Both the position numbers and the translations under genes were made by a program. A stretch of 64,000 bases of DNA from Acetomicrobium thermoterrenum DSM 13490. GTDB lineage: Bacteria > Synergistota > Synergistia > Synergistales > Acetomicrobiaceae. The notes below the pieces were generated by a model. It was not told the origin of the DNA and did not search any database. It saw nothing but the letters and a program-made list of their open reading frames with translations. This document shows, piece by piece, positions 1-64,000 of this stretch; position 1 is the stretch's first letter; each line of letters opens with the position of its first letter. The stretch covers positions 47,184 through 111,183 of the forward strand of contig NZ_FNPD01000004.1 of NCBI RefSeq assembly GCF_900107215.1, read 5' to 3'.

Positions 1-101
1 TGTCGTTTCAATCCCTCATAGGTAGACTACAAACGCCCGACTCGGTACGCACTCTGGTATTGGCAGGGATAGTTTCAATCCCTCATAGGTAGACTACAAA
101 C
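1..101 (-). CRISPR. Leader-proximal end of a CRISPR array (two repeats, one spacer)
   Basis: Two identical 30-bp repeats lie at 5-34 and 72-101, separated by a 37-bp spacer (35-71). Read on the minus strand, each repeat starts GTTTGTAG and ends ATTGAAAC, the 3' end typical of type I-B repeats that yields the 8-nt crRNA 5' handle. The array therefore reads leftward, away from cas2, and continues off the left edge; only the newest repeats are visible. Bases 1-4 belong to the next spacer. No repeat is seen between 102 and the cas2 gene, so the leader begins at 102. Confidence 0.93.
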
Positions 102-258
102 CAACTTCATATACCATGGTTGTCATGATTATAGGTAATAAGCAATGAGGAGTCAAATTGCTTTTTCACAATAAAGAAATGCGATCACTGCTAAGTTTAC
201 CATCGGTTTTGGGCTGTGTCGATCCCTGGGTGTTTTTGCACTACCGAGGGTCGACGAA
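102..258 (-). promoter_or_regulatory. CRISPR leader with array promoter
   Basis: This AT-rich stretch lies between the cas2 stop codon and the first repeat. On the minus strand it holds a -35 box TTGACT (151-156), a 17-bp spacer and a perfect -10 box TATAAT (128-133), which would start the precursor crRNA about 20 nt before the first repeat. Just after cas2 there is an inverted repeat (218-227 with 247-255, arms of GTCGA/CCCT type with a one-base bulge). It could partly terminate cas transcription or serve as a leader protein-binding site; that role is inferred. Confidence 0.75.
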
Positions 259-531
259 TCATATCATCATCGTCTGCCCTCCTTTGTCTAAACCCAAAAT
301 TTGCCTTTCAAGATATTGTTCTTGCCGTAATACGTAAAAAACGACAGAATCTTGTTCAACGTCAATAATTTTACATAGGTCAGCTTTAAGTCTGGCAAAT
401 TGCGCTTTTGTGAGCTCCCCTTCGAGCAAGGAATTTTGGACCCAATTAAGATATCGCCTTCCAATGTGAAGTACCTTCGTTACACGTTCTACATTAATGT
501 CATATGCCATGATCACAAACACTTTTACCAC
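259..531 (-). CDS. cas2: CRISPR-associated endonuclease Cas2
   Basis: A 90-residue protein of usual Cas2 length. It opens with a hydrophobic strand followed by YDI (VFVIMAYDI), the ferredoxin-like first strand with the conserved Asp seen in Cas2, and has the family pattern NVERVTKVLHIGRRYLNWVQNS. Cas2 forms the adaptation complex with Cas1 that integrates new spacers. The start overlaps the cas1 stop by 7 bp, so the two are translationally coupled. It is the last gene of the cas operon and lies next to the leader. An internal ATG seven codons later is possible but would remove most of the first strand. Confidence 0.95.
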   Translation of the reverse strand: MVKVFVIMAYDINVERVTKVLHIGRRYLNWVQNSLLEGELTKAQFARLKADLCKIIDVEQDSVVFYVLRQEQYLERQILGLDKGGQTMMI

Positions 532-1523
532 CTTGCTGTATAAGGCTCATAGGGGTTGTCTCCGAGAAGATGTTTTTCAATTTTGTATAAATCGAGCCTA
601 ATTAATCTGCGATAGGATACCTTCCGTCTTAACGTTGGATGATCTATGGTCGTCCTTAGCTTCATTTCCCATTCCTCTATAAACTTTTGTCGTCCAGATT
701 CAGATAGATAAACTCCCTCAACGCCGGAGGAAAAGTCCTTTGCCTTCAATTGATTTTTATTTATTAAAGTAAATATTAACCTATCAACAAAAATGGGTTT
801 AAAAATTTCTGCAACATCCAAATTCAAGCTAAAACGCCTAAAGTTGGTAGCATGCAAAAATCCGATCCTTGGATCGAGATGAGTTCTATAAATCTCGCTT
901 AAAACCGTGACGTAAAGCAAGGAGTTTCCAAAGCTAATTAATGCGTTCAGACGATTCTGCGGCGGCCTCCGCGTTCTTTTTGCGAAAGCAAAATCCTCAT
1001 TATCGACAATGATATCAAAGGCACTGTAATAAATCTCACGGGCATTACCTTCGACTGCCATTAATGCTTCAGGGGAATTTTGCATTTCCACCGCAGGGTT
1101 AATTTGATTTAATTCTTCCAACGTATTCGAAAGGTCATCGATTCCTCTTCTTGCATAATATTCTAAAACTTTTTTCATATTGTTAATTGCACCAGAGACG
1201 AATCGCCTTGCAAGGTCCATTCTTTTGTGTGAATCCAAATAATGTTCTGATTGTTTTAAAATTAAGTAACCAGAATTATAGTATTCTCGAGGATAAAACG
1301 AACCTATATAATAACCATAATGGTTAAAGAAATGCATCGTGATTTCGTTTTGCGTCAAAAACTCAAGAAATCGTTTATTAAAGTCCAGTTCGCCAAATAT
1401 CTGTATATCAGCTATCGTTTCTACCGGCATGTAGCGTTTTTTGCCGTCGCCGTCCTTGAAAACTATCGTGTTTTGTTGTCTTTCTAGGGTTCCGCTTGAA
1501 AGTATATACATCGTCTGTTTCAT
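525..1523 (-). CDS. cas1: CRISPR-associated endonuclease/integrase Cas1
   Basis: About 332 residues, the usual Cas1 size. The N-terminal beta domain begins MYILSSGTLERQQNT, and the C-terminal helical domain carries the metal-binding region around AMAVEGNAREIYY (Glu), the LLYVTVLSEIYRTHLDPRIGFLH segment (His) and LDVAEIFKPIFVDR (Asp/Glu). It integrates protospacers with Cas2. I chose the ATG at 1523 because GGGGGTAG lies about 8 nt upstream; a longer frame to 1589 overlaps cas4 and has no such site. It sits 7 bp after cas4, and its stop overlaps cas2. Confidence 0.95.
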   Translation of the reverse strand: MKQTMYILSSGTLERQQNTIVFKDGDGKKRYMPVETIADIQIFGELDFNKRFLEFLTQNEITMHFFNHYGYYIGSFYPREYYNSGYLILKQSEHYLDSHKRMDLARRFVSGAINNMKKVLEYYARRGIDDLSNTLEELNQINPAVEMQNSPEALMAVEGNAREIYYSAFDIIVDNEDFAFAKRTRRPPQNRLNALISFGNSLLYVTVLSEIYRTHLDPRIGFLHATNFRRFSLNLDVAEIFKPIFVDRLIFTLINKNQLKAKDFSSGVEGVYLSESGRQKFIEEWEMKLRTTIDHPTLRRKVSYRRLIRLDLYKIEKHLLGDNPYEPYTARW

Positions 1524-1530
1524 ATTTTTT

Positions 1531-2061
1531 CTACCCCCAACAGAACTCCACATAAGCGCAAGAGCGACACATACCAGACCATTCAACAACAGGTGGGCTA
1601 GGAAGTCCTATTAGTCGCGTTATATCTTCTAAGGCTGCCTCAACTTCCATTTCCTTTTCTTTGGTCAGTATCACGTCTTCTTTTCTTTTCTGCCGTGGAA
1701 AACGTAATTCACCGACAAGCCCATCAAACCCCTTATGCTTCAAGTAGTAAAGATAATAAAGCACTTGCAATCTTGAAGCTTCTATCATCTTATTAGAATA
1801 CTTTACTTCGAGAACTTTGCCGCTTTCTTCCAGAATATCAACTTTGATTAAAGAATCAATCAACACCTCATGTTTCTTTAAACGCGGGTAACTTGTCTCG
1901 TGAAGAAGAGCTCCTAAAGCAACCTTCTCACTCGACTTTTCCATTTCTAAGTGGTGTGAATAAAGCCAAAGTTTTCTATGGCACACTCCGTAATAGTAAA
2001 TTTGTGTACCTGTGTAAATAGGATTTTGAGACTCTTTATTTGCTCTAAATAATATATGCAT
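1531..2061 (-). CDS. cas4: CRISPR-associated exonuclease Cas4
   Basis: 176 residues. Cas4 is a RecB-type nuclease with a 4Fe-4S cluster that trims prespacers and selects PAM during adaptation. Visible are the first cluster Cys (YYYGVCHRKLWL), the RecB-like catalytic pattern with Asp in VDILEE and the Glu-x-Lys of LEVKYS, a QLLYY-like helix (QVLYYLYYLKH), and the C-terminal Cys cluster CRSCAYVEFCW. The start overlaps the end of cas3 by 17 bp, fitting one transcript. Four cluster Cys appear intact. Confidence 0.94.
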   Translation of the reverse strand: MHILFRANKESQNPIYTGTQIYYYGVCHRKLWLYSHHLEMEKSSEKVALGALLHETSYPRLKKHEVLIDSLIKVDILEESGKVLEVKYSNKMIEASRLQVLYYLYYLKHKGFDGLVGELRFPRQKRKEDVILTKEKEMEVEAALEDITRLIGLPSPPVVEWSGMCRSCAYVEFCWG

Positions 2062-4354
2062 TATCCTCTGATTTCTCTAACAATAGCCCTAAATTGCAGT
2101 CATAAGTAGCATCAATAATGACTACACCATCTTTTGTCATTATAATACGATCTTGTGCTTTAAGCATATGATATGATCCCAGGTTAATGGGTACCAATAA
2201 TTCATTGGCTAGCAAATATTGTTTCTGAATTAAAGCCTCTTTATACTCATCATAAAGACATCGTGGTAATACCTCTACACTTTGAAATAAGCCATGGAAT
2301 TCTTCCTTTCCTTCCTGTAATTCTTGAAATGGCCGTAATGCTTGAATTACATGCTGAAAGGCGACGCTTGCCTCTTCATAACGTTTTTGACCTTTGTTAG
2401 GCCATCCATTTTCGTAAACTTTGCTGACCCATTCAGTCGTAATTCCTACTGTTAAATGAGTCCCATCATGAGGAGCATTCTTAAGAGTACCAATTAATAT
2501 TTCTTCATCGTATACATTAGATAGCCGTTTCTGATCAAATTCAGTAGCAATATGCACCTCTGCTCCATCTGGATTATGGCCATAGCGGTTTACCCTACCA
2601 AATCGTTGTAACAAATCATCTACTGGTGCTATTTCAGTATATATAACGTCAAAACTTATATCCAAAGAAACTTCAACTACTTGTGTTGCCACAAGAACTT
2701 GTACTTCTTCGCTATTTTCGAACTTAAGGGCTTTGATGATATCTTGCTCTTTCTCAACACGATCACGGCGTATAAAACGTGAATGCAAAAGTCTGATATC
2801 ATAGCCTTTAAGATCTTCTTTTAACTTACAGTAAATATCTTGAGCTTGTGCTACACGGTTAGCTACCACCAGAACTCGTTTGCCATCCTTAACTGACTTT
2901 GCTATTTCTCCGAGTAAGTTTTCCAAGGACGTATCATGTAACCGTATTCGATGTCTAGCCAAAGTGAGAAATTTTTTAGTCCAGTCATCTTGGTTGCATG
3001 TTTCCAATGAGGTGGAAGAGATCTCATAGCCTACAGCTTCACGTAACAGTTCTTTTAAAAAAGATGGAAATGTTGCACTCATAAATAACAAACGAGCGCC
3101 CATTTTCTTCAATATCTTAACCATCTCTACAATCAAGGCTGTAACATGAGTATCATATGCATGAATTTCATCGAAAATAAATATGCCACCTGTCATTTCA
3201 CTTATGCCAATTTCAAAACGTGTAATACCAAAAAACCATTTAAGCAGTTGAAAGGGTGTCGTAATTTTAATAGGTTTGTGTGCAAGGCGATTTAATGCAG
3301 TATCTTTTTTTGCATAAGATTCCGACTCTTGATAACTTTCGCTCTGCTCAAAATGCTCTCTAAAAGCATAATCTAAAGCCCTTGAGTGTAAAACACCTAC
3401 ATTTTCTCGCCCAAATATATTCTCAAGTGTATCTGCCATTGCTTCAATGCTAGCCTGATACGGCAAGATATAAAATATTCTCTCGCCTTTGATACGGTTA
3501 TTAAGGGCCCACAGCAAAGCTGCATTGGTTTTACCTGAACCTGTAGGAGCCTCTAAAAACATATCTCCTTTATACGTTCCCAAGTATCGTTGAAAAGGAC
3601 GTAATGGGGATAAAGAAATGGTTGGTAAAAAAACTTTAAAATCCTTCACACCAGCACTTACAGCATGATCTGCAGCCATAAGCCACCCTCGCATCAAAAT
3701 CAGGACAAGAACCCTGCTATCGTAAAAAGGATGCAGGTCTTGTATTTGTTCCTGTATTTGTTTTAGGAAGTCCTTAGGTGGAGTTAAAAAGTCATGGTTG
3801 TCGGGAAATTTTAAAAAGTTAAATTCTGAATGGCTTTTCCAAAATTGATCAAGACAATCCCACGCATCCTCAAGTTCATGGGCTTTTTCTTTAAATTTCT
3901 TATCGATCTCACACATTACCTTCGGCGTTGGCAAGGAAGCTAATCCTGCATCACTATTGAGCTGTTGGTCTTGTATTTCGCGATGATGTGTGAGCACTGC
4001 ACTGGCTGCTAAGCAAATCACTTCTTTGGACGGATTTCCCAAATGACTTCTTGCCTGGTCAAAGGAAGCGAGCAATAGTGCGGTCGACAAAACCTCATGT
4101 CGAAATTCCCAACGGTATTTGCGATCACTTAAGGCTCTCTGAAAACCTTTAGCTGCTTTTCCCAGGTCATGGGAAAGCGCCGCTATCTTAAGTGCATTAG
4201 CAAGCTGATCCACGCAATCTCGATCAAGCACCGTGTGCCAAACTGATGTATATGCTTCGATAACAGTATTAACATAATGGTATACTTCTTTTAAATGCTG
4301 TTTTAATGTAATTTCACTAACTTCCGATTTTGCCAAAGGTTCACTGGACGGCAT
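2045..4354 (-). CDS. cas3: CRISPR-associated helicase-nuclease Cas3 (HD-helicase fusion)
   Basis: About 769 residues with an N-terminal HD nuclease domain (LSHDLGKAAKGFQ, residues 61-73) and a C-terminal superfamily 2 helicase: Walker A APTGSGKT (about 269-276), motif II DEIH (about 395-398), motif III SAT (about 426-428) and motif VI LLQRFGRVNR. It unwinds and degrades target DNA recruited by Cascade. The ATG at 4354 is preferred: AGGAG lies about 9 nt upstream, and a frame starting at 4405 would run 65 bp into cas5. The true overlap with cas5 is then 14 bp. DEIH replaces the more usual DEAH/DEVH. Confidence 0.95.
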   Translation of the reverse strand: MPSSEPLAKSEVSEITLKQHLKEVYHYVNTVIEAYTSVWHTVLDRDCVDQLANALKIAALSHDLGKAAKGFQRALSDRKYRWEFRHEVLSTALLLASFDQARSHLGNPSKEVICLAASAVLTHHREIQDQQLNSDAGLASLPTPKVMCEIDKKFKEKAHELEDAWDCLDQFWKSHSEFNFLKFPDNHDFLTPPKDFLKQIQEQIQDLHPFYDSRVLVLILMRGWLMAADHAVSAGVKDFKVFLPTISLSPLRPFQRYLGTYKGDMFLEAPTGSGKTNAALLWALNNRIKGERIFYILPYQASIEAMADTLENIFGRENVGVLHSRALDYAFREHFEQSESYQESESYAKKDTALNRLAHKPIKITTPFQLLKWFFGITRFEIGISEMTGGIFIFDEIHAYDTHVTALIVEMVKILKKMGARLLFMSATFPSFLKELLREAVGYEISSTSLETCNQDDWTKKFLTLARHRIRLHDTSLENLLGEIAKSVKDGKRVLVVANRVAQAQDIYCKLKEDLKGYDIRLLHSRFIRRDRVEKEQDIIKALKFENSEEVQVLVATQVVEVSLDISFDVIYTEIAPVDDLLQRFGRVNRYGHNPDGAEVHIATEFDQKRLSNVYDEEILIGTLKNAPHDGTHLTVGITTEWVSKVYENGWPNKGQKRYEEASVAFQHVIQALRPFQELQEGKEEFHGLFQSVEVLPRCLYDEYKEALIQKQYLLANELLVPINLGSYHMLKAQDRIIMTKDGVVIIDATYDCNLGLLLEKSEDNAYII

Positions 4355-5030
4355 TGAGCATCCACTCCTGGGTATAAATAGGAACTTCCATATCGATATC
4401 GGCATCCCTAACTAACCAGTGAGTAACATTTGTCAAAGTTGCCGGTCTATAAGCATCTACGACTCCAAAAATTTGCACTCCCAACGGAGTTCGCTTTGGT
4501 TCGTCTGTAAATATAATGGGTAAATTTTGAAGCCAGGCAGGTGCGTGATTTTGTGTCACTATGTGATAGGGAAGCAATACTCCCTTTACTTTGCCTACGT
4601 CAACATGCTGTAAAGTAATATGCTCAATGCTTTCGACACATGCAACATCTTGTGTTCGTCCTAAAAGTAGCGTGTAACGTGGACATCGAAAATGCTCTTC
4701 CCACATGGGCGGTAAATAAAGCGTAAGACTAGGCATTGTTAGGAACTCTCGTTGTATTACATTTCTAGAACCAAAGGATATACTACCCTCATTTTCTTTA
4801 CGTTGAACATTGATTATTGCCTCTAAATCTGTAGTTTTAGTTTCATATACAAAGCTATACGCAATCCAATCGACTTCTTTTGGATATACCCAACGACCAA
4901 CAGACGCAGAAAGCAGTCCAAAAATTGTCGATAAGGGAGGAACAGTTAAAGTAAGCTGATGGCTTACAAAAGCAGGCACTCTAAATGAAGCAGTTAAAGC
5001 TGAAATCCTTATACGGATTGAGCTATACAT
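4341..5030 (-). CDS. cas5: CRISPR-associated protein Cas5 (Cas5t type)
   Basis: About 229 residues. Cas5 caps the 5' handle of crRNA in Cascade. The N-terminus reads RIRISALTASFRVP, the RAMP-like first strand with the 'ASFR.P' motif of the Cas5 family, followed by the Ser/Pro-rich PPLSTIFGLLSASVGRW segment that names the family. The ATG at 5030 is chosen because GGAGG lies 8 nt upstream; a longer frame starts at 5096 with no supporting ribosome site. It lies between cas7 and cas3 in the operon; the 3' end overlaps cas3 by 14 bp. Confidence 0.92.
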   Translation of the reverse strand: MYSSIRIRISALTASFRVPAFVSHQLTLTVPPLSTIFGLLSASVGRWVYPKEVDWIAYSFVYETKTTDLEAIINVQRKENEGSISFGSRNVIQREFLTMPSLTLYLPPMWEEHFRCPRYTLLLGRTQDVACVESIEHITLQHVDVGKVKGVLLPYHIVTQNHAPAWLQNLPIIFTDEPKRTPLGVQIFGVVDAYRPATLTNVTHWLVRDADIDMEVPIYTQEWMLNAVQ

Positions 5031-5105
5031 CTGAATATACCTCCATAAATACAAAACAATCATACAGAATTTTTTATATTGAATGATTTTGTGCAAGAGA
5101 GAACT

Positions 5106-6206
5106 TTATTCTTCAAGTAAAGAGAAAATTGCCTCAACCCGATCTGCTGCCTTTTCTAGCGCCTTTTGTGGAGTCCCAACGATTTCTATAGATTTACTGT
5201 CACCAAATTTATTCAAGACCTCGACTTCATTAGCCAAGACTGTAGGTCTATATCCCAGCAACAACGGTTGGGTATTGTTGGTTGATAAAAAACGGGTTTC
5301 GTAATCCTTAATTACCGATTCCAATCTTTCAATGTTAAGAATAACAGACTCGTTATTGTCGTCTGCTGAAAATATTCTTTGAAATGGAGCATTCGCCCCA
5401 TCTAAAGAACCAACTAATACAACCACTGGAGATACATCCGATAAGTTACGAGCAAGACGGGCGCCTCCGCGTAAATAAGCCATTGCCTTAAGAACTTCTT
5501 GAACGCGTTTGATTCTATCCTCTTTCGGCAACCAAAAAACTTTTTGATTATTGGGATCATCTATAAGTTTTTCTTTATGTTTTTCCTTTATATCTTCTGA
5601 GATATCACACATTTCACCAACCATGAAACGTCCAACATCGTTAAGCGAGATAGTGAAAACCCCTTGTAGATAAGTGGAATAATGTTCTGCCTCAAATGGT
5701 ATCATGTCAGTATCCTGCGGAAGATTTCGCGAAAAATGTCCAAAGTCATTGGCTATAACATTAGGCAAACAGGAAATCAATAAGCTATTTTTCAGTGGGG
5801 ATATACGGCGGTATGTACCAACACCTTCCTCAGCGTTATCCGCAGAATTTGCATCTTCATCGCTCTGTTTTTTCTTTTTTTTACCAGTTTTTTCTCCCCT
5901 TTTACGTGCAACCATATAGCCAAATAGGTCATCTTCTTCATAAGTAATTGGATCACCCTTTGTGTAAGCACTTTTTGCTTCCCGTGTAACCTCACTGGGT
6001 GTCCAATTAAAATCCGTATAAAGAACCTCGCGCAACCAGCGTCGCCACGCTTGTCCAGATACATAAGGATAGGAAAGTCTACCAACGCGTATTTGCTTTA
6101 CTGCAATTGCATTATCTACTCTAAGCCCCTCAGCTTGGCCAGCATTATTCAAAGCTGCCCCATTGGCTTCGATCAATATCGATCCTGTTATTACTGGATA
6201 CGTCAT
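5106..6206 (-). CDS. cas7: CRISPR-associated protein Cas7 (Cst2/DevR type)
   Basis: 366 residues. It forms the Cascade backbone on the crRNA. The N-terminus has the Cst2/DevR pattern: GSILIEANGAALNNAGQ, then a conserved RVDNAIAVKQIRVGRLSYPYVSGQAWRRWLRE segment split here over residues 27-60. A Lys/Asp/Glu-rich insert (residues about 100-125, GKKKKKQSDED) is probably a disordered loop. The start overlaps the cas8 stop by 4 bp (ATGA coupling), with GGAG 8 nt upstream inside cas8. The Cst2 family marks the Tneap version of type I-B. Confidence 0.93.
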   Translation of the reverse strand: MTYPVITGSILIEANGAALNNAGQAEGLRVDNAIAVKQIRVGRLSYPYVSGQAWRRWLREVLYTDFNWTPSEVTREAKSAYTKGDPITYEEDDLFGYMVARKRGEKTGKKKKKQSDEDANSADNAEEGVGTYRRISPLKNSLLISCLPNVIANDFGHFSRNLPQDTDMIPFEAEHYSTYLQGVFTISLNDVGRFMVGEMCDISEDIKEKHKEKLIDDPNNQKVFWLPKEDRIKRVQEVLKAMAYLRGGARLARNLSDVSPVVVLVGSLDGANAPFQRIFSADDNNESVILNIERLESVIKDYETRFLSTNNTQPLLLGYRPTVLANEVEVLNKFGDSKSIEIVGTPQKALEKAADRVEAIFSLLEE

Positions 6207-7948
6207 ACTTCTTCATCTCCTATATTTTGAAATATAATTCCATTTTCATTATATTCACTATATTCTTCCTCTTCTTCCGTTAGTTCCCTAACTTTTTCAA
6301 ATAAAAATGCAAGCAAATAATCTCTTAACAACCAAAGTTGCCGTCTGTCACCCAATGGAGCGAGAAAAACAAAATCATCAAAGGTCATTGCCCCTGATCG
6401 AACACAATTTAAGTATATACCTCGTATGGCACTGCCAGTTTTAGCTATCTGCAGTTTCCCGGTCCATCTTTTAAGATTATTCAAATTCACTATGAGTTTT
6501 TTGCCTATTTTCTGAAGATGGTACAGGGTTTCGTCAGGTGTTATATTGATAGTAGTGATTGATAAGGCAAATTCCCTCCCTTCTTCTTTGCAGTTATGAT
6601 AATCATATATTATTGCTAATAAAAGATCTCTTATTTCCTTAATTATGCTGTAATCATTGGGGGCAAGCAAAGTATAAAATTCATCGTGTTTGAGCCAGCC
6701 ATTTTTCACATAACGCAATAAGATTCCGTAAAGTTCATTATCTCTTGCAGTGCGTAACTCCATTACATATTTTTTAAATTCATCACTTTTTGCTATAGAA
6801 ATTCCCAAACATTCTAGAACATTTAATTTTGATTCCGGCAATTCTCTCACCTCCTTAAGATAAAGCCGATGACCTACCCAGCCCCCTCTCAATTTAGGTT
6901 TTTCGTGATCCAAGCAGGCTTTAATAATTGATTCACCATTCAGTAACAATTTGGAAATCGACTCTACGTAACGAATCCGGGCTTTAACGTCATTTCCTTG
7001 AATCCCCGATACTTCTAATAAATCTTTCCAAAAACGATTAAATTCTTTGTGCGATTTCACCTGAAGTAGAGCCAGGAATTCCATTAATGCGTGCGGAATA
7101 GGTAATGCCGATATGTAACCACCGCGGTTATCATTGGAAAATAAGTAGGCTGTTGTTGGAAGAGAGTTCTCATAAATGTGACGTAGTTGATCAGGCATTT
7201 CTTTTAATAAACTATATAAAACGTAAAGCACAGTTCCTTCGTTTCCTGCAGTATTCCAGTTACTAAAAAAATCTAAAGTTTTATTTGCTGCAATAGCACT
7301 GTTAAAATGCTCCCAACCGTATTTCTCGGAAATCCTTTTTGAGATGGCGAGATCTTGAGCATGGAGAAACCACAAGCGATTTCGCACTCCTGTTCGCATT
7401 ACCGATAACGGGAAAAAGCGCGTAGCTAATGCACACAATCCACAGATGCGAACACCAGGTGAAAAAGCAGGATAATAGTTAACAATGCCTTCTAGTAATG
7501 GCATCTTATCTTTGCGCCTGATAAAGAACGACGACTTGGGTCGCTTTTCGCCACATATATTACAAATATCATAACCATTACTATTATTATGATTTTTTAA
7601 GCACTGCTGAGCACGATCCAGTTCTTTTTTTAATTCATCAGAGAATTTTTCACGAACTGCTTTTGCCTTTTCCTCATATGTATTCCCTTTTTTCCAATTA
7701 GCTGGGTTAACGAGTTCACTATTTGGGAAAATTTGAGATAATGCTTTCCTTACGAACGCTCCTTCGACGCCTATGCCCAAAGCTTGATCACTGAGCAAAA
7801 TTTGCTTAAGCTTCTTTACGGCCGTTTCCAAAGAATCGGCTGTTATATCATCCAGACTATTTACCTGTACGGCAGCAGCCAAGGCTGCTAATCCTGCATC
7901 CACAAAAGGATGTCCTGTCCAATGAAGATTAACCATTCGAGGCATCAC
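6203..7948 (-). CDS. cas8: Cascade large subunit Cas8 (Cst1-type CXXC-CXXC protein)
   Basis: About 581 residues. This is the large Cascade subunit expected to recognise PAM. A zinc-ribbon-like arrangement is visible, CNICGEKRP (about residue 131) and CGLCALATRFFP (about 169), the CXXC-CXXC signature of the Cst1 family, followed by a RNRLWFLHAQDL segment. The rest is helical and weakly conserved, as usual for Cas8. The start is uncertain: a GTG at 7948, or the ATG at 7936, which has GGGGTG about 7 nt before it. It lies 18 bp after cas6 and overlaps cas7. Confidence 0.88.
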   Translation of the reverse strand: MMPRMVNLHWTGHPFVDAGLAALAAAVQVNSLDDITADSLETAVKKLKQILLSDQALGIGVEGAFVRKALSQIFPNSELVNPANWKKGNTYEEKAKAVREKFSDELKKELDRAQQCLKNHNNSNGYDICNICGEKRPKSSFFIRRKDKMPLLEGIVNYYPAFSPGVRICGLCALATRFFPLSVMRTGVRNRLWFLHAQDLAISKRISEKYGWEHFNSAIAANKTLDFFSNWNTAGNEGTVLYVLYSLLKEMPDQLRHIYENSLPTTAYLFSNDNRGGYISALPIPHALMEFLALLQVKSHKEFNRFWKDLLEVSGIQGNDVKARIRYVESISKLLLNGESIIKACLDHEKPKLRGGWVGHRLYLKEVRELPESKLNVLECLGISIAKSDEFKKYVMELRTARDNELYGILLRYVKNGWLKHDEFYTLLAPNDYSIIKEIRDLLLAIIYDYHNCKEEGREFALSITTINITPDETLYHLQKIGKKLIVNLNNLKRWTGKLQIAKTGSAIRGIYLNCVRSGAMTFDDFVFLAPLGDRRQLWLLRDYLLAFLFEKVRELTEEEEEYSEYNENGIIFQNIGDEEV

Positions 7949-7966
7949 CCCACTATTCTTCTGATA

Positions 7967-8710
7967 TCAAACTGTCTTAATCATCCCAAACCCCTGGCTG
8001 TTCTTTGCCCCTAAACCGGCATCATAGGCGAGATAGAAAAATTCTTCCGGCAGGTCCAATTCGTAAATACCTGTCCAACCCTTGATTACGGTGTCGCGAT
8101 ATTTCATTATCCTAAGGTCCTGTTTGCCAACCTTAACTGGTTTTATCCTTGATCCTGCTAAATACGCTGGATCACTGGATCCCATGCCTAACGCCTGACT
8201 TTTCCTCCATAAGTTTGTGAAAATTTGAATTTCCCAATCTCGTTCTGTAGGACTGTAGTAATAGGTCTTCTTTCGTCCATCTCCTGCGGTCAATGTACTG
8301 TAAACGGTAATTGGAGAAAGGGTTTTGACATGTAATGGTCGGGCAAATTTTGGTTTTTCTTCGACATCTATTCGAAGTAACTCGCACTGTTGTGACCCTA
8401 ATTGTATTTTGCCTTTTATTAAGAGGTGTTTTACGAAGGATTCGAGCACATCTTCGTGAATGGAACTTATATGTAATTTTAGTGGGCCGGTGAATTCGAT
8501 AGTTTCGCTATTAATAAAGTATCTTCCATATATACGACTATAGGTAAAGAAACGAAACTGTCTTTTTCCGAAAGCAACTCCTTTATTATGCAAACTATCT
8601 GAGATTAGATTGTCCAAGTTGGCATATATAAATCCCTGAATCAAACTGTTATAGTGAATAGGAAGAATCAACCTATCCACAAGCGGCGAAAATTCGATCG
8701 TTATCCTCAT
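7967..8710 (-). CDS. cas6: CRISPR repeat endoribonuclease Cas6
   Basis: 247 residues. Cas6 cleaves precursor crRNA in the repeats. It has the RAMP ferredoxin fold start MRITIEFSPL, the helix LPIHYNSLIQGFIYANL (His-Tyr region near residue 18, possible catalytic His), and the C-terminal Gly-rich loop GAKNSQGFGMIKTV that defines the family. It is the first gene of the cas operon, in keeping with type I-B order. A G-rich stretch lies about 14 nt before the ATG, a little far for a ribosome site, so the exact start is less sure than the identity. Confidence 0.93.
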   Translation of the reverse strand: MRITIEFSPLVDRLILPIHYNSLIQGFIYANLDNLISDSLHNKGVAFGKRQFRFFTYSRIYGRYFINSETIEFTGPLKLHISSIHEDVLESFVKHLLIKGKIQLGSQQCELLRIDVEEKPKFARPLHVKTLSPITVYSTLTAGDGRKKTYYYSPTERDWEIQIFTNLWRKSQALGMGSSDPAYLAGSRIKPVKVGKQDLRIMKYRDTVIKGWTGIYELDLPEEFFYLAYDAGLGAKNSQGFGMIKTV

Positions 8711-9250
8711 GAATTATTTGATTCACCCCCCGCTACTGAAAAGTCATCATATATATTGATCATAAACTCATAGGTTTACCTTTGCCGTGCTTGCCCATAA
8801 AGTTTATGTTATTTGCAAATATCCTTTGTTTCGATCGAACATAAATTACTCTATTATCAAGTAAACAGTAATTTTAAAGTCAAAAGAATTAAATGTAGAC
8901 TAATGATATTTGAGGTATTATAGGGCAGTAAATATTAATTTTTCCTTCCCAAAACCAACTTATCGCCGGATTTTACCTTAAACAAAAACCTTAATCTCAT
9001 ATAAAAATCACTTCCTGTACACTTACTTTAAAACATTAATCGACACATCGACCTCCATATTTTGTAATATCATTAATTATTGGTTCGAACCAGCCGCAGA
9101 CATCAACAATTTACTATAGTATACTAAATTGTTATCTCACGGTCAAGCAAAAAGTAAACATTTAGCTGTAAAAATATTTTTGAGGTTGTATTGCTTCCAT
9201 CTGGTGACATGTAATTTAGCAATTCAAATAATCCGCCTACTTTGGCGCTG
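8711..9250. other. AT-rich intergenic region upstream of the cas operon
   Basis: About 540 bp between the 3' end of the PP-loop gene and cas6, both on the minus strand. No convincing gene is present. It is strongly AT-rich. On the minus strand a possible promoter (-35 at 8878-8883, -10 at 8855-8860) lies about 140 nt before cas6. No T-run terminator is obvious after the PP-loop gene. A frame at 9124-9369 overlaps that gene and is not accepted. Confidence 0.6.
8855..8883 (-). promoter_or_regulatory. Possible cas operon promoter
   Basis: On the minus strand TTGACT (8878-8883) is followed, after 17 bp, by TTGATA (8855-8860), with a second weaker -10 candidate overlapping it. It points toward cas6. 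The match is moderate, and AT-rich sequence produces such matches by chance. Confidence 0.35.
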
Positions 9251-10168
9251 TTATTGACGCCACTGAGATTGAATTCCGCCACAAACTCGGCAATGATCTC
9301 TTCCTCGGCTAATACCGGCACCGCAATAGAGACATCTTTGCTCTTCTCCGGAAGGTTGAGGAATTTCACCTACTACCCGTCTATATATCTCATAGTAATA
9401 CAGATGCTCTTTGCTCCTGAATTTAATCTTGTAATCTTTTTCTTTTGTCCCGAATTCTACGTCAGTTATCTTAGATTCTAATATGTCGCGAAGCAAAGTC
9501 ATTCCGGAACCTTGTTCAAGAGGTGATTTTTGTCTCCAAACGATATCGTGGGGCAGAAAATCCTCGAAGCTTTTTCGAAGTATCCATTTGTTATATATTT
9601 TACCGTCAATTTTCTTTATTTTATCATCGCAATCGATCTTAAGAGCATAGCCGATAAACTCTTTATCAAGGAATGGTTGCTTAATTTCTAAATCCATGAC
9701 TTCGCCCAATTTATTAGATGAAAAGGAGAGGTTATGCGCTATTTTCGGTATATATTCGTTTAAATTGAGATCTGCCATATATGAATATCCTCCAAACAGC
9801 TCATCGCCTCCATCCCCTGTCATAACACTTACGCACCCCTTTTCTTTTGCCAGTTTCAAGCCGAAATAGACGACGATATCGTTAGGTATGGCAGGGTCAA
9901 AGGTTTTAAGGATTTTTATGACGATAGGTATTGCTTCTATGGCTTCTTCAGTAGACACCCTCAGGCAAAAATGTTTCATACCTAAAATTTCAGTTACCCT
10001 TTTAGCATATTCAATATCTTTACCCTTGGACTCAAAATCTATCGTAAAGGCAATCGCTGAAGGTACAAGGCATGCTAATGCCGTAGAATCTATGCCGCCC
10101 GAAAGCAGCAAACCGTCGCCTAAATTGGTTTCGACGACCTTTTTAAGAGTCCTTACAAATTCATTCAT
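9251..10168 (-). CDS. Asparagine-synthetase-like PP-loop ATPase with C-terminal zinc ribbon
   Basis: 305 residues. The PP-loop SGGIDS (residues 23-28) and a second motif GDGGDELFGGY are those of the AsnB/beta-lactam synthetase C-terminal domain, which adenylates a carboxylate and then forms an amide. The N-terminal glutaminase domain of AsnB is absent, so any amide nitrogen would come from ammonia or a partner. The C-terminus carries CLYC...CRVC (Cys 279, 282, 293, 296), a zinc ribbon or metal site. The start overlaps the preceding Dph6-like gene by 8 bp, so the two ATPases are coupled. The substrate is unknown. Confidence 0.82.
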   Translation of the reverse strand: MNEFVRTLKKVVETNLGDGLLLSGGIDSTALACLVPSAIAFTIDFESKGKDIEYAKRVTEILGMKHFCLRVSTEEAIEAIPIVIKILKTFDPAIPNDIVVYFGLKLAKEKGCVSVMTGDGGDELFGGYSYMADLNLNEYIPKIAHNLSFSSNKLGEVMDLEIKQPFLDKEFIGYALKIDCDDKIKKIDGKIYNKWILRKSFEDFLPHDIVWRQKSPLEQGSGMTLLRDILESKITDVEFGTKEKDYKIKFRSKEHLYYYEIYRRVVGEIPQPSGEEQRCLYCGAGISRGRDHCRVCGGIQSQWRQ

Positions 10169-10853
10169 TTGCCGCTATCTCTTTCTTTTTTGTAATTAAT
10201 TCCACCATATCGTAAAATATATAGCCACCTTTATGTATAATTTGACCTTTAGTAATTTCTATTTTCTTTTTGAACAAAGGCCCATCGATGACGAAGGTAT
10301 GGTATTCTCCGTTTTCGCCATTAATGTCTATGGCTATTTCCTTGACATATTCCACGAACGAAGGGTCAACAGGACACCCCAGATATTTCTCGTTAATCAA
10401 TTCTGCCTTTGCAGCCACCACAATGGCCTTAAATCCGGAAGATATCAGTTCCTCCAACAGGCTCGATCTATCTTTTTGCCATAGAGGAAACATGGGTTCG
10501 ATGCCAATATCGGCACATACTCTCTCTATCCATGCTCGGTGCTCCTCGAGATCTATGTCGCCAAAAATGCCGGCTTCAATTCCTTCTTTCTTCAACCTCC
10601 CTGCCACATCTTTAAAGTTTCTCTCATAGGTATTCCAGGTTGTGGTTTGTTGAATCAACGGCAATCCTATACAGTCGGACTGCAGTCGCAGGGCTTTACC
10701 GGAAAGTCCGTGTGTCATAGATCTTCCTGCATCTTCCGTAGCCATGTTTAAAAGAACGATGGGTTCTGTATCCCTCGCCATATGCATGGCCAGACAACAA
10801 TCCTTTCCTCCGCTCCAGGACACAAAGGCTTTGGCTTTTTTGGATAACTTCAC
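10161..10853 (-). CDS. Dph6-like (DUF71/MJ0570 family) PP-loop ATP-binding protein
   Basis: 230 residues. The N-terminal PP-loop is SGGKD (14-18). Conserved patches follow: GDIDLEEHRAWIERVC, MFPLWQKDRSSLLEEL and the GEYHTFVIDGPLF segment, which mark the diphthine-ammonia ligase family. Eukaryotes and archaea use it in diphthamide synthesis on EF-2; bacteria lack diphthamide, so the substrate here is unknown. It has a GTG start with a GGAGG site about 8 nt upstream. It is coupled to the Asn-synthetase-like gene, suggesting a two-ATPase amidation or ligation pathway; that is inference. Confidence 0.85.
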   Translation of the reverse strand: MKLSKKAKAFVSWSGGKDCCLAMHMARDTEPIVLLNMATEDAGRSMTHGLSGKALRLQSDCIGLPLIQQTTTWNTYERNFKDVAGRLKKEGIEAGIFGDIDLEEHRAWIERVCADIGIEPMFPLWQKDRSSLLEELISSGFKAIVVAAKAELINEKYLGCPVDPSFVEYVKEIAIDINGENGEYHTFVIDGPLFKKKIEITKGQIIHKGGYIFYDMVELITKKKEIAANE

Positions 10854-10916
10854 TCTTTCACCTCCGTTTATTTAACGTAAAAATGATACTACAAAAACGC
10901 ATATGAGCTTGAATTT

Positions 10917-10958
10917 ATTTATCCCCTGAGAATATCGAAAAAGTCTCAGGGGATAAAT
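10917..10958 (-). terminator. Hairpin terminator after gltS
   Basis: Perfect 15-bp arms (10917-10931 and 10944-10958, ATTTATCCCCTGAGA type) with a 12-nt loop lie between the gltS stop and the Dph6-like gene. The flank is A/T-rich rather than a clean T-run. Confidence 0.75.
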
Positions 10959-11013
10959 AGTAATTATATGGTTTAGTATAGCCTTATACGTTTATATTAC
11001 ATTCGTATATGTG

Positions 11014-12252
11014 TTAATTTGCAAAATAATTTATAAACCATACTATAGAAGGAATACCAACAAGATCTATGAGCACAGCCCCACATAAAGGTATGATTAA
11101 AAAAGCCTTGTAAGACATGACATTGTAATGTTCGCAAACAGCGCTCATGTTCGCCACCGCATTAGGAGTAGCTCCCATTCCGTGCCCCACAAATCCGGCA
11201 CACATTACAGCAGCATCATAATCCTTGCCCAATATCCTGAAAAGCAAAAAGGCAGCTATCAACAAAATTGCTACCGTCTGCATTACAAGAATTACAATCA
11301 AGGGAACAGCCAGATCGTATAATTCCCATATTCGCAGACTCATCATCGCCATAGTTAAAAATATACCCAAAGATACATCTGAGATTAACTCTATGGCTTT
11401 GTCGTGCAATTTTACGAACCCCACATGATCATTTATGTTGCGAAACACCACCGCCACAAACATGGCAGCCACGTACCCGGGAAGACTGAAATTGTACAAC
11501 TCCTTAACTTTACCCGTTACAAAACTACCGAGAGCCATTATCACTAATACGAGCGCCAGCATCTTTATAAAATCGAAACTGGCAAACCCCTCGCGCTTTT
11601 CCTCCTTACCCTCTTGTAGATGTTGCATATAAACTACATCGTCATTCGGACTAATCGTTACTTTATAGCGATCTATCAACCACCTGGCTACAGGGCCTCC
11701 CAAAAGACCTCCTGCAATCAGCCCGTATGTAGCTGAAGCGATTGCAACTACTTGTGCTCCAGAAACGCCTAAACTTTCTGCAACAGGGCCGAAGGCTGCT
11801 GCTCCTCCATGCCCTCCTTCCAATGATACAGCACCGGCCATGACACCCAAAACAGGATGTATGCCCAACAGCTTCGCCAAGCCGACCCCGAAGCCATTTT
11901 GAAAAAGCGCCATTCCCCAACAAAACACCAGGTAGATGATTAGGGCTTTCCCGCCTCGCTTGAGCAGTCCAAAGCTGCCTCCGATGCCAACGGTCGTGAA
12001 AAAGGCTATCATCAGGGGAGACTGAAGAGCAGTGTTGAATTTAATTGAACTGCCACCCCGGTGGTGCAAGAACAAGACTAATAGCGACATTAAAACACCA
12101 CCTATAACAGGTGCAGGGATGCAAAAATGCTCTAAAATGCCTATTCGTCGCCTCAAGCCATAACCAACCAAAAGCAGTACAGCAGCTAAAGCTGTAGTCC
12201 ACATGCCATCCAGATTGATTGTAAATATGCCGTTAATCAGACCCCAAGACAT
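11014..12252 (-). CDS. gltS: Sodium/glutamate symporter GltS (ESS family)
   Basis: 412 residues with about ten to twelve hydrophobic segments, arranged as two repeats. It imports glutamate with sodium across the cytoplasmic membrane. The family loops are present: PAPVIGG near residue 45, a re-entrant region with LEGGHGGAAAFGP in the first half and CAGFVGHGMGATPNAVANM in the second half. An ATG start with GGAGG about 8 nt upstream is clear. It stands alone, followed by a hairpin. It fits an organism that feeds on amino acids. Confidence 0.93.
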   Translation of the reverse strand: MSWGLINGIFTINLDGMWTTALAAVLLLVGYGLRRRIGILEHFCIPAPVIGGVLMSLLVLFLHHRGGSSIKFNTALQSPLMIAFFTTVGIGGSFGLLKRGGKALIIYLVFCWGMALFQNGFGVGLAKLLGIHPVLGVMAGAVSLEGGHGGAAAFGPVAESLGVSGAQVVAIASATYGLIAGGLLGGPVARWLIDRYKVTISPNDDVVYMQHLQEGKEEKREGFASFDFIKMLALVLVIMALGSFVTGKVKELYNFSLPGYVAAMFVAVVFRNINDHVGFVKLHDKAIELISDVSLGIFLTMAMMSLRIWELYDLAVPLIVILVMQTVAILLIAAFLLFRILGKDYDAAVMCAGFVGHGMGATPNAVANMSAVCEHYNVMSYKAFLIIPLCGAVLIDLVGIPSIVWFINYFAN

Positions 12253-12577
12253 TCGATGAACCTCCTTTTAAATTGATATTAAAAACCTTGACAATTAACA
12301 GGCCGTTTTACATAAACGATCCCTCCAAACACCTTTTCTGGGGTAAAATTTAACCAACGAAAGCACATAACCTCGCCGATATATATTACATAGCGACATC
12401 AAGATGTGCAATAAAGAACAACATTTTTGCTCCTATAATTCATATTTTTTCGTTGCTATGATAAAATATGAATACGACATATTAATAGTTTTTTATATAA
12501 ATTTTAGTCATCTAGTTATCCTAAACTAATTAGAAAAACTATAATTTAAATTATTAATATAATATTGACAAGTCATA
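12253..12577. other. Divergent intergenic region between gltS and the livG remnant
   Basis: About 325 AT-rich bases. On the plus strand TTGACA (12288-12293), 17 bp and CATAAA (12311-12316) could be a promoter facing the liv remnant. No Walker A coding sequence or other trace of the missing livG 5' end was recognised. Nothing else is supported. Confidence 0.5.
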
Positions 12578-13180
12578 ATGATGTATTTCGTGGTGCTGGG
12601 AGAGTTATCTAAAATTATTCTCGTCAATCAATACCTCTATAGGGCGAAGCTCGGGATAGCGCGTACATTCCAAATAGCTAAACCCTTTGGCCTATTGACA
12701 GCAGAAGAAAACGTACTTGTCGGTATGGGTTGCAAATTACATGGCAACATCTCTTCGTTGTTTAAAAACTGTCGAAAAAAGGAAATCCTGCAAAAGGCAG
12801 ATGAGATTATAAATCTGATCGGCCTTTCCGATTCTAAAAATCAGTTAGCCTCCTCTTTGCCTATAGGTTTATTAAGAAAACTTGAAATCGGAAGGGCCCT
12901 GGCAACTGCCCCTTCGTTGTTATTATTGGATGAACCTGCATCGGGGCTGAACAACCAAGAGAGAAACGAACTTGCCGAGCTGGTAGAAAAAATCAGAAAA
13001 CTGGGGATTTCAATCATCCTAATAGAACATACAATGAGTTTTGTGATGAATTTGAGCGACAGAATTGTCGTGCTCCATAGGGGAAATAAAATTGCAGAAG
13101 GAACTCCGCGAGAAGTTGCCAACGATCCTTTGGTGATTGAGGTGTATCTTGGAACAAAGGGGGTTAAATATGCTTCTTAA
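12578..13180 (+). pseudogene. livG: Branched-chain amino acid ABC transporter ATPase LivG, 5'-truncated
   Basis: Up to 200 residues match LivG from GIARTFQIAKPFGLLTAEENVLVG onward, with a degraded signature (SSLPIGLLRKLEIGRALA, in place of LSGGQ...), Walker B SLLLLDEPASGLN and the switch His in LIEHTMSFVM. The first 70 or so residues of a normal LivG, including the Walker A loop, are missing; the 20 residues before the match resemble nothing. Without Walker A it cannot bind ATP normally. No permease or binding protein genes accompany it. It is best read as a decaying gene, although the C-terminal frame is open and overlaps livF by 11 bp. Confidence 0.75.
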
Positions 13181-13877
13181 CGTTCAAGATATTGAGATTG
13201 CTTATGATCGAATTAAAGTCCTATGGGGCGTAACTTTATGTGTAGGCGAAGGTGAAATTGTCTCCTTACTTGGCGCCAATGGAGCAGGAAAAAGCACTTT
13301 GCTAAAAGGCATCATGGGTATAGTTCCTCTACAGAGGGGATCTATATCTTTCCTAGAAAAGGATGTTTCGAAAAAACATCCCTGGAAAAAAGCTAAAATG
13401 GGGATTGCCTATATACCTGAAGGGGGCAGAGTTTTTCCAGATCTGACAGTGGAGGAAAACTTGATGTTAATAGCCAGCCTTCATAAAGAAGCCTTCGACG
13501 TAAAGGAAAATCTGGACCTGGTTTATTCTTTATTTCCCGTCTTAAAGGAAAGGTTGCAGCAAAAGGCCGGAACTTTGAGCGGCGGGGAGAGACAAATGCT
13601 TGCGATCGGGAGAGCATTGATGTCGAAACCAAAGCTACTTTTGATTGACGAAGTATCGATGGGTTTAATGCCAAAGCTTGTATCCGAGGTGTTCAATACG
13701 CTAAGTTTATTAAAAGAATATGGAATAAGCATTTTGCTAACCGAACAAAATGTCCCAGAAGCATTGGCGATATCCGATAGGGGATATGTGTTAGAAAACG
13801 GGCGCATCACAATATCCGGCAATTCCGAAGAACTGCTCGGAAACGAGATGGTGAAGATGTCATTCCTTGGATTGTAA
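13170..13877 (+). CDS. livF: Branched-chain amino acid ABC transporter ATPase LivF
   Basis: About 235 residues, full length. Walker A is GANGAGKST, the signature LSGGERQMLAIGRALM, Walker B LLLIDEVSMGL and the switch His position is replaced by Gln in LLTEQNVPEAL, as is normal for LivF. The ATG at 13170 has an AAGGGGG site just upstream; a longer frame from 13137 overlaps livG more. It should pair with LivG, LivH, LivM and LivK, but livG is truncated and the others are absent here, so it may be an orphan or serve a transporter elsewhere. Confidence 0.88.
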   Translation: MLLNVQDIEIAYDRIKVLWGVTLCVGEGEIVSLLGANGAGKSTLLKGIMGIVPLQRGSISFLEKDVSKKHPWKKAKMGIAYIPEGGRVFPDLTVEENLMLIASLHKEAFDVKENLDLVYSLFPVLKERLQQKAGTLSGGERQMLAIGRALMSKPKLLLIDEVSMGLMPKLVSEVFNTLSLLKEYGISILLTEQNVPEALAISDRGYVLENGRITISGNSEELLGNEMVKMSFLGL

Positions 13878-14000
13878 AATTTAGTAATGAAGACAGAAGC
13901 CGTTAATTTTATTCCCTGGATGATACATAGCTAAAACCATTTAAATTTGATATAATTTAGATGTACCTAACATATATTTACCATGAGGAGGGGATGAAAT

Positions 14001-14312
14001 ATGCCGGAGAGAATTGAAATAGAAGAAGCGAGAAAGAAGGTAAAGGCAGGGGAAGCACTTTTGGTTTGCGCCTATGCTGATGAAAATAAGTTTAAAAAGG
14101 TGCATCTCGAAGGAGCCATATCCCTTCAGGAACTACAAAGCAAGGAGGATGACTTGCCAAAGGATAAGGAGCTAATCTTCTACTGCGCCTGACCTGATGA
14201 CGGCACAGCTGTCCGTGTGGCAGCTCAGTATGAAAGCAAAGGTTTTTCAAATGCAAAAGCATTGCGCGGCGGAGTGAAAGCTTGGAAAGAGGCAGGTTTT
14301 CCGATCCTTTAA
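14001..14312 (+). CDS. Probable selenocysteine-containing single-domain rhodanese
   Basis: A 104-codon frame with one in-frame TGA (14190-14192) at codon 64, then 39 further codons to TAA. Read through, the product is a complete rhodanese domain: MPERIEIEEARKKVKAGE at the start, the active-site region LIFYCA-U-PDDGTAVRVA, and the C-terminal ALRGGVKAWKEAGFPI typical of the fold. U sits two residues after Cys62, where Cys is common in the CACP subgroup of rhodaneses. A short hairpin just after the UGA (see separate entry) could be the bacterial SECIS. GAGGAGGGG lies upstream of the ATG. The alternative is a one-base pseudogene; conservation on both sides argues against it. The role would be sulfur or selenium transfer. 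Confidence 0.8.
14201..14219 (+). promoter_or_regulatory. Candidate bacterial SECIS hairpin
   Basis: Starting 8 nt after the UGA, the sequence can fold in two ways: CGG/CCG (14201-14203 with 14213-14215), extended by an inner AC/GU, or CACA/UGUG (14204-14207 with 14216-14219) around an 8-nt loop containing GU. Bacterial SECIS elements lie directly after the UGA and have a short stem with a GU-bearing apical loop. The stems here are short, so this is only a candidate. Confidence 0.4.
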
Positions 14313-14342
14313 GCGTTAATGCAAAGATGGGAGGGAAATGAA

Positions 14343-14465
14343 TTGGCGATCGAAGAAAGAAAACAAAATAAAGAGGTTTCCAACGAGGAAAAGGAAAAAC
14401 TCATGAAGGAACTTTTTGAGCAGCTCGACGGATGTGCCGGATGCCCCGGCTGCTGTAACGAATAG
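14343..14465 (+). CDS. Cys-rich mini-protein downstream of the selenorhodanese
   Basis: A 40-residue frame starting at TTG (14343), with GGGAGGG upstream, and ending in TAG. The body is charged and helical (EERKQNKEVSNEEKEKLMKE), and the tail is CAGCPGCCNE, four Cys within seven residues. The tail could bind a metal or an Fe-S cluster, or carry persulfide or selenide. It follows the rhodanese by 30 bp and ends just before a terminator, so the two form one transcript. No family is recognised. Coding is supported by the start site and by composition, not by homology. Confidence 0.6.
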   Translation: MAIEERKQNKEVSNEEKEKLMKELFEQLDGCAGCPGCCNE

Positions 14466-14477
14466 TTCTTAACGAGA

Positions 14478-14510
14478 AAAACAAAGAGGGGAAACTCCCC
14501 TCTTTGTTTT
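14478..14510 (+). terminator. Strong intrinsic terminator
   Basis: Perfect 14-bp arms (14478-14491 and 14497-14510) around a 5-nt loop, with a run of T at the end. The A-run on the other side makes it work for the convergent arsC-like gene as well. Confidence 0.93.
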
Positions 14511-14547
14511 TATTTACTGCACCAATTTACATCCTGGCAATGGCGTC

Positions 14548-14982
14548 TTACGTAATTTCTCTTATCCATTCTTCGATCTTGGCCTTCATCTCTTCTCTTA
14601 TTTCTCTGGTTCTTTGAAGCTTTTCTTTCCTTGTTCCTTCAAAGGAAGCCGGATCGGGAAAGGGCCAGTGAAGTTGTTTTTTTACTCCCGGAAAAACAGG
14701 ACAAAGCTCAGCCTGAGCCGCATCGCAGACGGCAATAACATAATCGTAAGTTTTTCCCGATTCGTATAGATCCACGATTTTCTTCGTCTTCTTAGCTGAA
14801 ATATCGATCCCAATCTCTTGCAGCACCTCGACGACAAAGGGGTTTAAACTATCCCCTGCCTCCAATCCTGCACTTTCCGCTTCAAAACGGTCGCCTGCAA
14901 TGGCGTTAAGCAAAGCTTCGCCCATTTGGCTTCGGGCTGTATTTTTGCTACAGACGAAAAGCACTCTAATCCTATTTCGCAC
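14548..14982 (-). CDS. arsC: Thioredoxin-coupled arsenate reductase / low-molecular-weight phosphatase family
   Basis: 144 residues. The P-loop CX5R is CSKNTARS (Cys11 to Arg17), and two further Cys at 86 and 94 match the resolving pair of thioredoxin-linked ArsC proteins (a triad near 10, 82 and 89). The Asp of the phosphatase general-acid loop is in FPDPASFEGT. The expected reaction is arsenate to arsenite. It has a GTG start with GAGGAG upstream. It sits alone, convergent with the selenorhodanese operon, with no arsR, arsB or acr3 nearby. A tyrosine phosphatase role is less likely given the Cys triad. Confidence 0.85.
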   Translation of the reverse strand: MRNRIRVLFVCSKNTARSQMGEALLNAIAGDRFEAESAGLEAGDSLNPFVVEVLQEIGIDISAKKTKKIVDLYESGKTYDYVIAVCDAAQAELCPVFPGVKKQLHWPFPDPASFEGTRKEKLQRTREIREEMKAKIEEWIREIT

Positions 14983-15009
14983 CCTGCCACACTCCTCTCT
15001 ACAAATTCA

Positions 15010-16554
15010 TCACTCCCACTCTATAGTTGCCGGCGGCTTGCTTGTAACATCTAACACCACTCTATTAATTCCAGGGATTTCGTTACATATACGGCGGGCA
15101 ACTTTATCGAGCAACTCCCGATCTAAATAAGCCCAATCGGCCGTCATGCCGTCCAACGACTCAACCGCCCTGAGCGCAACGGTATAACCATAAGTACGTT
15201 CATCCCCAGTGACGCCCACGCTCCTAACGGGTAACAAAACACAAAAGGCTTGCCAAACCTTTTCGTAATAGCCTGCGACGTCAAGCTCCTCAATGAACAC
15301 GGCATCGGCTCGTCTCAACAGCTCAAGTTTTTCAGGTGTCACCTCCCCAAGACATCTAACGGACAATCCCGGCCCAGGAAAGGGATGTCTTCTTAGTATA
15401 GAGCGAGGAATGCCAAGAATGGATCCTATAGCCCTAACTTCATCTTTGAAAAGGTCTTTTAACGGCTCAATTAGCTTTAATTTCATTTCCTCGGGCAATC
15501 CGCCTACGTTATGATGAGTCTTGATCACCGATGCTCCCTTACCCTGTCTTCCGCTTTCAATCACATCGGGATAAAGGGTCCCCTGAAGGAGCCATTTGGC
15601 ATCTCCAACCTTTTCTGCTTCTCGCTCGAAAACCTCGATAAAGGTTCTGCCTACAGCTTTGCGCTTTTCTTCCGGATCGGTAACCCCTTTTAAGGCTTTA
15701 AGAAATTCTTCCGAAGCATCTACGTAACGAACGTTCAGTTTTAATTCATTGCGATAGACAGAAAGAACGTTTTCAGCTTCATTGAGCCTCAGTAAACCGG
15801 TATTTACAAAAACACAATAGAGCCTGTTTCCCACTGCCCTTTGAGTAAGAACAGCAGCTACTGTGGAATCCACACCCCCAGATAAAGCAGATATGACTTT
15901 ACCGTCGCCTACTGTTTGCGATATCTGCTTGACTTGTTCTTCCACCCAATCACCTAAATTCCACGTCTGGTCACAATGACATACTTCGAAAAGAAAGTTG
16001 CGTAAAATTTCAATTCCATGTTCAGTATGAGCTACTTCCGGATGAAACTGCAATCCAAAGATGGGTTTCTCCGTAAACGCCATAGCGGCTATGAGACCGC
16101 TTTCGCTTTTTGCCAAAACGCGGGCGCCAGGCGGTAGTTCTACTACCGTATCTCCATGGCTCATCCACACGTAAAACTCCTTCGGAAGACCTCTAAAAAT
16201 AGCAGCATTGAGGTCCAGCACCTCTATTTTTGCGCGACCATATTCGGCCAATTCGACCTTTGCCACCCTGCCCCCCAAAAGATGAGATAAAAGTTGCATC
16301 CCATAACAAATGCCCAGAATGGGAACCCCTAAATCAAAAAGCTCATCAGATATTGTGGGTGCCCCCTGCGACAAAACGCTTTTAGGACTTCCGGAGATGA
16401 CTATCCCCTTAGGGTTTCTTGATCGTATTTCCTCCATAGGAGCATCCCAGGGCAGAATCTCGCTAAATACATGTTGCTCTCTGATGCGTCTTGCAATAAG
16501 TTGAGTATATTGAGAACCGCAGTCTAAGATAACAATGACGTCTTCCGCCTTCAA
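15010..16554 (-). CDS. guaA: GMP synthase (glutamine-hydrolysing)
   Basis: 514 residues, full length. The class I glutaminase half has the nucleophile Cys83 in GICYGMQLL and the His171/Glu173 pair in FHPEVAHTEHG; the ATP pyrophosphatase half has the PP-loop SGGVDS (225-230); the dimerisation domain ends with the canonical TSKPPATIEWE. It converts XMP to GMP with glutamine and ATP in the cytoplasm. The start is a TTG with GGAGG 9 nt upstream. It is 30 bp downstream of htrA on the same strand. Confidence 0.97.
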   Translation of the reverse strand: MKAEDVIVILDCGSQYTQLIARRIREQHVFSEILPWDAPMEEIRSRNPKGIVISGSPKSVLSQGAPTISDELFDLGVPILGICYGMQLLSHLLGGRVAKVELAEYGRAKIEVLDLNAAIFRGLPKEFYVWMSHGDTVVELPPGARVLAKSESGLIAAMAFTEKPIFGLQFHPEVAHTEHGIEILRNFLFEVCHCDQTWNLGDWVEEQVKQISQTVGDGKVISALSGGVDSTVAAVLTQRAVGNRLYCVFVNTGLLRLNEAENVLSVYRNELKLNVRYVDASEEFLKALKGVTDPEEKRKAVGRTFIEVFEREAEKVGDAKWLLQGTLYPDVIESGRQGKGASVIKTHHNVGGLPEEMKLKLIEPLKDLFKDEVRAIGSILGIPRSILRRHPFPGPGLSVRCLGEVTPEKLELLRRADAVFIEELDVAGYYEKVWQAFCVLLPVRSVGVTGDERTYGYTVALRAVESLDGMTADWAYLDRELLDKVARRICNEIPGINRVVLDVTSKPPATIEWE

Positions 16555-16584
16555 TGAAATACACCTCCGACTGATATGAAAAAT

Positions 16585-17988
16585 TTACTTCCGCAAGGAG
16601 ATAAAGAACGTACGTCCTTCACGCATTACCAGAAGAACAACAGAATCAGGGTTTCTTTGTAATGCCTTCTTAAGGTCATCCACAGTTTTTAGAGTTACCC
16701 CGTTTGCCTCCAAGATTAAATCTCCCTCTCTAATGCCCACTCTGTCGCTTATCGATCCAGGCTTTACCCCGACAACAACGACACCCTTTTCGCTATCTAT
16801 GTTGTATTTCTGCTTCAAAGCCGGAGTTACTGGAGAGACTTCGATACCTAAGCTTTCCTCCAAATCAGAAACTTCAAGACGAGGCGCCTCAGTCTGACCG
16901 GGTATTTCCTCGAGAGTCACCGTGACGCTTCTTTTTCCGCTTGAAGTTGCTATCTCGATCTTAATCTTGTCTCCAGCCATACGCTTGCGTATCTGAAATA
17001 CCAGATCTTGAGCGTCATTAATTTCAACTCCATCTACTTTAGTAATCACAAAACCCCTCTTAATACCGGCCTTGTCGGCAGGAGAATCAGGAACGACATC
17101 TGCAACTACAGCTCCCTTTTCGACCTTCAGCCCGTATGCCTGAGCTATATCGCTCGTAAGCGGCTGAACGTAAACGCCAAGCCATCCTCTGCGAACTCTG
17201 CCATAGCTTACAAGATCGTCAATTACGCTTTTCGCCATGTTTACCGGTATAGCAAATCCTATACCTTGAGCATAGGGTATGATAGCTGTGTTTATACCAA
17301 CGACCTTGCCGTCCAAATCCAAAAGAGGACCGCCGCTGTTTCCCGGGTTGATCGCCGCATCGGTTTGCAAGAACCCGTCAAAACTCACATTACCTGCTCT
17401 TATGGAGCGGTTTTTAGCGGATATGACTCCAACAGTGACGGTATGATCCAAACCAAAGGGATTTCCTATGGCTACTACCCATTCACCTACTTGAACGGCA
17501 TCTGAATCGCCCAATGGAAGGACAGGTAAATTGCCTGCCGTCACTTTTATAACGGCCAAATCGAAGGTCGGGTCTTTTCCCACGATCTTGGCATCCAGCT
17601 GTCTGCCGTCGGCCAAGGATACCGTTATTTTGTCAGCACCTTCGATCACATGGTTATTGGTCAATATATATCCGTCCTTGGAAACTATGAAACCCGAGCC
17701 CTTCCCCTTCATGGGAATAATCTGAGTGAATTTATCCCATTGGTCGCCAAAAAACTGCCTAAAGAAGGGGTCATCGGCAAAGGGGAAAAGAGGCCTTTTT
17801 ACCATGGTCTCCGTATCTATATTGACCACAGCCGGAGATGCCTCCTCTGCTATCTTTGCTATGGGGTTTCCCGCAACGGGATCTACAGGCTTCGCGATCG
17901 CCTCCATGGATATGCCCGTGACAATTGCCCCCATCATCACAACTACCAACAATCTAGAAATTTTCTTTAACAAAACATTCACCCCCAA
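16585..17988 (-). CDS. HtrA/DegP family periplasmic serine protease
   Basis: About 467 residues. An N-terminal signal or anchor helix (residues 10-30) precedes a trypsin-like domain with the triad His113 (TNNHVIEG), Asp143 (FDLAVIKV) and Ser218 (GNSGGP), then two PDZ domains (from about 270 and 380). It degrades or refolds misfolded envelope proteins. The spacing and the Q-linker-like region (PFFRQFFGDQWDKF) are typical of DegQ/DegP. The start is uncertain between TTG at 17988 and GTG at 17982. It probably leads a transcript including guaA. Confidence 0.95.
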   Translation of the reverse strand: MGVNVLLKKISRLLVVVMMGAIVTGISMEAIAKPVDPVAGNPIAKIAEEASPAVVNIDTETMVKRPLFPFADDPFFRQFFGDQWDKFTQIIPMKGKGSGFIVSKDGYILTNNHVIEGADKITVSLADGRQLDAKIVGKDPTFDLAVIKVTAGNLPVLPLGDSDAVQVGEWVVAIGNPFGLDHTVTVGVISAKNRSIRAGNVSFDGFLQTDAAINPGNSGGPLLDLDGKVVGINTAIIPYAQGIGFAIPVNMAKSVIDDLVSYGRVRRGWLGVYVQPLTSDIAQAYGLKVEKGAVVADVVPDSPADKAGIKRGFVITKVDGVEINDAQDLVFQIRKRMAGDKIKIEIATSSGKRSVTVTLEEIPGQTEAPRLEVSDLEESLGIEVSPVTPALKQKYNIDSEKGVVVVGVKPGSISDRVGIREGDLILEANGVTLKTVDDLKKALQRNPDSVVLLVMREGRTFFISLRK

Positions 17989-18280
17989 ATCTGCTTATAT
18001 AGGCAAAAGATATATATACCTCGTAGCCTAACCTGGCATCGTAAATATTGCCGAAGGCACCCCTCGAAATAACCATCTAGTCTCGAACAAAATTCTATCA
18101 TGACGAGCGCATAAAGACACCTCAAGTGAAGATAATAATTGCGCAACATTTTTCCAATTATTGCTTTAAATTAAGAAACATTTTGTTTTGAAGCTTAACA
18201 CGGGGCTTAAAAATAGTGGTATTATTTAGTGGGTTTAACGCTTACATTTTTCTATTTAAATCTATTTCGGAGGTAAAGTC

Positions 18281-18769
18281 ATGGCAGATACAGCTACAAT
18301 AACGAAGATAGTTAACAGTTTTGCAGGCGCATTGATAGGCGTATGCAAAAACCTCGGTATAAGTGCCGTCCTAGACAAGTCTGAGATTTCTCCTGAGACT
18401 AAGGCTCCTAACAATCGAGCAGCGGCTTTGATAGGTTTCGTAACATCAACCGTCAATGGCACTATCGGGCTTTTAGCCGACGAGCAGGCATTTAGTGAAA
18501 TCGTTACCACCATGTCGGGAGGAGCTGTCAACCCGGATTTTAATGACCCCCTTGCCATGAGCGCCTTTGGAGAGTTGACAAATATGATCAGCGGTCAGGC
18601 CTTTATTAAATTCAACGAAAAGGAAATATCTATCACTCCACCCCAACTTTTGACGGGTGAATTTATCGTCGCCGTTCCCTCTGCAGAAGATGCCGTTCGA
18701 AGTTTTACAATCCCATTTAAATTGGATACGGGCAGCAAATTATATCTGGTGCTTGCACTGAACGCTTAA
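18281..18769 (+). CDS. CheX-like chemotaxis phosphatase domain protein
   Basis: 162 residues. The conserved ExxN motif of CheX/CheC phosphatases is present as E98-L-T-N101 within GELTNMISGQA; those two residues attack the phosphoryl group of CheY-P. The N-terminal half resembles the CheX beta-alpha fold. A second ExxN copy, as in CheC, is not seen. Clear start: GGAGG 8 nt before the ATG. No other che genes are adjacent. It may dephosphorylate a response regulator encoded elsewhere. Confidence 0.85.
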   Translation: MADTATITKIVNSFAGALIGVCKNLGISAVLDKSEISPETKAPNNRAAALIGFVTSTVNGTIGLLADEQAFSEIVTTMSGGAVNPDFNDPLAMSAFGELTNMISGQAFIKFNEKEISITPPQLLTGEFIVAVPSAEDAVRSFTIPFKLDTGSKLYLVLALNA

Positions 18770-19238
18770 AATGACCGAGGGAAATTCAAAGATAAAATTA
18801 TGGCGTTAGATCAATGGACCCAAAAGAAGCAAAGGTATTAGAAATGGGATTATCGCGGAAGCCAATTCACTCAGCTGCCGCTTCACCTATAGCACGTCAA
18901 CTGGATCGATATGCAAATCCCTTCCCCCTGCTCTGTATGTTACAGTAGTTTAATTTACGCCCTTGTGAGGTTGAAAGATGAGGGATTGTTAGGTCGGCTT
19001 TCCAAAAAACGTGGAAATCAAAGTGGGACAGGGATATAAAAATAAAACGAAAGTCGGGATAGATATTGGAAATTGCTCTGCCAGAGCGGGCAAGAACTTA
19101 TCGAGTTTTCCTACGAAAGCACTGGTACCTTAAAGTAACCCTTCGAAGGATTGACATCTGTACAGTTAACCTGTAAACTTTTTTTGTTAATTTTGAACAA
19201 AAATATCTTATCTGATTCGTTTAAGGACGGTGTGGGGC
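18770..19238. other. Intergenic region between the cheX-like gene and the RpiR regulator
   Basis: About 470 bp with no supported gene on either strand. Short frames are present, but none has a start site and recognisable sequence. The right end holds the promoter at 19151-19179. The rest may be decayed coding sequence; I see nothing diagnostic. Confidence 0.5.
19151..19179 (+). promoter_or_regulatory. Probable promoter of the RpiR-family regulator
   Basis: A perfect TTGACA (19151-19156), a 17-bp spacer and TAAACT (19174-19179), about 60 nt before the start codon. The -10 box matches four of six positions. Confidence 0.5.
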
Positions 19239-20105
19239 ATGAACCGAGAAGAACTAGAATCTCTTTTGAGAGATAAAATACCGACGTTGCCAAAAAAAGC
19301 CAGAAAGGTAGCAGAATATCTGCTGTCTAACATGAGAGAGGTGGCTTTTTATTCAATAGGCGAGGTGGCGGATAAATTAAACGTCTCTAAAGCTCAACTG
19401 GTCCGTGTGGCAAGAATTTTGGGTTTCCAAGGATATGCCGATTTAAAGACAGCCCTCCAAAAGGCCATATTGGAACAAATAGATCCCGTAACCATGTTGG
19501 CTAGGGCAAAAGAACGGGGAGAGGGCCTGCTTCCCAATATCTTGGACACGGAGCACGCAAACATCGATAATACGTGGCGCATGCTGGATAGAGAAAAAAT
19601 CAACGAATTCGTGGAACTAGTTAAAAAAGCGAAAAACATCTATTGCATGGGTTGGGGCATTTCCTCGCTGGTAGCTGAAACTTTCTATATGCGCTTCAGG
19701 GTAATGGGGCTTGCCGGGCATCTCATTAAACGCGGTTCTTTGGCAATTTTAGAGCAAGTGCGTGGCATCAAAGAAGGGGACATGGTCATCGTTTGCGAAT
19801 TACCCAGCTATGTCGTGGAAGTTACTGAGGCCATAACAAAATGCGCATCTCAAAAGGCAACAATCGTTACCATAACCGACACTGCAGCCGCTCCCGTTTG
19901 TTCAGTGGCCACTCTCCAATTTTACGCCAGCGCCCTAAGTCCTACCTTCGGAAGCAGCATTATCGGGCCATTGTTTTTAGCCCACATATTAACTTCCGTG
20001 CTTTCGGTGGAGTTGGGCGAGGCAGCCCACGAGGCTTTGGAAGAACAGGTCCAATTTTTGCACGACGAAAGGATATTTCATCCGGTATTTGGCCTTAGAT
20101 ATTAA
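19239..20105 (+). CDS. RpiR/MurR family transcriptional regulator
   Basis: About 288 residues. An N-terminal HTH_6 domain (LPKKARKVAEYLLSNMREV, then IGEVADKLNVSKAQLVRVARILGFQGYADLK) is followed by a SIS sugar-phosphate-binding domain (about 115-260: IYCMGWGISSLVAETFYMRF). Such proteins sense phosphosugars. The flanking UPF0173 gene is convergent, so no target operon is apparent. The SIS loop differs from the common G.G.S form. The start is ATG at 19239 (GGTGTGGGG upstream); a GTG at 19230 is also possible. Confidence 0.88.
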   Translation: MNREELESLLRDKIPTLPKKARKVAEYLLSNMREVAFYSIGEVADKLNVSKAQLVRVARILGFQGYADLKTALQKAILEQIDPVTMLARAKERGEGLLPNILDTEHANIDNTWRMLDREKINEFVELVKKAKNIYCMGWGISSLVAETFYMRFRVMGLAGHLIKRGSLAILEQVRGIKEGDMVIVCELPSYVVEVTEAITKCASQKATIVTITDTAAAPVCSVATLQFYASALSPTFGSSIIGPLFLAHILTSVLSVELGEAAHEALEEQVQFLHDERIFHPVFGLRY

Positions 20106-20165
20106 TCCAATCTAACCAAACTTGATAAATTAGTGGGTGCCTCGCCCGTTATTACTCATTATGCT

Positions 20166-20849
20166 TCATACTTCGCAACTTTGTCCCGGATCTAAGATGA
20201 CGACTTCGGCTAAGGATCCGACCTTCGATTTAAATTCCTCGGGGTCTGCCTCTATGACGGGGAAGGTTCCATAGTGCATTGGGATCACCTTTTTGGGCTT
20301 TATAAATTCGACTGCCCTAACGGCGTCATCGATATCCATAACGTAATTTCCTCCTATGGGCAAGATGGCAAGGTCTATGTTTTCGGCTTCGAGAAGTTTC
20401 ATCTCCACAGTAAGTCCTGTATCGCCGGCATGGTATATCTTTTTGCCGTCCACTTCGATGACAAATCCACAGGGAGTGCCTCCATACAACATTTTGTCCC
20501 CATCGGTGATCCCGGATCCGTGCCATGCGGGAGTTAACTTAACCCGCCCGAAGGGAAAGGCGTATCTTCCTCCTATGTGCATAGCATGACATTTAACTCC
20601 CTTGGAGGACAAGAAGCCGGATATCTCCGCATTAGTTACAACAGTGGCTAGAGTTTCTTTGGCTATTTGAACCGTATCCCCCAAGTGGTCATCGTGACCA
20701 TGAGTTATAAATATGAAATTCAGCTCCTTTATATCGCTTGGCTTCCAAGCGCTGTTAGGATTGCCCGACAAAAAAGGGTCTACTAACGCCTTTAAGCCTT
20801 TACCCTCGATATAAAAGGCCGCATGCCCAAGATATGTCACTTTAGCCAT
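20166..20849 (-). CDS. UPF0173 metallo-beta-lactamase-fold hydrolase
   Basis: 227 residues. The metal motif is [10 protein letters not shown] (His50, His52, Asp54, His55), with further ligands in [13 protein letters not shown] (His/Asp) and the C-terminal [10 protein letters not shown]. The start [12 protein letters not shown] is typical of the family. It hydrolyses an unknown substrate in the cytoplasm. The ATG start has GGAGG about 10 nt upstream. It lies downstream of the GT9-like gene on the same strand with about 150 bp between them, so co-transcription is uncertain. Confidence 0.92.
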
Positions 20850-20997
20850 TTACCATCGCCTCCTCATCGAAAAAATTCTTGAAACCAAGCAAGTATAGAG
20901 ATTATACGTTTACATTATACTGTAACCCTCACACTTCTGTTTATAGGGTAAATCCACAGGGGATTTTGTCCAAGCAATGCTGCTCGCTTCGAACTCG

Positions 20998-21897
20998 CTA
21001 CGACATGTCGTCCAAAAGGGATGTCCCGATTACCCCTTTTACGTAGCCGCTCTTTATAGATTTTAGATATCTCTGCGCTGTAAAAAACACCCTTTCGACG
21101 GAATGAGTCATTTTTCCTCCCCGTTCCCATAACCATAGCCCTACTCCCCATTTCGGTATCTCCTTTGGAGAAGTGGGGCCGAAAAGACCTATCACCGGGA
21201 CCCTTCCTCCGAGCGCTATGTGAAGACCGAGCGTATCTACGCTTATAAGCAAGTCGAGGTTATAAATCCAATCGGCATAACCGACCATAGTTCCTCCCGG
21301 CTGCCACGCGACTTCGCATCCTGCGCTTTGAAGCTTTTTTGCCAGGCTCCACCAGCACTCCATGGGCCAAGCTTTTTGTGGCCACTTTAGTCCTACACGA
21401 GGATTTAACCCAACTAAGGGACGCTTACGGAGATTGCCACCCTGTATACGGATGTAAGACCAATAGGGCTCGCCTCTCCATTGCATGCCACACAACTTGT
21501 AAAGCCAGTGAGGATGGGAATGCCTACTGCTCTCGTTTGAATCTATTAAGTTCTCCAATTCCGGAAATCTTGGCCTTGTTCGCCAACGGTTTCCGTCGAA
21601 ATAAAATCCCTTTATTTTGGATGCCCACTCCTCAGAGAAAGGGATTTGAGTCCTTTCGAGGTAAAAAATGACATCGGGTTCTTGAGCTTCTTCCAATGTA
21701 TCTATAAAATGCAAATTTTCTACAGGAGGAAAGAGCGCCTGTAATTTTCCGGGGGCACCATACCAATACACTTCGTTGTCTGGCAAAAGACGAGAAAGCA
21801 ATACTCCGCTCCTGAACACCTCGCCATCGGAAATGCCTCCTGTGGCGGAATCCCTAAGAAGCTCTGTCTCGCCGGTTTTGATAATTAAAAATCGCAT
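20998..21897 (-). CDS. Glycosyltransferase family 9 (heptosyltransferase-like) protein
   Basis: 299 residues. The C-terminal half has the GT9 nucleotide-sugar-binding pattern: LVGLNPRVGLKWPQKAWPME, then LLISVDTLGLHIALGGRVPVIGLFGPTSP, where heptosyltransferases have D(T/S)..MHIAAALG.P...LFG.T.P. It would add a sugar to lipopolysaccharide core, in keeping with a diderm. The N-terminal half is divergent. It overlaps the upstream small hypothetical gene by 13 bp. Acceptor unknown. Confidence 0.8.
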   Translation of the reverse strand: MRFLIIKTGETELLRDSATGGISDGEVFRSGVLLSRLLPDNEVYWYGAPGKLQALFPPVENLHFIDTLEEAQEPDVIFYLERTQIPFSEEWASKIKGFYFDGNRWRTRPRFPELENLIDSNESSRHSHPHWLYKLCGMQWRGEPYWSYIRIQGGNLRKRPLVGLNPRVGLKWPQKAWPMECWWSLAKKLQSAGCEVAWQPGGTMVGYADWIYNLDLLISVDTLGLHIALGGRVPVIGLFGPTSPKEIPKWGVGLWLWERGGKMTHSVERVFFTAQRYLKSIKSGYVKGVIGTSLLDDMS

Positions 21898-22190
21898 TTT
21901 GCCACCACCTTAATTCGCGATGAGCTGTAATGACCCGATTCATCACATTCAATTCCCATAAGACGAATAACAAAACTTTCATCAGATATCATTGCTAAAA
22001 CGGAAGTGTCTTTGTTTATTTCATACCAGGCATTCATAAGTTTTGCTTCTTCCCAACCCTCGGCGGAGATAAAGCCATTCAACGTTTCATCTCCATTTAA
22101 GTCGTAAATCCAATTTTCAAATCTCCCTCCAAGAATAATTCCTCGACCCTTTAAGCACCTAGAACCCACTTTTTTAACCTTCCTCCTCAT
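21885..22190 (-). CDS. Hypothetical protein between aspS and the GT9-like gene
   Basis: About 101 residues, Arg/Lys-rich at the N-terminus (MRRKVKKVGSRCLKGRG), then acidic with several beta-like stretches (FVIRLMGIECDES). No family is recognised. It overlaps aspS by 17 bp and the GT9-like gene by 13 bp, so it is sandwiched in a compact operon, which supports its being real. The start could be later. Confidence 0.6.
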   Translation of the reverse strand: MRRKVKKVGSRCLKGRGIILGGRFENWIYDLNGDETLNGFISAEGWEEAKLMNAWYEINKDTSVLAMISDESFVIRLMGIECDESGHYSSSRIKVVAKCDF

Positions 22191-23970
22191 CAGTGGCCGT
22201 TACCTTAATATGAAGCTCTTCAAGTTGACGCTCGTCTACATAAGACGGGGCACCGGACAACAGACACTGAGCTTTCTGAGTTTTAGGAAAGGCAATGACA
22301 TCTCGTATAGATTTGGCACCGGCCAAGAGCATTACCAATCTGTCAAACCCTAATGCAATCCCCCCGTGTGGCGGTGTACCGTAAGAAAGCGCAGACAACA
22401 AAAAGCCGAACCGATTTTTTGCCTCAACCTCGTCCAATCCAAGGACCTTAAAAACACTCTCCTGCACCTTAGGGTCATGTATTCTTATAGAACCTCCGCC
22501 GACCTCATTACCGTTTAGAACTATATCGTAGGCACGAGACCGGACCTTCCATGGTTCGCTTTCCAACAAGTGCAAGTCCTCGTTTTTAGGAGACGTAAAG
22601 GGGTGATGAACGGAAACATATCGGTTTTCCGTTTCGCTCCATTCGAATAAAGGAAAATCGACCACCCAAAGAAAGGCCCATTTGCCCTTTTCGATCAAAT
22701 CGTACTTCCGTGCGACTTCCAAACGAAGTTGTCCCAATACCTCGCATACTTTGTTCCTATCTTGATCTGCCATTACAAATAGAGCGTTCCCTTGAGAAAG
22801 TTGCGATTTTTCTATAACGAGCTTCTTTCCATCTTCGTCCAAGAATTTGACCATGGGACCTTTCAATTCGTTCCCCAGCTGAAAATAAGCCAACCCCTTG
22901 GCTCCCAGTTCCTTTGCCTTCCCCTCAATAGTGCTCATCTCTTGTCTGGACAGCGATGCTCCACCAGGAAGCACAAAACCTTTAATTGCCCCTCTTTCTC
23001 CAACTTCGAAAGCCCTAATACCTCTGCCCTGAAAGACTGCTTTTAAGTCGACAATCTCAAAGGGGATCCTCAAATCCGGCTTATCCGAACCGAAGCGCTC
23101 CATTGCTTCTGAATAGCTTAAACGCGGGAAGGGCGTTTGTATTTCCACCCCTATAGTCTCGCGAAATAATCCCTTCACATAGTCCTCTATTAGCTCAAAG
23201 ATGTCCTCCTCCGTCAAAAAGCTCATTTCTATATCGATTTGAGTAAACTCCGGTTGTCTATCTGCTCTCAAATCTTCATCTCTGAAACACTTAACTATCT
23301 GAAAATATCTGTCTAACCCGGAGATCATCAATATTTGTTTAAAAATTTGCGGAGACTGGGGAAGAGCATAAAATTTTCCAGGGTTTACCCTGCTCGGAAC
23401 CAAATAATCCCTTGCCCCCTCAGGAGTCGATTTGGTCAACATCGGAGTTTCCACTTCAACAAAACCTGCATCCGTCAAAAACGTTCTTGTATAATTCGCC
23501 GCTTTGCTTCTGAGGCGCAAATTCCTCTGCATAACCTCACGTCTTAAATCTAAATATCTATATTTAAGCCTTATATTCTCATCGATGGCGCTGGCCTCAT
23601 TTAAATCGAAGGGCGGCAAAGTTGATGGAGATAGCACCATGAGGTCGTCGGCTATAATTTCGACATTACCGGTCTTTAGAGATGGGTTTTCCGTTCCGGC
23701 AGGCCTTTTTTTAACTACACCCTTGATGGCAACCACATACTCGCTTCTCAGCTGCTTTGCCCTTTCGTGAACTAATTCGTTCGTCTCGGGGTTAATGACC
23801 ACCTGAACTAAACCGGCATGATCCCATATCTCAAGGAATATAATTCCACCCAAATCCCTTCGCTTTCTCACCCATCCGTTTATAATAATTTTTTTCTCTA
23901 TATGGTCTTCGGTTGCATTGCCACAATAAACGGTCCTTTTCCAGTTTTCATCGAACACTGCGTCAAACAT
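22174..23970 (-). CDS. aspS: Aspartyl-tRNA synthetase
   Basis: About 598 residues, the bacterial size. An N-terminal OB anticodon-binding domain, the class II catalytic core (motif 1 near VEVETPMLTKSTPEGARDYLVPSR, motif 2 FRDEDLRADRQPEFTQ) and the bacterial GAD insert, ending with motif 3 GIALGFDRLVMLLAG. It charges tRNA-Asp; bacterial forms without a separate AsnRS can be non-discriminating. The ATG at 23970 is chosen (GGAGG 8 nt upstream); earlier in-frame starts up to 23991 lie 2 bp from hisS. It is transcribed after hisS. Confidence 0.97.
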   Translation of the reverse strand: MFDAVFDENWKRTVYCGNATEDHIEKKIIINGWVRKRRDLGGIIFLEIWDHAGLVQVVINPETNELVHERAKQLRSEYVVAIKGVVKKRPAGTENPSLKTGNVEIIADDLMVLSPSTLPPFDLNEASAIDENIRLKYRYLDLRREVMQRNLRLRSKAANYTRTFLTDAGFVEVETPMLTKSTPEGARDYLVPSRVNPGKFYALPQSPQIFKQILMISGLDRYFQIVKCFRDEDLRADRQPEFTQIDIEMSFLTEEDIFELIEDYVKGLFRETIGVEIQTPFPRLSYSEAMERFGSDKPDLRIPFEIVDLKAVFQGRGIRAFEVGERGAIKGFVLPGGASLSRQEMSTIEGKAKELGAKGLAYFQLGNELKGPMVKFLDEDGKKLVIEKSQLSQGNALFVMADQDRNKVCEVLGQLRLEVARKYDLIEKGKWAFLWVVDFPLFEWSETENRYVSVHHPFTSPKNEDLHLLESEPWKVRSRAYDIVLNGNEVGGGSIRIHDPKVQESVFKVLGLDEVEAKNRFGFLLSALSYGTPPHGGIALGFDRLVMLLAGAKSIRDVIAFPKTQKAQCLLSGAPSYVDERQLEELHIKVTATDEEEG

Positions 23971-23992
23971 TGAATTCGCCTCCATAGCCAAG

Positions 23993-25261
23993 CTATCCAG
24001 CTAAATTTGCCTTTACGTAATCTATTAAGGAATCATTCGCCACTTCGCTTTGGGAACCTTTCCTGAGATCTTTTACGGTAACAACGCCCTTCTCTATCTC
24101 GACACCGCCCAAGATACAGGCAAGTTTGGCTTCTCTATTTGAAGCTGTTTTGAGTTGTGAGCCAATTGATTTACCGGTGTAGTCCATATCGACACTAATT
24201 TGCTCGCGCCTTAAGTCGTAGAGCAACTTCAATGCCTTATTTTTAGCCAAGTCATCAGCTGTCACTATAAATACATCGATACCTGGTTGCTGACCAAAAT
24301 CGCAACCTTGCCCTTCCATGGTCAAGACTATACGCTCTATCCCTGCCGCAAAGCCCACACCTGGAACGTGAGGTCCACCTATCGTTTCAGCAAGGTTATC
24401 GTATCTTCCGCCACCGCATACGGCATTTTGTGCGCCAAGCTCCCCCGAAAGGACCTCGAAAGCCGTCTTTGTATAATAATCCAAACCCCTAACGAGATTT
24501 TTATCTTCTTTATAGTTTATGCCAAGAATTGTCATGCCCTCTTTCACTCTTTTGAAGTGTTCGCTGCATTCGACGCACAAATAATCCGCAATACCCGGGG
24601 CATCTTTCATTATTTCACGACACCTTTCGTTTTTACAATCCAAAATCCTGAGGGGGTTTCTTTCAAATCTATTTTGACATGTGTTGCATAACGCATCGAA
24701 ATTACTTCCCACATATCTTTTCAATGCATCTCTATAACCTGGCCTGCAAACAGGGCATCCTACCGAGTTTATCACGACTTCAAGATTGGAAAGGCCAAGC
24801 GCATTAAATAAATATATAGCGAAGGCAATGATCTCCAGGTCGACTTCCGGAGCTTCTGAACCAAGAGCCTCGACATCTAATTGCCAAAACTGACGATATC
24901 TTCCCTTTTGCGGGCGCTCATACCTAAACATTGGTCCTGCGCTCCAAAGTTTAACCGGCTGAACCTTCTTTGACATGCCATGCTCCAAATAACACCTGAC
25001 CATTGAAGCCGTAAGCTCCGGCCGCAAGGTTAAGCTTCTACCCGCTCTATCTAAAAAAGTGTACATTTCCTTTTCCACTACATCCGTCGAATCTCCTATA
25101 CCCCTGGAGAAAAGTTCTGTATGTTCGAAAAGCGGCAAATGTACTTCATTATAACCAAAAAAACCTGCGACTTTTCTCGACGTCTCTAAAACGTAGGCCC
25201 ACTTCCAAGCCTCATCGGGAAGAATATCCCTTACACCCCGCGGTGCTTTAATTATATCCAT
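23993..25261 (-). CDS. hisS: Histidyl-tRNA synthetase
   Basis: 422 residues. It begins with KAPRGVRDILPDE; motif 1/2 regions are LPLFEHTELFSRG and FRYERPQKGRYRQFWQLDVE, and the His-specific signatures LVRGLDYYTKTAFE and AVCGGGRYDNL are present, followed by the anticodon-binding domain (about 330-422). It charges tRNA-His. It forms an operon with aspS, a common bacterial arrangement. GGAGG lies about 12 nt before the ATG. No T-box leader is seen upstream. Confidence 0.97.
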   Translation of the reverse strand: MDIIKAPRGVRDILPDEAWKWAYVLETSRKVAGFFGYNEVHLPLFEHTELFSRGIGDSTDVVEKEMYTFLDRAGRSLTLRPELTASMVRCYLEHGMSKKVQPVKLWSAGPMFRYERPQKGRYRQFWQLDVEALGSEAPEVDLEIIAFAIYLFNALGLSNLEVVINSVGCPVCRPGYRDALKRYVGSNFDALCNTCQNRFERNPLRILDCKNERCREIMKDAPGIADYLCVECSEHFKRVKEGMTILGINYKEDKNLVRGLDYYTKTAFEVLSGELGAQNAVCGGGRYDNLAETIGGPHVPGVGFAAGIERIVLTMEGQGCDFGQQPGIDVFIVTADDLAKNKALKLLYDLRREQISVDMDYTGKSIGSQLKTASNREAKLACILGGVEIEKGVVTVKDLRKGSQSEVANDSLIDYVKANLAG

Positions 25262-25348
25262 AGCGCATCGACGCCTCCTGTTAATTTACATATGATGATA
25301 TTTATTGACGTTGAAAATTATGATATCAAAAGATCGGAATAGTAAAAA

Positions 25349-25376
25349 GCGCGGCCACCACGATGCCGCGCTTTTT
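25349..25376 (-). terminator. Hairpin terminator after spoVS
   Basis: Arms of AAAAAGCGCGGC type flank a short loop, with A-run and T-run on opposite sides, so it can act in both directions. It lies between the spoVS stop and the hisS start, so it ends spoVS transcription. Confidence 0.9.
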
Positions 25377-25417
25377 CGTGCATCTACGTCGGGGATTTAC
25401 CCAAACATCTACAAGGA

Positions 25418-25678
25418 TTATCTTGATTCAAGTTGAAACTTAATTGCCGTCCTTTCTTCGCCATCTATGCTGATTTTTGCAAAAGCAGGTATGCAAATCA
25501 GATCAATGCCGTTAGGAGCTACATAGCCCCGGGCAATTGCTATTGCCTTGACAGCCTGGTTCACTGCCCCTGCACCTACAGCTTGCACTTCCACTGCACC
25601 CTTCTCCCTCATGACTGCAGCTATAGCTCCTGCGACAGATTTTGGTTGAGAGTTTGCGGAGACCTTGAGAACTTCCAT
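25418..25678 (-). CDS. spoVS: Stage V sporulation protein S (SpoVS family)
   Basis: 86 residues, the exact family size and very well conserved: MEVLKVSANSQPKSVAGAIA at the start, then a central GAGAVNQAVKAIAIARGYV. SpoVS is a small Alba-like protein needed for spore coat and cortex steps in Bacillus but also widespread in bacteria that do not sporulate, where its role is unknown, perhaps nucleic acid binding. GGAGG lies 9 nt before the ATG. It is monocistronic, with its own terminator. Confidence 0.95.
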   Translation of the reverse strand: MEVLKVSANSQPKSVAGAIAAVMREKGAVEVQAVGAGAVNQAVKAIAIARGYVAPNGIDLICIPAFAKISIDGEERTAIKFQLESR

Positions 25679-26160
25679 AGCATTCGACCTCCCTGTAAAT
25701 TAAGCTCTACATTCATCGAATATGCTCTTCCCCGACTACACCTTATAGTCTACACCATAGTATAGCTACATATCCAAACTTTTTGCAAGCAGGAAATGCC
25801 ATAAAAAATCAGTATATTAAAAGAATTTATAATCTCCATGCGGCAAACCTTCTCACCAAAAAATTGCATTGCAAATATGAATACATCATTTTCAAATCAT
25901 GGCCTTGGTATAGATCGTATGTGGCACAGTGTAACAAATATTCGTAAAGTCTTATATAATAAGAAGGGCAATAAGAATAAAACCAAATGTAACATGTTCA
26001 ATATAAATATCGCTTTTTAAAGAGATCGCTTTTAACTAATGATATAAGTTTATGTTTAAAACAAGATATTCTCCCTGAGACAGTAATTATTTTTCAGATA
26101 TATTGTTTAACACATGGTTAAATATTCATCATTATATGACATAGGAGGTCAAAATATTAC
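25679..26160. other. Divergent intergenic region, spoVS to DUF1538
   Basis: About 480 AT-rich bases. A 60-codon frame on the plus strand (25838-26020) has no ribosome site and no recognisable sequence. A small inverted repeat, TTTAAC-5-GTTAAA (about 26106-26122), lies 40 nt before the DUF1538 start and could be an operator. No RNA gene was recognised. Confidence 0.5.
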
Positions 26161-26862
26161 ATGAGAATATTGGCCAATTTCAAGGATTTCTTGGAAACCA
26201 CAAGAAGTGTACTGCCTCTAGCTGTAATTCTCATATTATTTCAATTGGTCATATTAAAAAGACCAATAAAAAACGTCAAGGATATTATATTTGGAATTTT
26301 ATTGTGCATATTCGGTCTACATATTTTTTTGAAAGGGGTGCTCATGAGTCTGCATCCGCTGGGGGATTCGGTAGGAGAGAATTTAGTATTAATGAGCAAT
26401 AAATGGCTTATTGTAGGAGCTGCTTTTATTATTGGATATCTCGGAACGCTGGTTGAGCCGGCTTTGAAGACACTGGCACTTGAAGTGGAAGAAGTATCAA
26501 TAGGGGCAATACCTCATAAGACGCTGACACACGCAGTTGCCGTCGGCTTCGGCGTCGGGATGGGCATAGGCATATACAAAATTTTATTCGATATCCCCTA
26601 TGCAAAAATAATTACCCTCTTGCTCCTACTTGTTCTAATATTAATACTATTCACACCCGATGAATTTATTTCGATAGCAATGGATTCGGCCAGCGCAACC
26701 ACGGGGCCGGTAAATATACCCATCAACATGGCAATAGCTATCGGCCTGGCAAAAGTTCTAGAGAACGTCGACCCACTTACCAGCGGTTTTGGTATTGTTG
26801 GACTAACGTCTATAGGAGCCATGATCTCGGTATTGATATTAGGCATATTGACGAAAATATAA
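26161..26862 (+). CDS. DUF1538 family membrane protein
   Basis: About 233 residues with six or seven hydrophobic segments. The family core GYLGTLVEPALKTLA and the second motif SASATTGPVNIPINMAIAIG are clear. DUF1538 proteins are proposed transporters; many are built of two such modules in one protein or in two genes, whereas only one module is present here. The PII-like gene begins 30 bp downstream, an arrangement that suggests nitrogen-status or ligand-dependent control of transport, as PII does for AmtB. The substrate is unknown. GGAGG lies about 12 nt before the start. Confidence 0.85.
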   Translation: MRILANFKDFLETTRSVLPLAVILILFQLVILKRPIKNVKDIIFGILLCIFGLHIFLKGVLMSLHPLGDSVGENLVLMSNKWLIVGAAFIIGYLGTLVEPALKTLALEVEEVSIGAIPHKTLTHAVAVGFGVGMGIGIYKILFDIPYAKIITLLLLLVLILILFTPDEFISIAMDSASATTGPVNIPINMAIAIGLAKVLENVDPLTSGFGIVGLTSIGAMISVLILGILTKI

Positions 26863-26892
26863 ATACTGATGCAAATGGGGAGAGGGATGTTT

Positions 26893-27216
26893 ATGGATGT
26901 CAAGTGTATTGTTGCCATCGTAGAAAGAGGCAAGGCCGACAAAATTGTTGAAGGAGCCAAAAAGGCGGGGGCCAAAGGTGCGACTATCCTCTACGGAAGA
27001 GGGACTGGTCAATCAGAGGCTTTGAGATTTTTTAACCTTCGCATCGAAGCCTCTAAGGAGGTTATATTAATACTAAGCGAAGTCAACAAATATAAGGCAA
27101 TATATGATGCCATTGTCGATATTGGAAAACTTAATGAACCAGGTACTGGGATTATATTCACATTTATGGTTTCTGAACTCACCGGCTTACACCACAGGGA
27201 ACAAATAAAAAACTAG
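26893..27216 (+). CDS. PII-like signalling protein
   Basis: About 107 residues. It has the PII start (VKCIVAIVERGKADKIVEGAKKAGAKGAT), a short GRGTGQ segment where PII proteins have the T-loop base, and a C-terminal part that fits the second beta-alpha-beta unit (IYDAIVDIGKLNEPGTGIIFTFMV). The uridylylated Tyr and most of the T-loop are absent, so control is probably by small-molecule binding. The ATG at 26893 follows GGGGAGAGGG; earlier in-frame ATGs exist. It is coupled to the DUF1538 gene. Confidence 0.85.
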   Translation: MDVKCIVAIVERGKADKIVEGAKKAGAKGATILYGRGTGQSEALRFFNLRIEASKEVILILSEVNKYKAIYDAIVDIGKLNEPGTGIIFTFMVSELTGLHHREQIKN

Positions 27217-27436
27217 TTACTGTAAAAAATCATGAGGGGATATAGAGTTACTAGAACATAGATGATTGCAAAGGGACATTTTTGCATATGACATCTTGAA
27301 ATTAATGTTATCGATTTCTTTATATTTCATTTCAATATCTATAAAAAAATTAAAAAAATATTGCGATGCATGTAGATTTAATTGTCTCACGATAGTATAA
27401 TAGGTCCAAAATTTAATACGAAAAGGAGGGTTTAAA

Positions 27437-27715
27437 TTGCCGGAAGGTAGAGGTAGAAGACGAAGAAGAAGCACTATAGAGGAAATGATTATTAAAACAC
27501 AAGAAAAACTGGAAAAAACCAAGAAAAGATTTATCAACAAGCATACCAATGAGATCATTGATATGTTCACTCAGATTGTTGAATCAGCAAGACTGGACAC
27601 ATTCGATGTACTTAATGACTATATTAGCATAAACAATGAAAATGAACGCAAGAAATTTGTCCAAGAACTCGTTATTAACGCAGCTCGTAATATCGACGCC
27701 GACTCTCAATCATAA
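27437..27715 (+). CDS. Small basic hypothetical protein
   Basis: 92 residues from a TTG start with AAAAGGAGGG just upstream. The N-terminus is highly basic (PEGRGRRRRRSTIEEM), and the rest is predicted helical, with many Lys, Glu and Asn. It may bind nucleic acid, but no family is recognised. A hairpin lies about 45 bp after the stop. The good ribosome site is the main evidence that it is real. Confidence 0.55.
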   Translation: MPEGRGRRRRRSTIEEMIIKTQEKLEKTKKRFINKHTNEIIDMFTQIVESARLDTFDVLNDYISINNENERKKFVQELVINAARNIDADSQS

Positions 27716-27758
27716 AAAACGAAAAACGTCCTCTTTATCTAAAACTAGCGTTCCAACG

Positions 27759-27795
27759 AAATTAAGGGGGCAAAATAAAAGGGCCTCCTTAATTT
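27759..27795 (+). terminator. Imperfect hairpin after the small basic gene
   Basis: Arms AAATTAAGGGGGC (27759-27771) and GGGCCTCCTTAATTT (27781-27795) pair with one mismatch; only a weak T-rich tail follows. Confidence 0.55.
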
Positions 27796-27817
27796 ATATG
27801 CTATCACACAAAATTTA

Positions 27818-27843
27818 AGAGGTGCCCCCTATGGGGCACCTCT
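27818..27843 (-). terminator. Terminator of the cold-shock gene
   Basis: Perfect 11-bp arms (27818-27828 and 27833-27843, AGAGGTGCCCC type) with a 4-nt loop; on the minus strand an AAATTTTG tail follows. Confidence 0.85.
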
Positions 27844-27876
27844 GCGATAGGCTTATGTTATCTTCGTTTTTAAGAT

Positions 27877-28080
27877 TTATAGAGCCGATACTTCAGAAGC
27901 CTGTGGCCCTTTGCTTCCCTGGACTATCTCAAAAGAAACTCTCTGACCTTCAGCTAATGTTTTGAAACCATCTTGCTGGATTGCGCTGTAATGAACGAAA
28001 ACGTCCTTACCGCCGTCTGCTGTGATGAAACCATAACCTTTGGACTCGTTGAACCATTTGACTGTACCCTGTGTTTTCAC
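27877..28080 (-). CDS. csp: Cold-shock domain protein (CspA family)
   Basis: 67 residues. RNP1 is KGYGFITAD and RNP2 VFVHYSAI, with the standard start [16 protein letters not shown]. It is an RNA/single-stranded DNA chaperone. Its promoter lies about 70-90 nt upstream and its terminator directly follows, so it is monocistronic. Confidence 0.97.
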
Positions 28081-28121
28081 TAATGTTGCCTCCTAAATAC
28101 ACGTTTTAAAAATTTTTTACG

Positions 28122-28173
28122 TCGATGGCGCCTATCGACAAATTTATCATACACCTTATTTTACATAAGTCAA
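28122..28173 (-). promoter_or_regulatory. Cold-shock gene promoter and 5' leader hairpin
   Basis: On the minus strand TTGACT (28168-28173), 16 bp and TATGAT (28146-28151) form a good promoter, predicting a leader of about 60 nt. A small hairpin (GTCGAT/ATCGAC, 28122-28140) lies at the expected transcript start. Structured leaders are typical of csp mRNAs. Confidence 0.6.
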
Positions 28174-28245
28174 GTACTTTTTAACTTTAAAATTTTGAGA
28201 GTTCCTTCACCCAAAAAATCCATCACGATCGATAATGCACCAAAA

Positions 28246-28584
28246 TTAAAACACTCTCGACCCCAAAGGAGGGTTGTCGTCAACGGATAACAAAAGTACC
28301 TTTCCTTCATCATTGGGAACGCCAAGAACCAGGATCTCGCTTTTAAAGCCCGCTACAATTTTCGGGGGGAAATTTACAACAGCGACTACCAATTTTCCCT
28401 GCAAAGCCTGAGGCGAATAAAGCTCTGTGACCTGGGCGCTAGATTGCTTAACTCCAATCTCGCCGCCGAAATCGACCCATAATTTATACGCAGGCTTTTT
28501 GGCCTTTTCGTTATATTCAACTTTCACTATTTTTCCCACTCTCATATCCACAGCAACAAACTGCTCATAGTTTATAGTATCCAC
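28246..28584 (-). CDS. CsaA-type tRNA-binding domain protein
   Basis: About 112 residues, an OB-fold EMAP-II-like domain: VDMRVGKIVKVE, AKKPAYKLWVDFG, IGVKQSSAQ and the IVAGFKSEILVLG loop are diagnostic. CsaA binds tRNA and has been linked to protein export as a chaperone. I place the start at GTG 28584, where AAGGGGAG lies 8 nt upstream and the protein has the normal length; a longer frame to 28677 would overlap the TRAP permease. It follows that permease by 49 bp. Confidence 0.87.
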   Translation of the reverse strand: MDTINYEQFVAVDMRVGKIVKVEYNEKAKKPAYKLWVDFGGEIGVKQSSAQVTELYSPQALQGKLVVAVVNFPPKIVAGFKSEILVLGVPNDEGKVLLLSVDDNPPLGSRVF

Positions 28585-28633
28585 ATCTATCTCCCCTTGT
28601 TTCAGTACCCTGGCTTTATCTCTTAATCTAGCA

Positions 28634-30499
28634 TCACATATCGTTTTTATGAAAGCTGCCCCTTCGAGCAAGGACAAAAAGCGTTATTATAGCCACAATG
28701 CCAATTAATTTTATTGTAGCCATAGGCCACAGACAACATACACCGAAAACCAAAAACAAGCTTCTTGATAAAAGACCTATTGGCTTATTTGAATAACCTT
28801 CCAAAGCACAACCTAATGCAACGGCAGAAAATAAGCCGCCCAGAAGGACCAATATGTTGGAAACTGCATTGCCCTGCAATAAAAGACCGCCATCGTAGCA
28901 AAAAGCGAAGGGAACTACAAAAGCCAAAAGACCCAACCTCATCGCCTGGAATCCGGTCTTATCAGGATTGGCGCCTGCAAGGGAACTAGCGGCATAGGCA
29001 GCCAATGCAACGGGAGGCGTGATGTTAGATATAACTGCAAAATAAAACACAAACATATTTGCCGCCAAAGCCGTAAACCCTAATTTAACAAGAGCGGGAA
29101 CTGTCAATGCCGATGCTACTATATATGCTGCAGTTGTAGGAAGCCCCATACCCAGAATAATAGAGAGTGCCATTACTAACAATAGCGCCAAAAACGGAAG
29201 GTTCATGGCCAAGGAGAATATAAAACTTACGACTTTAAAGCCAAAACCCGTTAGGGTCACAGAACCGACGACAATTCCAGCAGTAGCACATGCTATGGCA
29301 ACGATAAAAATGTTCTTAGATCCGTCGTGAATGGCATCGATAACTGCCCTTGGACCCATGCGATAGTGTTTATCGAAAAGAGACATTGCCCAGGCCAAGG
29401 CTATGCTAATGACAGCTGCTCTCATGGGTGTGTAACCATATAAAAGCATCACGACCAATCCGCCGAGTGGAATTAAAAGATACGACTTCTTGATGACGTT
29501 GGCACGCGACGGAAGTTCTTCGCGGGGAAGACCTTTCAACCCTATCTTCAAGGCCCTAATATGCACCATCACCAACACGGCTACGTAATACAAAACCGCC
29601 GGGACGAAAGCAGCAATCATGATATTCCTATAAGGAACCCCCAAAAAAGCTGCCATTATAAAAGCGCCTGCTCCCATTAAAGGGGGCATTATTTGCCCAC
29701 CCGTACTGGCAACCGCCTCGACGGCACCTGCAAAGGTTGGCGAATATCCCGTCCGCTTCATAAGAGGTATAGTAAAAGCGCCAGTCGCATAAACATTGGC
29801 CACTGCCGATCCGGATATTGAGCCGAAAAATGCTGAACTTAAGACAGAAATTTTGGCCGGCCCGCCAGGAGAATGTCCCGCAAATGCCTCAGCCAACTCC
29901 ATAAAGTATGTGCCTGTCCCCGATTTCTCCAAAAATCCTCCAAATATTAGAAAGATCATCACGTAAGTTGCCGATATGCCCAAGGGGGAGGAAAAGATAC
30001 CTTCATCGGTGAGATAGAAATGTTCTATGATCCTATCAAAGGAAAAAGGATAGGCTCTAAATATTCCGGGCATGTAATGACCAAAATACATGTACAAAGC
30101 AAAAAGTGCCCCAATAATCGCTAAAGGCAAACCCACCACCCGTCGCGTTCCTTCAAGCAAAAGAACAACGAGCAACGTCCCAATTACTATCTGAGTAACG
30201 GTTACAGGATCAACTTGGATCATTCTATAAATTATAGATTCGTAATTAAATATTACATATAAACCCGGCAGCGTGGCCAAAAAAGCCAGCAACCAATCAA
30301 ACCAGGGAACTCTATCCTTTGGACTTTGCTTAGTTGGAGGAAATAACAAAAATGTCAAAGGCAATACCCATAGTAAATGCACATTTCGTTGTAAATAGGC
30401 TTCAAGAGATCCAAATACGGCTGTATAAAGATGGAACAAGCCCATGCACACTATATATACGTAAACAAAAGATCTCAAAGGACCAGTAAAACTCCTCAA
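28634..30499 (-). CDS. TAXI-type TRAP transporter fused permease
   Basis: About 621 residues with many hydrophobic segments. The N-terminal part corresponds to the four-helix DctQ unit and the remainder to the DctM unit, fused as in TAXI systems. Family loops include GGFLEKSGTGTYFMELA, FFGSISGSAVANVYATG and the second-half GMGLPTTAAYIVASA. It takes up an unknown organic acid or amino acid with Na+/H+. TTG start. The receptor gene is upstream, separated by a hairpin that likely lowers permease expression relative to receptor. Confidence 0.92.
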   Translation of the reverse strand: MRSFTGPLRSFVYVYIVCMGLFHLYTAVFGSLEAYLQRNVHLLWVLPLTFLLFPPTKQSPKDRVPWFDWLLAFLATLPGLYVIFNYESIIYRMIQVDPVTVTQIVIGTLLVVLLLEGTRRVVGLPLAIIGALFALYMYFGHYMPGIFRAYPFSFDRIIEHFYLTDEGIFSSPLGISATYVMIFLIFGGFLEKSGTGTYFMELAEAFAGHSPGGPAKISVLSSAFFGSISGSAVANVYATGAFTIPLMKRTGYSPTFAGAVEAVASTGGQIMPPLMGAGAFIMAAFLGVPYRNIMIAAFVPAVLYYVAVLVMVHIRALKIGLKGLPREELPSRANVIKKSYLLIPLGGLVVMLLYGYTPMRAAVISIALAWAMSLFDKHYRMGPRAVIDAIHDGSKNIFIVAIACATAGIVVGSVTLTGFGFKVVSFIFSLAMNLPFLALLLVMALSIILGMGLPTTAAYIVASALTVPALVKLGFTALAANMFVFYFAVISNITPPVALAAYAASSLAGANPDKTGFQAMRLGLLAFVVPFAFCYDGGLLLQGNAVSNILVLLGGLFSAVALGCALEGYSNKPIGLLSRSLFLVFGVCCLWPMATIKLIGIVAIITLFVLARRGSFHKNDM

Positions 30500-30530
30500 A
30501 CTTCATCACCCTTTATTCTTGCAAAAATTA

Positions 30531-30565
30531 ATTGGGCGGACGATAGTAAAAGCTATCCGCCCAAT
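30531..30565 (-). terminator. Intercistronic hairpin between TRAP receptor and permease
   Basis: Perfect 10-bp arms (30531-30540 and 30556-30565) with inner pairing; on the minus strand it is followed by a T-rich stretch ending in five T. It would act as a partial terminator or 3' stabiliser of the receptor mRNA. Confidence 0.7.
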
Positions 30566-30585
30566 ATAAATTGCGATTAATATCT

Positions 30586-31572
30586 TTATTTAACTTCCGA
30601 CCAAAATTTTATGCTTCCGGGATGAGCCGGCACTCCTTCGGTGATTGCTTCCTTGGGATTTAACTCCTTGATATCGGCAAAGGCTTCCGCCAGACTTTCC
30701 TTGTTTTCCCACAGTGCTTTCGCAAGTTCATATACCAGATCCTCGGGTAGGGTATCTCTTACAACAATACAGGTATAGTCGCCTACCGTGGGCACCGGCT
30801 CCTGTGCTCCTTTATATAATCCTGCTTCTATATTAAATGTTGTGGTGCCATATACTTCCGACATGGCACTGCGGGCTTCCTCGTCGACAGGAAGCAAAAC
30901 TACGTCAACGCGACTTTCGATATCCATAATTACAGGAGAAATTCTTCCTACCTGAAAGGCAAAGCAGTCCAGATGGTTGTCTGCCAACAGATCAGCGCCA
31001 TCCGAATAGGATGCAAACTGTATCGATGCTCCCCATTTTTTCATATCATCCCAGGTTACACCATAACCCCTTTCGAAAATACCGCGGATTGCCATTTCGG
31101 AGGAAGTTCCGGGCTTCAACGTGGCAAAACGAATGGGCAGCTTCTTCTCGACTATATCCTTGACGGACTTGACGCCCTGGGCTTCGGCATAATCTTTACG
31201 CATAATAAAATAGGTATACTGCCTGTAAAGGTTTGCGAAAAGACTTACCCCCTTAACGGGCTCCTTAAAAGGGTCTATACCTTTGACTGCTGCACCCAAA
31301 GCCGATGTCACAGAAAGACCAAGATCCGCTTGGCCTCTCGCAACACTAACGATATTGCTCGTTCCCCCACCGCTGCCGCTGCCGACATGAATCACGTTTT
31401 TGGTCCACATATCCGAAATGGCGCCTCCTAAAGCGAACCATGTACCTCCTGGAGGACCAGAGGGGAACCTCAACTGCTGAGGCCAATCGCTTTTCGCCGC
31501 AAAAGCAAAAGATCCAACGCTACTTAAGAACAACAGGGTAATCAAGAATACTATAATCTTTCTGACCTTCAT
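30586..31572 (-). CDS. TAXI family TRAP transporter solute receptor
   Basis: 328 residues. A signal peptide (KIIVFLITLLFLSSVGSFAFA, split about residues 4-25) is followed by the TAXI pattern: LRFPSGPPGGTWFALGGA, GSGGGTSNIVSVARGQADLGLS, and the Phe-rich ligand region. It is the extracytoplasmic binding protein for the fused permease. GGAGG lies 8 nt before the ATG. The ligand of TAXI proteins is usually glutamate, glutamine or a related acid; it cannot be assigned from sequence alone. Confidence 0.93.
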   Translation of the reverse strand: MKVRKIIVFLITLLFLSSVGSFAFAAKSDWPQQLRFPSGPPGGTWFALGGAISDMWTKNVIHVGSGSGGGTSNIVSVARGQADLGLSVTSALGAAVKGIDPFKEPVKGVSLFANLYRQYTYFIMRKDYAEAQGVKSVKDIVEKKLPIRFATLKPGTSSEMAIRGIFERGYGVTWDDMKKWGASIQFASYSDGADLLADNHLDCFAFQVGRISPVIMDIESRVDVVLLPVDEEARSAMSEVYGTTTFNIEAGLYKGAQEPVPTVGDYTCIVVRDTLPEDLVYELAKALWENKESLAEAFADIKELNPKEAITEGVPAHPGSIKFWSEVK

Positions 31573-31767
31573 CGTTCAACACCTCCAAAGTGTTATTATA
31601 AAAAGAAACAAACCGGCAATGCAATATATACCCCAGGCGGTTCAATGGGGCAAATTAGCTACAAATATACCACAAAGAAAAAAATTGGTGTACATTTTTT
31701 ATGACCGATCGAGGATAATATTACTTACAATGTACAAAGTACAAAAAATTTCCAGGGAGGCTTTTAG

Positions 31768-31947
31768 ATGGGTAAAACGTTAAGGATAATCGGGATAGTA
31801 GGAATAATCTTAGGAATTCTGATCATGATACCGATAGTGACGATCCCATCCGGGATAGCCATATGCATTAACGGGATAGTTCTTTACGCAATTGGAAGAA
31901 TATACGACGACGTAAGGGCAATCAAAGACAAGTTAAACCTCCCTTGA
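31768..31947 (+). CDS. Small hydrophobic membrane protein
   Basis: 59 residues with a strong ribosome site (CAGGGAGG, 7-8 nt before ATG). Two close hydrophobic stretches (IIGIVGIILGILIMIPIV and SGIAICINGIVLYAIG) and a charged C-terminus (RIYDDVRAIKDKLNLP) suggest a short hairpin membrane protein. It lies divergent from the TRAP receptor and ends 11 bp before the hisD stop. No family recognised. Confidence 0.6.
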   Translation: MGKTLRIIGIVGIILGILIMIPIVTIPSGIAICINGIVLYAIGRIYDDVRAIKDKLNLP

Positions 31948-31958
31948 TTTTTAGCCCA

Positions 31959-33212
31959 TCAATACAGACCACGCATGCGCATAGACAGGCTATGAGCAGC
32001 CAAACCCTCAGCATCGGCAATTCTTGCTCCATGCCGTGCTAGGTTGAGGGCTGCTTTTTTGGAGGCACATAAATGCTGCAGAGGGCGAAGAAAGGTGCCA
32101 ACCCATAAACCGCCTTGGAATTTCGCCGACCTTCCTGTTGGCAAAATATGGTTTGTGCCCGCTATATAATCACCAAAGGGTACGGGAGAATAATTTCCAA
32201 GGAAGGCAGCGCCGTAACAAGTAAAAAGCTCAAGCACGGATTCAGGCTTTTCAACGGCCAGTTCCAGATGTTCCGGAGCAACCTCATTGGCCATCCGTGA
32301 AATTTCCTCCAATGTACCTACAGCGACAGCCCCGCCATTTTCCCACGCTACAGAAGCCACGGATGAAGTCCTTATATTATCAAGCAGTTTATAAACTTCT
32401 CCTATCGCCCTTTTGGCAATGGATTCATCTGTGGTCAATAGCATAGCCCTTGCGCTGGGGTCGTGTTCGAGTTGGGCTACCATGTCGGCGGCTAGGAACT
32501 TCGGATCTGCATTGCTGTCGGCAACTATCATCACTTCGCTCGGACCGGCCAGCCCATCTATGCCAACGATGCCGAAAACTTGCCTTTTAGCTTCCGTGAC
32601 ATAGGCGTTGCCTGGCCCGACGACGATATCCGCCTGTTTTATATCACCAGCCCCAAAGGCAACGGCCGCTATTGCCTGTGCACCTCCAATGGCCCAAGCT
32701 TCCCTTATGCCAAGCATTCCCATAGCGGCAAGCGTAACCGAATTAGGCCTGCCTTCCCTGCCGGGAGGAGTTAAAACCGCAATCCTTTCTACTCCGGCTT
32801 CTTGTGCAGGTATTACTCCCATCAAAACCGTGCTGGGCAAGGGGTATCTGCCTCCGGGGACATAAACGGCAGCGCTTTTTACGGGAATAAATCTCATTCC
32901 CGCCTTTATCTCTTCGTCTATATCGCATGTAAAGTCTTTTAATATTTCTCTTTGAGCCCTATGAAAGGACCTAATGTTTTTCTCTGCAACTTTTAAGGCT
33001 TCTTTCATCTCAGTGGACAATTTTTGCCAAGCTTCTTGGATTTCATCTGGTTTTATCTTTGAAGGTGCAAGTCCATCTAAGGACTCGCATATCCTGGTCA
33101 GGGCATCCCAACCTTCCAGCCTAATCTGATTTAATATATCCTCTACTCTTTCGCGAACCTCATCCATTAATTCCTTTGCTTTAGATTCGTCAAAACGTTT
33201 TAGAAATTGCAC
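31959..33212 (-). CDS. hisD: Histidinol dehydrogenase
   Basis: About 417 residues. The family core VYVPGGRYPLPSTVLMG, the zinc region EVMIVADSNADPKFLAADMVAQLEHDPSA (Gln/His ligands) and the catalytic segment NEVAPEHLELAVE are present. It performs the last two oxidations to histidine. GTG at 33212 with GGAG 8 nt upstream is preferred; a frame from 33221 adds three residues. No other his genes are nearby, so it is either an isolated his gene or serves another pathway. Its start lies 12 bp after the MetH-like gene. Confidence 0.94.
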   Translation of the reverse strand: MQFLKRFDESKAKELMDEVRERVEDILNQIRLEGWDALTRICESLDGLAPSKIKPDEIQEAWQKLSTEMKEALKVAEKNIRSFHRAQREILKDFTCDIDEEIKAGMRFIPVKSAAVYVPGGRYPLPSTVLMGVIPAQEAGVERIAVLTPPGREGRPNSVTLAAMGMLGIREAWAIGGAQAIAAVAFGAGDIKQADIVVGPGNAYVTEAKRQVFGIVGIDGLAGPSEVMIVADSNADPKFLAADMVAQLEHDPSARAMLLTTDESIAKRAIGEVYKLLDNIRTSSVASVAWENGGAVAVGTLEEISRMANEVAPEHLELAVEKPESVLELFTCYGAAFLGNYSPVPFGDYIAGTNHILPTGRSAKFQGGLWVGTFLRPLQHLCASKKAALNLARHGARIADAEGLAAHSLSMRMRGLY

Positions 33213-33224
33213 ACCTACCACTCC

Positions 33225-33914
33225 TTAAAGGTTTCTCCACGCACAGCTTTTTGCACGAGAACAACCCGGACATTTGGGGTATAAATCGTGATTATTATAT
33301 GCTGTTCCAATGCCAACTAAGAAAGTAACCGAATAAAATGGCTCAATCATCATATGTTGATTTACCGTAATACCTTTATTTTCGCCTTTCAAGACATTTA
33401 ATATGAAAGGTTGTATCGATAGAGACAACCCGGGAGTGGAACCGGGAATATGAACTAAGCTCACACAAAAATCCTTGGTGCGGGCCAAATCCATAATCAT
33501 CTTTTTCGTTTTTGCAATAAGTTGCCCCATCATTGATATGCTAATCTCACTTAAAAGATACGAGGCCAGCAGTTGGTTTTCGGAATTATATTTTCGTATT
33601 TCCCATTCAATGGCCGAACCTAGGGTAATTAAACCTATGACAACTTCCCTGGCAGGGGTTAATTCGGATAAACCGTCATTGATGTCTAAGGAGTATATTT
33701 CATCTCCCGCATAAAAAAGAAGCCTGCCATCCTTCACGCTGACGGGGCAAATTTCGTAGAGCAATGCGGGATCTACCAATTTACCGGCAACTGAAGTCAA
33801 TTCGTCCAGCTGTTGGTTAACCACCTCTGAATTTAATTTAGATTTATCACCATCTTTAGCTAGAGTATCGAAATTCAACTCTGACAAAGAAATTTCCAAA
33901 TTTTCGACTGCCAT
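33225..33914 (-). CDS. Protein resembling the B12-dependent methionine synthase activation domain
   Basis: About 229 residues. The central part (ICPVSVKDGRLLFYAGDE, then LSELTPAREVVIGLITLGSAIEW and MGQLIAKTKKMIMDLA) resembles MetH C-terminal reactivation domains. The C-terminus is CPGCSRAKSCAWR, three Cys that could hold a metal or corrinoid-protein partner. Start ATG 33914 with GAGGGAGGAG directly upstream; a longer frame exists. It probably reactivates a corrinoid enzyme encoded elsewhere. It is coupled with hisD by position only. Confidence 0.65.
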   Translation of the reverse strand: MAVENLEISLSELNFDTLAKDGDKSKLNSEVVNQQLDELTSVAGKLVDPALLYEICPVSVKDGRLLFYAGDEIYSLDINDGLSELTPAREVVIGLITLGSAIEWEIRKYNSENQLLASYLLSEISISMMGQLIAKTKKMIMDLARTKDFCVSLVHIPGSTPGLSLSIQPFILNVLKGENKGITVNQHMMIEPFYSVTFLVGIGTAYNNHDLYPKCPGCSRAKSCAWRNL

Positions 33915-34062
33915 CTGCTCCTCCCTCCGCAAAAACTCGCATGCTGTATAAACTTTCCAGATACAAAAAAACAATGATAGTCATCATTGACGTTTAATCA
34001 AAAGGTTCATTATATTCTATCTGAACGACCATAAAGTTCAACAAAAAAGGAGCGTTTAAATC

Positions 34063-35247
34063 ATGTTCACTCTAACCTTGATGAATAGGGCAGCAGAAAT
34101 TAGGGATTGGATGAAAGAAGTCAGAAGAGATTTTCATAAACACCCTGAACTTTCGACAGAGGAGAGGCGAACAAGGGAAAAGATAAAGGACTACCTAAAG
34201 GATTTAGAAATTCCCTTCAAGACATTTGAACATCATTACGGAATAGTAGGGTTTATAAAAGGAAACGGAGACAATACAATTGCCCTCCGCGCTGATATGG
34301 ATGCTTTGCCAATCCAGGACAAAAAAGAAGTGGAATATGCCTCACAAAATACGGGCGTTATGCATGCCTGCGGTCATGATGCTCATATGTCGATATTGCT
34401 CGGAGCAGCAAAATTGTTAAAAGAAGTTAAGGACCACCTGCAGGGCAACGTCCTTTTGGTCTTTCAGCCGGCCGAAGAGACGGTAGGCGGGGCCAAGCAG
34501 ATGATAGAAGATGGTGTGCTGGATAAAAACGTCAAGGCTATCTTCGGACTCCACGTTTCTACGGAAATACCGACGGGAAAGATCGGTATAAGATTTCATC
34601 AAATGAACGCCGCTTCAGACGTCCTGACCCTTAGGGTATTGGGTAAAAGCACTCATGGCGCCTATCCGCACGAAGGCATTGATGCCATAGTAATAGCAGG
34701 GCAACTAATCTGTGCTTTGCAAACAATCGTTAGCAGGGCGACGGATCCCAGAGATTCTGCCGTATTGACCTTCGGAACAATAAACGGTGGCAGTCAAAAT
34801 AACATCGTAGCGGATGAGGTAACGCTGACCGGCACCTTGAGAACTCTATCGCCAAAAACTCGCGAGATGCTAAACGATAAAATAGCGCAATATGTGGAAC
34901 TGATTCCAAAAGCCATGGGAGGACAGGGGGTTTTGGAAAGGATCAAAGGATACCCGGCCTTAATAAATCATCCCGCATGGGCCCAATTGGTAGTTGATAC
35001 CTCCATCTCTCTTCTCGGCGAAAACTCGGTGCTGGAACTTGAAAAACCGAGCATGGGAGTCGAAGATTTCGCATATTTTCTCGAAAGGGTGCCAGGCGCA
35101 TTCTATCAACTGGGGTGCAGGAACGAAGAAAGAGGAATAACCCATCCCGGTCATAACGATCTATTTGACATTGACGAGGAATGCCTTCCCATTGGAGCGG
35201 CACTGCAGGCGGGCTGTGTTTTAAATTCACTCTCGCGGTTAAGCTAA
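34063..35247 (+). CDS. M20 family amidohydrolase (hippurate hydrolase / N-acyl-amino acid deacylase type)
   Basis: 394 residues. Metal motifs are complete: DMDALP, HACGHDAHMS, EETVGGAKQMIEDG (Glu-Glu) and a C-terminal GHND. The start is FHKHPELSTEE, typical of M20D enzymes. It hydrolyses N-acyl amino acids or hippurate in the cytoplasm. AAGGAG lies about 9 nt before the ATG. It is monocistronic with a strong hairpin after it. Confidence 0.94.
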   Translation: MFTLTLMNRAAEIRDWMKEVRRDFHKHPELSTEERRTREKIKDYLKDLEIPFKTFEHHYGIVGFIKGNGDNTIALRADMDALPIQDKKEVEYASQNTGVMHACGHDAHMSILLGAAKLLKEVKDHLQGNVLLVFQPAEETVGGAKQMIEDGVLDKNVKAIFGLHVSTEIPTGKIGIRFHQMNAASDVLTLRVLGKSTHGAYPHEGIDAIVIAGQLICALQTIVSRATDPRDSAVLTFGTINGGSQNNIVADEVTLTGTLRTLSPKTREMLNDKIAQYVELIPKAMGGQGVLERIKGYPALINHPAWAQLVVDTSISLLGENSVLELEKPSMGVEDFAYFLERVPGAFYQLGCRNEERGITHPGHNDLFDIDEECLPIGAALQAGCVLNSLSRLS

Positions 35248-35253
35248 AAACTT

Positions 35254-35284
35254 ATTGGAGGTATGGGGAATCCATACCTCCAAT
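35254..35284 (+). terminator. Bidirectional terminator between the M20 and rhodanese genes
   Basis: Perfect 13-bp arms (35254-35266 and 35272-35284) with a 5-nt loop between convergent genes. Confidence 0.9.
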
Positions 35285-35311
35285 TATCAAGATCTTCAAG
35301 TTTGCGTTATT

Positions 35312-36286
35312 TTACTTTGGCTCTCCCGTCTCTATCGGCAACTCTACGTAGTAACTCCACTCGATCCAAGAGCCATCATAGTTCCTCACGTTTTCGTAAC
35401 CAAGCAATTGAGTCAGAACGAAAGTAGTGTGCGCAGAACGTACTCCCGATTGACAATAAACTATTATATTTTTATCGGGAGTTACACCCCTAGATTCGTA
35501 TATTTCTCTCAGCTCATCCGCTGTTTTGAAGGTATTGTCTTCATTAAGCGCTTCCTTGTACTCTATCCAGATGCTACCGGGAATTCTGCCTTTTCTGTAT
35601 GCACCACTTTTCAATGTTTCTCCCGTGAATTCATTAAAGGCTCTCACGTCAAGTATTATGGAATCCGGGTCGGACATTGCTTCTTTGACATCTTCTAATG
35701 TTGCTAATTTTTGTAAATCCATTTCTCCTTTAAACCTGAACTCTTTCGGAATGATTTCCGGCTTGCTCGTCGTCACTTCGAAACCGGCAGCTTTCCAGCC
35801 ATCTAATCCTCCATCTATCAAAGCAACCTTATTGTGCCCATACATATCTAACTGCCACCAAAATCTTGCGGCGTCATAATCTCCCCTGTCATCGTACAAA
35901 AGTATGAAGGTATTTTCGTCAGCACCCAAACTTCCCAATAATATCTCCATCTTTTCTTTGCTGCATCTCATGCCTTCAAAGGGGTATTCGTCATCATCCG
36001 CGCTGTAATCAGGTCTCCACACATTGACGGCTCCTGGAATATGACCTAAGGAGTAGGCAATGGATCTTCTAATATCTATTATCAACACATCTTCTTCTTT
36101 TTCCATTATCTCCTTTGCCCTTACCGCAGACACGACAATATCAGAGTTAGCGTAATCGGCATATTTTCCCTCTTGCTCTCTTAACTCTATTTCCGACTTT
36201 ACCTCCACGCCACGGCCACGATACCATAGCATTCCGCCAACCAAAGCAATAACAAAGATTAATATAGCAATCCCGAACTTCTTCAT
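35312..36286 (-). CDS. Membrane-anchored tandem-domain rhodanese (SseA-like sulfurtransferase)
   Basis: About 324 residues. An N-terminal hydrophobic helix (KKFGIAILIFVIALVGGMLW) anchors or exports it. Two rhodanese domains follow; only the second has the catalytic loop, VYCQSGVRSAHT with the active Cys, and the first has the usual inactive DDRGDYDAARFWW version. It moves sulfane sulfur from thiosulfate or another donor to a thiol outside the cytoplasm. ATG 36286 has AGGAGG 7 nt upstream. It is close in sequence and design to the second rhodanese at 38005. Confidence 0.92.
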   Translation of the reverse strand: MKKFGIAILIFVIALVGGMLWYRGRGVEVKSEIELREQEGKYADYANSDIVVSAVRAKEIMEKEEDVLIIDIRRSIAYSLGHIPGAVNVWRPDYSADDDEYPFEGMRCSKEKMEILLGSLGADENTFILLYDDRGDYDAARFWWQLDMYGHNKVALIDGGLDGWKAAGFEVTTSKPEIIPKEFRFKGEMDLQKLATLEDVKEAMSDPDSIILDVRAFNEFTGETLKSGAYRKGRIPGSIWIEYKEALNEDNTFKTADELREIYESRGVTPDKNIIVYCQSGVRSAHTTFVLTQLLGYENVRNYDGSWIEWSYYVELPIETGEPK

Positions 36287-36428
36287 AACCAATCCTCCTA
36301 GCCGGTTTTGCGATAAGTGATAAATCTCAATAAAATACGTGTATAAAATAAAAAAATGATTCTATGTTGTCAACTCTTTCAGGATGAGTTGGACAAAAAG
36401 TATAAAAAAATATAACAAGGAGGCAAAG

Positions 36429-37796
36429 ATGGCACGCATAGCGGTTTTCACGAAGTACCCCGAAAGCGGCAAGGTAAAAACACGCCTTGCAAAAGATATC
36501 GGAGAGGACAAGGCAGCACGGCTGCAAAAAGAAATGACAGAATTCGCCCTTTCCAATTTATGGCCTTTAATTTCTCGGGGCCATAAATTGGAGGTCAGAT
36601 TTGACGGAGCTACTTTAGACCAGATGATCTCTTGGCTTGGCGACGGGCTTGAATACGTACAACAAGGTGACGGAGAACTTGGTGTCCGCATGGCACGGGC
36701 TATAGCAGATGGCTTAAAAAAAGACAAAGAACCTGTTATCGTCGTAGGAAGCGATTGTCCTGAGATCAACGCTGAGCTAGTTTTGGAAGCAATCGAAGCT
36801 TGCAAACACAGCGATATCGTTATCGGCCCTGCCTTCGACGGTGGATACTATTTGATCGGTATGAAAAACTTTGAGCCCGATTTATTTGAACATATTACCT
36901 GGGGCAGCAGTACTGTGTTCGAAGAAACCATAAGAAAAGCAAAAAAGCTTGGCCTTTCTGTCTGTAGTCTTACATTGTTAAAAGATGTAGACAGATTTGG
37001 TGATATAGAAATATTTGATAAAGCAAAAAGAAAAATAGGTTGGCAGGGGTTGCCCTTTATCAGTGTTATTATCCCAACGTTGAACGAAGAGAGAAATATA
37101 GCTAAAACCTTAGAAAACGCCCGAGGAGTAAAGGTCGAAAGAATCGTCGCGGACGGAGGCAGCACTGATAGAACTAGGGATGTCGTTAAGAAATGTAATG
37201 TTAAGTTAATATATTCAAAAAAAGGAAGGGCCGTCCAACAAAATGCCGGTGCCCAATATGCTAAAGGCAAAATACTTTTGTTTTTGCATGCTGATTCATC
37301 TCTTCCCGGCGGATTTGACAGCGCCATAAGACAAGCCTATGTCAATAACTTTTCCTTTGGAACCTTTAGCCTAGGTATAGATGCCAGTGGCCTTGGTTTT
37401 CGTGCTACAGAAATGATCGCTAATGCAAGAAGTAAATATTTAGGCTTGCCCTATGGTGATCAAGCTATTTTCGTTGACAAAAAACTTTTCGAAGATGTCG
37501 GCGGATTTCCAATAGTACCCATCATGGAGGATTTCCTGTTGATCAAAAATTTAACTAAGGAATCAGGGAACAAGCCCACGATCCTCCCTCAAAAGGTTAT
37601 GACCTCTCCAAGAAGATGGCAACAATACGGTCTTTGCAAAGTTTTCTTCGTCAACCAGCTCATCATTTTAGGATATTATGCAGGTGTTTCTCTTGAGGTA
37701 CTTGCTGAATTTTATAAAAAACCATCGATGCAAATGGGAAAAGCAATAGTATACGAGCTACTTAAAAAATTTTTACACATCAAAAACAATGCCTGA
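36429..37796 (+). CDS. Fused rSAM/selenodomain-associated transferases 1 and 2
   Basis: About 455 residues. Residues 1 to about 200 are a TIGR04282-type (DUF2064, CofC/MobA-like) nucleotidyl/glycosyl transferase: FTKYPESGKVKTRLAKDIG, VGSDCPEI, PAFDGGYYLIG. Residues from about 208 are a TIGR04283-type GT2 transferase: FISVIIPTLNEERNIAKTL, VADGGSTDRT, LLFLHADS. These two families normally occur as separate genes beside radical SAM proteins of the ArsS/selenodomain type, which is found 5 kb away here. The pair should build or attach a sugar, probably for arsenosugar or a related product. Start ATG 36429 with AAGGAGG 5-8 nt upstream. Confidence 0.9.
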   Translation: MARIAVFTKYPESGKVKTRLAKDIGEDKAARLQKEMTEFALSNLWPLISRGHKLEVRFDGATLDQMISWLGDGLEYVQQGDGELGVRMARAIADGLKKDKEPVIVVGSDCPEINAELVLEAIEACKHSDIVIGPAFDGGYYLIGMKNFEPDLFEHITWGSSTVFEETIRKAKKLGLSVCSLTLLKDVDRFGDIEIFDKAKRKIGWQGLPFISVIIPTLNEERNIAKTLENARGVKVERIVADGGSTDRTRDVVKKCNVKLIYSKKGRAVQQNAGAQYAKGKILLFLHADSSLPGGFDSAIRQAYVNNFSFGTFSLGIDASGLGFRATEMIANARSKYLGLPYGDQAIFVDKKLFEDVGGFPIVPIMEDFLLIKNLTKESGNKPTILPQKVMTSPRRWQQYGLCKVFFVNQLIILGYYAGVSLEVLAEFYKKPSMQMGKAIVYELLKKFLHIKNNA

Positions 37797-37901
37797 CTAT
37801 ATAGAGTAAGATTCCACTATTCATAATAAAAAAAGTTATAAAAGTGCACAATTTAGTCCAATGACCAATAACACAAATTTTTTAAATGACTTCAAATCCC
37901 C

Positions 37902-37919
37902 TTGACACCTATATAGGTA
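37902..37919 (+). promoter_or_regulatory. -35 box with overlapping palindromic operator candidate upstream of the exported rhodanese
   Basis: TTGACA (37902-37907) is directly followed by a perfect 12-bp palindrome, ACCTATATAGGT (37908-37919), sitting in what would be the promoter spacer. A -10 box at the usual spacing is poor (AAAAAA at 37925). The arrangement suggests a repressor or activator site, but the promoter itself is only partly convincing. Confidence 0.4.
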
Positions 37920-38004
37920 AATGTAAAAAATTATTATGAATGTTAAACGTGTGCATATTAGTACAGGTGATAGTGATAACTAATGCAATATATGGAGGTG
38001 TTAG

Positions 38005-38916
38005 ATGGCAATGTGGTTGAAAAAGGTCAAATTGTTTGCTCTGTTATGTTTGTTTATTTTGATTAGGATTGGAGGAACCGCCTTCGCGTCAGATTATGCT
38101 AATCCCGACGCAATAGTTAGTGTCGATGAATTGCATTCGCATATCGAAAAAGGAGAGGTCAAGATTATCGACGTAAGGGGGGGAATGAAATATAAGTTGG
38201 GTCATATACCTGGAGCCGTCAACCTAGATTTCGGCAATTTCATCGACAAAAGTTCTCCCTATCCTTACATGTGTCCATCAAAAGAACAAGTTGAAGAAAC
38301 TTTGAGAGCATTAGGGTTAAAAAATAATGATACGTTGGTAATATACGGAGACACTCCAAACAATGCAGCTGCCCGGGTATGGTGGATATTGGATCGCTAT
38401 GGGCACAAAAACATTAAACTTTTAAACGGTGATATTGCCGCTTGGGAATCCGCCAACTTTAACAAGGAAATGCTATCCCCCAAGATTGAAGCCACGACTT
38501 ACATTATAAATGGCGTGGATAATTCAAAGTATGCATCAGCTGAAGATGTAAAAGCTTCCTTAGATGACCCTAACGTCGTAATTTTGGACGTGAGATCATA
38601 TGAAGAATACACTGGAGAAAAACTTCTCAAGGGTGCCAAAAAAGCGGGACGTATTCCCGGAGCCGTTTGGGTTGAATGGACTCAGGCTCTGGATGAAAAG
38701 GGGCACTTTAAATCATTTAACGCACTTAAGGAACTTTATGAATCTAAGGGTGTTACTCCCGATAAAACAATTATCGTATATTGCCAGGGAGGCTATCGTG
38801 CGGCACATACAACATTTGTGCTACATCGCCTCTTAGGATACCCCAACGTCAAGAATTACGATGGATCATGGGTAGAGTGGACAGCTTTGGACTTACCTGT
38901 GGAAACGGGAAAGTAA
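38005..38916 (+). CDS. Exported tandem-domain rhodanese (SseA-like sulfurtransferase)
   Basis: 303 residues. A signal peptide (about 1-29, ending AFA-S) precedes two rhodanese domains. The second has the catalytic loop VYCQGGYRAAHT with the active Cys; the first has no Cys at that place (YGDTPNNAAARVWW). The paralogue at 35312 is similar throughout. It is expected to transfer sulfane sulfur in the periplasm. GGAGG is 6-7 nt before the ATG. It lies between the fused transferase gene and the DedA-like gene, before the large palindrome. Confidence 0.92.
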   Translation: MAMWLKKVKLFALLCLFILIRIGGTAFASDYANPDAIVSVDELHSHIEKGEVKIIDVRGGMKYKLGHIPGAVNLDFGNFIDKSSPYPYMCPSKEQVEETLRALGLKNNDTLVIYGDTPNNAAARVWWILDRYGHKNIKLLNGDIAAWESANFNKEMLSPKIEATTYIINGVDNSKYASAEDVKASLDDPNVVILDVRSYEEYTGEKLLKGAKKAGRIPGAVWVEWTQALDEKGHFKSFNALKELYESKGVTPDKTIIVYCQGGYRAAHTTFVLHRLLGYPNVKNYDGSWVEWTALDLPVETGK

Positions 38917-38941
38917 TTCTCGATTTGAAAATAATCGAAAG

Positions 38942-38997
38942 ACTTATCTTTTGCTCATACAACTTTAACGTTAAAGTTGTATGAGCAAAAGATAAGT
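38942..38997 (+). repeat. Perfect 56-bp palindrome
   Basis: Every base from 38942 to 38997 pairs with its mirror: arms of 28 bp, centre AACGTT, no loop. In RNA it would form a long hairpin with only the central bases unpaired. It lies 25 bp after the rhodanese stop and 16 bp before the DedA start. It may terminate or stabilise the rhodanese mRNA; no T-run follows. It could also extrude as a cruciform in DNA. Confidence 0.97.
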
Positions 38998-39013
38998 GAA
39001 GGGAGTGTTCAAT

Positions 39014-39736
39014 ATGACTGTAAATAACCTAAAAAATCAAAAAACGAAAAATTCCTCCGGCAACATTAAAAGAGTCTTGACTGCAGTAGTCATTATTGGG
39101 GCTATCATATTGATACTGCATAGACTAGGCGTTTTTTCCTACTTGACTCTTGAAAATATTTCAAGGATAAGAGAATGGATTTTAAGTTTTGGAATTTGGG
39201 GACCCGTTATTTATATAATCCTATGGATAGCGGCCTGTGTCTTCTTTTTGCCGGGATTGCCTGTTGCATTAGTGGGAGGGATTGCCTTCGGCCCCCTTTG
39301 GGCAACTGTTTATTCCTCTATCGGTTCTACGTTGGGAGCAACTGCAGCTTTCCTTATAGCCCGATATGTGGCGAGAAACATGGTGGAAGAATGGGTAAAC
39401 AAATCTCCACAGCTCAAGAAAATCGACGAAGGCGTAAAAAAACACGGATGGCGTATGCTTATGATCACGAGATTGGTTCCTATTTTTCCTTTTAACGTAC
39501 AAAATTACGTATATGGATTGACAAAAATATCGCTGACAACTTACATGTTGGTATCATGGATTTGCATGTTGCCCGGCACCATAGCCTATAGCTTTGCTGG
39601 AGGGTCTCTGTCTCAGGGAGGAGATATGAAGCAGACATTTATTTATTTGAGCATAGCCGCAGTCTTCTTCGTAATTATATCTTTAATTCCCGGCTGGATT
39701 CGAAAGAAAAAAGGTGACGTTATAGATAACGTCTAA
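39014..39736 (+). CDS. TVP38/TMEM64 (SNARE-associated, DedA-related) membrane protein
   Basis: About 240 residues with five or six membrane segments. The family core is FLPGLPVALVGGIAFGPLWATVYSSIGSTLGA (residues about 80-110), then AFLIARYVAR and the RLVPIFPFNVQNYVYGLT motif. This family is a lipid scramblase or solute transporter by distant relation to DedA. It is often found beside selenodomain radical SAM clusters. ATG 39014 (GGGAG upstream). It is followed 37 bp later by the GltD-like gene. Confidence 0.93.
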   Translation: MTVNNLKNQKTKNSSGNIKRVLTAVVIIGAIILILHRLGVFSYLTLENISRIREWILSFGIWGPVIYIILWIAACVFFLPGLPVALVGGIAFGPLWATVYSSIGSTLGATAAFLIARYVARNMVEEWVNKSPQLKKIDEGVKKHGWRMLMITRLVPIFPFNVQNYVYGLTKISLTTYMLVSWICMLPGTIAYSFAGGSLSQGGDMKQTFIYLSIAAVFFVIISLIPGWIRKKKGDVIDNV

Positions 39737-39773
39737 ACCATTCAAATTTTGTTCATGGAGGTGTGTTTGCTAA

Positions 39774-42386
39774 ATGACTGAAAAGATAAAAGTAAAACAA
39801 TATCCGCCTGATGTTATAGAGAAAATGAAAGAGATAGTAGAAGAATGTATGGGAGACGCACCCCCTTTTTGTCAAGCGGCATGTCCTATGCATACGGATG
39901 CAAAGGGTTATATACAAATGATTTCGGAAGGAAAATATAAGGATGCGATCAAGTTAATCCGAGAAAAACTCTTCTTGCCGGGAACGCTGGGTCGCATCTG
40001 CGCTCACCCCTGTGAGGAAAGATGTAAACGAGGGGACTTGAAATACCCTATGTCTATAGCCGAGCTGAAAAGGTTCGCATCTCAATTTGATAACCCGAGC
40101 GATTGGGACCTGCACTGTGAACAAGATAAAGGCAAATCTGTAGCTATTATAGGAGGAGGACCAGCAGGGGCTCAGGCGGCCATAGATTTGAAAAAAAAGG
40201 GTTATTCCGTAACTATATTTGAAAAGCTACCTAAAGCGGGAGGGATGCTGCAGGTAGGTATACCTGAGTATAGATTGCCAAGGGAAATTGTCGACTTTGA
40301 ATACAGCTATCTTTATAAACTGGGTATAGAGATTCGAACGGGAACTGAAGTAGGTAAGGATATATCTTTTAACGATATAAAGGACAATTATGATGCCATA
40401 TTGATAGCTACTGGCGCTACAAAAAGCCTAATCCTTCCCATTCCTGGTAATGATTTGAATGGAGTATTGGGCGCACTAGAACTGCTAAAGGACGTTAGTG
40501 AGAAAAAACCTGTCGAAGTAGGCAATAAAGCAGTGGTAATTGGCGGAGGAAATGTCGCCATGGACGCTGCTAGAACGCTTCTACGAGTAGGAGCCAAAGA
40601 AGTACAACTCTTTTGCCTTGAACAAAGGCATGAGATGCCGGCCCATACTTGGGAAGTGGAAGAAGCGGAAGATGAAGGTGTTATAGTCAACAACGGTTAC
40701 GGACCCAAGGAGATACTGGGGAAAAATGGAAAAGTTAAGGCCATCAGATTTAAAAAGTGCCTTTCCGTCTTTGATGCAGAAGGTAAATTCAATCCCAGTT
40801 ACGACGAAAATGACATAATTGAAATAGACGCAGATAGTATTATATTCGCAGTGGGTCAACGACCTGACACATCTTTTATCCCAACAGAGATTGGACTGGA
40901 GCTTGAAAAAAACGGAAGGATAAAAGTCCTTCCGGAAACATTAGAGACCAACATCCCGGGAATTTTCGCAGCCGGTGATGTTGTTATAAAGCCATGGTTT
41001 GTCATCGAAGCTTTAGCCCTCGGGCGAAAGGCAGCAATATCAATAGACAGATACCTGGAAGGAAAAGATTTGTTTGCAGACAGAGACCTCACCTGGGAAG
41101 GTCCTTTTGATACATGGTTGGAAAAGGATATTGAAGGGGAGGAAATCTTGCCGAGAGTGCAAACACGCATGAGGCCTTCACAGGAGCGAATCAATGATTT
41201 TAAAGAAGTAAATCTAGGCTTTACCGAAGAAATGGCTCGCAGAGAGGCAGAGCGCTGTTTGCAATGCGAATGCAGGCTATGCATGCAAGAATGCTTAATG
41301 CTTAATGATTTCGCTCACTGTCCAAGGGAGCTTTTCGAAGAAATCCTTAAAAGCAATGAGGTTAATCCCCTAGTTCCCTACTCTTGCAACATGTGCGACC
41401 AATGTACGCTTCAATGTCCAAAGGAGTTTAAGCTGGGAGACAGATTTAGCGACATAAGAAAGGAATTAGTTCAAGAAGGGTTAGCTCCATTGAAGGAACA
41501 TAAGCCCATATTGGCACATCAACGACTTGGCTTTTCTAAACTTTTTAACGTTACCGTTCCCGACACAAATACAGGTAAGACTGTCAGGGTCTTTTTTCCG
41601 GGATGTAGCTTGCCTTCATATAACCCCGAGGCCGTAGGTGCTATTTATGCATATTTAAAAGAGAAGTTGCCCGGAACCGGAGCTATACTGAAATGCTGCG
41701 GAAAACCTACAAAGGCATTGGGAATGATGGAAGATTTCCATCATAAATTTGACAGCGTCATAGAGGAAATAGAAAAACTGGGCGCTACAGAAGTTATAGT
41801 GGCCTGCCAGTCCTGCTATAATACCTTCAGGCAGTACTTGCCTGAGCATATAAGTGTCAAATCTTTATGGCAACTGCTACCGGAAATTGGTCTTCCCGAT
41901 GATGCCGTAGGTATTGGCAAAGATACGGGTATAACAGTTGCTATTCACGATTCCTGTGTTACCAGAGATGTTCCATCTATACATGATGGCATCAGGTGGA
42001 TAGTAAAGCAGCTGGGCTATGAAATCGAAGAACTGCCACACAGTAGAGAAAACACGCGTTGTTGCGGATATGGAGGTATGATAGTTCCTGTTAACCCCGA
42101 TCTAGCGAAACGTGTGATGTCGAGACGTGCACAGGAAGCAAATTCCGATTGCATAGTAACTTATTGTGCCGCTTGCAGGGCATCTATGATGGCTGGAGGA
42201 AAACAAGGTTTCCATATATTGGACTTAATTTTCGGCGGAAGCCTTGCCGGGCGGGAAGCTCCAGCCCCTGATGGTTCACTAGCCAGCTGGTACAAGCGCT
42301 GGAAGACGAAGCGATTACTGAAAAAAGTAGCCGAAACCCAGTCCAGAAAATCATCGTTAAGCAGCAACAACGCGCGGGCGGCATAA
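39774..42386 (+). CDS. GltD-like flavin oxidoreductase fused to a CCG (heterodisulfide-reductase-like) domain
   Basis: 870 residues. The N-terminal third is Fe-S/flavin GltD-like: Cys clusters FCQAACPMHTD and CAHPCEERCKRG, FAD site GGGPAG (127-132), NAD(P) site GGGNVA (about 256) and GIFAAGDVV. A ferredoxin-like Cys cluster follows (CLQCECRLCMQEC, CNMCDQCTLQCP). The C-terminal third has two CCG-type motifs, PGCS...CCGKP and DSCV...RCCGYGG, as in HdrB, LutA and GlpC. It would pass electrons from NAD(P)H through FAD and Fe-S to a disulfide-like or other thiol/chalcogen acceptor. The acceptor is not known. GGAGG lies upstream of the ATG. Confidence 0.9.
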   Translation: MTEKIKVKQYPPDVIEKMKEIVEECMGDAPPFCQAACPMHTDAKGYIQMISEGKYKDAIKLIREKLFLPGTLGRICAHPCEERCKRGDLKYPMSIAELKRFASQFDNPSDWDLHCEQDKGKSVAIIGGGPAGAQAAIDLKKKGYSVTIFEKLPKAGGMLQVGIPEYRLPREIVDFEYSYLYKLGIEIRTGTEVGKDISFNDIKDNYDAILIATGATKSLILPIPGNDLNGVLGALELLKDVSEKKPVEVGNKAVVIGGGNVAMDAARTLLRVGAKEVQLFCLEQRHEMPAHTWEVEEAEDEGVIVNNGYGPKEILGKNGKVKAIRFKKCLSVFDAEGKFNPSYDENDIIEIDADSIIFAVGQRPDTSFIPTEIGLELEKNGRIKVLPETLETNIPGIFAAGDVVIKPWFVIEALALGRKAAISIDRYLEGKDLFADRDLTWEGPFDTWLEKDIEGEEILPRVQTRMRPSQERINDFKEVNLGFTEEMARREAERCLQCECRLCMQECLMLNDFAHCPRELFEEILKSNEVNPLVPYSCNMCDQCTLQCPKEFKLGDRFSDIRKELVQEGLAPLKEHKPILAHQRLGFSKLFNVTVPDTNTGKTVRVFFPGCSLPSYNPEAVGAIYAYLKEKLPGTGAILKCCGKPTKALGMMEDFHHKFDSVIEEIEKLGATEVIVACQSCYNTFRQYLPEHISVKSLWQLLPEIGLPDDAVGIGKDTGITVAIHDSCVTRDVPSIHDGIRWIVKQLGYEIEELPHSRENTRCCGYGGMIVPVNPDLAKRVMSRRAQEANSDCIVTYCAACRASMMAGGKQGFHILDLIFGGSLAGREAPAPDGSLASWYKRWKTKRLLKKVAETQSRKSSLSSNNARAA

Positions 42387-42410
42387 GTTTAAACAAGGCA
42401 ATTTGCCGTG

Positions 42411-42451
42411 AAAATAAAACTGGGAGGGATCAATCCTCCCAGTTTTATTTT
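42411..42451 (+). terminator. Bidirectional terminator between the GltD-CCG and arsS genes
   Basis: Perfect 17-bp arms (42411-42427 and 42435-42451) with a 7-nt loop and A/T runs on the two sides, between convergent genes. Confidence 0.95.
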
Positions 42452-42466
42452 TCGTTGTAAACTTTA

Positions 42467-43438
42467 CTATTTAACTGTTTCGCCTTGACAGGAGGAGCCG
42501 GCTCCTGCCGTACAACCGAAACAATGTTCGCCCACAACTATCTTTCTATTGGAAAGTTTGTCATAATCAAAATCGAATATATGGGAAGGGCCATCCTTAA
42601 TCTTTAAACCCAACATTTGGTTAAAATCACAATCATAAAGATATCCCTCCCAATCAACAGAGATGGTCGTTCTGCACATTACATTTTCTACAGCAACGGG
42701 ATTAAAGGCGGAGATCAATTCCTCCATATAGCCACCATAATTTTCGCTTCTTTGTAGAAATTCCATGAATCTTCCAATAGGCATGTTTACAATCACAAAA
42801 AGGTTATTGAAGTGTACACCGTATTTCTGCAGCAAATGTTTTTTGTACTCTGTTTCCAGCGCTTTTTGGCTTGCGGGCAAGTAGGCCCCTGCAGGATTGT
42901 GAACCAAATGAACTTGCAAATTTGACCCAGACATTCCGTAACCAAGCTTGTTGAGTTCCTTCAATGCTTCTATAGACCGAATGAACGTATTTTCGCCACG
43001 TTGTCTATCCGTTCTCGAGGGATTATAATCGGGAAGCGAACCCACTAGTTCGATGCCCAATTTACTGTAAATTTCTAAATATCGACGCCATGGTTCATTG
43101 AGTAATATCACCAGATTTGTTCGCACGATAATCCGTCTAGAGGGCCTTGCGAGCATTTTCAAAAACCAAGCAAGATCGGGATGCATCTCAGGAGATCCTC
43201 CTGTTATGTCAACTACAGAAATATTATTGGCATCAATAACATTGAGGCAGGCTTCCAGAATCTCTCTAGACATTATCTCCTCTCTTTTGGGCGAGGCATT
43301 GACATGGCAATGCTTGCAACATAAATTGCATCGTCTAGTGATATTAAGCTGTAATATTTGCACTCCTGTAGCTCGCAAGGGCATCATATTCAAGCTGCAA
43401 AGCTTATTTTCAAAACTTTCCGCAACTTTTGTCTCCAT
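42467..43438 (-). CDS. arsS: ArsS-type radical SAM/Cys-rich protein (arsenosugar biosynthesis; TIGR04167 type)
   Basis: 323 residues. The radical SAM motif is CNLCCKHC (CxxxCxxC) in NITRRCNLCCKHCHVNASP; the family C-terminal Cys-rich tail is HCFGCTAGAGSSCQGE. ArsS joins the 5'-deoxyadenosyl group of SAM to dimethylarsinous acid, a key step of arsenosugar synthesis; the family was first noted beside selenium-linked genes and some members are reported with selenocysteine. Here every position is Cys. No arsM lies in the window. It heads a two-gene minus-strand unit after the AhpD-like gene. Confidence 0.9.
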   Translation of the reverse strand: METKVAESFENKLCSLNMMPLRATGVQILQLNITRRCNLCCKHCHVNASPKREEIMSREILEACLNVIDANNISVVDITGGSPEMHPDLAWFLKMLARPSRRIIVRTNLVILLNEPWRRYLEIYSKLGIELVGSLPDYNPSRTDRQRGENTFIRSIEALKELNKLGYGMSGSNLQVHLVHNPAGAYLPASQKALETEYKKHLLQKYGVHFNNLFVIVNMPIGRFMEFLQRSENYGGYMEELISAFNPVAVENVMCRTTISVDWEGYLYDCDFNQMLGLKIKDGPSHIFDFDYDKLSNRKIVVGEHCFGCTAGAGSSCQGETVK

Positions 43439-43459
43439 GACCTGGCTATCTCCCCTTTT

Positions 43460-43795
43460 TTACATTTCTTTCTGCTTTATAATCTTACGCATCTGCGTTG
43501 CATGGGCTAAAGTATCTCCAGCAACCATCGAGGCTGCTACATGCACAGCCTCCATCATCTCATCATTGCTTACACCCAAAGACAGACACTTATTAGTATA
43601 AGCATCTATGCAATATGGACAGTGACGAACTGTTGCAACTGCTAGGGCTATCAAGGCTTTTTCGCGTTCTGTCAAAGTTCCTGCGCTTGTGGCAGCACCG
43701 TAATAATCGAAAAATTTCTTACCTAACTCAGATGCATATTCCACTATATTAGGAAAATCCTTAAGATCTTTTTGTTCATAATATGATTGAGACAT
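43460..43795 (-). CDS. AhpD-like CMD-family protein, arsenosugar-associated
   Basis: About 111 residues. The CxxC redox motif is RHCPYCIDAYTNKC with the downstream His of AVHVAAS, as in AhpD and carboxymuconolactone decarboxylase families. The variant that accompanies ArsS genes is annotated as a peroxidase-like protein. It should do thiol-dependent peroxide or disulfide chemistry. The ATG at 43795 has GGAGG 10 nt upstream; a frame from 43822 is longer. It lies 21 bp before arsS and is transcribed with it. Confidence 0.92.
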   Translation of the reverse strand: MSQSYYEQKDLKDFPNIVEYASELGKKFFDYYGAATSAGTLTEREKALIALAVATVRHCPYCIDAYTNKCLSLGVSNDEMMEAVHVAASMVAGDTLAHATQMRKIIKQKEM

Positions 43796-43909
43796 ATAAA
43801 TTACACCTCCTATGAAATTCAATTTATACCTATCAGGGTTTATTATACATAAAAATAATGTATTTAGAAGACCTATATACGGAAGTCATTCTTATATTTC
43901 ATTCCACAT

Positions 43910-45139
43910 CTAAATATTGGTAAAAGTTTTTAAAAACCTTAGCCTCTCCGGAATGGGCGGATGTGTGCAGTACCACGCTTTATATAAAAAATGCCGAGGC
44001 AACCAGGCCATGTTATCGGTCGATATTTTTGAAAGTGCGTTTATCATTAGACTACTGCCTGCATGTCGGGCAGCAAATAAGTCGGCTTTTATTTCTTGTC
44101 GCCTTATAAAGCTCAGCAGGCAGGGTTGAAAAAAGAGAGTAACTGCCATATTTAACAGAAGAAAGGCATAAATGGCGAACTGTTGAGGATTTTGAATTTG
44201 AAAATCATACATGAAGCCGACATTGGACATGACAAAGGCGAAGTATACTAAGACCGCTTGAATCGCTAAAACCAAGCCTATGCGCTTCAGGGCGTGTGAA
44301 AGTTTCCAATGCCCCAGTTCATGTAACAAAACGGCAATAACTTCATCCGCAGCGAGGCTCGAAACAAGGGTATCGAAGAGCACTATCTTTTTATTGCTTC
44401 CAAGACCTGTTACGAAGGCATTGCTATGCAACGTCCTCTTGGATGCATTGGCGACAAAAACTTTTATTTTATTGATGCCCAATTTACGCAACAACTCATT
44501 GATTTTAAATATGAGCTCCTCATCGGCAAGAGGGTTAAGTTTAAAGAAAAGCGGGATGACCACCGAGGGGACAAGTATCATGGCAACAATTTCAAACAAA
44601 GCGAAGACAAATATCAGATAAAGTGGCCATATCCGACTTTCAAATATAACGGCAAAACAGGCAAATCCCAAAAAAGACAACAAAACAATAAAACCTAATA
44701 CTATGGCTTGGTCTTTGATGAATATGCTTTTGGTAGTTTTATTAAATTTATACTTACTTTCGACATAGAATACTTTAGCCCACGCCCATGGGAAAGAAGA
44801 TACCCAAAAAAGAAGCCCAAAAGCAATGCCGAATGCTCCGGCCCTGAAAATGGGCAAACTAATTTGAGCGGTTAAACCCTCGACAAGCTTTGGAAGGTCA
44901 TAGGCGACGATAATAGCGCTTATTAAGTAATTGGTGAGCGTTTCTCCCAAAGAGATTCTCAAGTGTTCAATGGCGTAGTCAACGTTTTTGTCGTTAACTG
45001 TGGACTTTTGGACGTAGCCATCAAAAACTGTATTGGGATTTAACTTCATTTTAATCAGATGTCGCCACTCCAGTGAATGAAGAAAAACCTCCCACGTTAC
45101 GGCTCCGATCCACAAAATCCAAAAAATTTGTTTCCACAT
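43910..45139 (-). CDS. M48 family metalloprotease (Ste24/CAAX endopeptidase type)
   Basis: 409 residues with at least six membrane helices. The zinc motif HELGH (273-277, LLHELGHWKLSHALK) and the third ligand Glu in RRQEIKADLFAARHA (about 349) are intact. The N-terminal segment has the Ste24 'peptidase M48 N' helices. It cleaves unknown substrates at the membrane, probably damaged membrane proteins. It is 18 bp after thiE, perhaps read through from the thi operon. Confidence 0.93.
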   Translation of the reverse strand: MWKQIFWILWIGAVTWEVFLHSLEWRHLIKMKLNPNTVFDGYVQKSTVNDKNVDYAIEHLRISLGETLTNYLISAIIVAYDLPKLVEGLTAQISLPIFRAGAFGIAFGLLFWVSSFPWAWAKVFYVESKYKFNKTTKSIFIKDQAIVLGFIVLLSFLGFACFAVIFESRIWPLYLIFVFALFEIVAMILVPSVVIPLFFKLNPLADEELIFKINELLRKLGINKIKVFVANASKRTLHSNAFVTGLGSNKKIVLFDTLVSSLAADEVIAVLLHELGHWKLSHALKRIGLVLAIQAVLVYFAFVMSNVGFMYDFQIQNPQQFAIYAFLLLNMAVTLFFQPCLLSFIRRQEIKADLFAARHAGSSLMINALSKISTDNMAWLPRHFLYKAWYCTHPPIPERLRFLKTFTNI

Positions 45140-45157
45140 ACGAGGTATACCGCTAAA

Positions 45158-45790
45158 TTAAGAAACTAAAGACCTCAAAGTCCTTGCAGCACCAGCTATG
45201 TCCTTTTGCGATATTACAGCAGATATTACAGCAACGCCCACTGCTCCAGCTTGCAAAGCCTGCTTTACGTTATGTACCCCTATCCCCCCAATTGCCACGC
45301 AGGGCAATTTTGTGTTAACGCAAACCTCTTTCAGCCCTTCGATGCCTATCGTCTTCGCATCAGGCTTGCTGGACGTTCCGAAGACATCTCCTACTCCGAG
45401 ATAATCAGCGCCTTTCCTTTCTGCTTCGATTGCCTGATCTGGAGTTCTAACGGATATGCCTATAATAAAACCTTCGGGAGCTATTTTTTCCGCCGCCTCT
45501 AGAGGCAAATCTTCCTGTCCAAGATGGACGCCATCGGCACCGGCGGTCAAAGCTACATCTAACCTATCGTTTACTATGAAAAGAACGCCCTTTTCTTTGC
45601 ATATTTCTTTTATCGCTAAAGAAGCCCGATAACAGTCTCGCCCCTGCATCCTTTTATCGCGAAGCTGAATGGCTGTAGCGCCCCCTTGTATAGCCAATCT
45701 TGCCTGGTCGCACAAAGGCACCCCCCTTCCCAATCTCCTGTCCAATATAACGTAAAGCTTTAATCTATCCTTCAAATCCAATAACTTCAC
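45158..45790 (-). CDS. thiE: Thiamine-phosphate synthase
   Basis: 210 residues. It has the TIM-barrel active-site motifs: AIQLRDKR (ThiE QLR(E/D)K), DGVHLGQEDLP, YLGVGDVFGTSSKPDA and VAIGGIG. It joins HMP-PP and HET-P to form thiamine phosphate. It lies 12 bp after thiM and ends the thi gene run. Confidence 0.96.
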   Translation of the reverse strand: MKLLDLKDRLKLYVILDRRLGRGVPLCDQARLAIQGGATAIQLRDKRMQGRDCYRASLAIKEICKEKGVLFIVNDRLDVALTAGADGVHLGQEDLPLEAAEKIAPEGFIIGISVRTPDQAIEAERKGADYLGVGDVFGTSSKPDAKTIGIEGLKEVCVNTKLPCVAIGGIGVHNVKQALQAGAVGVAVISAVISQKDIAGAARTLRSLVS

Positions 45791-45802
45791 CTTCTTGCAG
45801 TA

Positions 45803-46618
45803 CTATAAATCTAATTTTTGCCACTTTGGAAACACGATGGACGAGGGGTTTCTTACGCAAGCAAAAAGGGCATCAAATAGGTTGCAATGAAAACTCCCGG
45901 GACCGTAGGATTTTTTAACCGCCACTTCTGCAACAAAACCCATCAATGCCAGAGACGCCAAAGCTGCAACCAAAGGTTCAGTTACAGCCATGCAAGCTGC
46001 TATGATAGTGCCCACATAACATCCTGATCCGGAAATGAGGGAAAGCCATTCGTGACCGCTCTCTAAGGCAAAGACGTCTCTTCCGTCAGAAACATAATCT
46101 ATCGGGCCTGTGGCAACGGCAATGCAGTTATATTTGCGTGAGACTGTTTTGACAGCCAGTGCAGCTCGGGGAGAATCTGCTGAATCAACTCCTCGCACTT
46201 GAGCGCCCTCACCGCCAAGCAATGAGATCTCAGCACCGTTGCCCTTTATTAAGCCAAAAGCCTTAGTATCGAGTAACCTTTCTACAAGATCCGTTCTCAT
46301 ATTAGTTGCTCCATAGCCAACCGGATCAATGAGGGCAGGTCTTCCCAATTCTCTAGCCTCTCTTGCCGCAACGAACATGGCTTCGATTCCCTCTCTCGTA
46401 GGGGTACCTATGTTAACCAACAATGAATCAGATACGGCGACCAATTCAGCAGCTTCTCCGGGATAAAGCGACATGACGGGAGAGGCACCAATAGCCAAAG
46501 CCAAATGAGCCTGCCCGCTAATAGCTACCATGTTGGTCATGTGATATATTAATGGTTTATGCAGCATCAAATTGTTAAATACATCGGCAAAGCGAGTTTC
46601 CAATTCCGGATTGTCCAT
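45803..46618 (-). CDS. thiM: Hydroxyethylthiazole kinase
   Basis: About 271 residues. Ribokinase-like fold with the ThiM motifs HMTNMVAISGQAHLALAIGASPVM, PVGYGATNMRTD, IKGNGAEI and the catalytic SGSGCYVGT, in which Cys is the family position. It salvages thiazole. ATG at 46618, with GGGGG upstream; the GTG two codons earlier is the alternative. Confidence 0.95.
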   Translation of the reverse strand: MDNPELETRFADVFNNLMLHKPLIYHMTNMVAISGQAHLALAIGASPVMSLYPGEAAELVAVSDSLLVNIGTPTREGIEAMFVAAREARELGRPALIDPVGYGATNMRTDLVERLLDTKAFGLIKGNGAEISLLGGEGAQVRGVDSADSPRAALAVKTVSRKYNCIAVATGPIDYVSDGRDVFALESGHEWLSLISGSGCYVGTIIAACMAVTEPLVAALASLALMGFVAEVAVKKSYGPGSFHCNLFDALFACVRNPSSIVFPKWQKLDL

Positions 46619-46651
46619 CTTCACACCCCCATCTAGCGAAAAGAAAGCTGT

Positions 46652-47464
46652 TTAATCGGAATTTTCAAGCCAGTCTACCTTGAAAATATGCCCCACACAG
46701 CCATACCCCTTTCCACCTTTGAACCTATGTTGAATAGCCAACCTGGTATAATCTTTGGCCCTTTTCACCGCTTCTAAAGTATCGGTACCTGCAGCCAATT
46801 CCGCCGCAATCGCTGCCGACAATGTACAACCTGTTCCATGATGATCGTTCGTATGTATCCTTTCATGCTCGAAGACATGAAACTTTCCCTCATAGTAAAA
46901 AAGGTCGGTAACCCTTTCACCCTCCAGATGTCCTCCCTTTACAAACACACCTTTAGGGCCTAATTCGGCAATGACTTTAGCTGCCTCCTTCATTTCGTCA
47001 AGAGAGGTAATTTTCATCCCTGTCAGTTTTTCCGCTTCAGGAATGTTTGGGGTTACTATAAAGGCAAGGGGAAGAAGTTCACCGATCATGGCGTTAACGG
47101 CCCCTCCAAACATTAAAGGATCTCCGCTTTGAGCAACCATGACAGGATCCACCACCAATTTGGTCACTCTATGAGTTTTTATGCCCTCAGCTACCTCTGA
47201 AATGGTTTCCTCGCGCGAAAGCATGCCTGTTTTTACGGCACCTACAGAAAAATCAGTCAATATTGCCTTTATTTGGGCGCCAACCATCTCGCAAGGTATA
47301 TCGAAGACCTTGTGCACTCCCAAACTGTTTTGAGCTGTTACTGCCGCCAAAGCAGCAGTACCAAAAACCTTCAAATGCAAAAAAGTTGCAAGATCAGCTT
47401 CTATACCGGCTCCTCCACCGGAATCGCTGCCGGCTATCGTCATCGCAATACCCCTATATGTCAT
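46652..47464 (-). CDS. thiD: Hydroxymethylpyrimidine (phosphate) kinase
   Basis: About 270 residues. Motifs AMTIAGSDSGGGAGIEADL, KTGMLS, VDPVMVAQSGDPL, TPNIPEAE and the catalytic NDHHGTGCTLSAAIAAELA are complete. It phosphorylates HMP twice. ATG at 47464 with AAGG upstream; a GTG nine bases earlier is the alternative. It is the first thi gene and follows ychF by 15 bp. Confidence 0.95.
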   Translation of the reverse strand: MTYRGIAMTIAGSDSGGGAGIEADLATFLHLKVFGTAALAAVTAQNSLGVHKVFDIPCEMVGAQIKAILTDFSVGAVKTGMLSREETISEVAEGIKTHRVTKLVVDPVMVAQSGDPLMFGGAVNAMIGELLPLAFIVTPNIPEAEKLTGMKITSLDEMKEAAKVIAELGPKGVFVKGGHLEGERVTDLFYYEGKFHVFEHERIHTNDHHGTGCTLSAAIAAELAAGTDTLEAVKRAKDYTRLAIQHRFKGGKGYGCVGHIFKVDWLENSD

Positions 47465-47479
47465 TTTTATCACCTTGCT

Positions 47480-48574
47480 TTATATATTGAATCGTATTTC
47501 TATAATATCTCCGTCTTTTACTATGTAATCCTTGCCCTCCAGGCGAAGCAGGCCCTTCTCTCTGGCCACTGCCATGGAAAATCCCAATTGCTTGAAATCA
47601 TCGAAGTGTATTACCTGAGCCCTTATAAACCCCCTGGCTAAATCAGAATGGATAGCTCCTGCTGCATCCAAAGCGGTAGAACCTTGGGGTATAGTCCAAG
47701 CTCTAACTTCGTCATGGCCCACTGTAAAAAAGGAAATCAACCCAAGCATTTTGTAGGCCTCTCTTATTAGCCTCTCCCTTCCGGGATTCGTTATGCCAAG
47801 CTCTTTCATGAATTCTTTTTGGTCCTCCGAGGAAAGATCGGCCATCTCCATTTCCATCCTGCCGTAAATCTTTATCAAGGAAAGTCCCCTCTCCGCTGCC
47901 AACCGGACTATTTTATCGTAATCGGGAATTTTATCGTCAGACGTCTGCGTTTCATCCAAGTTTAAAACTATCAACTCCGGCTTTAGCGTCAAAAAGGAAA
48001 AACCTCTCGCTTTTTTATGCTCTGTATCGGAAAATACCAACTCCCTCAATGGCCTTTCAGACAGAAGATGGGAATGACACTTTTCCAGCAATTCCTTTTC
48101 CTGTTCTTCTTCCTTCTGCAGCACTTTCTTTTTTGCCAGCCTTTCCAGACGATTTTCTATAACGGACAGATCTCTAAATATTAATTCCATCTCAACTATT
48201 TCGAAATCCCTTAAGGGGTCTATATTTCCCTCGGGATGGGCAACTTCAGCATTATCGAAACATCTTATGATGTGAATCAATGCGTCAGAATCGGCAACGA
48301 AAGTCAAAAAGGCATTACCCAAACCGGCTCCTTTGCTTGCATCCTTAGAAAGGCCGGCCAAATCGACAAATTCGATTTGGGCAGGAACCGTCTTTTTCGG
48401 TTTATATACTGATGCAAGTTCCTGCAATCTCCCATCAGGGACATCCACAACAGCTCTATTTGGGTCCGTCTTCCCTCCGGCATAGGACTTGACTTCCGCT
48501 CGAGCGCTCGTTAAGACATTGAAAATCGTCGTCTTGCCCGACAGGGGAAGCCCGACAATACCACAATTCAACAT
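47480..48574 (-). CDS. ychF: Redox-regulated ATPase/GTPase YchF
   Basis: About 364 residues, full length. G1 is GLPLSGKTTIFN (Ser after the P-loop Gly in place of Asn, in family style), G3 is DLAGL, and the specificity motif is NLDE (NxxE, giving ATP preference in YchF). The C-terminal TGS domain (YKMLGLISFFTVGHDEVRAW, GFIRAQVIHF) is present. It associates with ribosomes. ATG 48574 is chosen (AAGGAG 9 nt upstream). It leads the thi genes but no TPP riboswitch is seen upstream. Confidence 0.95.
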   Translation of the reverse strand: MLNCGIVGLPLSGKTTIFNVLTSARAEVKSYAGGKTDPNRAVVDVPDGRLQELASVYKPKKTVPAQIEFVDLAGLSKDASKGAGLGNAFLTFVADSDALIHIIRCFDNAEVAHPEGNIDPLRDFEIVEMELIFRDLSVIENRLERLAKKKVLQKEEEQEKELLEKCHSHLLSERPLRELVFSDTEHKKARGFSFLTLKPELIVLNLDETQTSDDKIPDYDKIVRLAAERGLSLIKIYGRMEMEMADLSSEDQKEFMKELGITNPGRERLIREAYKMLGLISFFTVGHDEVRAWTIPQGSTALDAAGAIHSDLARGFIRAQVIHFDDFKQLGFSMAVAREKGLLRLEGKDYIVKDGDIIEIRFNI

Positions 48575-48814
48575 GACCACCACTCCTTTTTCAAGAGGCC
48601 CTATACATTTTAACCCAGGGTTATATATTATGCTAATTTCTTGCGATCAATTTCTCTTCTGCCCGAAAATCGTGCGTCTGCCATGGAGGTTCCTGCAATT
48701 CTAATATCCTTGGTTTCAATTGACACATCTCGGGCTTTTAATTAAGATTATTGGAAAAATTTCAGGCAAGCCAATTCGATATTTTATCATAGCTTTTATG
48801 GAGGTGTTATTTAA

Positions 48815-50245
48815 TTGAGCGTTCAATTATTTATATTAATTGGTTATATTGCGATGTTATATGTTATCTCGTGGTACGCGACACGCCTTGTCAATCGAGG
48901 CGGGGGAGGAGCTTTGAATTACCTGTTAGCAGGAAGGCACTTCCCGACCATCATTGTTGCGACGATGTTGACGGGGCTTGCAATAGGAGGGGCTTCTACT
49001 GTAGGGGTAGCCGAAGGAGCTTATACGCAGGGCATCTCGGCCGGTTGGTATAATGCAGCTTGGGGAGCAGGTGGCATCATAGTAGGTATACTGGTCGCCG
49101 ATGCTTTTAGGCGCATGGAGGTTCGTACAATACCGGAAATGATGGAGCGCATGTATGGCCCCTCCAGCAGATTGATAAGCATAGTAGCTCAAATATTAAT
49201 AATGATGGTCATCACTTCTCTTCAGTACGTTGCAGGAGGCGCAATTCTTACCGCTCTGCTGCCGTCTATTTTTACCTTCCAGCAAGGAGTTCTCTTGACG
49301 GCCCTGGTCTTTGTCGGCATTACGCTGATAGGCGGATATTGGGCAGCAGGACTCTCCAATCTGATAAACGTAATCATAATCTATCTCGGAGTAGTGGTAG
49401 CTATCTTTATCTCGGTCTCGAATTTTGGCGGTTTCGAAGCCATAACTTCCCGACTCCCGATAGAGGGACCATGGTTTCATCCTATTAGCGGTGTTGGGCT
49501 TTCTATTATAATGGCTTGGATGGTCGTCATGATCACTCAAACCTTCTCGATCCAGGCAATATCTCAAATTGCCTTTGCCGCCAGGAACGGCCGTACTGCA
49601 CGCCGCGGTTTTATTATAGGAGGAATAATAACCATACCTGCTGGATTTTTGTGCGCGCTCTTTGGGATTATTGCCGCTGCCCAATTCCCTGGCCTGGAAA
49701 ATGCCGCTATGGCACTGCCCATCCTGGTCACCCACATAACACCGGCAGTTGGAGGATTGTTGCTCGCATCCTTGTGGGCTGCGGATATATCGACAGCAGT
49801 GGGATTGCTTCTCGGGTGTTCAACCATGGTCACCGAAGATTTTCTAAAAAGGCTTATGCCTGAAAAAATAACGCCACGGGGAGAGTTGCTCATTTCACGG
49901 CTCGCCGTCTTGCTCGTCAGTGCAGCCACGTTATGGCTGGCCCTGACATCTGTCGGAATTTTAAAGACCATTACAACCGCTTTAGCCATGACATCCTCCT
50001 TTACCCTTTTAATATTAGCCAATATCTTCGCGCCGGCTCTGTGCAAAAAGAATTGTGGTTTTTGGACTATATTGGCATCGGTAGTGATTTGGGTAGCCTG
50101 GACTTTATTTCCTTCAACTCATATTGTTCCTCATGTAATATACTTAGAATGGCCAATTTGCCTCGTCGTGTTTTCGGCATGCGCTTTATTGAGCAAAGAG
50201 CCTGCCGAAAGGCTTTTGAAGGAAGTCCCTGAAACTGGAAACTGA
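48815..50245 (+). CDS. Sodium:solute symporter (SSS family)
   Basis: About 476 residues with twelve or thirteen membrane segments. The SSS core is recognisable: LNYLLAGRHFPTIIVATMLTGLAIGGASTVG in TM1-2, the RRGFIIGG loop and the LLASLWAADISTAVGLLLG segment for the Na2 site. The ligand is unknown; pantothenate, proline or an organic acid are options. TTG start with GGAGG about 8 nt upstream. It stands alone. Confidence 0.9.
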   Translation: MSVQLFILIGYIAMLYVISWYATRLVNRGGGGALNYLLAGRHFPTIIVATMLTGLAIGGASTVGVAEGAYTQGISAGWYNAAWGAGGIIVGILVADAFRRMEVRTIPEMMERMYGPSSRLISIVAQILIMMVITSLQYVAGGAILTALLPSIFTFQQGVLLTALVFVGITLIGGYWAAGLSNLINVIIIYLGVVVAIFISVSNFGGFEAITSRLPIEGPWFHPISGVGLSIIMAWMVVMITQTFSIQAISQIAFAARNGRTARRGFIIGGIITIPAGFLCALFGIIAAAQFPGLENAAMALPILVTHITPAVGGLLLASLWAADISTAVGLLLGCSTMVTEDFLKRLMPEKITPRGELLISRLAVLLVSAATLWLALTSVGILKTITTALAMTSSFTLLILANIFAPALCKKNCGFWTILASVVIWVAWTLFPSTHIVPHVIYLEWPICLVVFSACALLSKEPAERLLKEVPETGN

Positions 50246-50296
50246 TCGGCCTGCAGGATCAGAAATATATGCTGCTGAAGCGACCTTAGAGGATGT

Positions 50297-50725
50297 TCAA
50301 GAATTGGGCATCCTCTTTTTTAAAATTTTTTGGTGAGCCCATTCAAGAATTGCTTTTAGCCTTTCGTTCAAAAGAGCTCTCGCATCATCATAGGGCAACC
50401 ACTTCCACTCATGATGCTCGGGACGCCCCAGGTCTGGAGATATTGGAAGAAATACGTCCTTTGTTTTGGTTTCTGCAATATAAAACATGGCAACCTTTCC
50501 TTTGCCATAGGGAGGCGTTTCAATAACATCGTCATAAAATATCACATCGGTCAAACCTGTCTCCTCTGCAACCTCGCGCTTGGCGGTTTCCAAGGGATGT
50601 TCCTCCTGTTTTATCTCGCCCTTTGGAAAATCCCAATTTCTATAAGCCCTGAGAAGCAAATAAACAGGCCTGTCATTCTCCCAATAAAAGATCACAGCAC
50701 CTGCACTGATGGTTTTGATTCTCAT
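50297..50725 (-). CDS. Nudix hydrolase
   Basis: 142 residues. The Nudix box runs GEIKQEEHPLETAKREVAEE followed by TGL (GX5EX7REUXEEXGU). The opening ISAGAVIFYWENDRPVYLLL and short length resemble Ap4A hydrolases (diadenosine tetraphosphatases). It hydrolyses a nucleoside diphosphate linked compound. GGAGG lies 9 nt before the ATG. Confidence 0.93.
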   Translation of the reverse strand: MRIKTISAGAVIFYWENDRPVYLLLRAYRNWDFPKGEIKQEEHPLETAKREVAEETGLTDVIFYDDVIETPPYGKGKVAMFYIAETKTKDVFLPISPDLGRPEHHEWKWLPYDDARALLNERLKAILEWAHQKILKKRMPNS

Positions 50726-50831
50726 CTTTCAACGCCTCCTCAGATTCTAGAGCTATCTTATTTTTTCATTTTATTCTAATATAGTCCCGTAAGAACACGA
50801 AATTTTATGAAAAAGCAAGGGAGATGTAAAA

Positions 50832-52331
50832 ATGAGGAAAATACGTCTGGGCCTATACTTATTTGCGGTGGTTTTAATGGCATTGATGGGCGCGCATTCG
50901 TCTTGGGCTGCAGAAGGCGATTTTAACATGCTATCACCATCTAAAGTAGAAATATTTCCCGAAGGAGCCCTCCTTTACTTTGAAATGCCTACAGGCGAAG
51001 CAACCGTTACACTCCCTCCAACAATAGACCCTAACAGCATATCGATATATTCGGATTCGGGCGTAAATATAACGAAACTGGAAATAGACAAAGAATATCT
51101 GGGAGACTGGGTCCCATCCGAACTTGAGGAGTTGAAAACACAAATTGACTCATTGCAATCGAAAGTGGCCGAAACGGCTTCCCAGTTAAATGCCCTCAAA
51201 CAATCTGCCGGGATGTTTGAAAACATTCCACTTCCCTCCGATCCGCGTAAGGCTAAAGAGATAATCTCGGAATTGCAAAAAGAAAGGTTCGCAATTGAAC
51301 AAAGCATATTCGATTTGGAGCTAAAACTGGAAGCCCAAAAAAGCAACTTGAAATATTTACAGGACCAATGGAATGCCCTTCGCCCTATCGATGATTTTGC
51401 AGCCAGGGTTGCGATTTCATCGACTGGAAAAGGCACAATCCTCCTTAAGGCCTTCAGTCACGAAGCGCGATGGCGCCCAGTTTACTATGCTAATTACGAC
51501 ACCAAAAGAGGAGAATTGACGCTGGATGTCAAAGCTGAAATATATCAAAAAACGGGAATTCCTTGGAATGGGAAAATATCACTTTACACCCATACTTCAA
51601 AGGATGAAGTCGGCATGCCCGAACTTCCGCCTTTGGTAGTGGAGTTCAGAGAACCGATTACCTTTAAGGCGCTTTCGCGAAATACCGCCAGTTTCGAACA
51701 AAAGACAGAAACAAGAGCCGAAGTTCTTCCGGGTATAGTTTATGCCGTGGATTCCACTATTGCCGGCACGGGAAAATTAGCATTACTCCCCCTCGAAAAG
51801 TACAGCGAAAAGACAGAAATAGAAATACGTTGCTTACCTCAAATAGATCCTGAAGCATGGATTATCGTAGAAACTAAACCAATTGAAAAATCTCTTGCCA
51901 AAGGAAAAGTCCATCTTTCTATCGACAATACCCCTACGGGAACAAGCTTAATAGACAATACAAGTGCGGGCGAAAATTTTAGGTTTTCCCTCGGTAAATC
52001 TCCATTGGTTAGAGCAACCAAGGTAGACCTGATACCAAAAACCGGTGAAAAATGGACAAAAGGCACCCTTTTGGATGGTTATGACATCACTGTAGTAAAC
52101 GGACTTTCCCAAGAGAGTTATATCACAATCATAGATAGAATTCCCATTAGTTCCCATCAAGATATCAAAGTTTCAAATATAAGTATCGAACCGGAGCCAA
52201 CGGAGACAACTGAAAAGGGTATTTACACCTGGAAATTGAGATTAAAACAGAAAGAGACGGGAACTATAAAAGTGAGATACGAGATAAAATTCCCTGAAGG
52301 TAAGGAGATTACAATAAGACCCATCTACTAA
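50832..52331 (+). CDS. DUF4139/DUF4140 (mucoidy inhibitor A-like) secreted protein
   Basis: 499 residues. A signal peptide (about 1-27, ending SWAA) is followed by a short beta domain (DUF4140-like: ILPEGALLYF-type FPEGALLYFEMPTG), a coiled coil (about 95-180, LEELKTQIDSLQSKVAETASQLNAL region) and a large C-terminal beta domain (about 195-499; SHEARWRPVYYANYDTK is the DUF4139 start). Function unknown; related proteins affect envelope polysaccharide in some bacteria. Confidence 0.83.
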   Translation: MRKIRLGLYLFAVVLMALMGAHSSWAAEGDFNMLSPSKVEIFPEGALLYFEMPTGEATVTLPPTIDPNSISIYSDSGVNITKLEIDKEYLGDWVPSELEELKTQIDSLQSKVAETASQLNALKQSAGMFENIPLPSDPRKAKEIISELQKERFAIEQSIFDLELKLEAQKSNLKYLQDQWNALRPIDDFAARVAISSTGKGTILLKAFSHEARWRPVYYANYDTKRGELTLDVKAEIYQKTGIPWNGKISLYTHTSKDEVGMPELPPLVVEFREPITFKALSRNTASFEQKTETRAEVLPGIVYAVDSTIAGTGKLALLPLEKYSEKTEIEIRCLPQIDPEAWIIVETKPIEKSLAKGKVHLSIDNTPTGTSLIDNTSAGENFRFSLGKSPLVRATKVDLIPKTGEKWTKGTLLDGYDITVVNGLSQESYITIIDRIPISSHQDIKVSNISIEPEPTETTEKGIYTWKLRLKQKETGTIKVRYEIKFPEGKEITIRPIY

Positions 52332-52360
52332 GACCTTTGATAAGCCTGTATCAATCAAGC

Positions 52361-52387
52361 TTGACATCTTTTGTTTTAGGATATAAA
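52361..52387 (+). promoter_or_regulatory. Possible feoAB promoter
   Basis: TTGACA (52361-52366) and TATAAA (52382-52387) are 15 bp apart, slightly short for a sigma-70 promoter, about 90 nt before feoA. No Fur- or DtxR-type box is clear to the eye. Confidence 0.45.
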
Positions 52388-52476
52388 TTTGGCTAGGCTA
52401 ACTTTTTTCGAATGTTCTTTGATCCTTTATTGGTCAGCAGCGCGTGCAATATATTTGGAAAGGAAGTTATAATAAT

Positions 52477-52752
52477 ATGTTAGCGAGAAAATCTGATGAT
52501 CAAGAAAGCATGTCTCTTATCCTATTGCCTAACGGTAAATATGCAGAGATAGCATCTTTGCCACCGGGCCAGTGTGGAAAAAGACTTGAGGCGCTGGGCC
52601 TTAGGGCTGGCAAAAAGATTAAAAAACTTCATGGAATGCCTTTTTGCGGACCGGTAACGATCGAAATCGATGGAAGACAGGCAGCGATAGGCTATATGGC
52701 AGCCTCACGAGTTATGGTAAAACTTGTGGAAAAGGGATCTCTAGAGGAGTGA
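52477..52752 (+). CDS. feoA: FeoA domain protein
   Basis: About 91 residues with the FeoA SH3-like pattern: IASLPPGQCGKRLEALGLRAGKKIKKL, GPVTIEIDGRQAAIGYMAASRVMV. It helps FeoB in ferrous iron uptake. ATG 52477 with GAAAGGAAG upstream; a longer frame starts at 52444. Its stop overlaps the nearby feoB start region by a few bases. Confidence 0.92.
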   Translation: MLARKSDDQESMSLILLPNGKYAEIASLPPGQCGKRLEALGLRAGKKIKKLHGMPFCGPVTIEIDGRQAAIGYMAASRVMVKLVEKGSLEE

Positions 52753-52757
52753 TGCTT

Positions 52758-54674
52758 ATGTCCTGCCACGGACTTTTCGACATATTAAAAAAACGAAAAA
52801 CCGATGATCGAAACAATGTCAACCTAGATGACTTCGAGAGCAATACAGGTTGCGGTATGGGGATACATTGCAGTGAGTGTCCCCTGTCTTTTCGTTGCAG
52901 CCATAATGGCAATAAAGACGTATCAAAAACGACGAATAGCGGCCAAAAAATTAAAAAAATCCTTCTAATGGGAAACCCAAACGTCGGCAAAAGCGCTATA
53001 TTTTCCCGATTGACGGGATTACATGCTATTTCCTCCAATTACCCCGGGACTACCGTAGGTTTTCTTGAAGGATCCGTTTCAATCGACGGAGAAACATACA
53101 AGCTCATAGATGTGCCGGGCGCTTATACGTTGGATCCAACTAACGAAGCAGAAGAAGTTGCCCGTCGCACCTTAGACGAAGGTGGAGATATAGTTGTAAT
53201 AGTCGCGGATGCAACTGCTCTGGAGAGAAATCTCTATTTGGCACTTCAGGTGCTTGAAAAAGGTTACCCTTCGGTATTGGTCTTAAATATGGTTGATGAA
53301 GCCAGACACAAGGGCATACACATAGATTTGCAAACGCTGGAAATAGAGCTGGGCATCCCCGTTGTGTCGACTGTTGCCGTTACCGGAGAAGGTATATCTG
53401 CACTCAAAGCCGCTCTCGCAAAGGCGCGCCCCTCCTTCATACTTCCCATGGGCAAAGACGAGCGATGGCGATTGATAGGCGATATAGTTATGCGATCCCA
53501 GCAGGTAACACACAGACACCACACTTTTCGCGATCGCCTTGAGGATATAAGCGTTCATCCCGTATCAGGTCTGATATTGAGCCTATTGGTCATAGGATTG
53601 AGCTTTTACACAATAAGAACTATTGGCGAGGGGTTGATTGATTACGTCTTTGACCCTCTATTCGACAGATTTTGGGGTCCACTCCTTGCTTCTTTGTCTA
53701 ATCTGCTGGGTGGCTCGGGATTCCTCCATGACATTCTCATCGGGCACCTCATTGACGGAAACTTGGACTGGGAACAGAGCTTTGGAATTCTGTCGACGGG
53801 ATTATACGTGGAATTTGCTATGGTATTCCCCTATATAATCTCATTTTATTTAATCTTATCTTTGCTTGAAGATATTGGCTACCTGCCACGCTTGGCCGTG
53901 CTTTTTGACGCTCTACTGCACAGGATAGGCCTTCACGGATTTGCAATAGTGCCCACCCTTTTGGGCCTAGGTTGTAATGTCCCAGGAATTCTGGCAACAA
54001 GGGTATTGGAATCAGAACGGGAAAGGTTTATTGCTGCTACCTTGATATCGGTTGCCGTGCCCTGCGCCGGCCTTCAGGCAATGATATTTGGTGCGATTGG
54101 TTCGCTAGGCATGAGGTATGTCGTGGTTATATATGCTTCTCTTTTTCTCGTATGGCTGATTCTTGGATATGTGCTTAATAAAATTTTATCGGGTCAAAGC
54201 CCCGAGCTAATTGTGGAAATTCCGCCTTACAGACTGCCTTCGTTTCGAGATCTAGGCCTGAAACTTTGGTTTCGCATATCGGGGTTTTTATTGGAGGCAA
54301 CTCCTCTGGTGCTTATAGGGATCCTGATCGCCAATCTTGTTTATTCCAGCGGAATACTTCCCTGGATCTCTAATTTCTTAAAGCCTACTGTGTATCTTCT
54401 CGGGTTACCCCCGGAGGCAATTGGCGCGATATTGCTTGGTTTCTTGAGAAAAGATGTGGCCGTAGGCCTGCTATTGCCTCTTGGGCTGACTCCCCAACAG
54501 CTTATCGTAGCAATTGTTGTGCTTTCCATGACCTTTCCATGCATCGCTACGTTCGTTGTGCTCTTCAAGGAATTGGGGGCAAAAAGGCTGCTGCAAAGCA
54601 TAATTATCATGATTTCCATTGCCATGTTAGCGGGGATCGCTTTAAACTCCCTTTTTTCTCTCATGATTACATAG
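52758..54674 (+). CDS. feoB: Ferrous iron transporter FeoB with N-terminal FeoC-like Cys motif
   Basis: About 638 residues. G domain: GNPNVGKS (72-79), DVPGAY and the NMVD motif; then the GDI helical region and a C-terminal membrane domain with Gate motifs (PTLLGLGCNVPGI and VAVPCAGLQAM). Before the G domain lies CGMGIHCSECPLSFRC (Cys32, 38, 41, 47), spaced like the Fe-S Cys cluster of FeoC, which normally is a separate small protein. ATG 52758 is placed 8 nt after GGAG; an ATG at 52752 overlapping the feoA stop is the alternative. Confidence 0.93.
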   Translation: MSCHGLFDILKKRKTDDRNNVNLDDFESNTGCGMGIHCSECPLSFRCSHNGNKDVSKTTNSGQKIKKILLMGNPNVGKSAIFSRLTGLHAISSNYPGTTVGFLEGSVSIDGETYKLIDVPGAYTLDPTNEAEEVARRTLDEGGDIVVIVADATALERNLYLALQVLEKGYPSVLVLNMVDEARHKGIHIDLQTLEIELGIPVVSTVAVTGEGISALKAALAKARPSFILPMGKDERWRLIGDIVMRSQQVTHRHHTFRDRLEDISVHPVSGLILSLLVIGLSFYTIRTIGEGLIDYVFDPLFDRFWGPLLASLSNLLGGSGFLHDILIGHLIDGNLDWEQSFGILSTGLYVEFAMVFPYIISFYLILSLLEDIGYLPRLAVLFDALLHRIGLHGFAIVPTLLGLGCNVPGILATRVLESERERFIAATLISVAVPCAGLQAMIFGAIGSLGMRYVVVIYASLFLVWLILGYVLNKILSGQSPELIVEIPPYRLPSFRDLGLKLWFRISGFLLEATPLVLIGILIANLVYSSGILPWISNFLKPTVYLLGLPPEAIGAILLGFLRKDVAVGLLLPLGLTPQQLIVAIVVLSMTFPCIATFVVLFKELGAKRLLQSIIIMISIAMLAGIALNSLFSLMIT

Positions 54675-54686
54675 GTCGAGGTTACT

Positions 54687-55478
54687 TTAAAGGGGTATGG
54701 CGATCAACCCGCCATCCCAATGTTTTACGTACCAGGAAACGTCAAATACCTCGCTCAGCATATCTGCATCGACATCTTTCGTGTCACAGATATTATAAAC
54801 TGATCCATCTTTCATCAAAGCTATCCTGTCCGCAAAACGAAGCGCTAGATTGACATCGTGCATGACGCAAAGGGCCGCTCGGCCCCCGTTGGCGTAAGCC
54901 CTCAAGACTCTCATAACAGCCACCGAATGTTTCGGATCGAGAGCGCTCGTTGGTTCATCTAACAGCAACAAAGCTGCGTCTTGAGCAAGACATTGAGCAA
55001 GCAAGACCCTTTGCAGTTCTCCGCCCGAGAGGGATGTAACTGATCTTTCTTCAAAGCCCTTCATTTCAACTTCCTGAAGATAACGCAATGCCAATTTTAC
55101 ATCAAAGGTTCCGTAGCTGCCCAAGAAGGAAACCCAGGGATATCGCCCCAACAATACTACATCCAAAACTTTAAAAGGCATTGCCATGTGTGCCTTCTGA
55201 GGCATATAAGATACCATCCTGGCCAACTCTCTGCGGGATAGCTTTTCTGCGGAACGGTTTAAGATATTTACGCTTCCCTTCATATCTACCAGCTTAACAA
55301 AGGCCTTTAACATCGTGCTTTTTCCGCTGCCATTAGGCCCGAGCACTGCAACAAGCTCATCTTTATGCACAGTAAGCGATATATCGCGCAAAACCTGCCT
55401 GTCTCCATAAAAGGCTGAAACGCCTTGGGCGTTTAACGCCTCTGCGGGACGTTCTGAATCTATTTTATCCAATAGCAA
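54687..55478 (-). CDS. Iron-chelate/cobalamin-type ABC transporter ATPase (FecE/BtuD family)
   Basis: 263 residues. Walker A GPNGSGKST, signature LSGGELQRVLLAQCLA, Walker B LLLLDEPTSALDP and switch His VMHDVNLAL. It pairs with the FecCD permease 14 bp upstream. The feoB gene lies convergent with its end, 12 bp away. The ligand may be ferric siderophore, haem or cobalamin. No binding protein gene is present next to it. TTG start. Confidence 0.9.
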   Translation of the reverse strand: MLLDKIDSERPAEALNAQGVSAFYGDRQVLRDISLTVHKDELVAVLGPNGSGKSTMLKAFVKLVDMKGSVNILNRSAEKLSRRELARMVSYMPQKAHMAMPFKVLDVVLLGRYPWVSFLGSYGTFDVKLALRYLQEVEMKGFEERSVTSLSGGELQRVLLAQCLAQDAALLLLDEPTSALDPKHSVAVMRVLRAYANGGRAALCVMHDVNLALRFADRIALMKDGSVYNICDTKDVDADMLSEVFDVSWYVKHWDGGLIAIPL

Positions 55479-55492
55479 ACACCACCTCTAAA

Positions 55493-56476
55493 TCAAGACG
55501 ACTTCCACAGAAGAAAACAGAAAACAGGACCTCCCACAAGGACAGTCAGCACTCCCACAGGCAACGAACCCAATGCACGTGCCGCAATGTCCGACCATAA
55601 CAATATAAGGCCGCCGCCCATCCAAGAGGCAAAAATAAGCCGAATATGAGAATGTCCCACTATCATTCTAAATAAATGCGGGACTATCAACCCTATGAAA
55701 CCAATCACACCGCTATAGGAGACAGCAACTGAGGTTATAAAAGAAACGATGCAAAGTAAGATCCATCTCGTACGATGTGTGTTCATCCCCAAAGTTTCGG
55801 CCTTTCCCTCCCCCAGGGATATGAGATCTAATTCTCTATGCAGCAGCAAAAACAATAAGGCCAAGCCCGAAGCTATTAAACACCCGGGAAGCCATCTCCA
55901 GCTAGCAGAGTTGAAACTGCCCATGATCCAAAAGAAAAAAGCACCCAGCTTTTCAGGAAATAAAGTTTGAAGCAACATCATGAAAGCCTGAAGGATGCTG
56001 CTTACTATGACTCCCGACAGAATAAGCCTGGTTGGATCGATCGAGCGTGATCTGCTGCTCAATGCCCATACTCCGGAAAGAGTCAAAATGCCCCCCAAAA
56101 AAGCAAAGAGCCTTATCGATGGCAAGTTGAAGGCAATTGCAAGAGTTGCACCCAATGCAGCTCCAGAGGCAACGCCCAAGGTATAGCTTTCGGCCAAGGG
56201 ATTAAGAAGGAGACCTTGATAAACCACACCCGAAGCCCCAAGGATCGAACCAATCAAGAAAGCTATTATTGTTCTAGGAAACCTTACATAAAGGACAATT
56301 GCATTAAAAACGTCCCCCGAATCTCTTGCTTGTGAGGACGTGAAATAGGAAAAAACTATTGAAACAACATCCTTTAATGGAACATGTACCTCACCAATCA
56401 CGAGAGAAAGACACATAGTCAAAAGGACAACAAGACTTGAGGCAACTACAAAGGCAAAATAGCTCTTTTTTTTCAC
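55493..56476 (-). CDS. FecCD-family ABC transporter permease
   Basis: About 327 residues with about nine membrane segments; the family core RFPRTIIAFLIGSILGASGVVYQGLLLNPLAE and the GFIGLIVPHLFRMIVGHSH loop are unmistakable. It carries the chelate through the inner membrane. GTG 56476 with AAAGGGG upstream is preferred over a TTG at 56494. The substrate-binding protein must be elsewhere or lost. Confidence 0.9.
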   Translation of the reverse strand: MKKKSYFAFVVASSLVVLLTMCLSLVIGEVHVPLKDVVSIVFSYFTSSQARDSGDVFNAIVLYVRFPRTIIAFLIGSILGASGVVYQGLLLNPLAESYTLGVASGAALGATLAIAFNLPSIRLFAFLGGILTLSGVWALSSRSRSIDPTRLILSGVIVSSILQAFMMLLQTLFPEKLGAFFFWIMGSFNSASWRWLPGCLIASGLALLFLLLHRELDLISLGEGKAETLGMNTHRTRWILLCIVSFITSVAVSYSGVIGFIGLIVPHLFRMIVGHSHIRLIFASWMGGGLILLWSDIAARALGSLPVGVLTVLVGGPVFCFLLWKSS

Positions 56477-56526
56477 CGGGTTCCCCTTTCTCAATTCTTC
56501 AGCTTAAAAAGCCATCATTAAAATCA

Positions 56527-57375
56527 TCATTCAATGGAAAATCTCACCAAATTTTTAAAAGGGACATCGCGATGTCTCAATATGTTGACTAAAAGCTTTG
56601 CTGCCAAAACGCCCATCTCAAAACAGGGGAAATGAATGCAATATCCACCCATGGCTTTTGCGAAATCTCGTTCGTCGAACAAAAGCAACATATCTCCTTT
56701 ACGAAAATATTCTTCTTTAAATCCTGAATCTTGATCTATTTCGTAATTGGAGTTGATTAATCGCCCAATTCCCTTTGGCAAGGTCCCGTCGCATACCCAA
56801 AGGGAATTTTTACCCTTTCCTTTGTACCCTTTGAGTTTTACTCTTAGAGTCCTATTAGGCTTGGTATCTCCCGCAAATACTATCCTGCGCCCGTCAGCTA
56901 GTTTTATTATCATTTGAGCCAGGTCCTCCCAAAAGGGCACAATGCTTACATGTTTATCTATCGTCTCTCCTACTGCTATCAAGGGAAAATCGACATCCGG
57001 CGGAGGGCTTCCCACCCAAATAATGCCTTCTACTTTATGCGCTACAAAACGAGATCGCAAAAAGCTTGCCTCAAAATCGTCGGCTACATAAATAATGGGC
57101 TCCTTATTAACAGTTGCCATAATGCGATTTATCCCTTTCAGAAACCTATTTAATCCAGAAAATTGCTGCTCTTCAACCACTACGCTTATTAACCCTGACT
57201 TTCTTTCCGATAGCCCTCTAGCCAAGGCATTAGGTTTATATTCCAGACGCTTTATGACCTCCCAGACCTTTTCCCTCGTTTTTGACGATATTCGGGGGTC
57301 TCCTCGCAACACGCGGCTAACAGTTGCCTTGTCAACACCTGCCTCTTTCGCTACATCAGCCATTGTTACAGACAT
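56527..57375 (-). CDS. LacI family transcriptional regulator with shortened effector domain
   Basis: About 282 residues. The HTH is textbook: VTMADVAKEAGVDKATVSRVLRGDPRISSKTREKVWEVIKRLEYKPNALARGL. The effector domain is shorter than usual (normal total about 330) and has a conserved LVNILRHRDVPFKN end. ATG 57375 with TTGGAG 8 nt upstream. It lies just upstream of the fecCD pair in the same direction with 50 bp between them, so it may control that transporter, its own gene or the OYE gene. Confidence 0.85.
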   Translation of the reverse strand: MSVTMADVAKEAGVDKATVSRVLRGDPRISSKTREKVWEVIKRLEYKPNALARGLSERKSGLISVVVEEQQFSGLNRFLKGINRIMATVNKEPIIYVADDFEASFLRSRFVAHKVEGIIWVGSPPPDVDFPLIAVGETIDKHVSIVPFWEDLAQMIIKLADGRRIVFAGDTKPNRTLRVKLKGYKGKGKNSLWVCDGTLPKGIGRLINSNYEIDQDSGFKEEYFRKGDMLLLFDERDFAKAMGGYCIHFPCFEMGVLAAKLLVNILRHRDVPFKNLVRFSIE

Positions 57376-57448
57376 TAGCTTCACTCCAAGTCAACTTACC
57401 TTTTATATCATAAGCATATTGTAATAGTCATTTTACACCACATAATAT

Positions 57449-57478
57449 CCGGGGCAGGAGCGGAACCTCCTGCCCCGG
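57449..57478 (-). terminator. Hairpin terminator after the YjfB-like gene
   Basis: Perfect 12-bp GC-rich arms (57449-57460 and 57467-57478, CCGGGGCAGGAG type) with a 6-nt loop, just 3' of the small minus-strand gene. No clean T-run follows. Confidence 0.75.
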
Positions 57479-57485
57479 AGGGGCT

Positions 57486-57650
57486 TCAGGCTTGTATGTC
57501 CAAATTTGATCCAATGCCCAGACTTTGAAAGAGCTCCTGCAACATTGCCTGCTGTAAATTTAAGGTCCTTTTCAACATAGCCGCAGCAACAACACCCTGC
57601 ACGTCTTTTATTGCCTCGCTAGAGATGTTGCTTGTTTGTCCTACCTCCAT
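57486..57650 (-). CDS. YjfB-like putative motility protein
   Basis: 54 residues from an ATG with GGGGAGG about 8 nt upstream (an in-frame ATG two codons earlier also exists). The C-terminal half, KRTLNLQQAMLQELFQSLG, is the pattern of the YjfB motility family, in which a Leu/Gln-rich helix follows a variable N-terminus. The family is linked to flagellar gene neighbourhoods. It is monocistronic. Confidence 0.75.
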   Translation of the reverse strand: MEVGQTSNISSEAIKDVQGVVAAAMLKRTLNLQQAMLQELFQSLGIGSNLDIQA

Positions 57651-57834
57651 GGGCATCACCTCCCCTTACGGCCCTAATAAATTATAGACTATTTTCGAAA
57701 TACCCGCACACGACCTATAGCCCTTGCTCCATTTCATCGTCATAGGCCATGTAACAATATGGTATATTACCTTCAGGATTCATGGCCATGCTATAATAAT
57801 TTTGTATTAACATAATTTAAGGGGGTGTGAAATA

Positions 57835-59781
57835 ATGGAAATCAAATACAAAAATTTGTTTTCCGAAGGGAAGATAGGCAATTTAAATGTTAGAAACCGC
57901 ATTGTCATGCCTCCCATGGGCACCAACTTTGCAAATGCCGACGGTTCCGTAAGTCAGGTGCTTATCGATTATTACAAAGAACGAGCCCGTGGTGGGGTTG
58001 GGTTAATCATTACCGAAATAGTTTGTATTGACAGCCCGCTGGGAAAAGCCATCACAAATCAACTCTGCCTTGACGACGACAAATACATAGGCGGTTTTTC
58101 CGATTTAGCCGAAGCCGTCCACTTAGAAGGAGCCAAGATATTCGTCCAGCTCCATCATGCCGGAAGACAAACCACCCCCGAAATCACAGGGGAATTTCAA
58201 CCCGTATGCCCTTCGAGCACTCACGAGCCCTTTTTAAACGTTACGCCAAGGGAACTGGCAGATGAAGAGATAGAGGATTTAGTTAAAAAGTTCGTAAAGG
58301 CTGCAGTTAGGGCGAAAATGGCAGGAATAGACGGCGTTGAACTTCACGGCGCACACGGCTATTTAATAGGTCAATTTATGTCCCCCCACATCAACAAGCG
58401 CACGGACAAGTGGGGGGGAAACACGGAGCGACGCATGCGATTTCCCCTCGAGATTATAAAGGGCATTCGACAATCCTTGGGGCCGAATTTTCCTATATGC
58501 TTCCGCTTTAATGCAGATGACTTTGTGGAAGATGGAATAACATTGGATGAGGCTAAAATAATTGCAAAGATATTAGAGGACGCAGGAGTAAACGTCCTAA
58601 ACGTGAGCGTTGGTATTTACGAAACCATGCCAAAACTGCTTGAGCCTTTCCATTTTGAAGAGGGGTGGCGGGTTTATACGGCCGAAGCGATTAAAAAGGT
58701 TGTCAACATCCCTGTCATAACAGTCGGAGTTATACGCAATCCCGAGTTCGCAGAGGCAGTCATAGCCGAAGGCAAAGCCGACTTCGTGGCCATTGGACGG
58801 GGAGTGATAGCAGATCCGGAGTGGCCAAAGAAGGCATACGAAGGTCGCGACGAGGAGATCCGCAAATGCATTTCGTGCAACACCTGCATCGGCTTAAAGG
58901 TCTTCTCGGGGCAAAAGATGAGATGTTCCGTCAATCCTAGGGTGGGGTATGAATGGAAATATCCCTATTTGCCATGTGCCTGCGAGAAGAAAAAGGTCGT
59001 GGTGATCGGTGGTGGACCTGCGGGAGCCTATGCAGCCATCACTGCAGCTAGTAGGGGTCACGAAGTCACTCTCATTGAAAAGGAGGATAAAATTGGTGGT
59101 CAGCTAAACCTCTCAAGCCTGCCGCCTGGAAAGGATAAAATTAACTGGTTTACCGAATGGCTTGAAGGAGAATTAAAGCGAACAAATGTCACTGTCAGGC
59201 TAGGTGAATGTGCAACTGCTGAGAAATTATACGAATTAAAACCAGATGTCGTCATCGTAGCCACCGGGGCAGAGCCGATTGTGCCAAACATCCCTGGCAT
59301 AGAGAGGGCTCTTCTTTCTTGGGACGTTTTAAGAGGAAAGGCCAACATTCCATCAGGAGAAGACGTGGTAATAGTAGGCGGAGGGTTAGTGGGCTGTGAG
59401 ACCGCTAACTACCTCCTTGGAAAGGGATGCAATGTCACTATAATCGAAATGCTCGACGATATAGCTCTAGATATGGAGCCAATCGAAAGATTTGATCTTC
59501 TTACGCTCTTTGCCTCTAAGGGTGTAAAAGCTCTGACAAAAAGTCTGGTAACCAATATAACCCCTGACTCAATCGAGATGGTAGATGTTACATCGCGACA
59601 AATAAAACAAATACCGGCAAAGCACGTAGTATTGGCCGTGGGACAAAAACCCGTGGGATGCGAATTAGCAAGGGTTTTATCCGACAAAGGCATCCCCGTA
59701 ATTACTGTGGGCGACGCTCGATCCGTAGGCAAGATAGTCGATGCAACGTTATTCGGTTTTAACGCAGGTGTAAAGATATAA
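57835..59781 (+). CDS. Old Yellow Enzyme family NADH:flavin oxidoreductase (enoate/2,4-dienoyl-CoA reductase type)
   Basis: 648 residues. The N-terminal TIM barrel binds FMN (RIVMPPMGT, GVELHGAHGYLIGQF with the active His, a Tyr-containing loop), the Fe-S motif is CISCNTCIG...MRCSVNP (CxxCxxC plus Cys), and the C-terminal half binds FAD (GGGPAG) and NAD(P) (GGGLVG). It reduces alpha,beta-unsaturated carbonyl substrates. Exact substrate unknown. It has a clear ribosome site (GGGGGTG). Confidence 0.92.
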   Translation: MEIKYKNLFSEGKIGNLNVRNRIVMPPMGTNFANADGSVSQVLIDYYKERARGGVGLIITEIVCIDSPLGKAITNQLCLDDDKYIGGFSDLAEAVHLEGAKIFVQLHHAGRQTTPEITGEFQPVCPSSTHEPFLNVTPRELADEEIEDLVKKFVKAAVRAKMAGIDGVELHGAHGYLIGQFMSPHINKRTDKWGGNTERRMRFPLEIIKGIRQSLGPNFPICFRFNADDFVEDGITLDEAKIIAKILEDAGVNVLNVSVGIYETMPKLLEPFHFEEGWRVYTAEAIKKVVNIPVITVGVIRNPEFAEAVIAEGKADFVAIGRGVIADPEWPKKAYEGRDEEIRKCISCNTCIGLKVFSGQKMRCSVNPRVGYEWKYPYLPCACEKKKVVVIGGGPAGAYAAITAASRGHEVTLIEKEDKIGGQLNLSSLPPGKDKINWFTEWLEGELKRTNVTVRLGECATAEKLYELKPDVVIVATGAEPIVPNIPGIERALLSWDVLRGKANIPSGEDVVIVGGGLVGCETANYLLGKGCNVTIIEMLDDIALDMEPIERFDLLTLFASKGVKALTKSLVTNITPDSIEMVDVTSRQIKQIPAKHVVLAVGQKPVGCELARVLSDKGIPVITVGDARSVGKIVDATLFGFNAGVKI

Positions 59782-59809
59782 ACTAGCGATAGCGCAATAT
59801 GTAAAAATT

Positions 59810-59847
59810 AACGCCTCTTTCTTCCTTATTAAGGAGAAAGAGGCGTT
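59810..59847 (+). terminator. Bidirectional terminator between OYE and OPT genes
   Basis: Perfect 13-bp arms (59810-59822 and 59835-59847) plus a smaller inner CCTT/AAGG pair, followed by an AT-rich tail, between convergent genes. Confidence 0.93.
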
Positions 59848-59881
59848 ATATAATTTTCAGTGCCTTATACAACCAATTGCA

Positions 59882-61774
59882 TTACTTTTTCCCAAGCCTC
59901 ACAAGCCAATAAGCAATGGCAAGCAAAAGAATTAAACCCAAGCCGCTGCTGGTTAGACCCACCTTGAGGCTAACTCCCGATACGATCATAATGGCAAACC
60001 CGATACCCATTAATGCCTCTCCGGTTATTAGCCCAGCGGCTCCAAGAACACCGATATCATTAGTCGACTCGTTTTTACCCCTTCTCAGTTTTCTGCTGAG
60101 AGAATTCAGTATGCCTCCGAAAAATATGGCCACTCCCAAACTAAAGGGAAGATATAGACCGACAGCAACGGGCATGACGGGAGTGCGGAAGTTAGAACCT
60201 TTAGCAGCAAGGATTTCATCAAATATTATCAGCAAGATAGCCAATCCCGCACCAACGTATACCATGGTCCAATTAAGTGTCCCCTCAAAAACACCCCTGG
60301 TAACAGATGCCATTAAAAAGGCTTGAGGTGCCGGCAAGGCATTTTCAGTTGCACTTGCAGTTCCTGCAATTCCATAAGCCCTTATTAACAGATTTAAGAT
60401 AGGAGCCATAACGAGAGCTGCGGAAACCGTTCCCATGATTTCGAATATTTGTTGCCTTTTGGGCGTCGCACCTACCATATAACCGGTAGCCAAGTCTTGC
60501 ATGGTATCTCCAGCTATAGCAGCTGCCATGCATATAACTCCGGCAACGAGAATAGTAGATGTCATTCCCAGGCTGCCGGAGAGTCCGAGAGCTTTCAACA
60601 TCAAGGCAGTAAAAAGCAAGCTCATTATTGTGATTCCAGATACGGGATTGTTCGATGATCCGACTATACCCGCAAGATACCCTGCAATCGAACTGCCAAA
60701 GAAGCTCAATATCAACATCACTATGGCTGCTACTACAGCTGTGCCCAGTATTCCAATGATATTGTAATATAACAGGAAAAGCGGAACTACAAAAGCAACT
60801 ATCAAAGTCAATACAATATTGAGAGGCAAATCCTCTTCGGTCCTTGGGAGAAGTGCTCCTCCCTGTTTTTTGCGTACCATGCTCATCCCTGCACTCATAC
60901 CCCTTGTGATGGGTTTTCTTAGCTTTATCAAGCTCCATAAACCACCCACCACCATGGCACCTACTCCCATATAACGTATTTGCGAAGACCAAACAGTGCC
61001 TGTAGCGCTTATAATTTCACCCATTGTCATTGAATCCGACGCCATTCCGGACGTTAAAACTGGAATCCCGATAAACCAGCCAATTGCACCACCGATAAAG
61101 ATCAGAAAAGCGATATTAAAACCAACAATATAGCCTACTGCAATAAGGGCTGTAGAGAGGTCCATTCCGAAATACGCTAAGCCGGAGCCTATCGTGCCGG
61201 CCGTTTCAACAGATCCGCCCCAAAGCCCAATGCTTCCCAGGAATTTATATACTGCCCCGATTATGCCGCCTTGAAATATGGGAAGAGCATGAGACCCTCC
61301 TTTGTCCCCGGCAATTAAAACTTCGGCACAAGCCTTTCCTTCCGGGTAGGGCAATTTTTCCTCCACTATGAAAGCTCTTCTGAGAATTACCGTTAACAAA
61401 GCTCCAAGAGCTCCGCCTAGAGCAGCCATTACTGTGACTAGCCAATAGGGCAATAGTTCATATGCCCCAAGAACAATTAGAGCCGGAACCGTAAAAATGA
61501 CGCCTGCCGCAAGAGACTCCCCCGATGAAGCGGCAGTTTGTACCATGTTGTTCTCCAGAATATTTTTATCCTTAAACAACCTCAATACAGCCATCGAAAC
61601 TACCGCTGCAGGAATACTGGCACTTACTGTCATTCCTGCATACATGCCTAGATAGGCATTCGCCGCCCCCATGATCACCGACAAAAGAACGCCCAATACA
61701 ATCGCTTTAAACGAAAACTCAACCATGGACGTACTGGGAGGAATATATGGTTTTCTATCCTCCAAGGATACCAT
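59882..61774 (-). CDS. OPT family oligopeptide transporter
   Basis: 630 residues with about 14-16 membrane segments. The family core NAYLGMYAGMTVSASIPAAV at the start, EKLPYPEGKACAEVL, and GDTMQDLATGYMVGATPKRQQ in the second half are typical of bacterial OPT/YSL transporters. It moves oligopeptides or metal chelates with protons. Upstream of the likely ATG at 61774 the ribosome site is too close (AGGAG adjacent); a TTG nine bases on may be the real start. Confidence 0.93.
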   Translation of the reverse strand: MVSLEDRKPYIPPSTSMVEFSFKAIVLGVLLSVIMGAANAYLGMYAGMTVSASIPAAVVSMAVLRLFKDKNILENNMVQTAASSGESLAAGVIFTVPALIVLGAYELLPYWLVTVMAALGGALGALLTVILRRAFIVEEKLPYPEGKACAEVLIAGDKGGSHALPIFQGGIIGAVYKFLGSIGLWGGSVETAGTIGSGLAYFGMDLSTALIAVGYIVGFNIAFLIFIGGAIGWFIGIPVLTSGMASDSMTMGEIISATGTVWSSQIRYMGVGAMVVGGLWSLIKLRKPITRGMSAGMSMVRKKQGGALLPRTEEDLPLNIVLTLIVAFVVPLFLLYYNIIGILGTAVVAAIVMLILSFFGSSIAGYLAGIVGSSNNPVSGITIMSLLFTALMLKALGLSGSLGMTSTILVAGVICMAAAIAGDTMQDLATGYMVGATPKRQQIFEIMGTVSAALVMAPILNLLIRAYGIAGTASATENALPAPQAFLMASVTRGVFEGTLNWTMVYVGAGLAILLIIFDEILAAKGSNFRTPVMPVAVGLYLPFSLGVAIFFGGILNSLSRKLRRGKNESTNDIGVLGAAGLITGEALMGIGFAIMIVSGVSLKVGLTSSGLGLILLLAIAYWLVRLGKK

Positions 61775-62166
61775 CTCCTTTCTCTAATACAATAAATTTT
61801 TGTTTATAAAATTTTCCAAACATAAATTTTAAATCACTTTAACTTAGTTAAAATCAAAAACCATATTAAGCAATGGCATTATTATTTGCCATTTCATAAT
61901 ACATATATTCATTCGATATTTCAAGACTTTTTGAGTTATATAAAAAATTATGATTGGTTTCTATATATATTTAACACTTAATTTTATATTTTAAAAATTG
62001 ATTATTATCAAACAGTTATAATACAATACATAACCATGACTATTATAATAATGAACAATAGCCAAACTATCGCTAGTCCTCAGTGATAATTTGGCTAGAA
62101 ACAACGTATGTTCATTAAGAAAACCAATCTATATTGATAATTAATTAATGCGGTTTTGAGTGGAAT
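61775..62166. other. AT-rich intergenic region with a hairpin
   Basis: About 390 bp, strongly A/T-rich, upstream of the OPT gene and downstream of the L,D-transpeptidase gene, both on the minus strand. An imperfect hairpin (TAGCCAAA at 62059-62066 with TTTGGCTA at 62090-62097 plus inner TATC/GATA) is likely the terminator of the transpeptidase. No gene seen. Confidence 0.55.
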
Positions 62167-62823
62167 TTAATTTAGTGACTTCAGGATAATTACCTTTTGG
62201 CCTTTCTTGCTCATGCTCACGACTTTCAACAGATCGTCGTTCGCCATCCTTATGCATCCGTGGCTTGCGTCCGTTCCTATTTCATGCAGATGTTCATCGT
62301 CGGTTCCGTGAATTCCTATCCCTTTCCACCCCGCTTCAAGGCGAATAAAATAGGGCCCATACCCTATCCGCTCTTTTGTGGCTTTATCGACGTAGCTACC
62401 CCAACCGCTGGAATCCTCGATAGATTTTACGTAAAAAACACCTTCAGGAGTACGCATATCCCCTACTTTAAGCTTTTGCCCAGGATTTCTTCCCGTTGCC
62501 ACCATCCATCCGCCGTATATCACTTTATCAGTTTCAGAGAGAGCCAGTAAAACATGCTCTTTCTTCGAACATATCCATGTTATTTTAGCTAAATCACCAG
62601 TAGGAACGTTTAGCGACAGCATAACTTCCGAAGGCTCGACGGCAGAAGTGCCTTGCATTAGAGAAAAATAATTTATTGCCATTTGGATTAAATCATTTTC
62701 GGCAAACCTATATGTGGCCTCCGCATTGGACACATTACATAACGTAAACATACACAAAAATAAACATATTATTAAAGATTTTAAAAATAAACAATAAGTC
62801 ATTTTTATTTTTTTACACTGCAT
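62167..62823 (-). CDS. L,D-transpeptidase (YkuD domain) with signal peptide
   Basis: 218 residues. Signal peptide (FLKSLIICLFLCMFTLCNVSNA region, to about residue 34) and a YkuD domain with catalytic His172 (GIHGTDDEHLH) and SHGCIRM (His188, Cys190). It cross-links peptidoglycan or attaches proteins to it in the periplasm. The start codon is uncertain, since neither ATG has a good ribosome site. Confidence 0.93.
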   Translation of the reverse strand: MQCKKIKMTYCLFLKSLIICLFLCMFTLCNVSNAEATYRFAENDLIQMAINYFSLMQGTSAVEPSEVMLSLNVPTGDLAKITWICSKKEHVLLALSETDKVIYGGWMVATGRNPGQKLKVGDMRTPEGVFYVKSIEDSSGWGSYVDKATKERIGYGPYFIRLEAGWKGIGIHGTDDEHLHEIGTDASHGCIRMANDDLLKVVSMSKKGQKVIILKSLN

Positions 62824-62857
62824 TATTATGTATTATATTAATATAAATGGATTTTTA

Positions 62858-64000
62858 TTAAATCGTCTCAAAGCAGCTTCCTCCTATGAACTCCCGTATT
62901 ATCGAATTATTAGGAACGCCATCGGCAGGCATGAAGGGTACATAATGCAAAAAGGTCAACAATCTTTGCGCTTCGCCGAACATGGGCGAATCCTCATGAA
63001 TATTTCTAAGCAAAGGTTCGGCATAACCTTTCAATACGGCAAGTTCATATACGGTAGCGGAATTGAACATAACATGAGCTCTCTCTTGATAGGGAAATAT
63101 ATGTTTTTGTGCTCCCCTTATAACCGATGGCCATTGGATTAAGGTCACTTCGGGGCTCTTGCCCCTTGTCCGATAATCCCTGACCAATCGCCTTATAAGT
63201 CTGTTATCTGTCGTACTTGTCCTATTGTGGCGATCAAGATTAATCCCCGTTAAGGGGGAAACGTATATCCTCCACTTATTGTACTCAGGGATGCTTTTGG
63301 TGACCATTTCATTCAAGCCGTGAATCCCCTCAATAACTATGATGTCACCATCTTTAATACGCATTCGTCTTCCACTTTCTCTTTTGCCCGTGAAAAAGTT
63401 AAATTTAGGGATTTCGACTTCTTCGCCATCGAAGAGCTTAACTAAGCTTTCGTTTATCAAATCCAAGTCAAGGGCTTCGATAGCTTCGAAATCATAATTG
63501 CCCTTTTCATCCTTAGGTGTTTTTTCTCTCTCAACAAAATAATCGTCCAGGGAAATTATAAACACCCGCTTACCAAACACCTGAAGTTGAATGCGCAACC
63601 GATGAGCAGATGTGGTCTTGCCTGAAGCCGAAGGTCCGGCGATACAGATCAACCTTATATTGTCATTTTCCGCAATATTTTTAGCCAATTGCGACAACCA
63701 CTGGGAATGCAACGCTTCCGATATTTGTATTACATCATTGGATTCACCCTTTGAAACCAAGGCGTGAAGGTTTTCCATGGTATTTATTCCTAAGATATCA
63801 AGCCATCTTGCATATACAGTAAAAACTTCTGCCAAACGCTTAGAGGGCATAAAGGGCGGAAGCCCCTGAGGGTAGGCAACTGTCGGAAACCTCAATATCA
63901 TGCCATGGTCGTATGGTATGAGATCATAGGTTTTCATATAACCAGTAGACGGCGCAAGGGGCGCGTAAAAATAACCGTAGGTATTATCGCTTCTATAAAC
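62858..64000 (-). CDS. Nucleoside kinase (uridine kinase-like, TGS/ThrRS-related family), 5' end outside the window
   Basis: The visible 380 residues include the Walker A GPSASGKTT, a family region SLDDYFVEREKTPKDEKGNYDFEAIEALD, and EIPKFNFFTGKR. They match nucleoside kinases that carry an N-terminal TGS/ThrRS-like region and total about 550 residues. The frame stays open through 64000 with no stop between the ATG at 63937 and the edge (peptide APLAPSTGYMKTYDL), so the true start lies beyond the window. It phosphorylates a nucleoside; uridine/cytidine is likely. Confidence 0.9.
   Translation of the reverse strand, partial: VYRSDNTYGYFYAPLAPSTGYMKTYDLIPYDHGMILRFPTVAYPQGLPPFMPSKRLAEVFTVYARWLDILGINTMENLHALVSKGESNDVIQISEALHSQWLSQLAKNIAENDNIRLICIAGPSASGKTTSAHRLRIQLQVFGKRVFIISLDDYFVEREKTPKDEKGNYDFEAIEALDLDLINESLVKLFDGEEVEIPKFNFFTGKRESGRRMRIKDGDIIVIEGIHGLNEMVTKSIPEYNKWRIYVSPLTGINLDRHNRTSTTDNRLIRRLVRDYRTRGKSPEVTLIQWPSVIRGAQKHIFPYQERAHVMFNSATVYELAVLKGYAEPLLRNIHEDSPMFGEAQRLLTFLHYVPFMPADGVPNNSIIREFIGGSCFETI

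Follow-up and report, generated by a model that had tools for sequence, protein, structure and literature searches.

An apparently broken rhodanese gene lies within a 64,000-nucleotide stretch of DNA (hereafter the window) from Acetomicrobium thermoterrenum DSM 13490, positions 47,184 to 111,183 of contig NZ_FNPD01000004.1 in a source genome of 1.97 Mb and 21 contigs (Table 1). Direct reading of the frame, from its ATG (14001-14003), meets a TGA at codon 64 and then passes through 39 sense codons to a TAA (14310-14312), exactly as a preliminary description of this DNA had claimed, coordinates included. Ordinary reading would truncate the product at 63 aa, whereas reading the TGA as selenocysteine (Sec, U) restores a full enzyme of 103 aa, with the sequence MPERIEIEEARKKVKAGEALLVCAYADENKFKKVHLEGAISLQELQSKEDDLPKDKELIFYCAUPDDGTAVRVAAQYESKGFSNAKALRGGVKAWKEAGFPIL. 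In this joined frame the Pfam rhodanese model PF00581 spans the TGA, matching residues 8-98 at 40.1 bits against a cut-off of 22.2, so that the earlier assignment to the rhodaneses also holds; a whole-genome rhodanese search reported the same locus independently, with one internal TGA.

The gene is followed, 30 bases past its stop, by a small open reading frame (ORF) of 40 aa with a cysteine-rich C-terminal end, DGCAGCPGCCNE (motif DGCAGCPGCC), whose protein matched no family above cut-off. Homologues of this ORF, encoding Cys-rich proteins of 40-55 aa, occur in 7 of 188 genomes of the phylum, in all seven directly downstream of a Sec-rhodanese, making the mini-protein a candidate dedicated partner of the enzyme on the strength of its position. 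The copy in genome G001 is without one Cys (CEGRPGCC), and no partner is present in G187, G121 or G122. An ATGA overlap of the rhodanese stop with a possible small-ORF start in G177 and G176 was considered as evidence of coupling and rejected, as there is, further downstream, a more suitable start that has a ribosome site of its own. Ahead of the rhodanese, a block with a TATAAT hexamer is kept in G000 (the source genome), G005, G003, G001, G177 and G176, members of families f1 and f9, while its flanking bases vary; a generic sigma-70 scan passed it over, and it is the probable promoter/operator of the two-gene unit. Of these genomes, G005 was grouped with the source genome as one species in the genome search.

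Table 1. Features of the rhodanese unit in the window, with related selenoprotein genes elsewhere
Feature	Position	Strand	Basis or remark
Upstream block TAGCTAAAACnATTTnAATTTGATATAATTTA with TATAAT -10-like hexamer (13951-13956)	13928-13959	+	Conserved in two families
Strong Shine-Dalgarno, GGAGGGG	13987-13993	+	Direct reading; purine-rich site in relatives too
Rhodanese selenoprotein gene (predicted)	14001-14312	+	103 aa; C62-A-U64-P loop; V-C23-A-Y motif for DxR
In-frame UGA, read as selenocysteine 64	14190-14192	+	Conservation in 10 genomes of 4 families; Sec machinery
bSECIS stem-loop, 7 bp (14207-14213 with 14219-14225), loop CGUGU (14214-14218)	14207-14225	+	Covariation; RNAalifold; published model
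Small Cys-rich ORF, 40 aa, TTG start, ...FEQLDGCAGCPGCCNE	14343-14465	+	Candidate thiol/metal partner; homologues in 7 genomes
Intrinsic terminator-like hairpin closing the two-gene unit	14485-14505	+	Stem also in sub-threshold Rfam alignments
selD, itself a selenoprotein gene (SGUAAKLGP)	L045, G000 C1:200496-201428	-	Source genome G000
Double-Sec rhodanese genes, Y-U-A-U from TGA-GCN-TGA	L086:4106-4393; L087:4025-4312	+	Two genera of family f7

Wider gene neighbours are not conserved in more distant relatives. In two f9 genomes (L084:1880-4830 and L085:2340-5290, both on the minus strand) a single-chain molybdenum hydroxylase closely precedes the rhodanese unit; it is nearest to Se-dependent xanthine dehydrogenase, the NCBIfam model Se_dep_XDH fitting it best, though with a score far under the cut-off. 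The window itself holds an arsenosugar-type cluster at 35312-43438, with fused TIGR04282/TIGR04283 glycosyltransferases, an ArsS radical SAM protein (TIGR04167), two tandem-domain rhodaneses of weak similarity to ExtH and an NF045663 'diclust_near_Sec' oxidoreductase. The preliminary description had suggested a possible link of the rhodanese to the selenium/arsenic-linked genes at 36-44 kb, a suggestion that found no support: the cluster is more than 20 kb away, and the gene neighbours of the rhodanese are unshared in more distant relatives. We rejected a functional tie to either this cluster or the adjoining ArsC-like gene, the association not being conserved.

Evidence for selenocysteine at codon 64

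Across 188 Synergistota genomes, TGA is kept at the position of codon 64 in ten genomes belonging to four families, always within the context Y-C/U-A/G-U: eight have C-A/G-U and two, both of family f7, have U-A-U encoded by TGA-GCN-TGA. A separate scan of a genome collection had a single protein as query, and distant relatives outside Synergistota could have escaped it. Acetomicrobium hydrogeniformans ATCC BAA-1850 and the metagenome-assembled genome UBA5826 share an identical TGA and frame, and the codon persists as protein identity to the window rhodanese drops to ~50%, being carried too by relatives at 51-62% identity. Substitutions 3' of the TGA fall mostly at third codon positions (for example 4/8/20 and 9/10/29 by codon position). 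Such retention in ten genomes, combined with coding-type divergence beyond the TGA, rules out random mutation or sequencing error. Compared with A. hydrogeniformans, 13 sites differ before the TGA and one after, a more uneven distribution than expected from protein constraint, which may stem from recombination. An in-frame TGA in G010 was discarded as a homologous Sec site, since its context (GYUNVF) is not in the active site and it seems to be unconnected.

The bacterial SECIS (bSECIS) model calls for a loop of 3-9 nt with G in one of its first two positions, a stem of 4-16 bp, a distance of 16-37 nt from the UGA and a minimum free energy (MFE) of at most -7.5 kcal/mol (PMC13188914), and the window has a stem-loop within all of these limits: AGCUGUC pairs with GGCAGCU around CGUGU, with G second in the loop, 21 nt after the UGA and at -8.3 kcal/mol. 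A perfect-stem version of the model is passed by ~1.2% of UGA triplets on the window's plus strand. When 11 distinct sequences were compared in a gap-free alignment after the UGA, RNAalifold returned one stem (columns 19-24/30-35) with compensatory change in three of its six pairs, and a five-pair core was paired in 100% of the sequences. The covariation score of this core, 0.476 versus 0.183 in shuffles, was reached by none of 500 shuffles, and sliding the pairing along the alignment gave 0.18 at most. It was this comparative analysis, and not plain single-sequence MFE folding, that singled out the stem; folded singly, the 56 nt that follow the UGA show no unusual overall stability (z +0.58), and a longer segment of the window sequence adopts a different pairing at minimum energy. 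The fit is looser in some relatives: the perfect stem of G001 has 5 bp at -6.0, with the scan finding a -7.7 element, and the stem-loop of G122b, at -7.2, is slightly short of the -7.5 limit. An Rfam scan gave sub-threshold matches only, mostly to the terminator hairpin, and is uninformative for bSECIS.

In the f7 double-Sec genes the codon of the catalytic Cys is UGA as well, and this first UGA would lie 27 nt from the same SECIS loop, within the range of the model. One SECIS is apparently shared by both UGA codons, and the UGA-GCN-UGA genes pose the question of whether a single element is enough for a pair of Sec codons with a spacing of six bases. The motif UxU is absent from the text of a 2026 review (PMC13188914).

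The means to decode such codons are encoded in the source genome, where selA (575 bits), selB (374 bits, adjoining selA just behind it), a tRNA-Sec with TCA anticodon (75 bits) and selD (332 bits) supply the SelA, SelB, tRNA-Sec and SelD expected of a bacterial selenoprotein producer; the active-site residue of selD is itself a TGA codon. The AlphaFold2 model of the read-through protein is a confident and complete rhodanese (pLDDT 92.1, pTM 0.85), and its best Foldseek matches are rhodanese-fold structures, with PDB rhodaneses at TM about 0.7-0.8. A helix (68-79), a strand (84-88) and a second helix (91-97) follow the Sec in the model, and would thus be missing from a 63-aa product. Because the frame, the conservation of the UGA, the covarying SECIS, the Sec machinery and the complete predicted fold all point the same way, we consider it very probable that the gene is intact and its internal stop read as Sec. 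The preliminary description had proposed a selenoprotein and named the sel genes and codon 64 of related strains as its checks; with the machinery present and the TGA retained by relatives, its core claim is strongly supported.

Two other accounts of the TGA carry little weight beside this. If the TGA were a nonsense mutation or sequencing error, the gene would be a pseudogene yielding a useless 63-aa fragment, and TGA is after all a normal stop in relatives, f9 homologues for instance apparently terminating with it. The same TGA in ten genomes of four families, the coding-type divergence downstream and the covarying SECIS argue so heavily against decay, as does a fragment that would lack the greater part of the active-site loop along with the final third of the fold, that we give this account almost no credence. 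Marginally less remote, though still very improbable, is readthrough by suppression or a code change with an amino acid other than Sec, for which it can be said that sequence alone cannot show the inserted residue. Against it stand the complete Sec machinery, the SECIS-like element, the second Sec codon in selD, the closeness of codon 64 to the catalytic Cys and the use of UGA as a stop elsewhere in the carrier genomes.

The active site and what it may do

Alignment places the invariant rhodanese catalytic Cys, after the central strand, at C62, with the Sec at +2 (C-A-U); the C62 column is aligned in every row of alignment A2, including the f7 UAU rows, where the residue is Sec, printed as C. 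Canonical rhodaneses have S, G or A at +2, and non-Sec relatives of the window rhodanese have CDS/CDT, CAS or CRS. The preliminary description had set U64 in CAUP at the place where CACP-type rhodaneses have Cys; by alignment the nucleophile is C62 and U64 its +2 neighbour, and the homologue searches brought up no 'CACP' relative with Cys in place of Sec. In this clade, V-C-A-Y also stands in for the (V/I)-D-x-R of other rhodaneses, the Asp being replaced by C23 and the Arg by Tyr. Relatives offer a natural active-site series, C-A-U, U-A-U and C-D-S/T, that lets the role of Sec beside a persulfide-forming Cys be tested.

The gene very probably encodes a short cytoplasmic single-domain rhodanese, its UGA 64 decoded as Sec by SelA/SelB/SelC/SelD under the direction of the stem-loop inside the coding sequence just downstream. 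C62 would act as the nucleophile, taking up sulfane sulfur as a persulfide, which Sec64 could then attack to form a C62-Sec64 selenenylsulfide unless the sulfur is passed on. A thiol partner would reset the enzyme or receive its sulfur, the likeliest being the small CxxCPxCC-type protein of the next gene (seven genomes), or else thioredoxin, and the role would be that of a redox or persulfide carrier rather than of a classical thiosulfate:cyanide sulfurtransferase. This chemistry of persulfide attack or relay with a Cys-rich partner is plausible but tentative. More doubtful is its extension to Synergistota, in which a CAU or, in one family, double-Sec UAU rhodanese would hand sulfane sulfur or electrons to the CxxCPxCC mini-protein of the next gene in most carriers. 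Were that relay true, each of its parts would be a novelty: a rhodanese that can have Sec as the nucleophile and also beside it, and a small Cys-rich protein tailored as partner to a selenoprotein. The partner gene supplies a first candidate substrate for the Sec-rhodanese.

Other functions can be imagined for such a selenoprotein. Rhodanese folds can carry perselenide, and a rhodanese domain is part of MnmH-type selenouridine synthases, so the Sec might bind selenide or carry selenium, the protein feeding SelD or a selenium cofactor; the f9 units, which lie a few tens of bases beyond a gene for a molybdenum hydroxylase with Se_dep_XDH as its best model (well below cut-off), would suit delivery of this kind. 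However, that neighbour was not seen in f1; YqeC, the marker of the selenium-cofactor (YqeB/YqeC) trait, was not found in the source genome; and none of that genome's six rhodanese matches could be recognised as MnmH-type. A selenium supplier that depends on Sec would moreover be circular, though SelD itself is so, and we judge selenium delivery improbable. Fainter again is the prospect of an oxyanion (arsenate or selenite) reductase resembling Cdc25/Acr2-type rhodaneses and tied to arsenic metabolism: the loop from C62 to GF is, by eye, ~2 residues longer than in CASGGRS-type relatives, and an ArsC-like gene adjoins on the opposite strand (14548-14982, minus), but there is no HCX5R motif, and the homologues in G001, f9, f10 and f7 have no ArsC gene next to them. 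We keep to the tentative persulfide chemistry as the preferred proposal.

Relation to known rhodaneses and selenoproteins

The preliminary description stated that rhodanese-family selenoproteins had appeared in metagenomic surveys but that few were described in isolates, a detail that needs changing, for the CxU family is already on record. It is listed as a predicted selenoprotein, rhodanese form 3, with TKB26178.1 as example and NF041203 as model (PMC13188914), and elsewhere as COG0607 form 2 (PMC9312934); no sulfurtransferase or other biochemical function of NF041203 was found in the literature searched. The window protein shares the C-A-U motif of NF041203 (rhodanese_LYCAU) but scores 64.5 bits against its cut-off of 115 and so falls outside the family by its curators' test; f7 paralogues with CAU and hydrophobic N-termini do exceed the cut-off. 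A tree separates the window clade from the NF041203 clade with support of 99/98, and the Cys-only f7 paralogues (CDS/CDT) fall inside the window's clade. Judged by sequence, the window rhodanese is a diverged, small and previously unrecognised branch of the known CxU selenoprotein type, to which its clade adds a distinct line. Genome G121 has two tandem NF041203 rhodanese selenoproteins (L090:4182-4547 and 4831-5196, plus strand), both CAU and with hydrophobic N-termini.

The likeness to NF041203 extends to the rhodanese fold, the Sec at +2 (C-A-U-P) and the long active-site loop and, for the f7 members, to the position and shape of the SECIS. The window protein is, however, 27-28% identical to those members, is without a signal-peptide-like N-terminus, has CxY for DxR and is accompanied by a Cys-rich partner gene. 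TsoB (NF045694), a rhodanese/DsbD fusion selenoprotein with a UxxxxU motif (PMC13188914), resembles the UAU variant in being a rhodanese selenoprotein with two Sec, but its model is a 572-position fusion with another motif, on which the window protein scores 15.9 against a cut-off of 805. Among structures, BH2092, a single-domain rhodanese of Bacillus halodurans (PDB 3nhv, 3o3w; phmmer about 1e-6, Foldseek TMq about 0.8), agrees in overall fold and has an active-site loop of comparable length (YCWGPACNGATKAA), yet no Sec, a second loop Cys at +4 rather than the Sec at +2, and an intact DxR (VVDVRD). The canonical single-domain GlpE (PDB 1gmx) matches in fold (TMq 0.80, rmsd 1.9) and in the position of the catalytic Cys; it has a short active-site loop, no Sec and the DxR motif.
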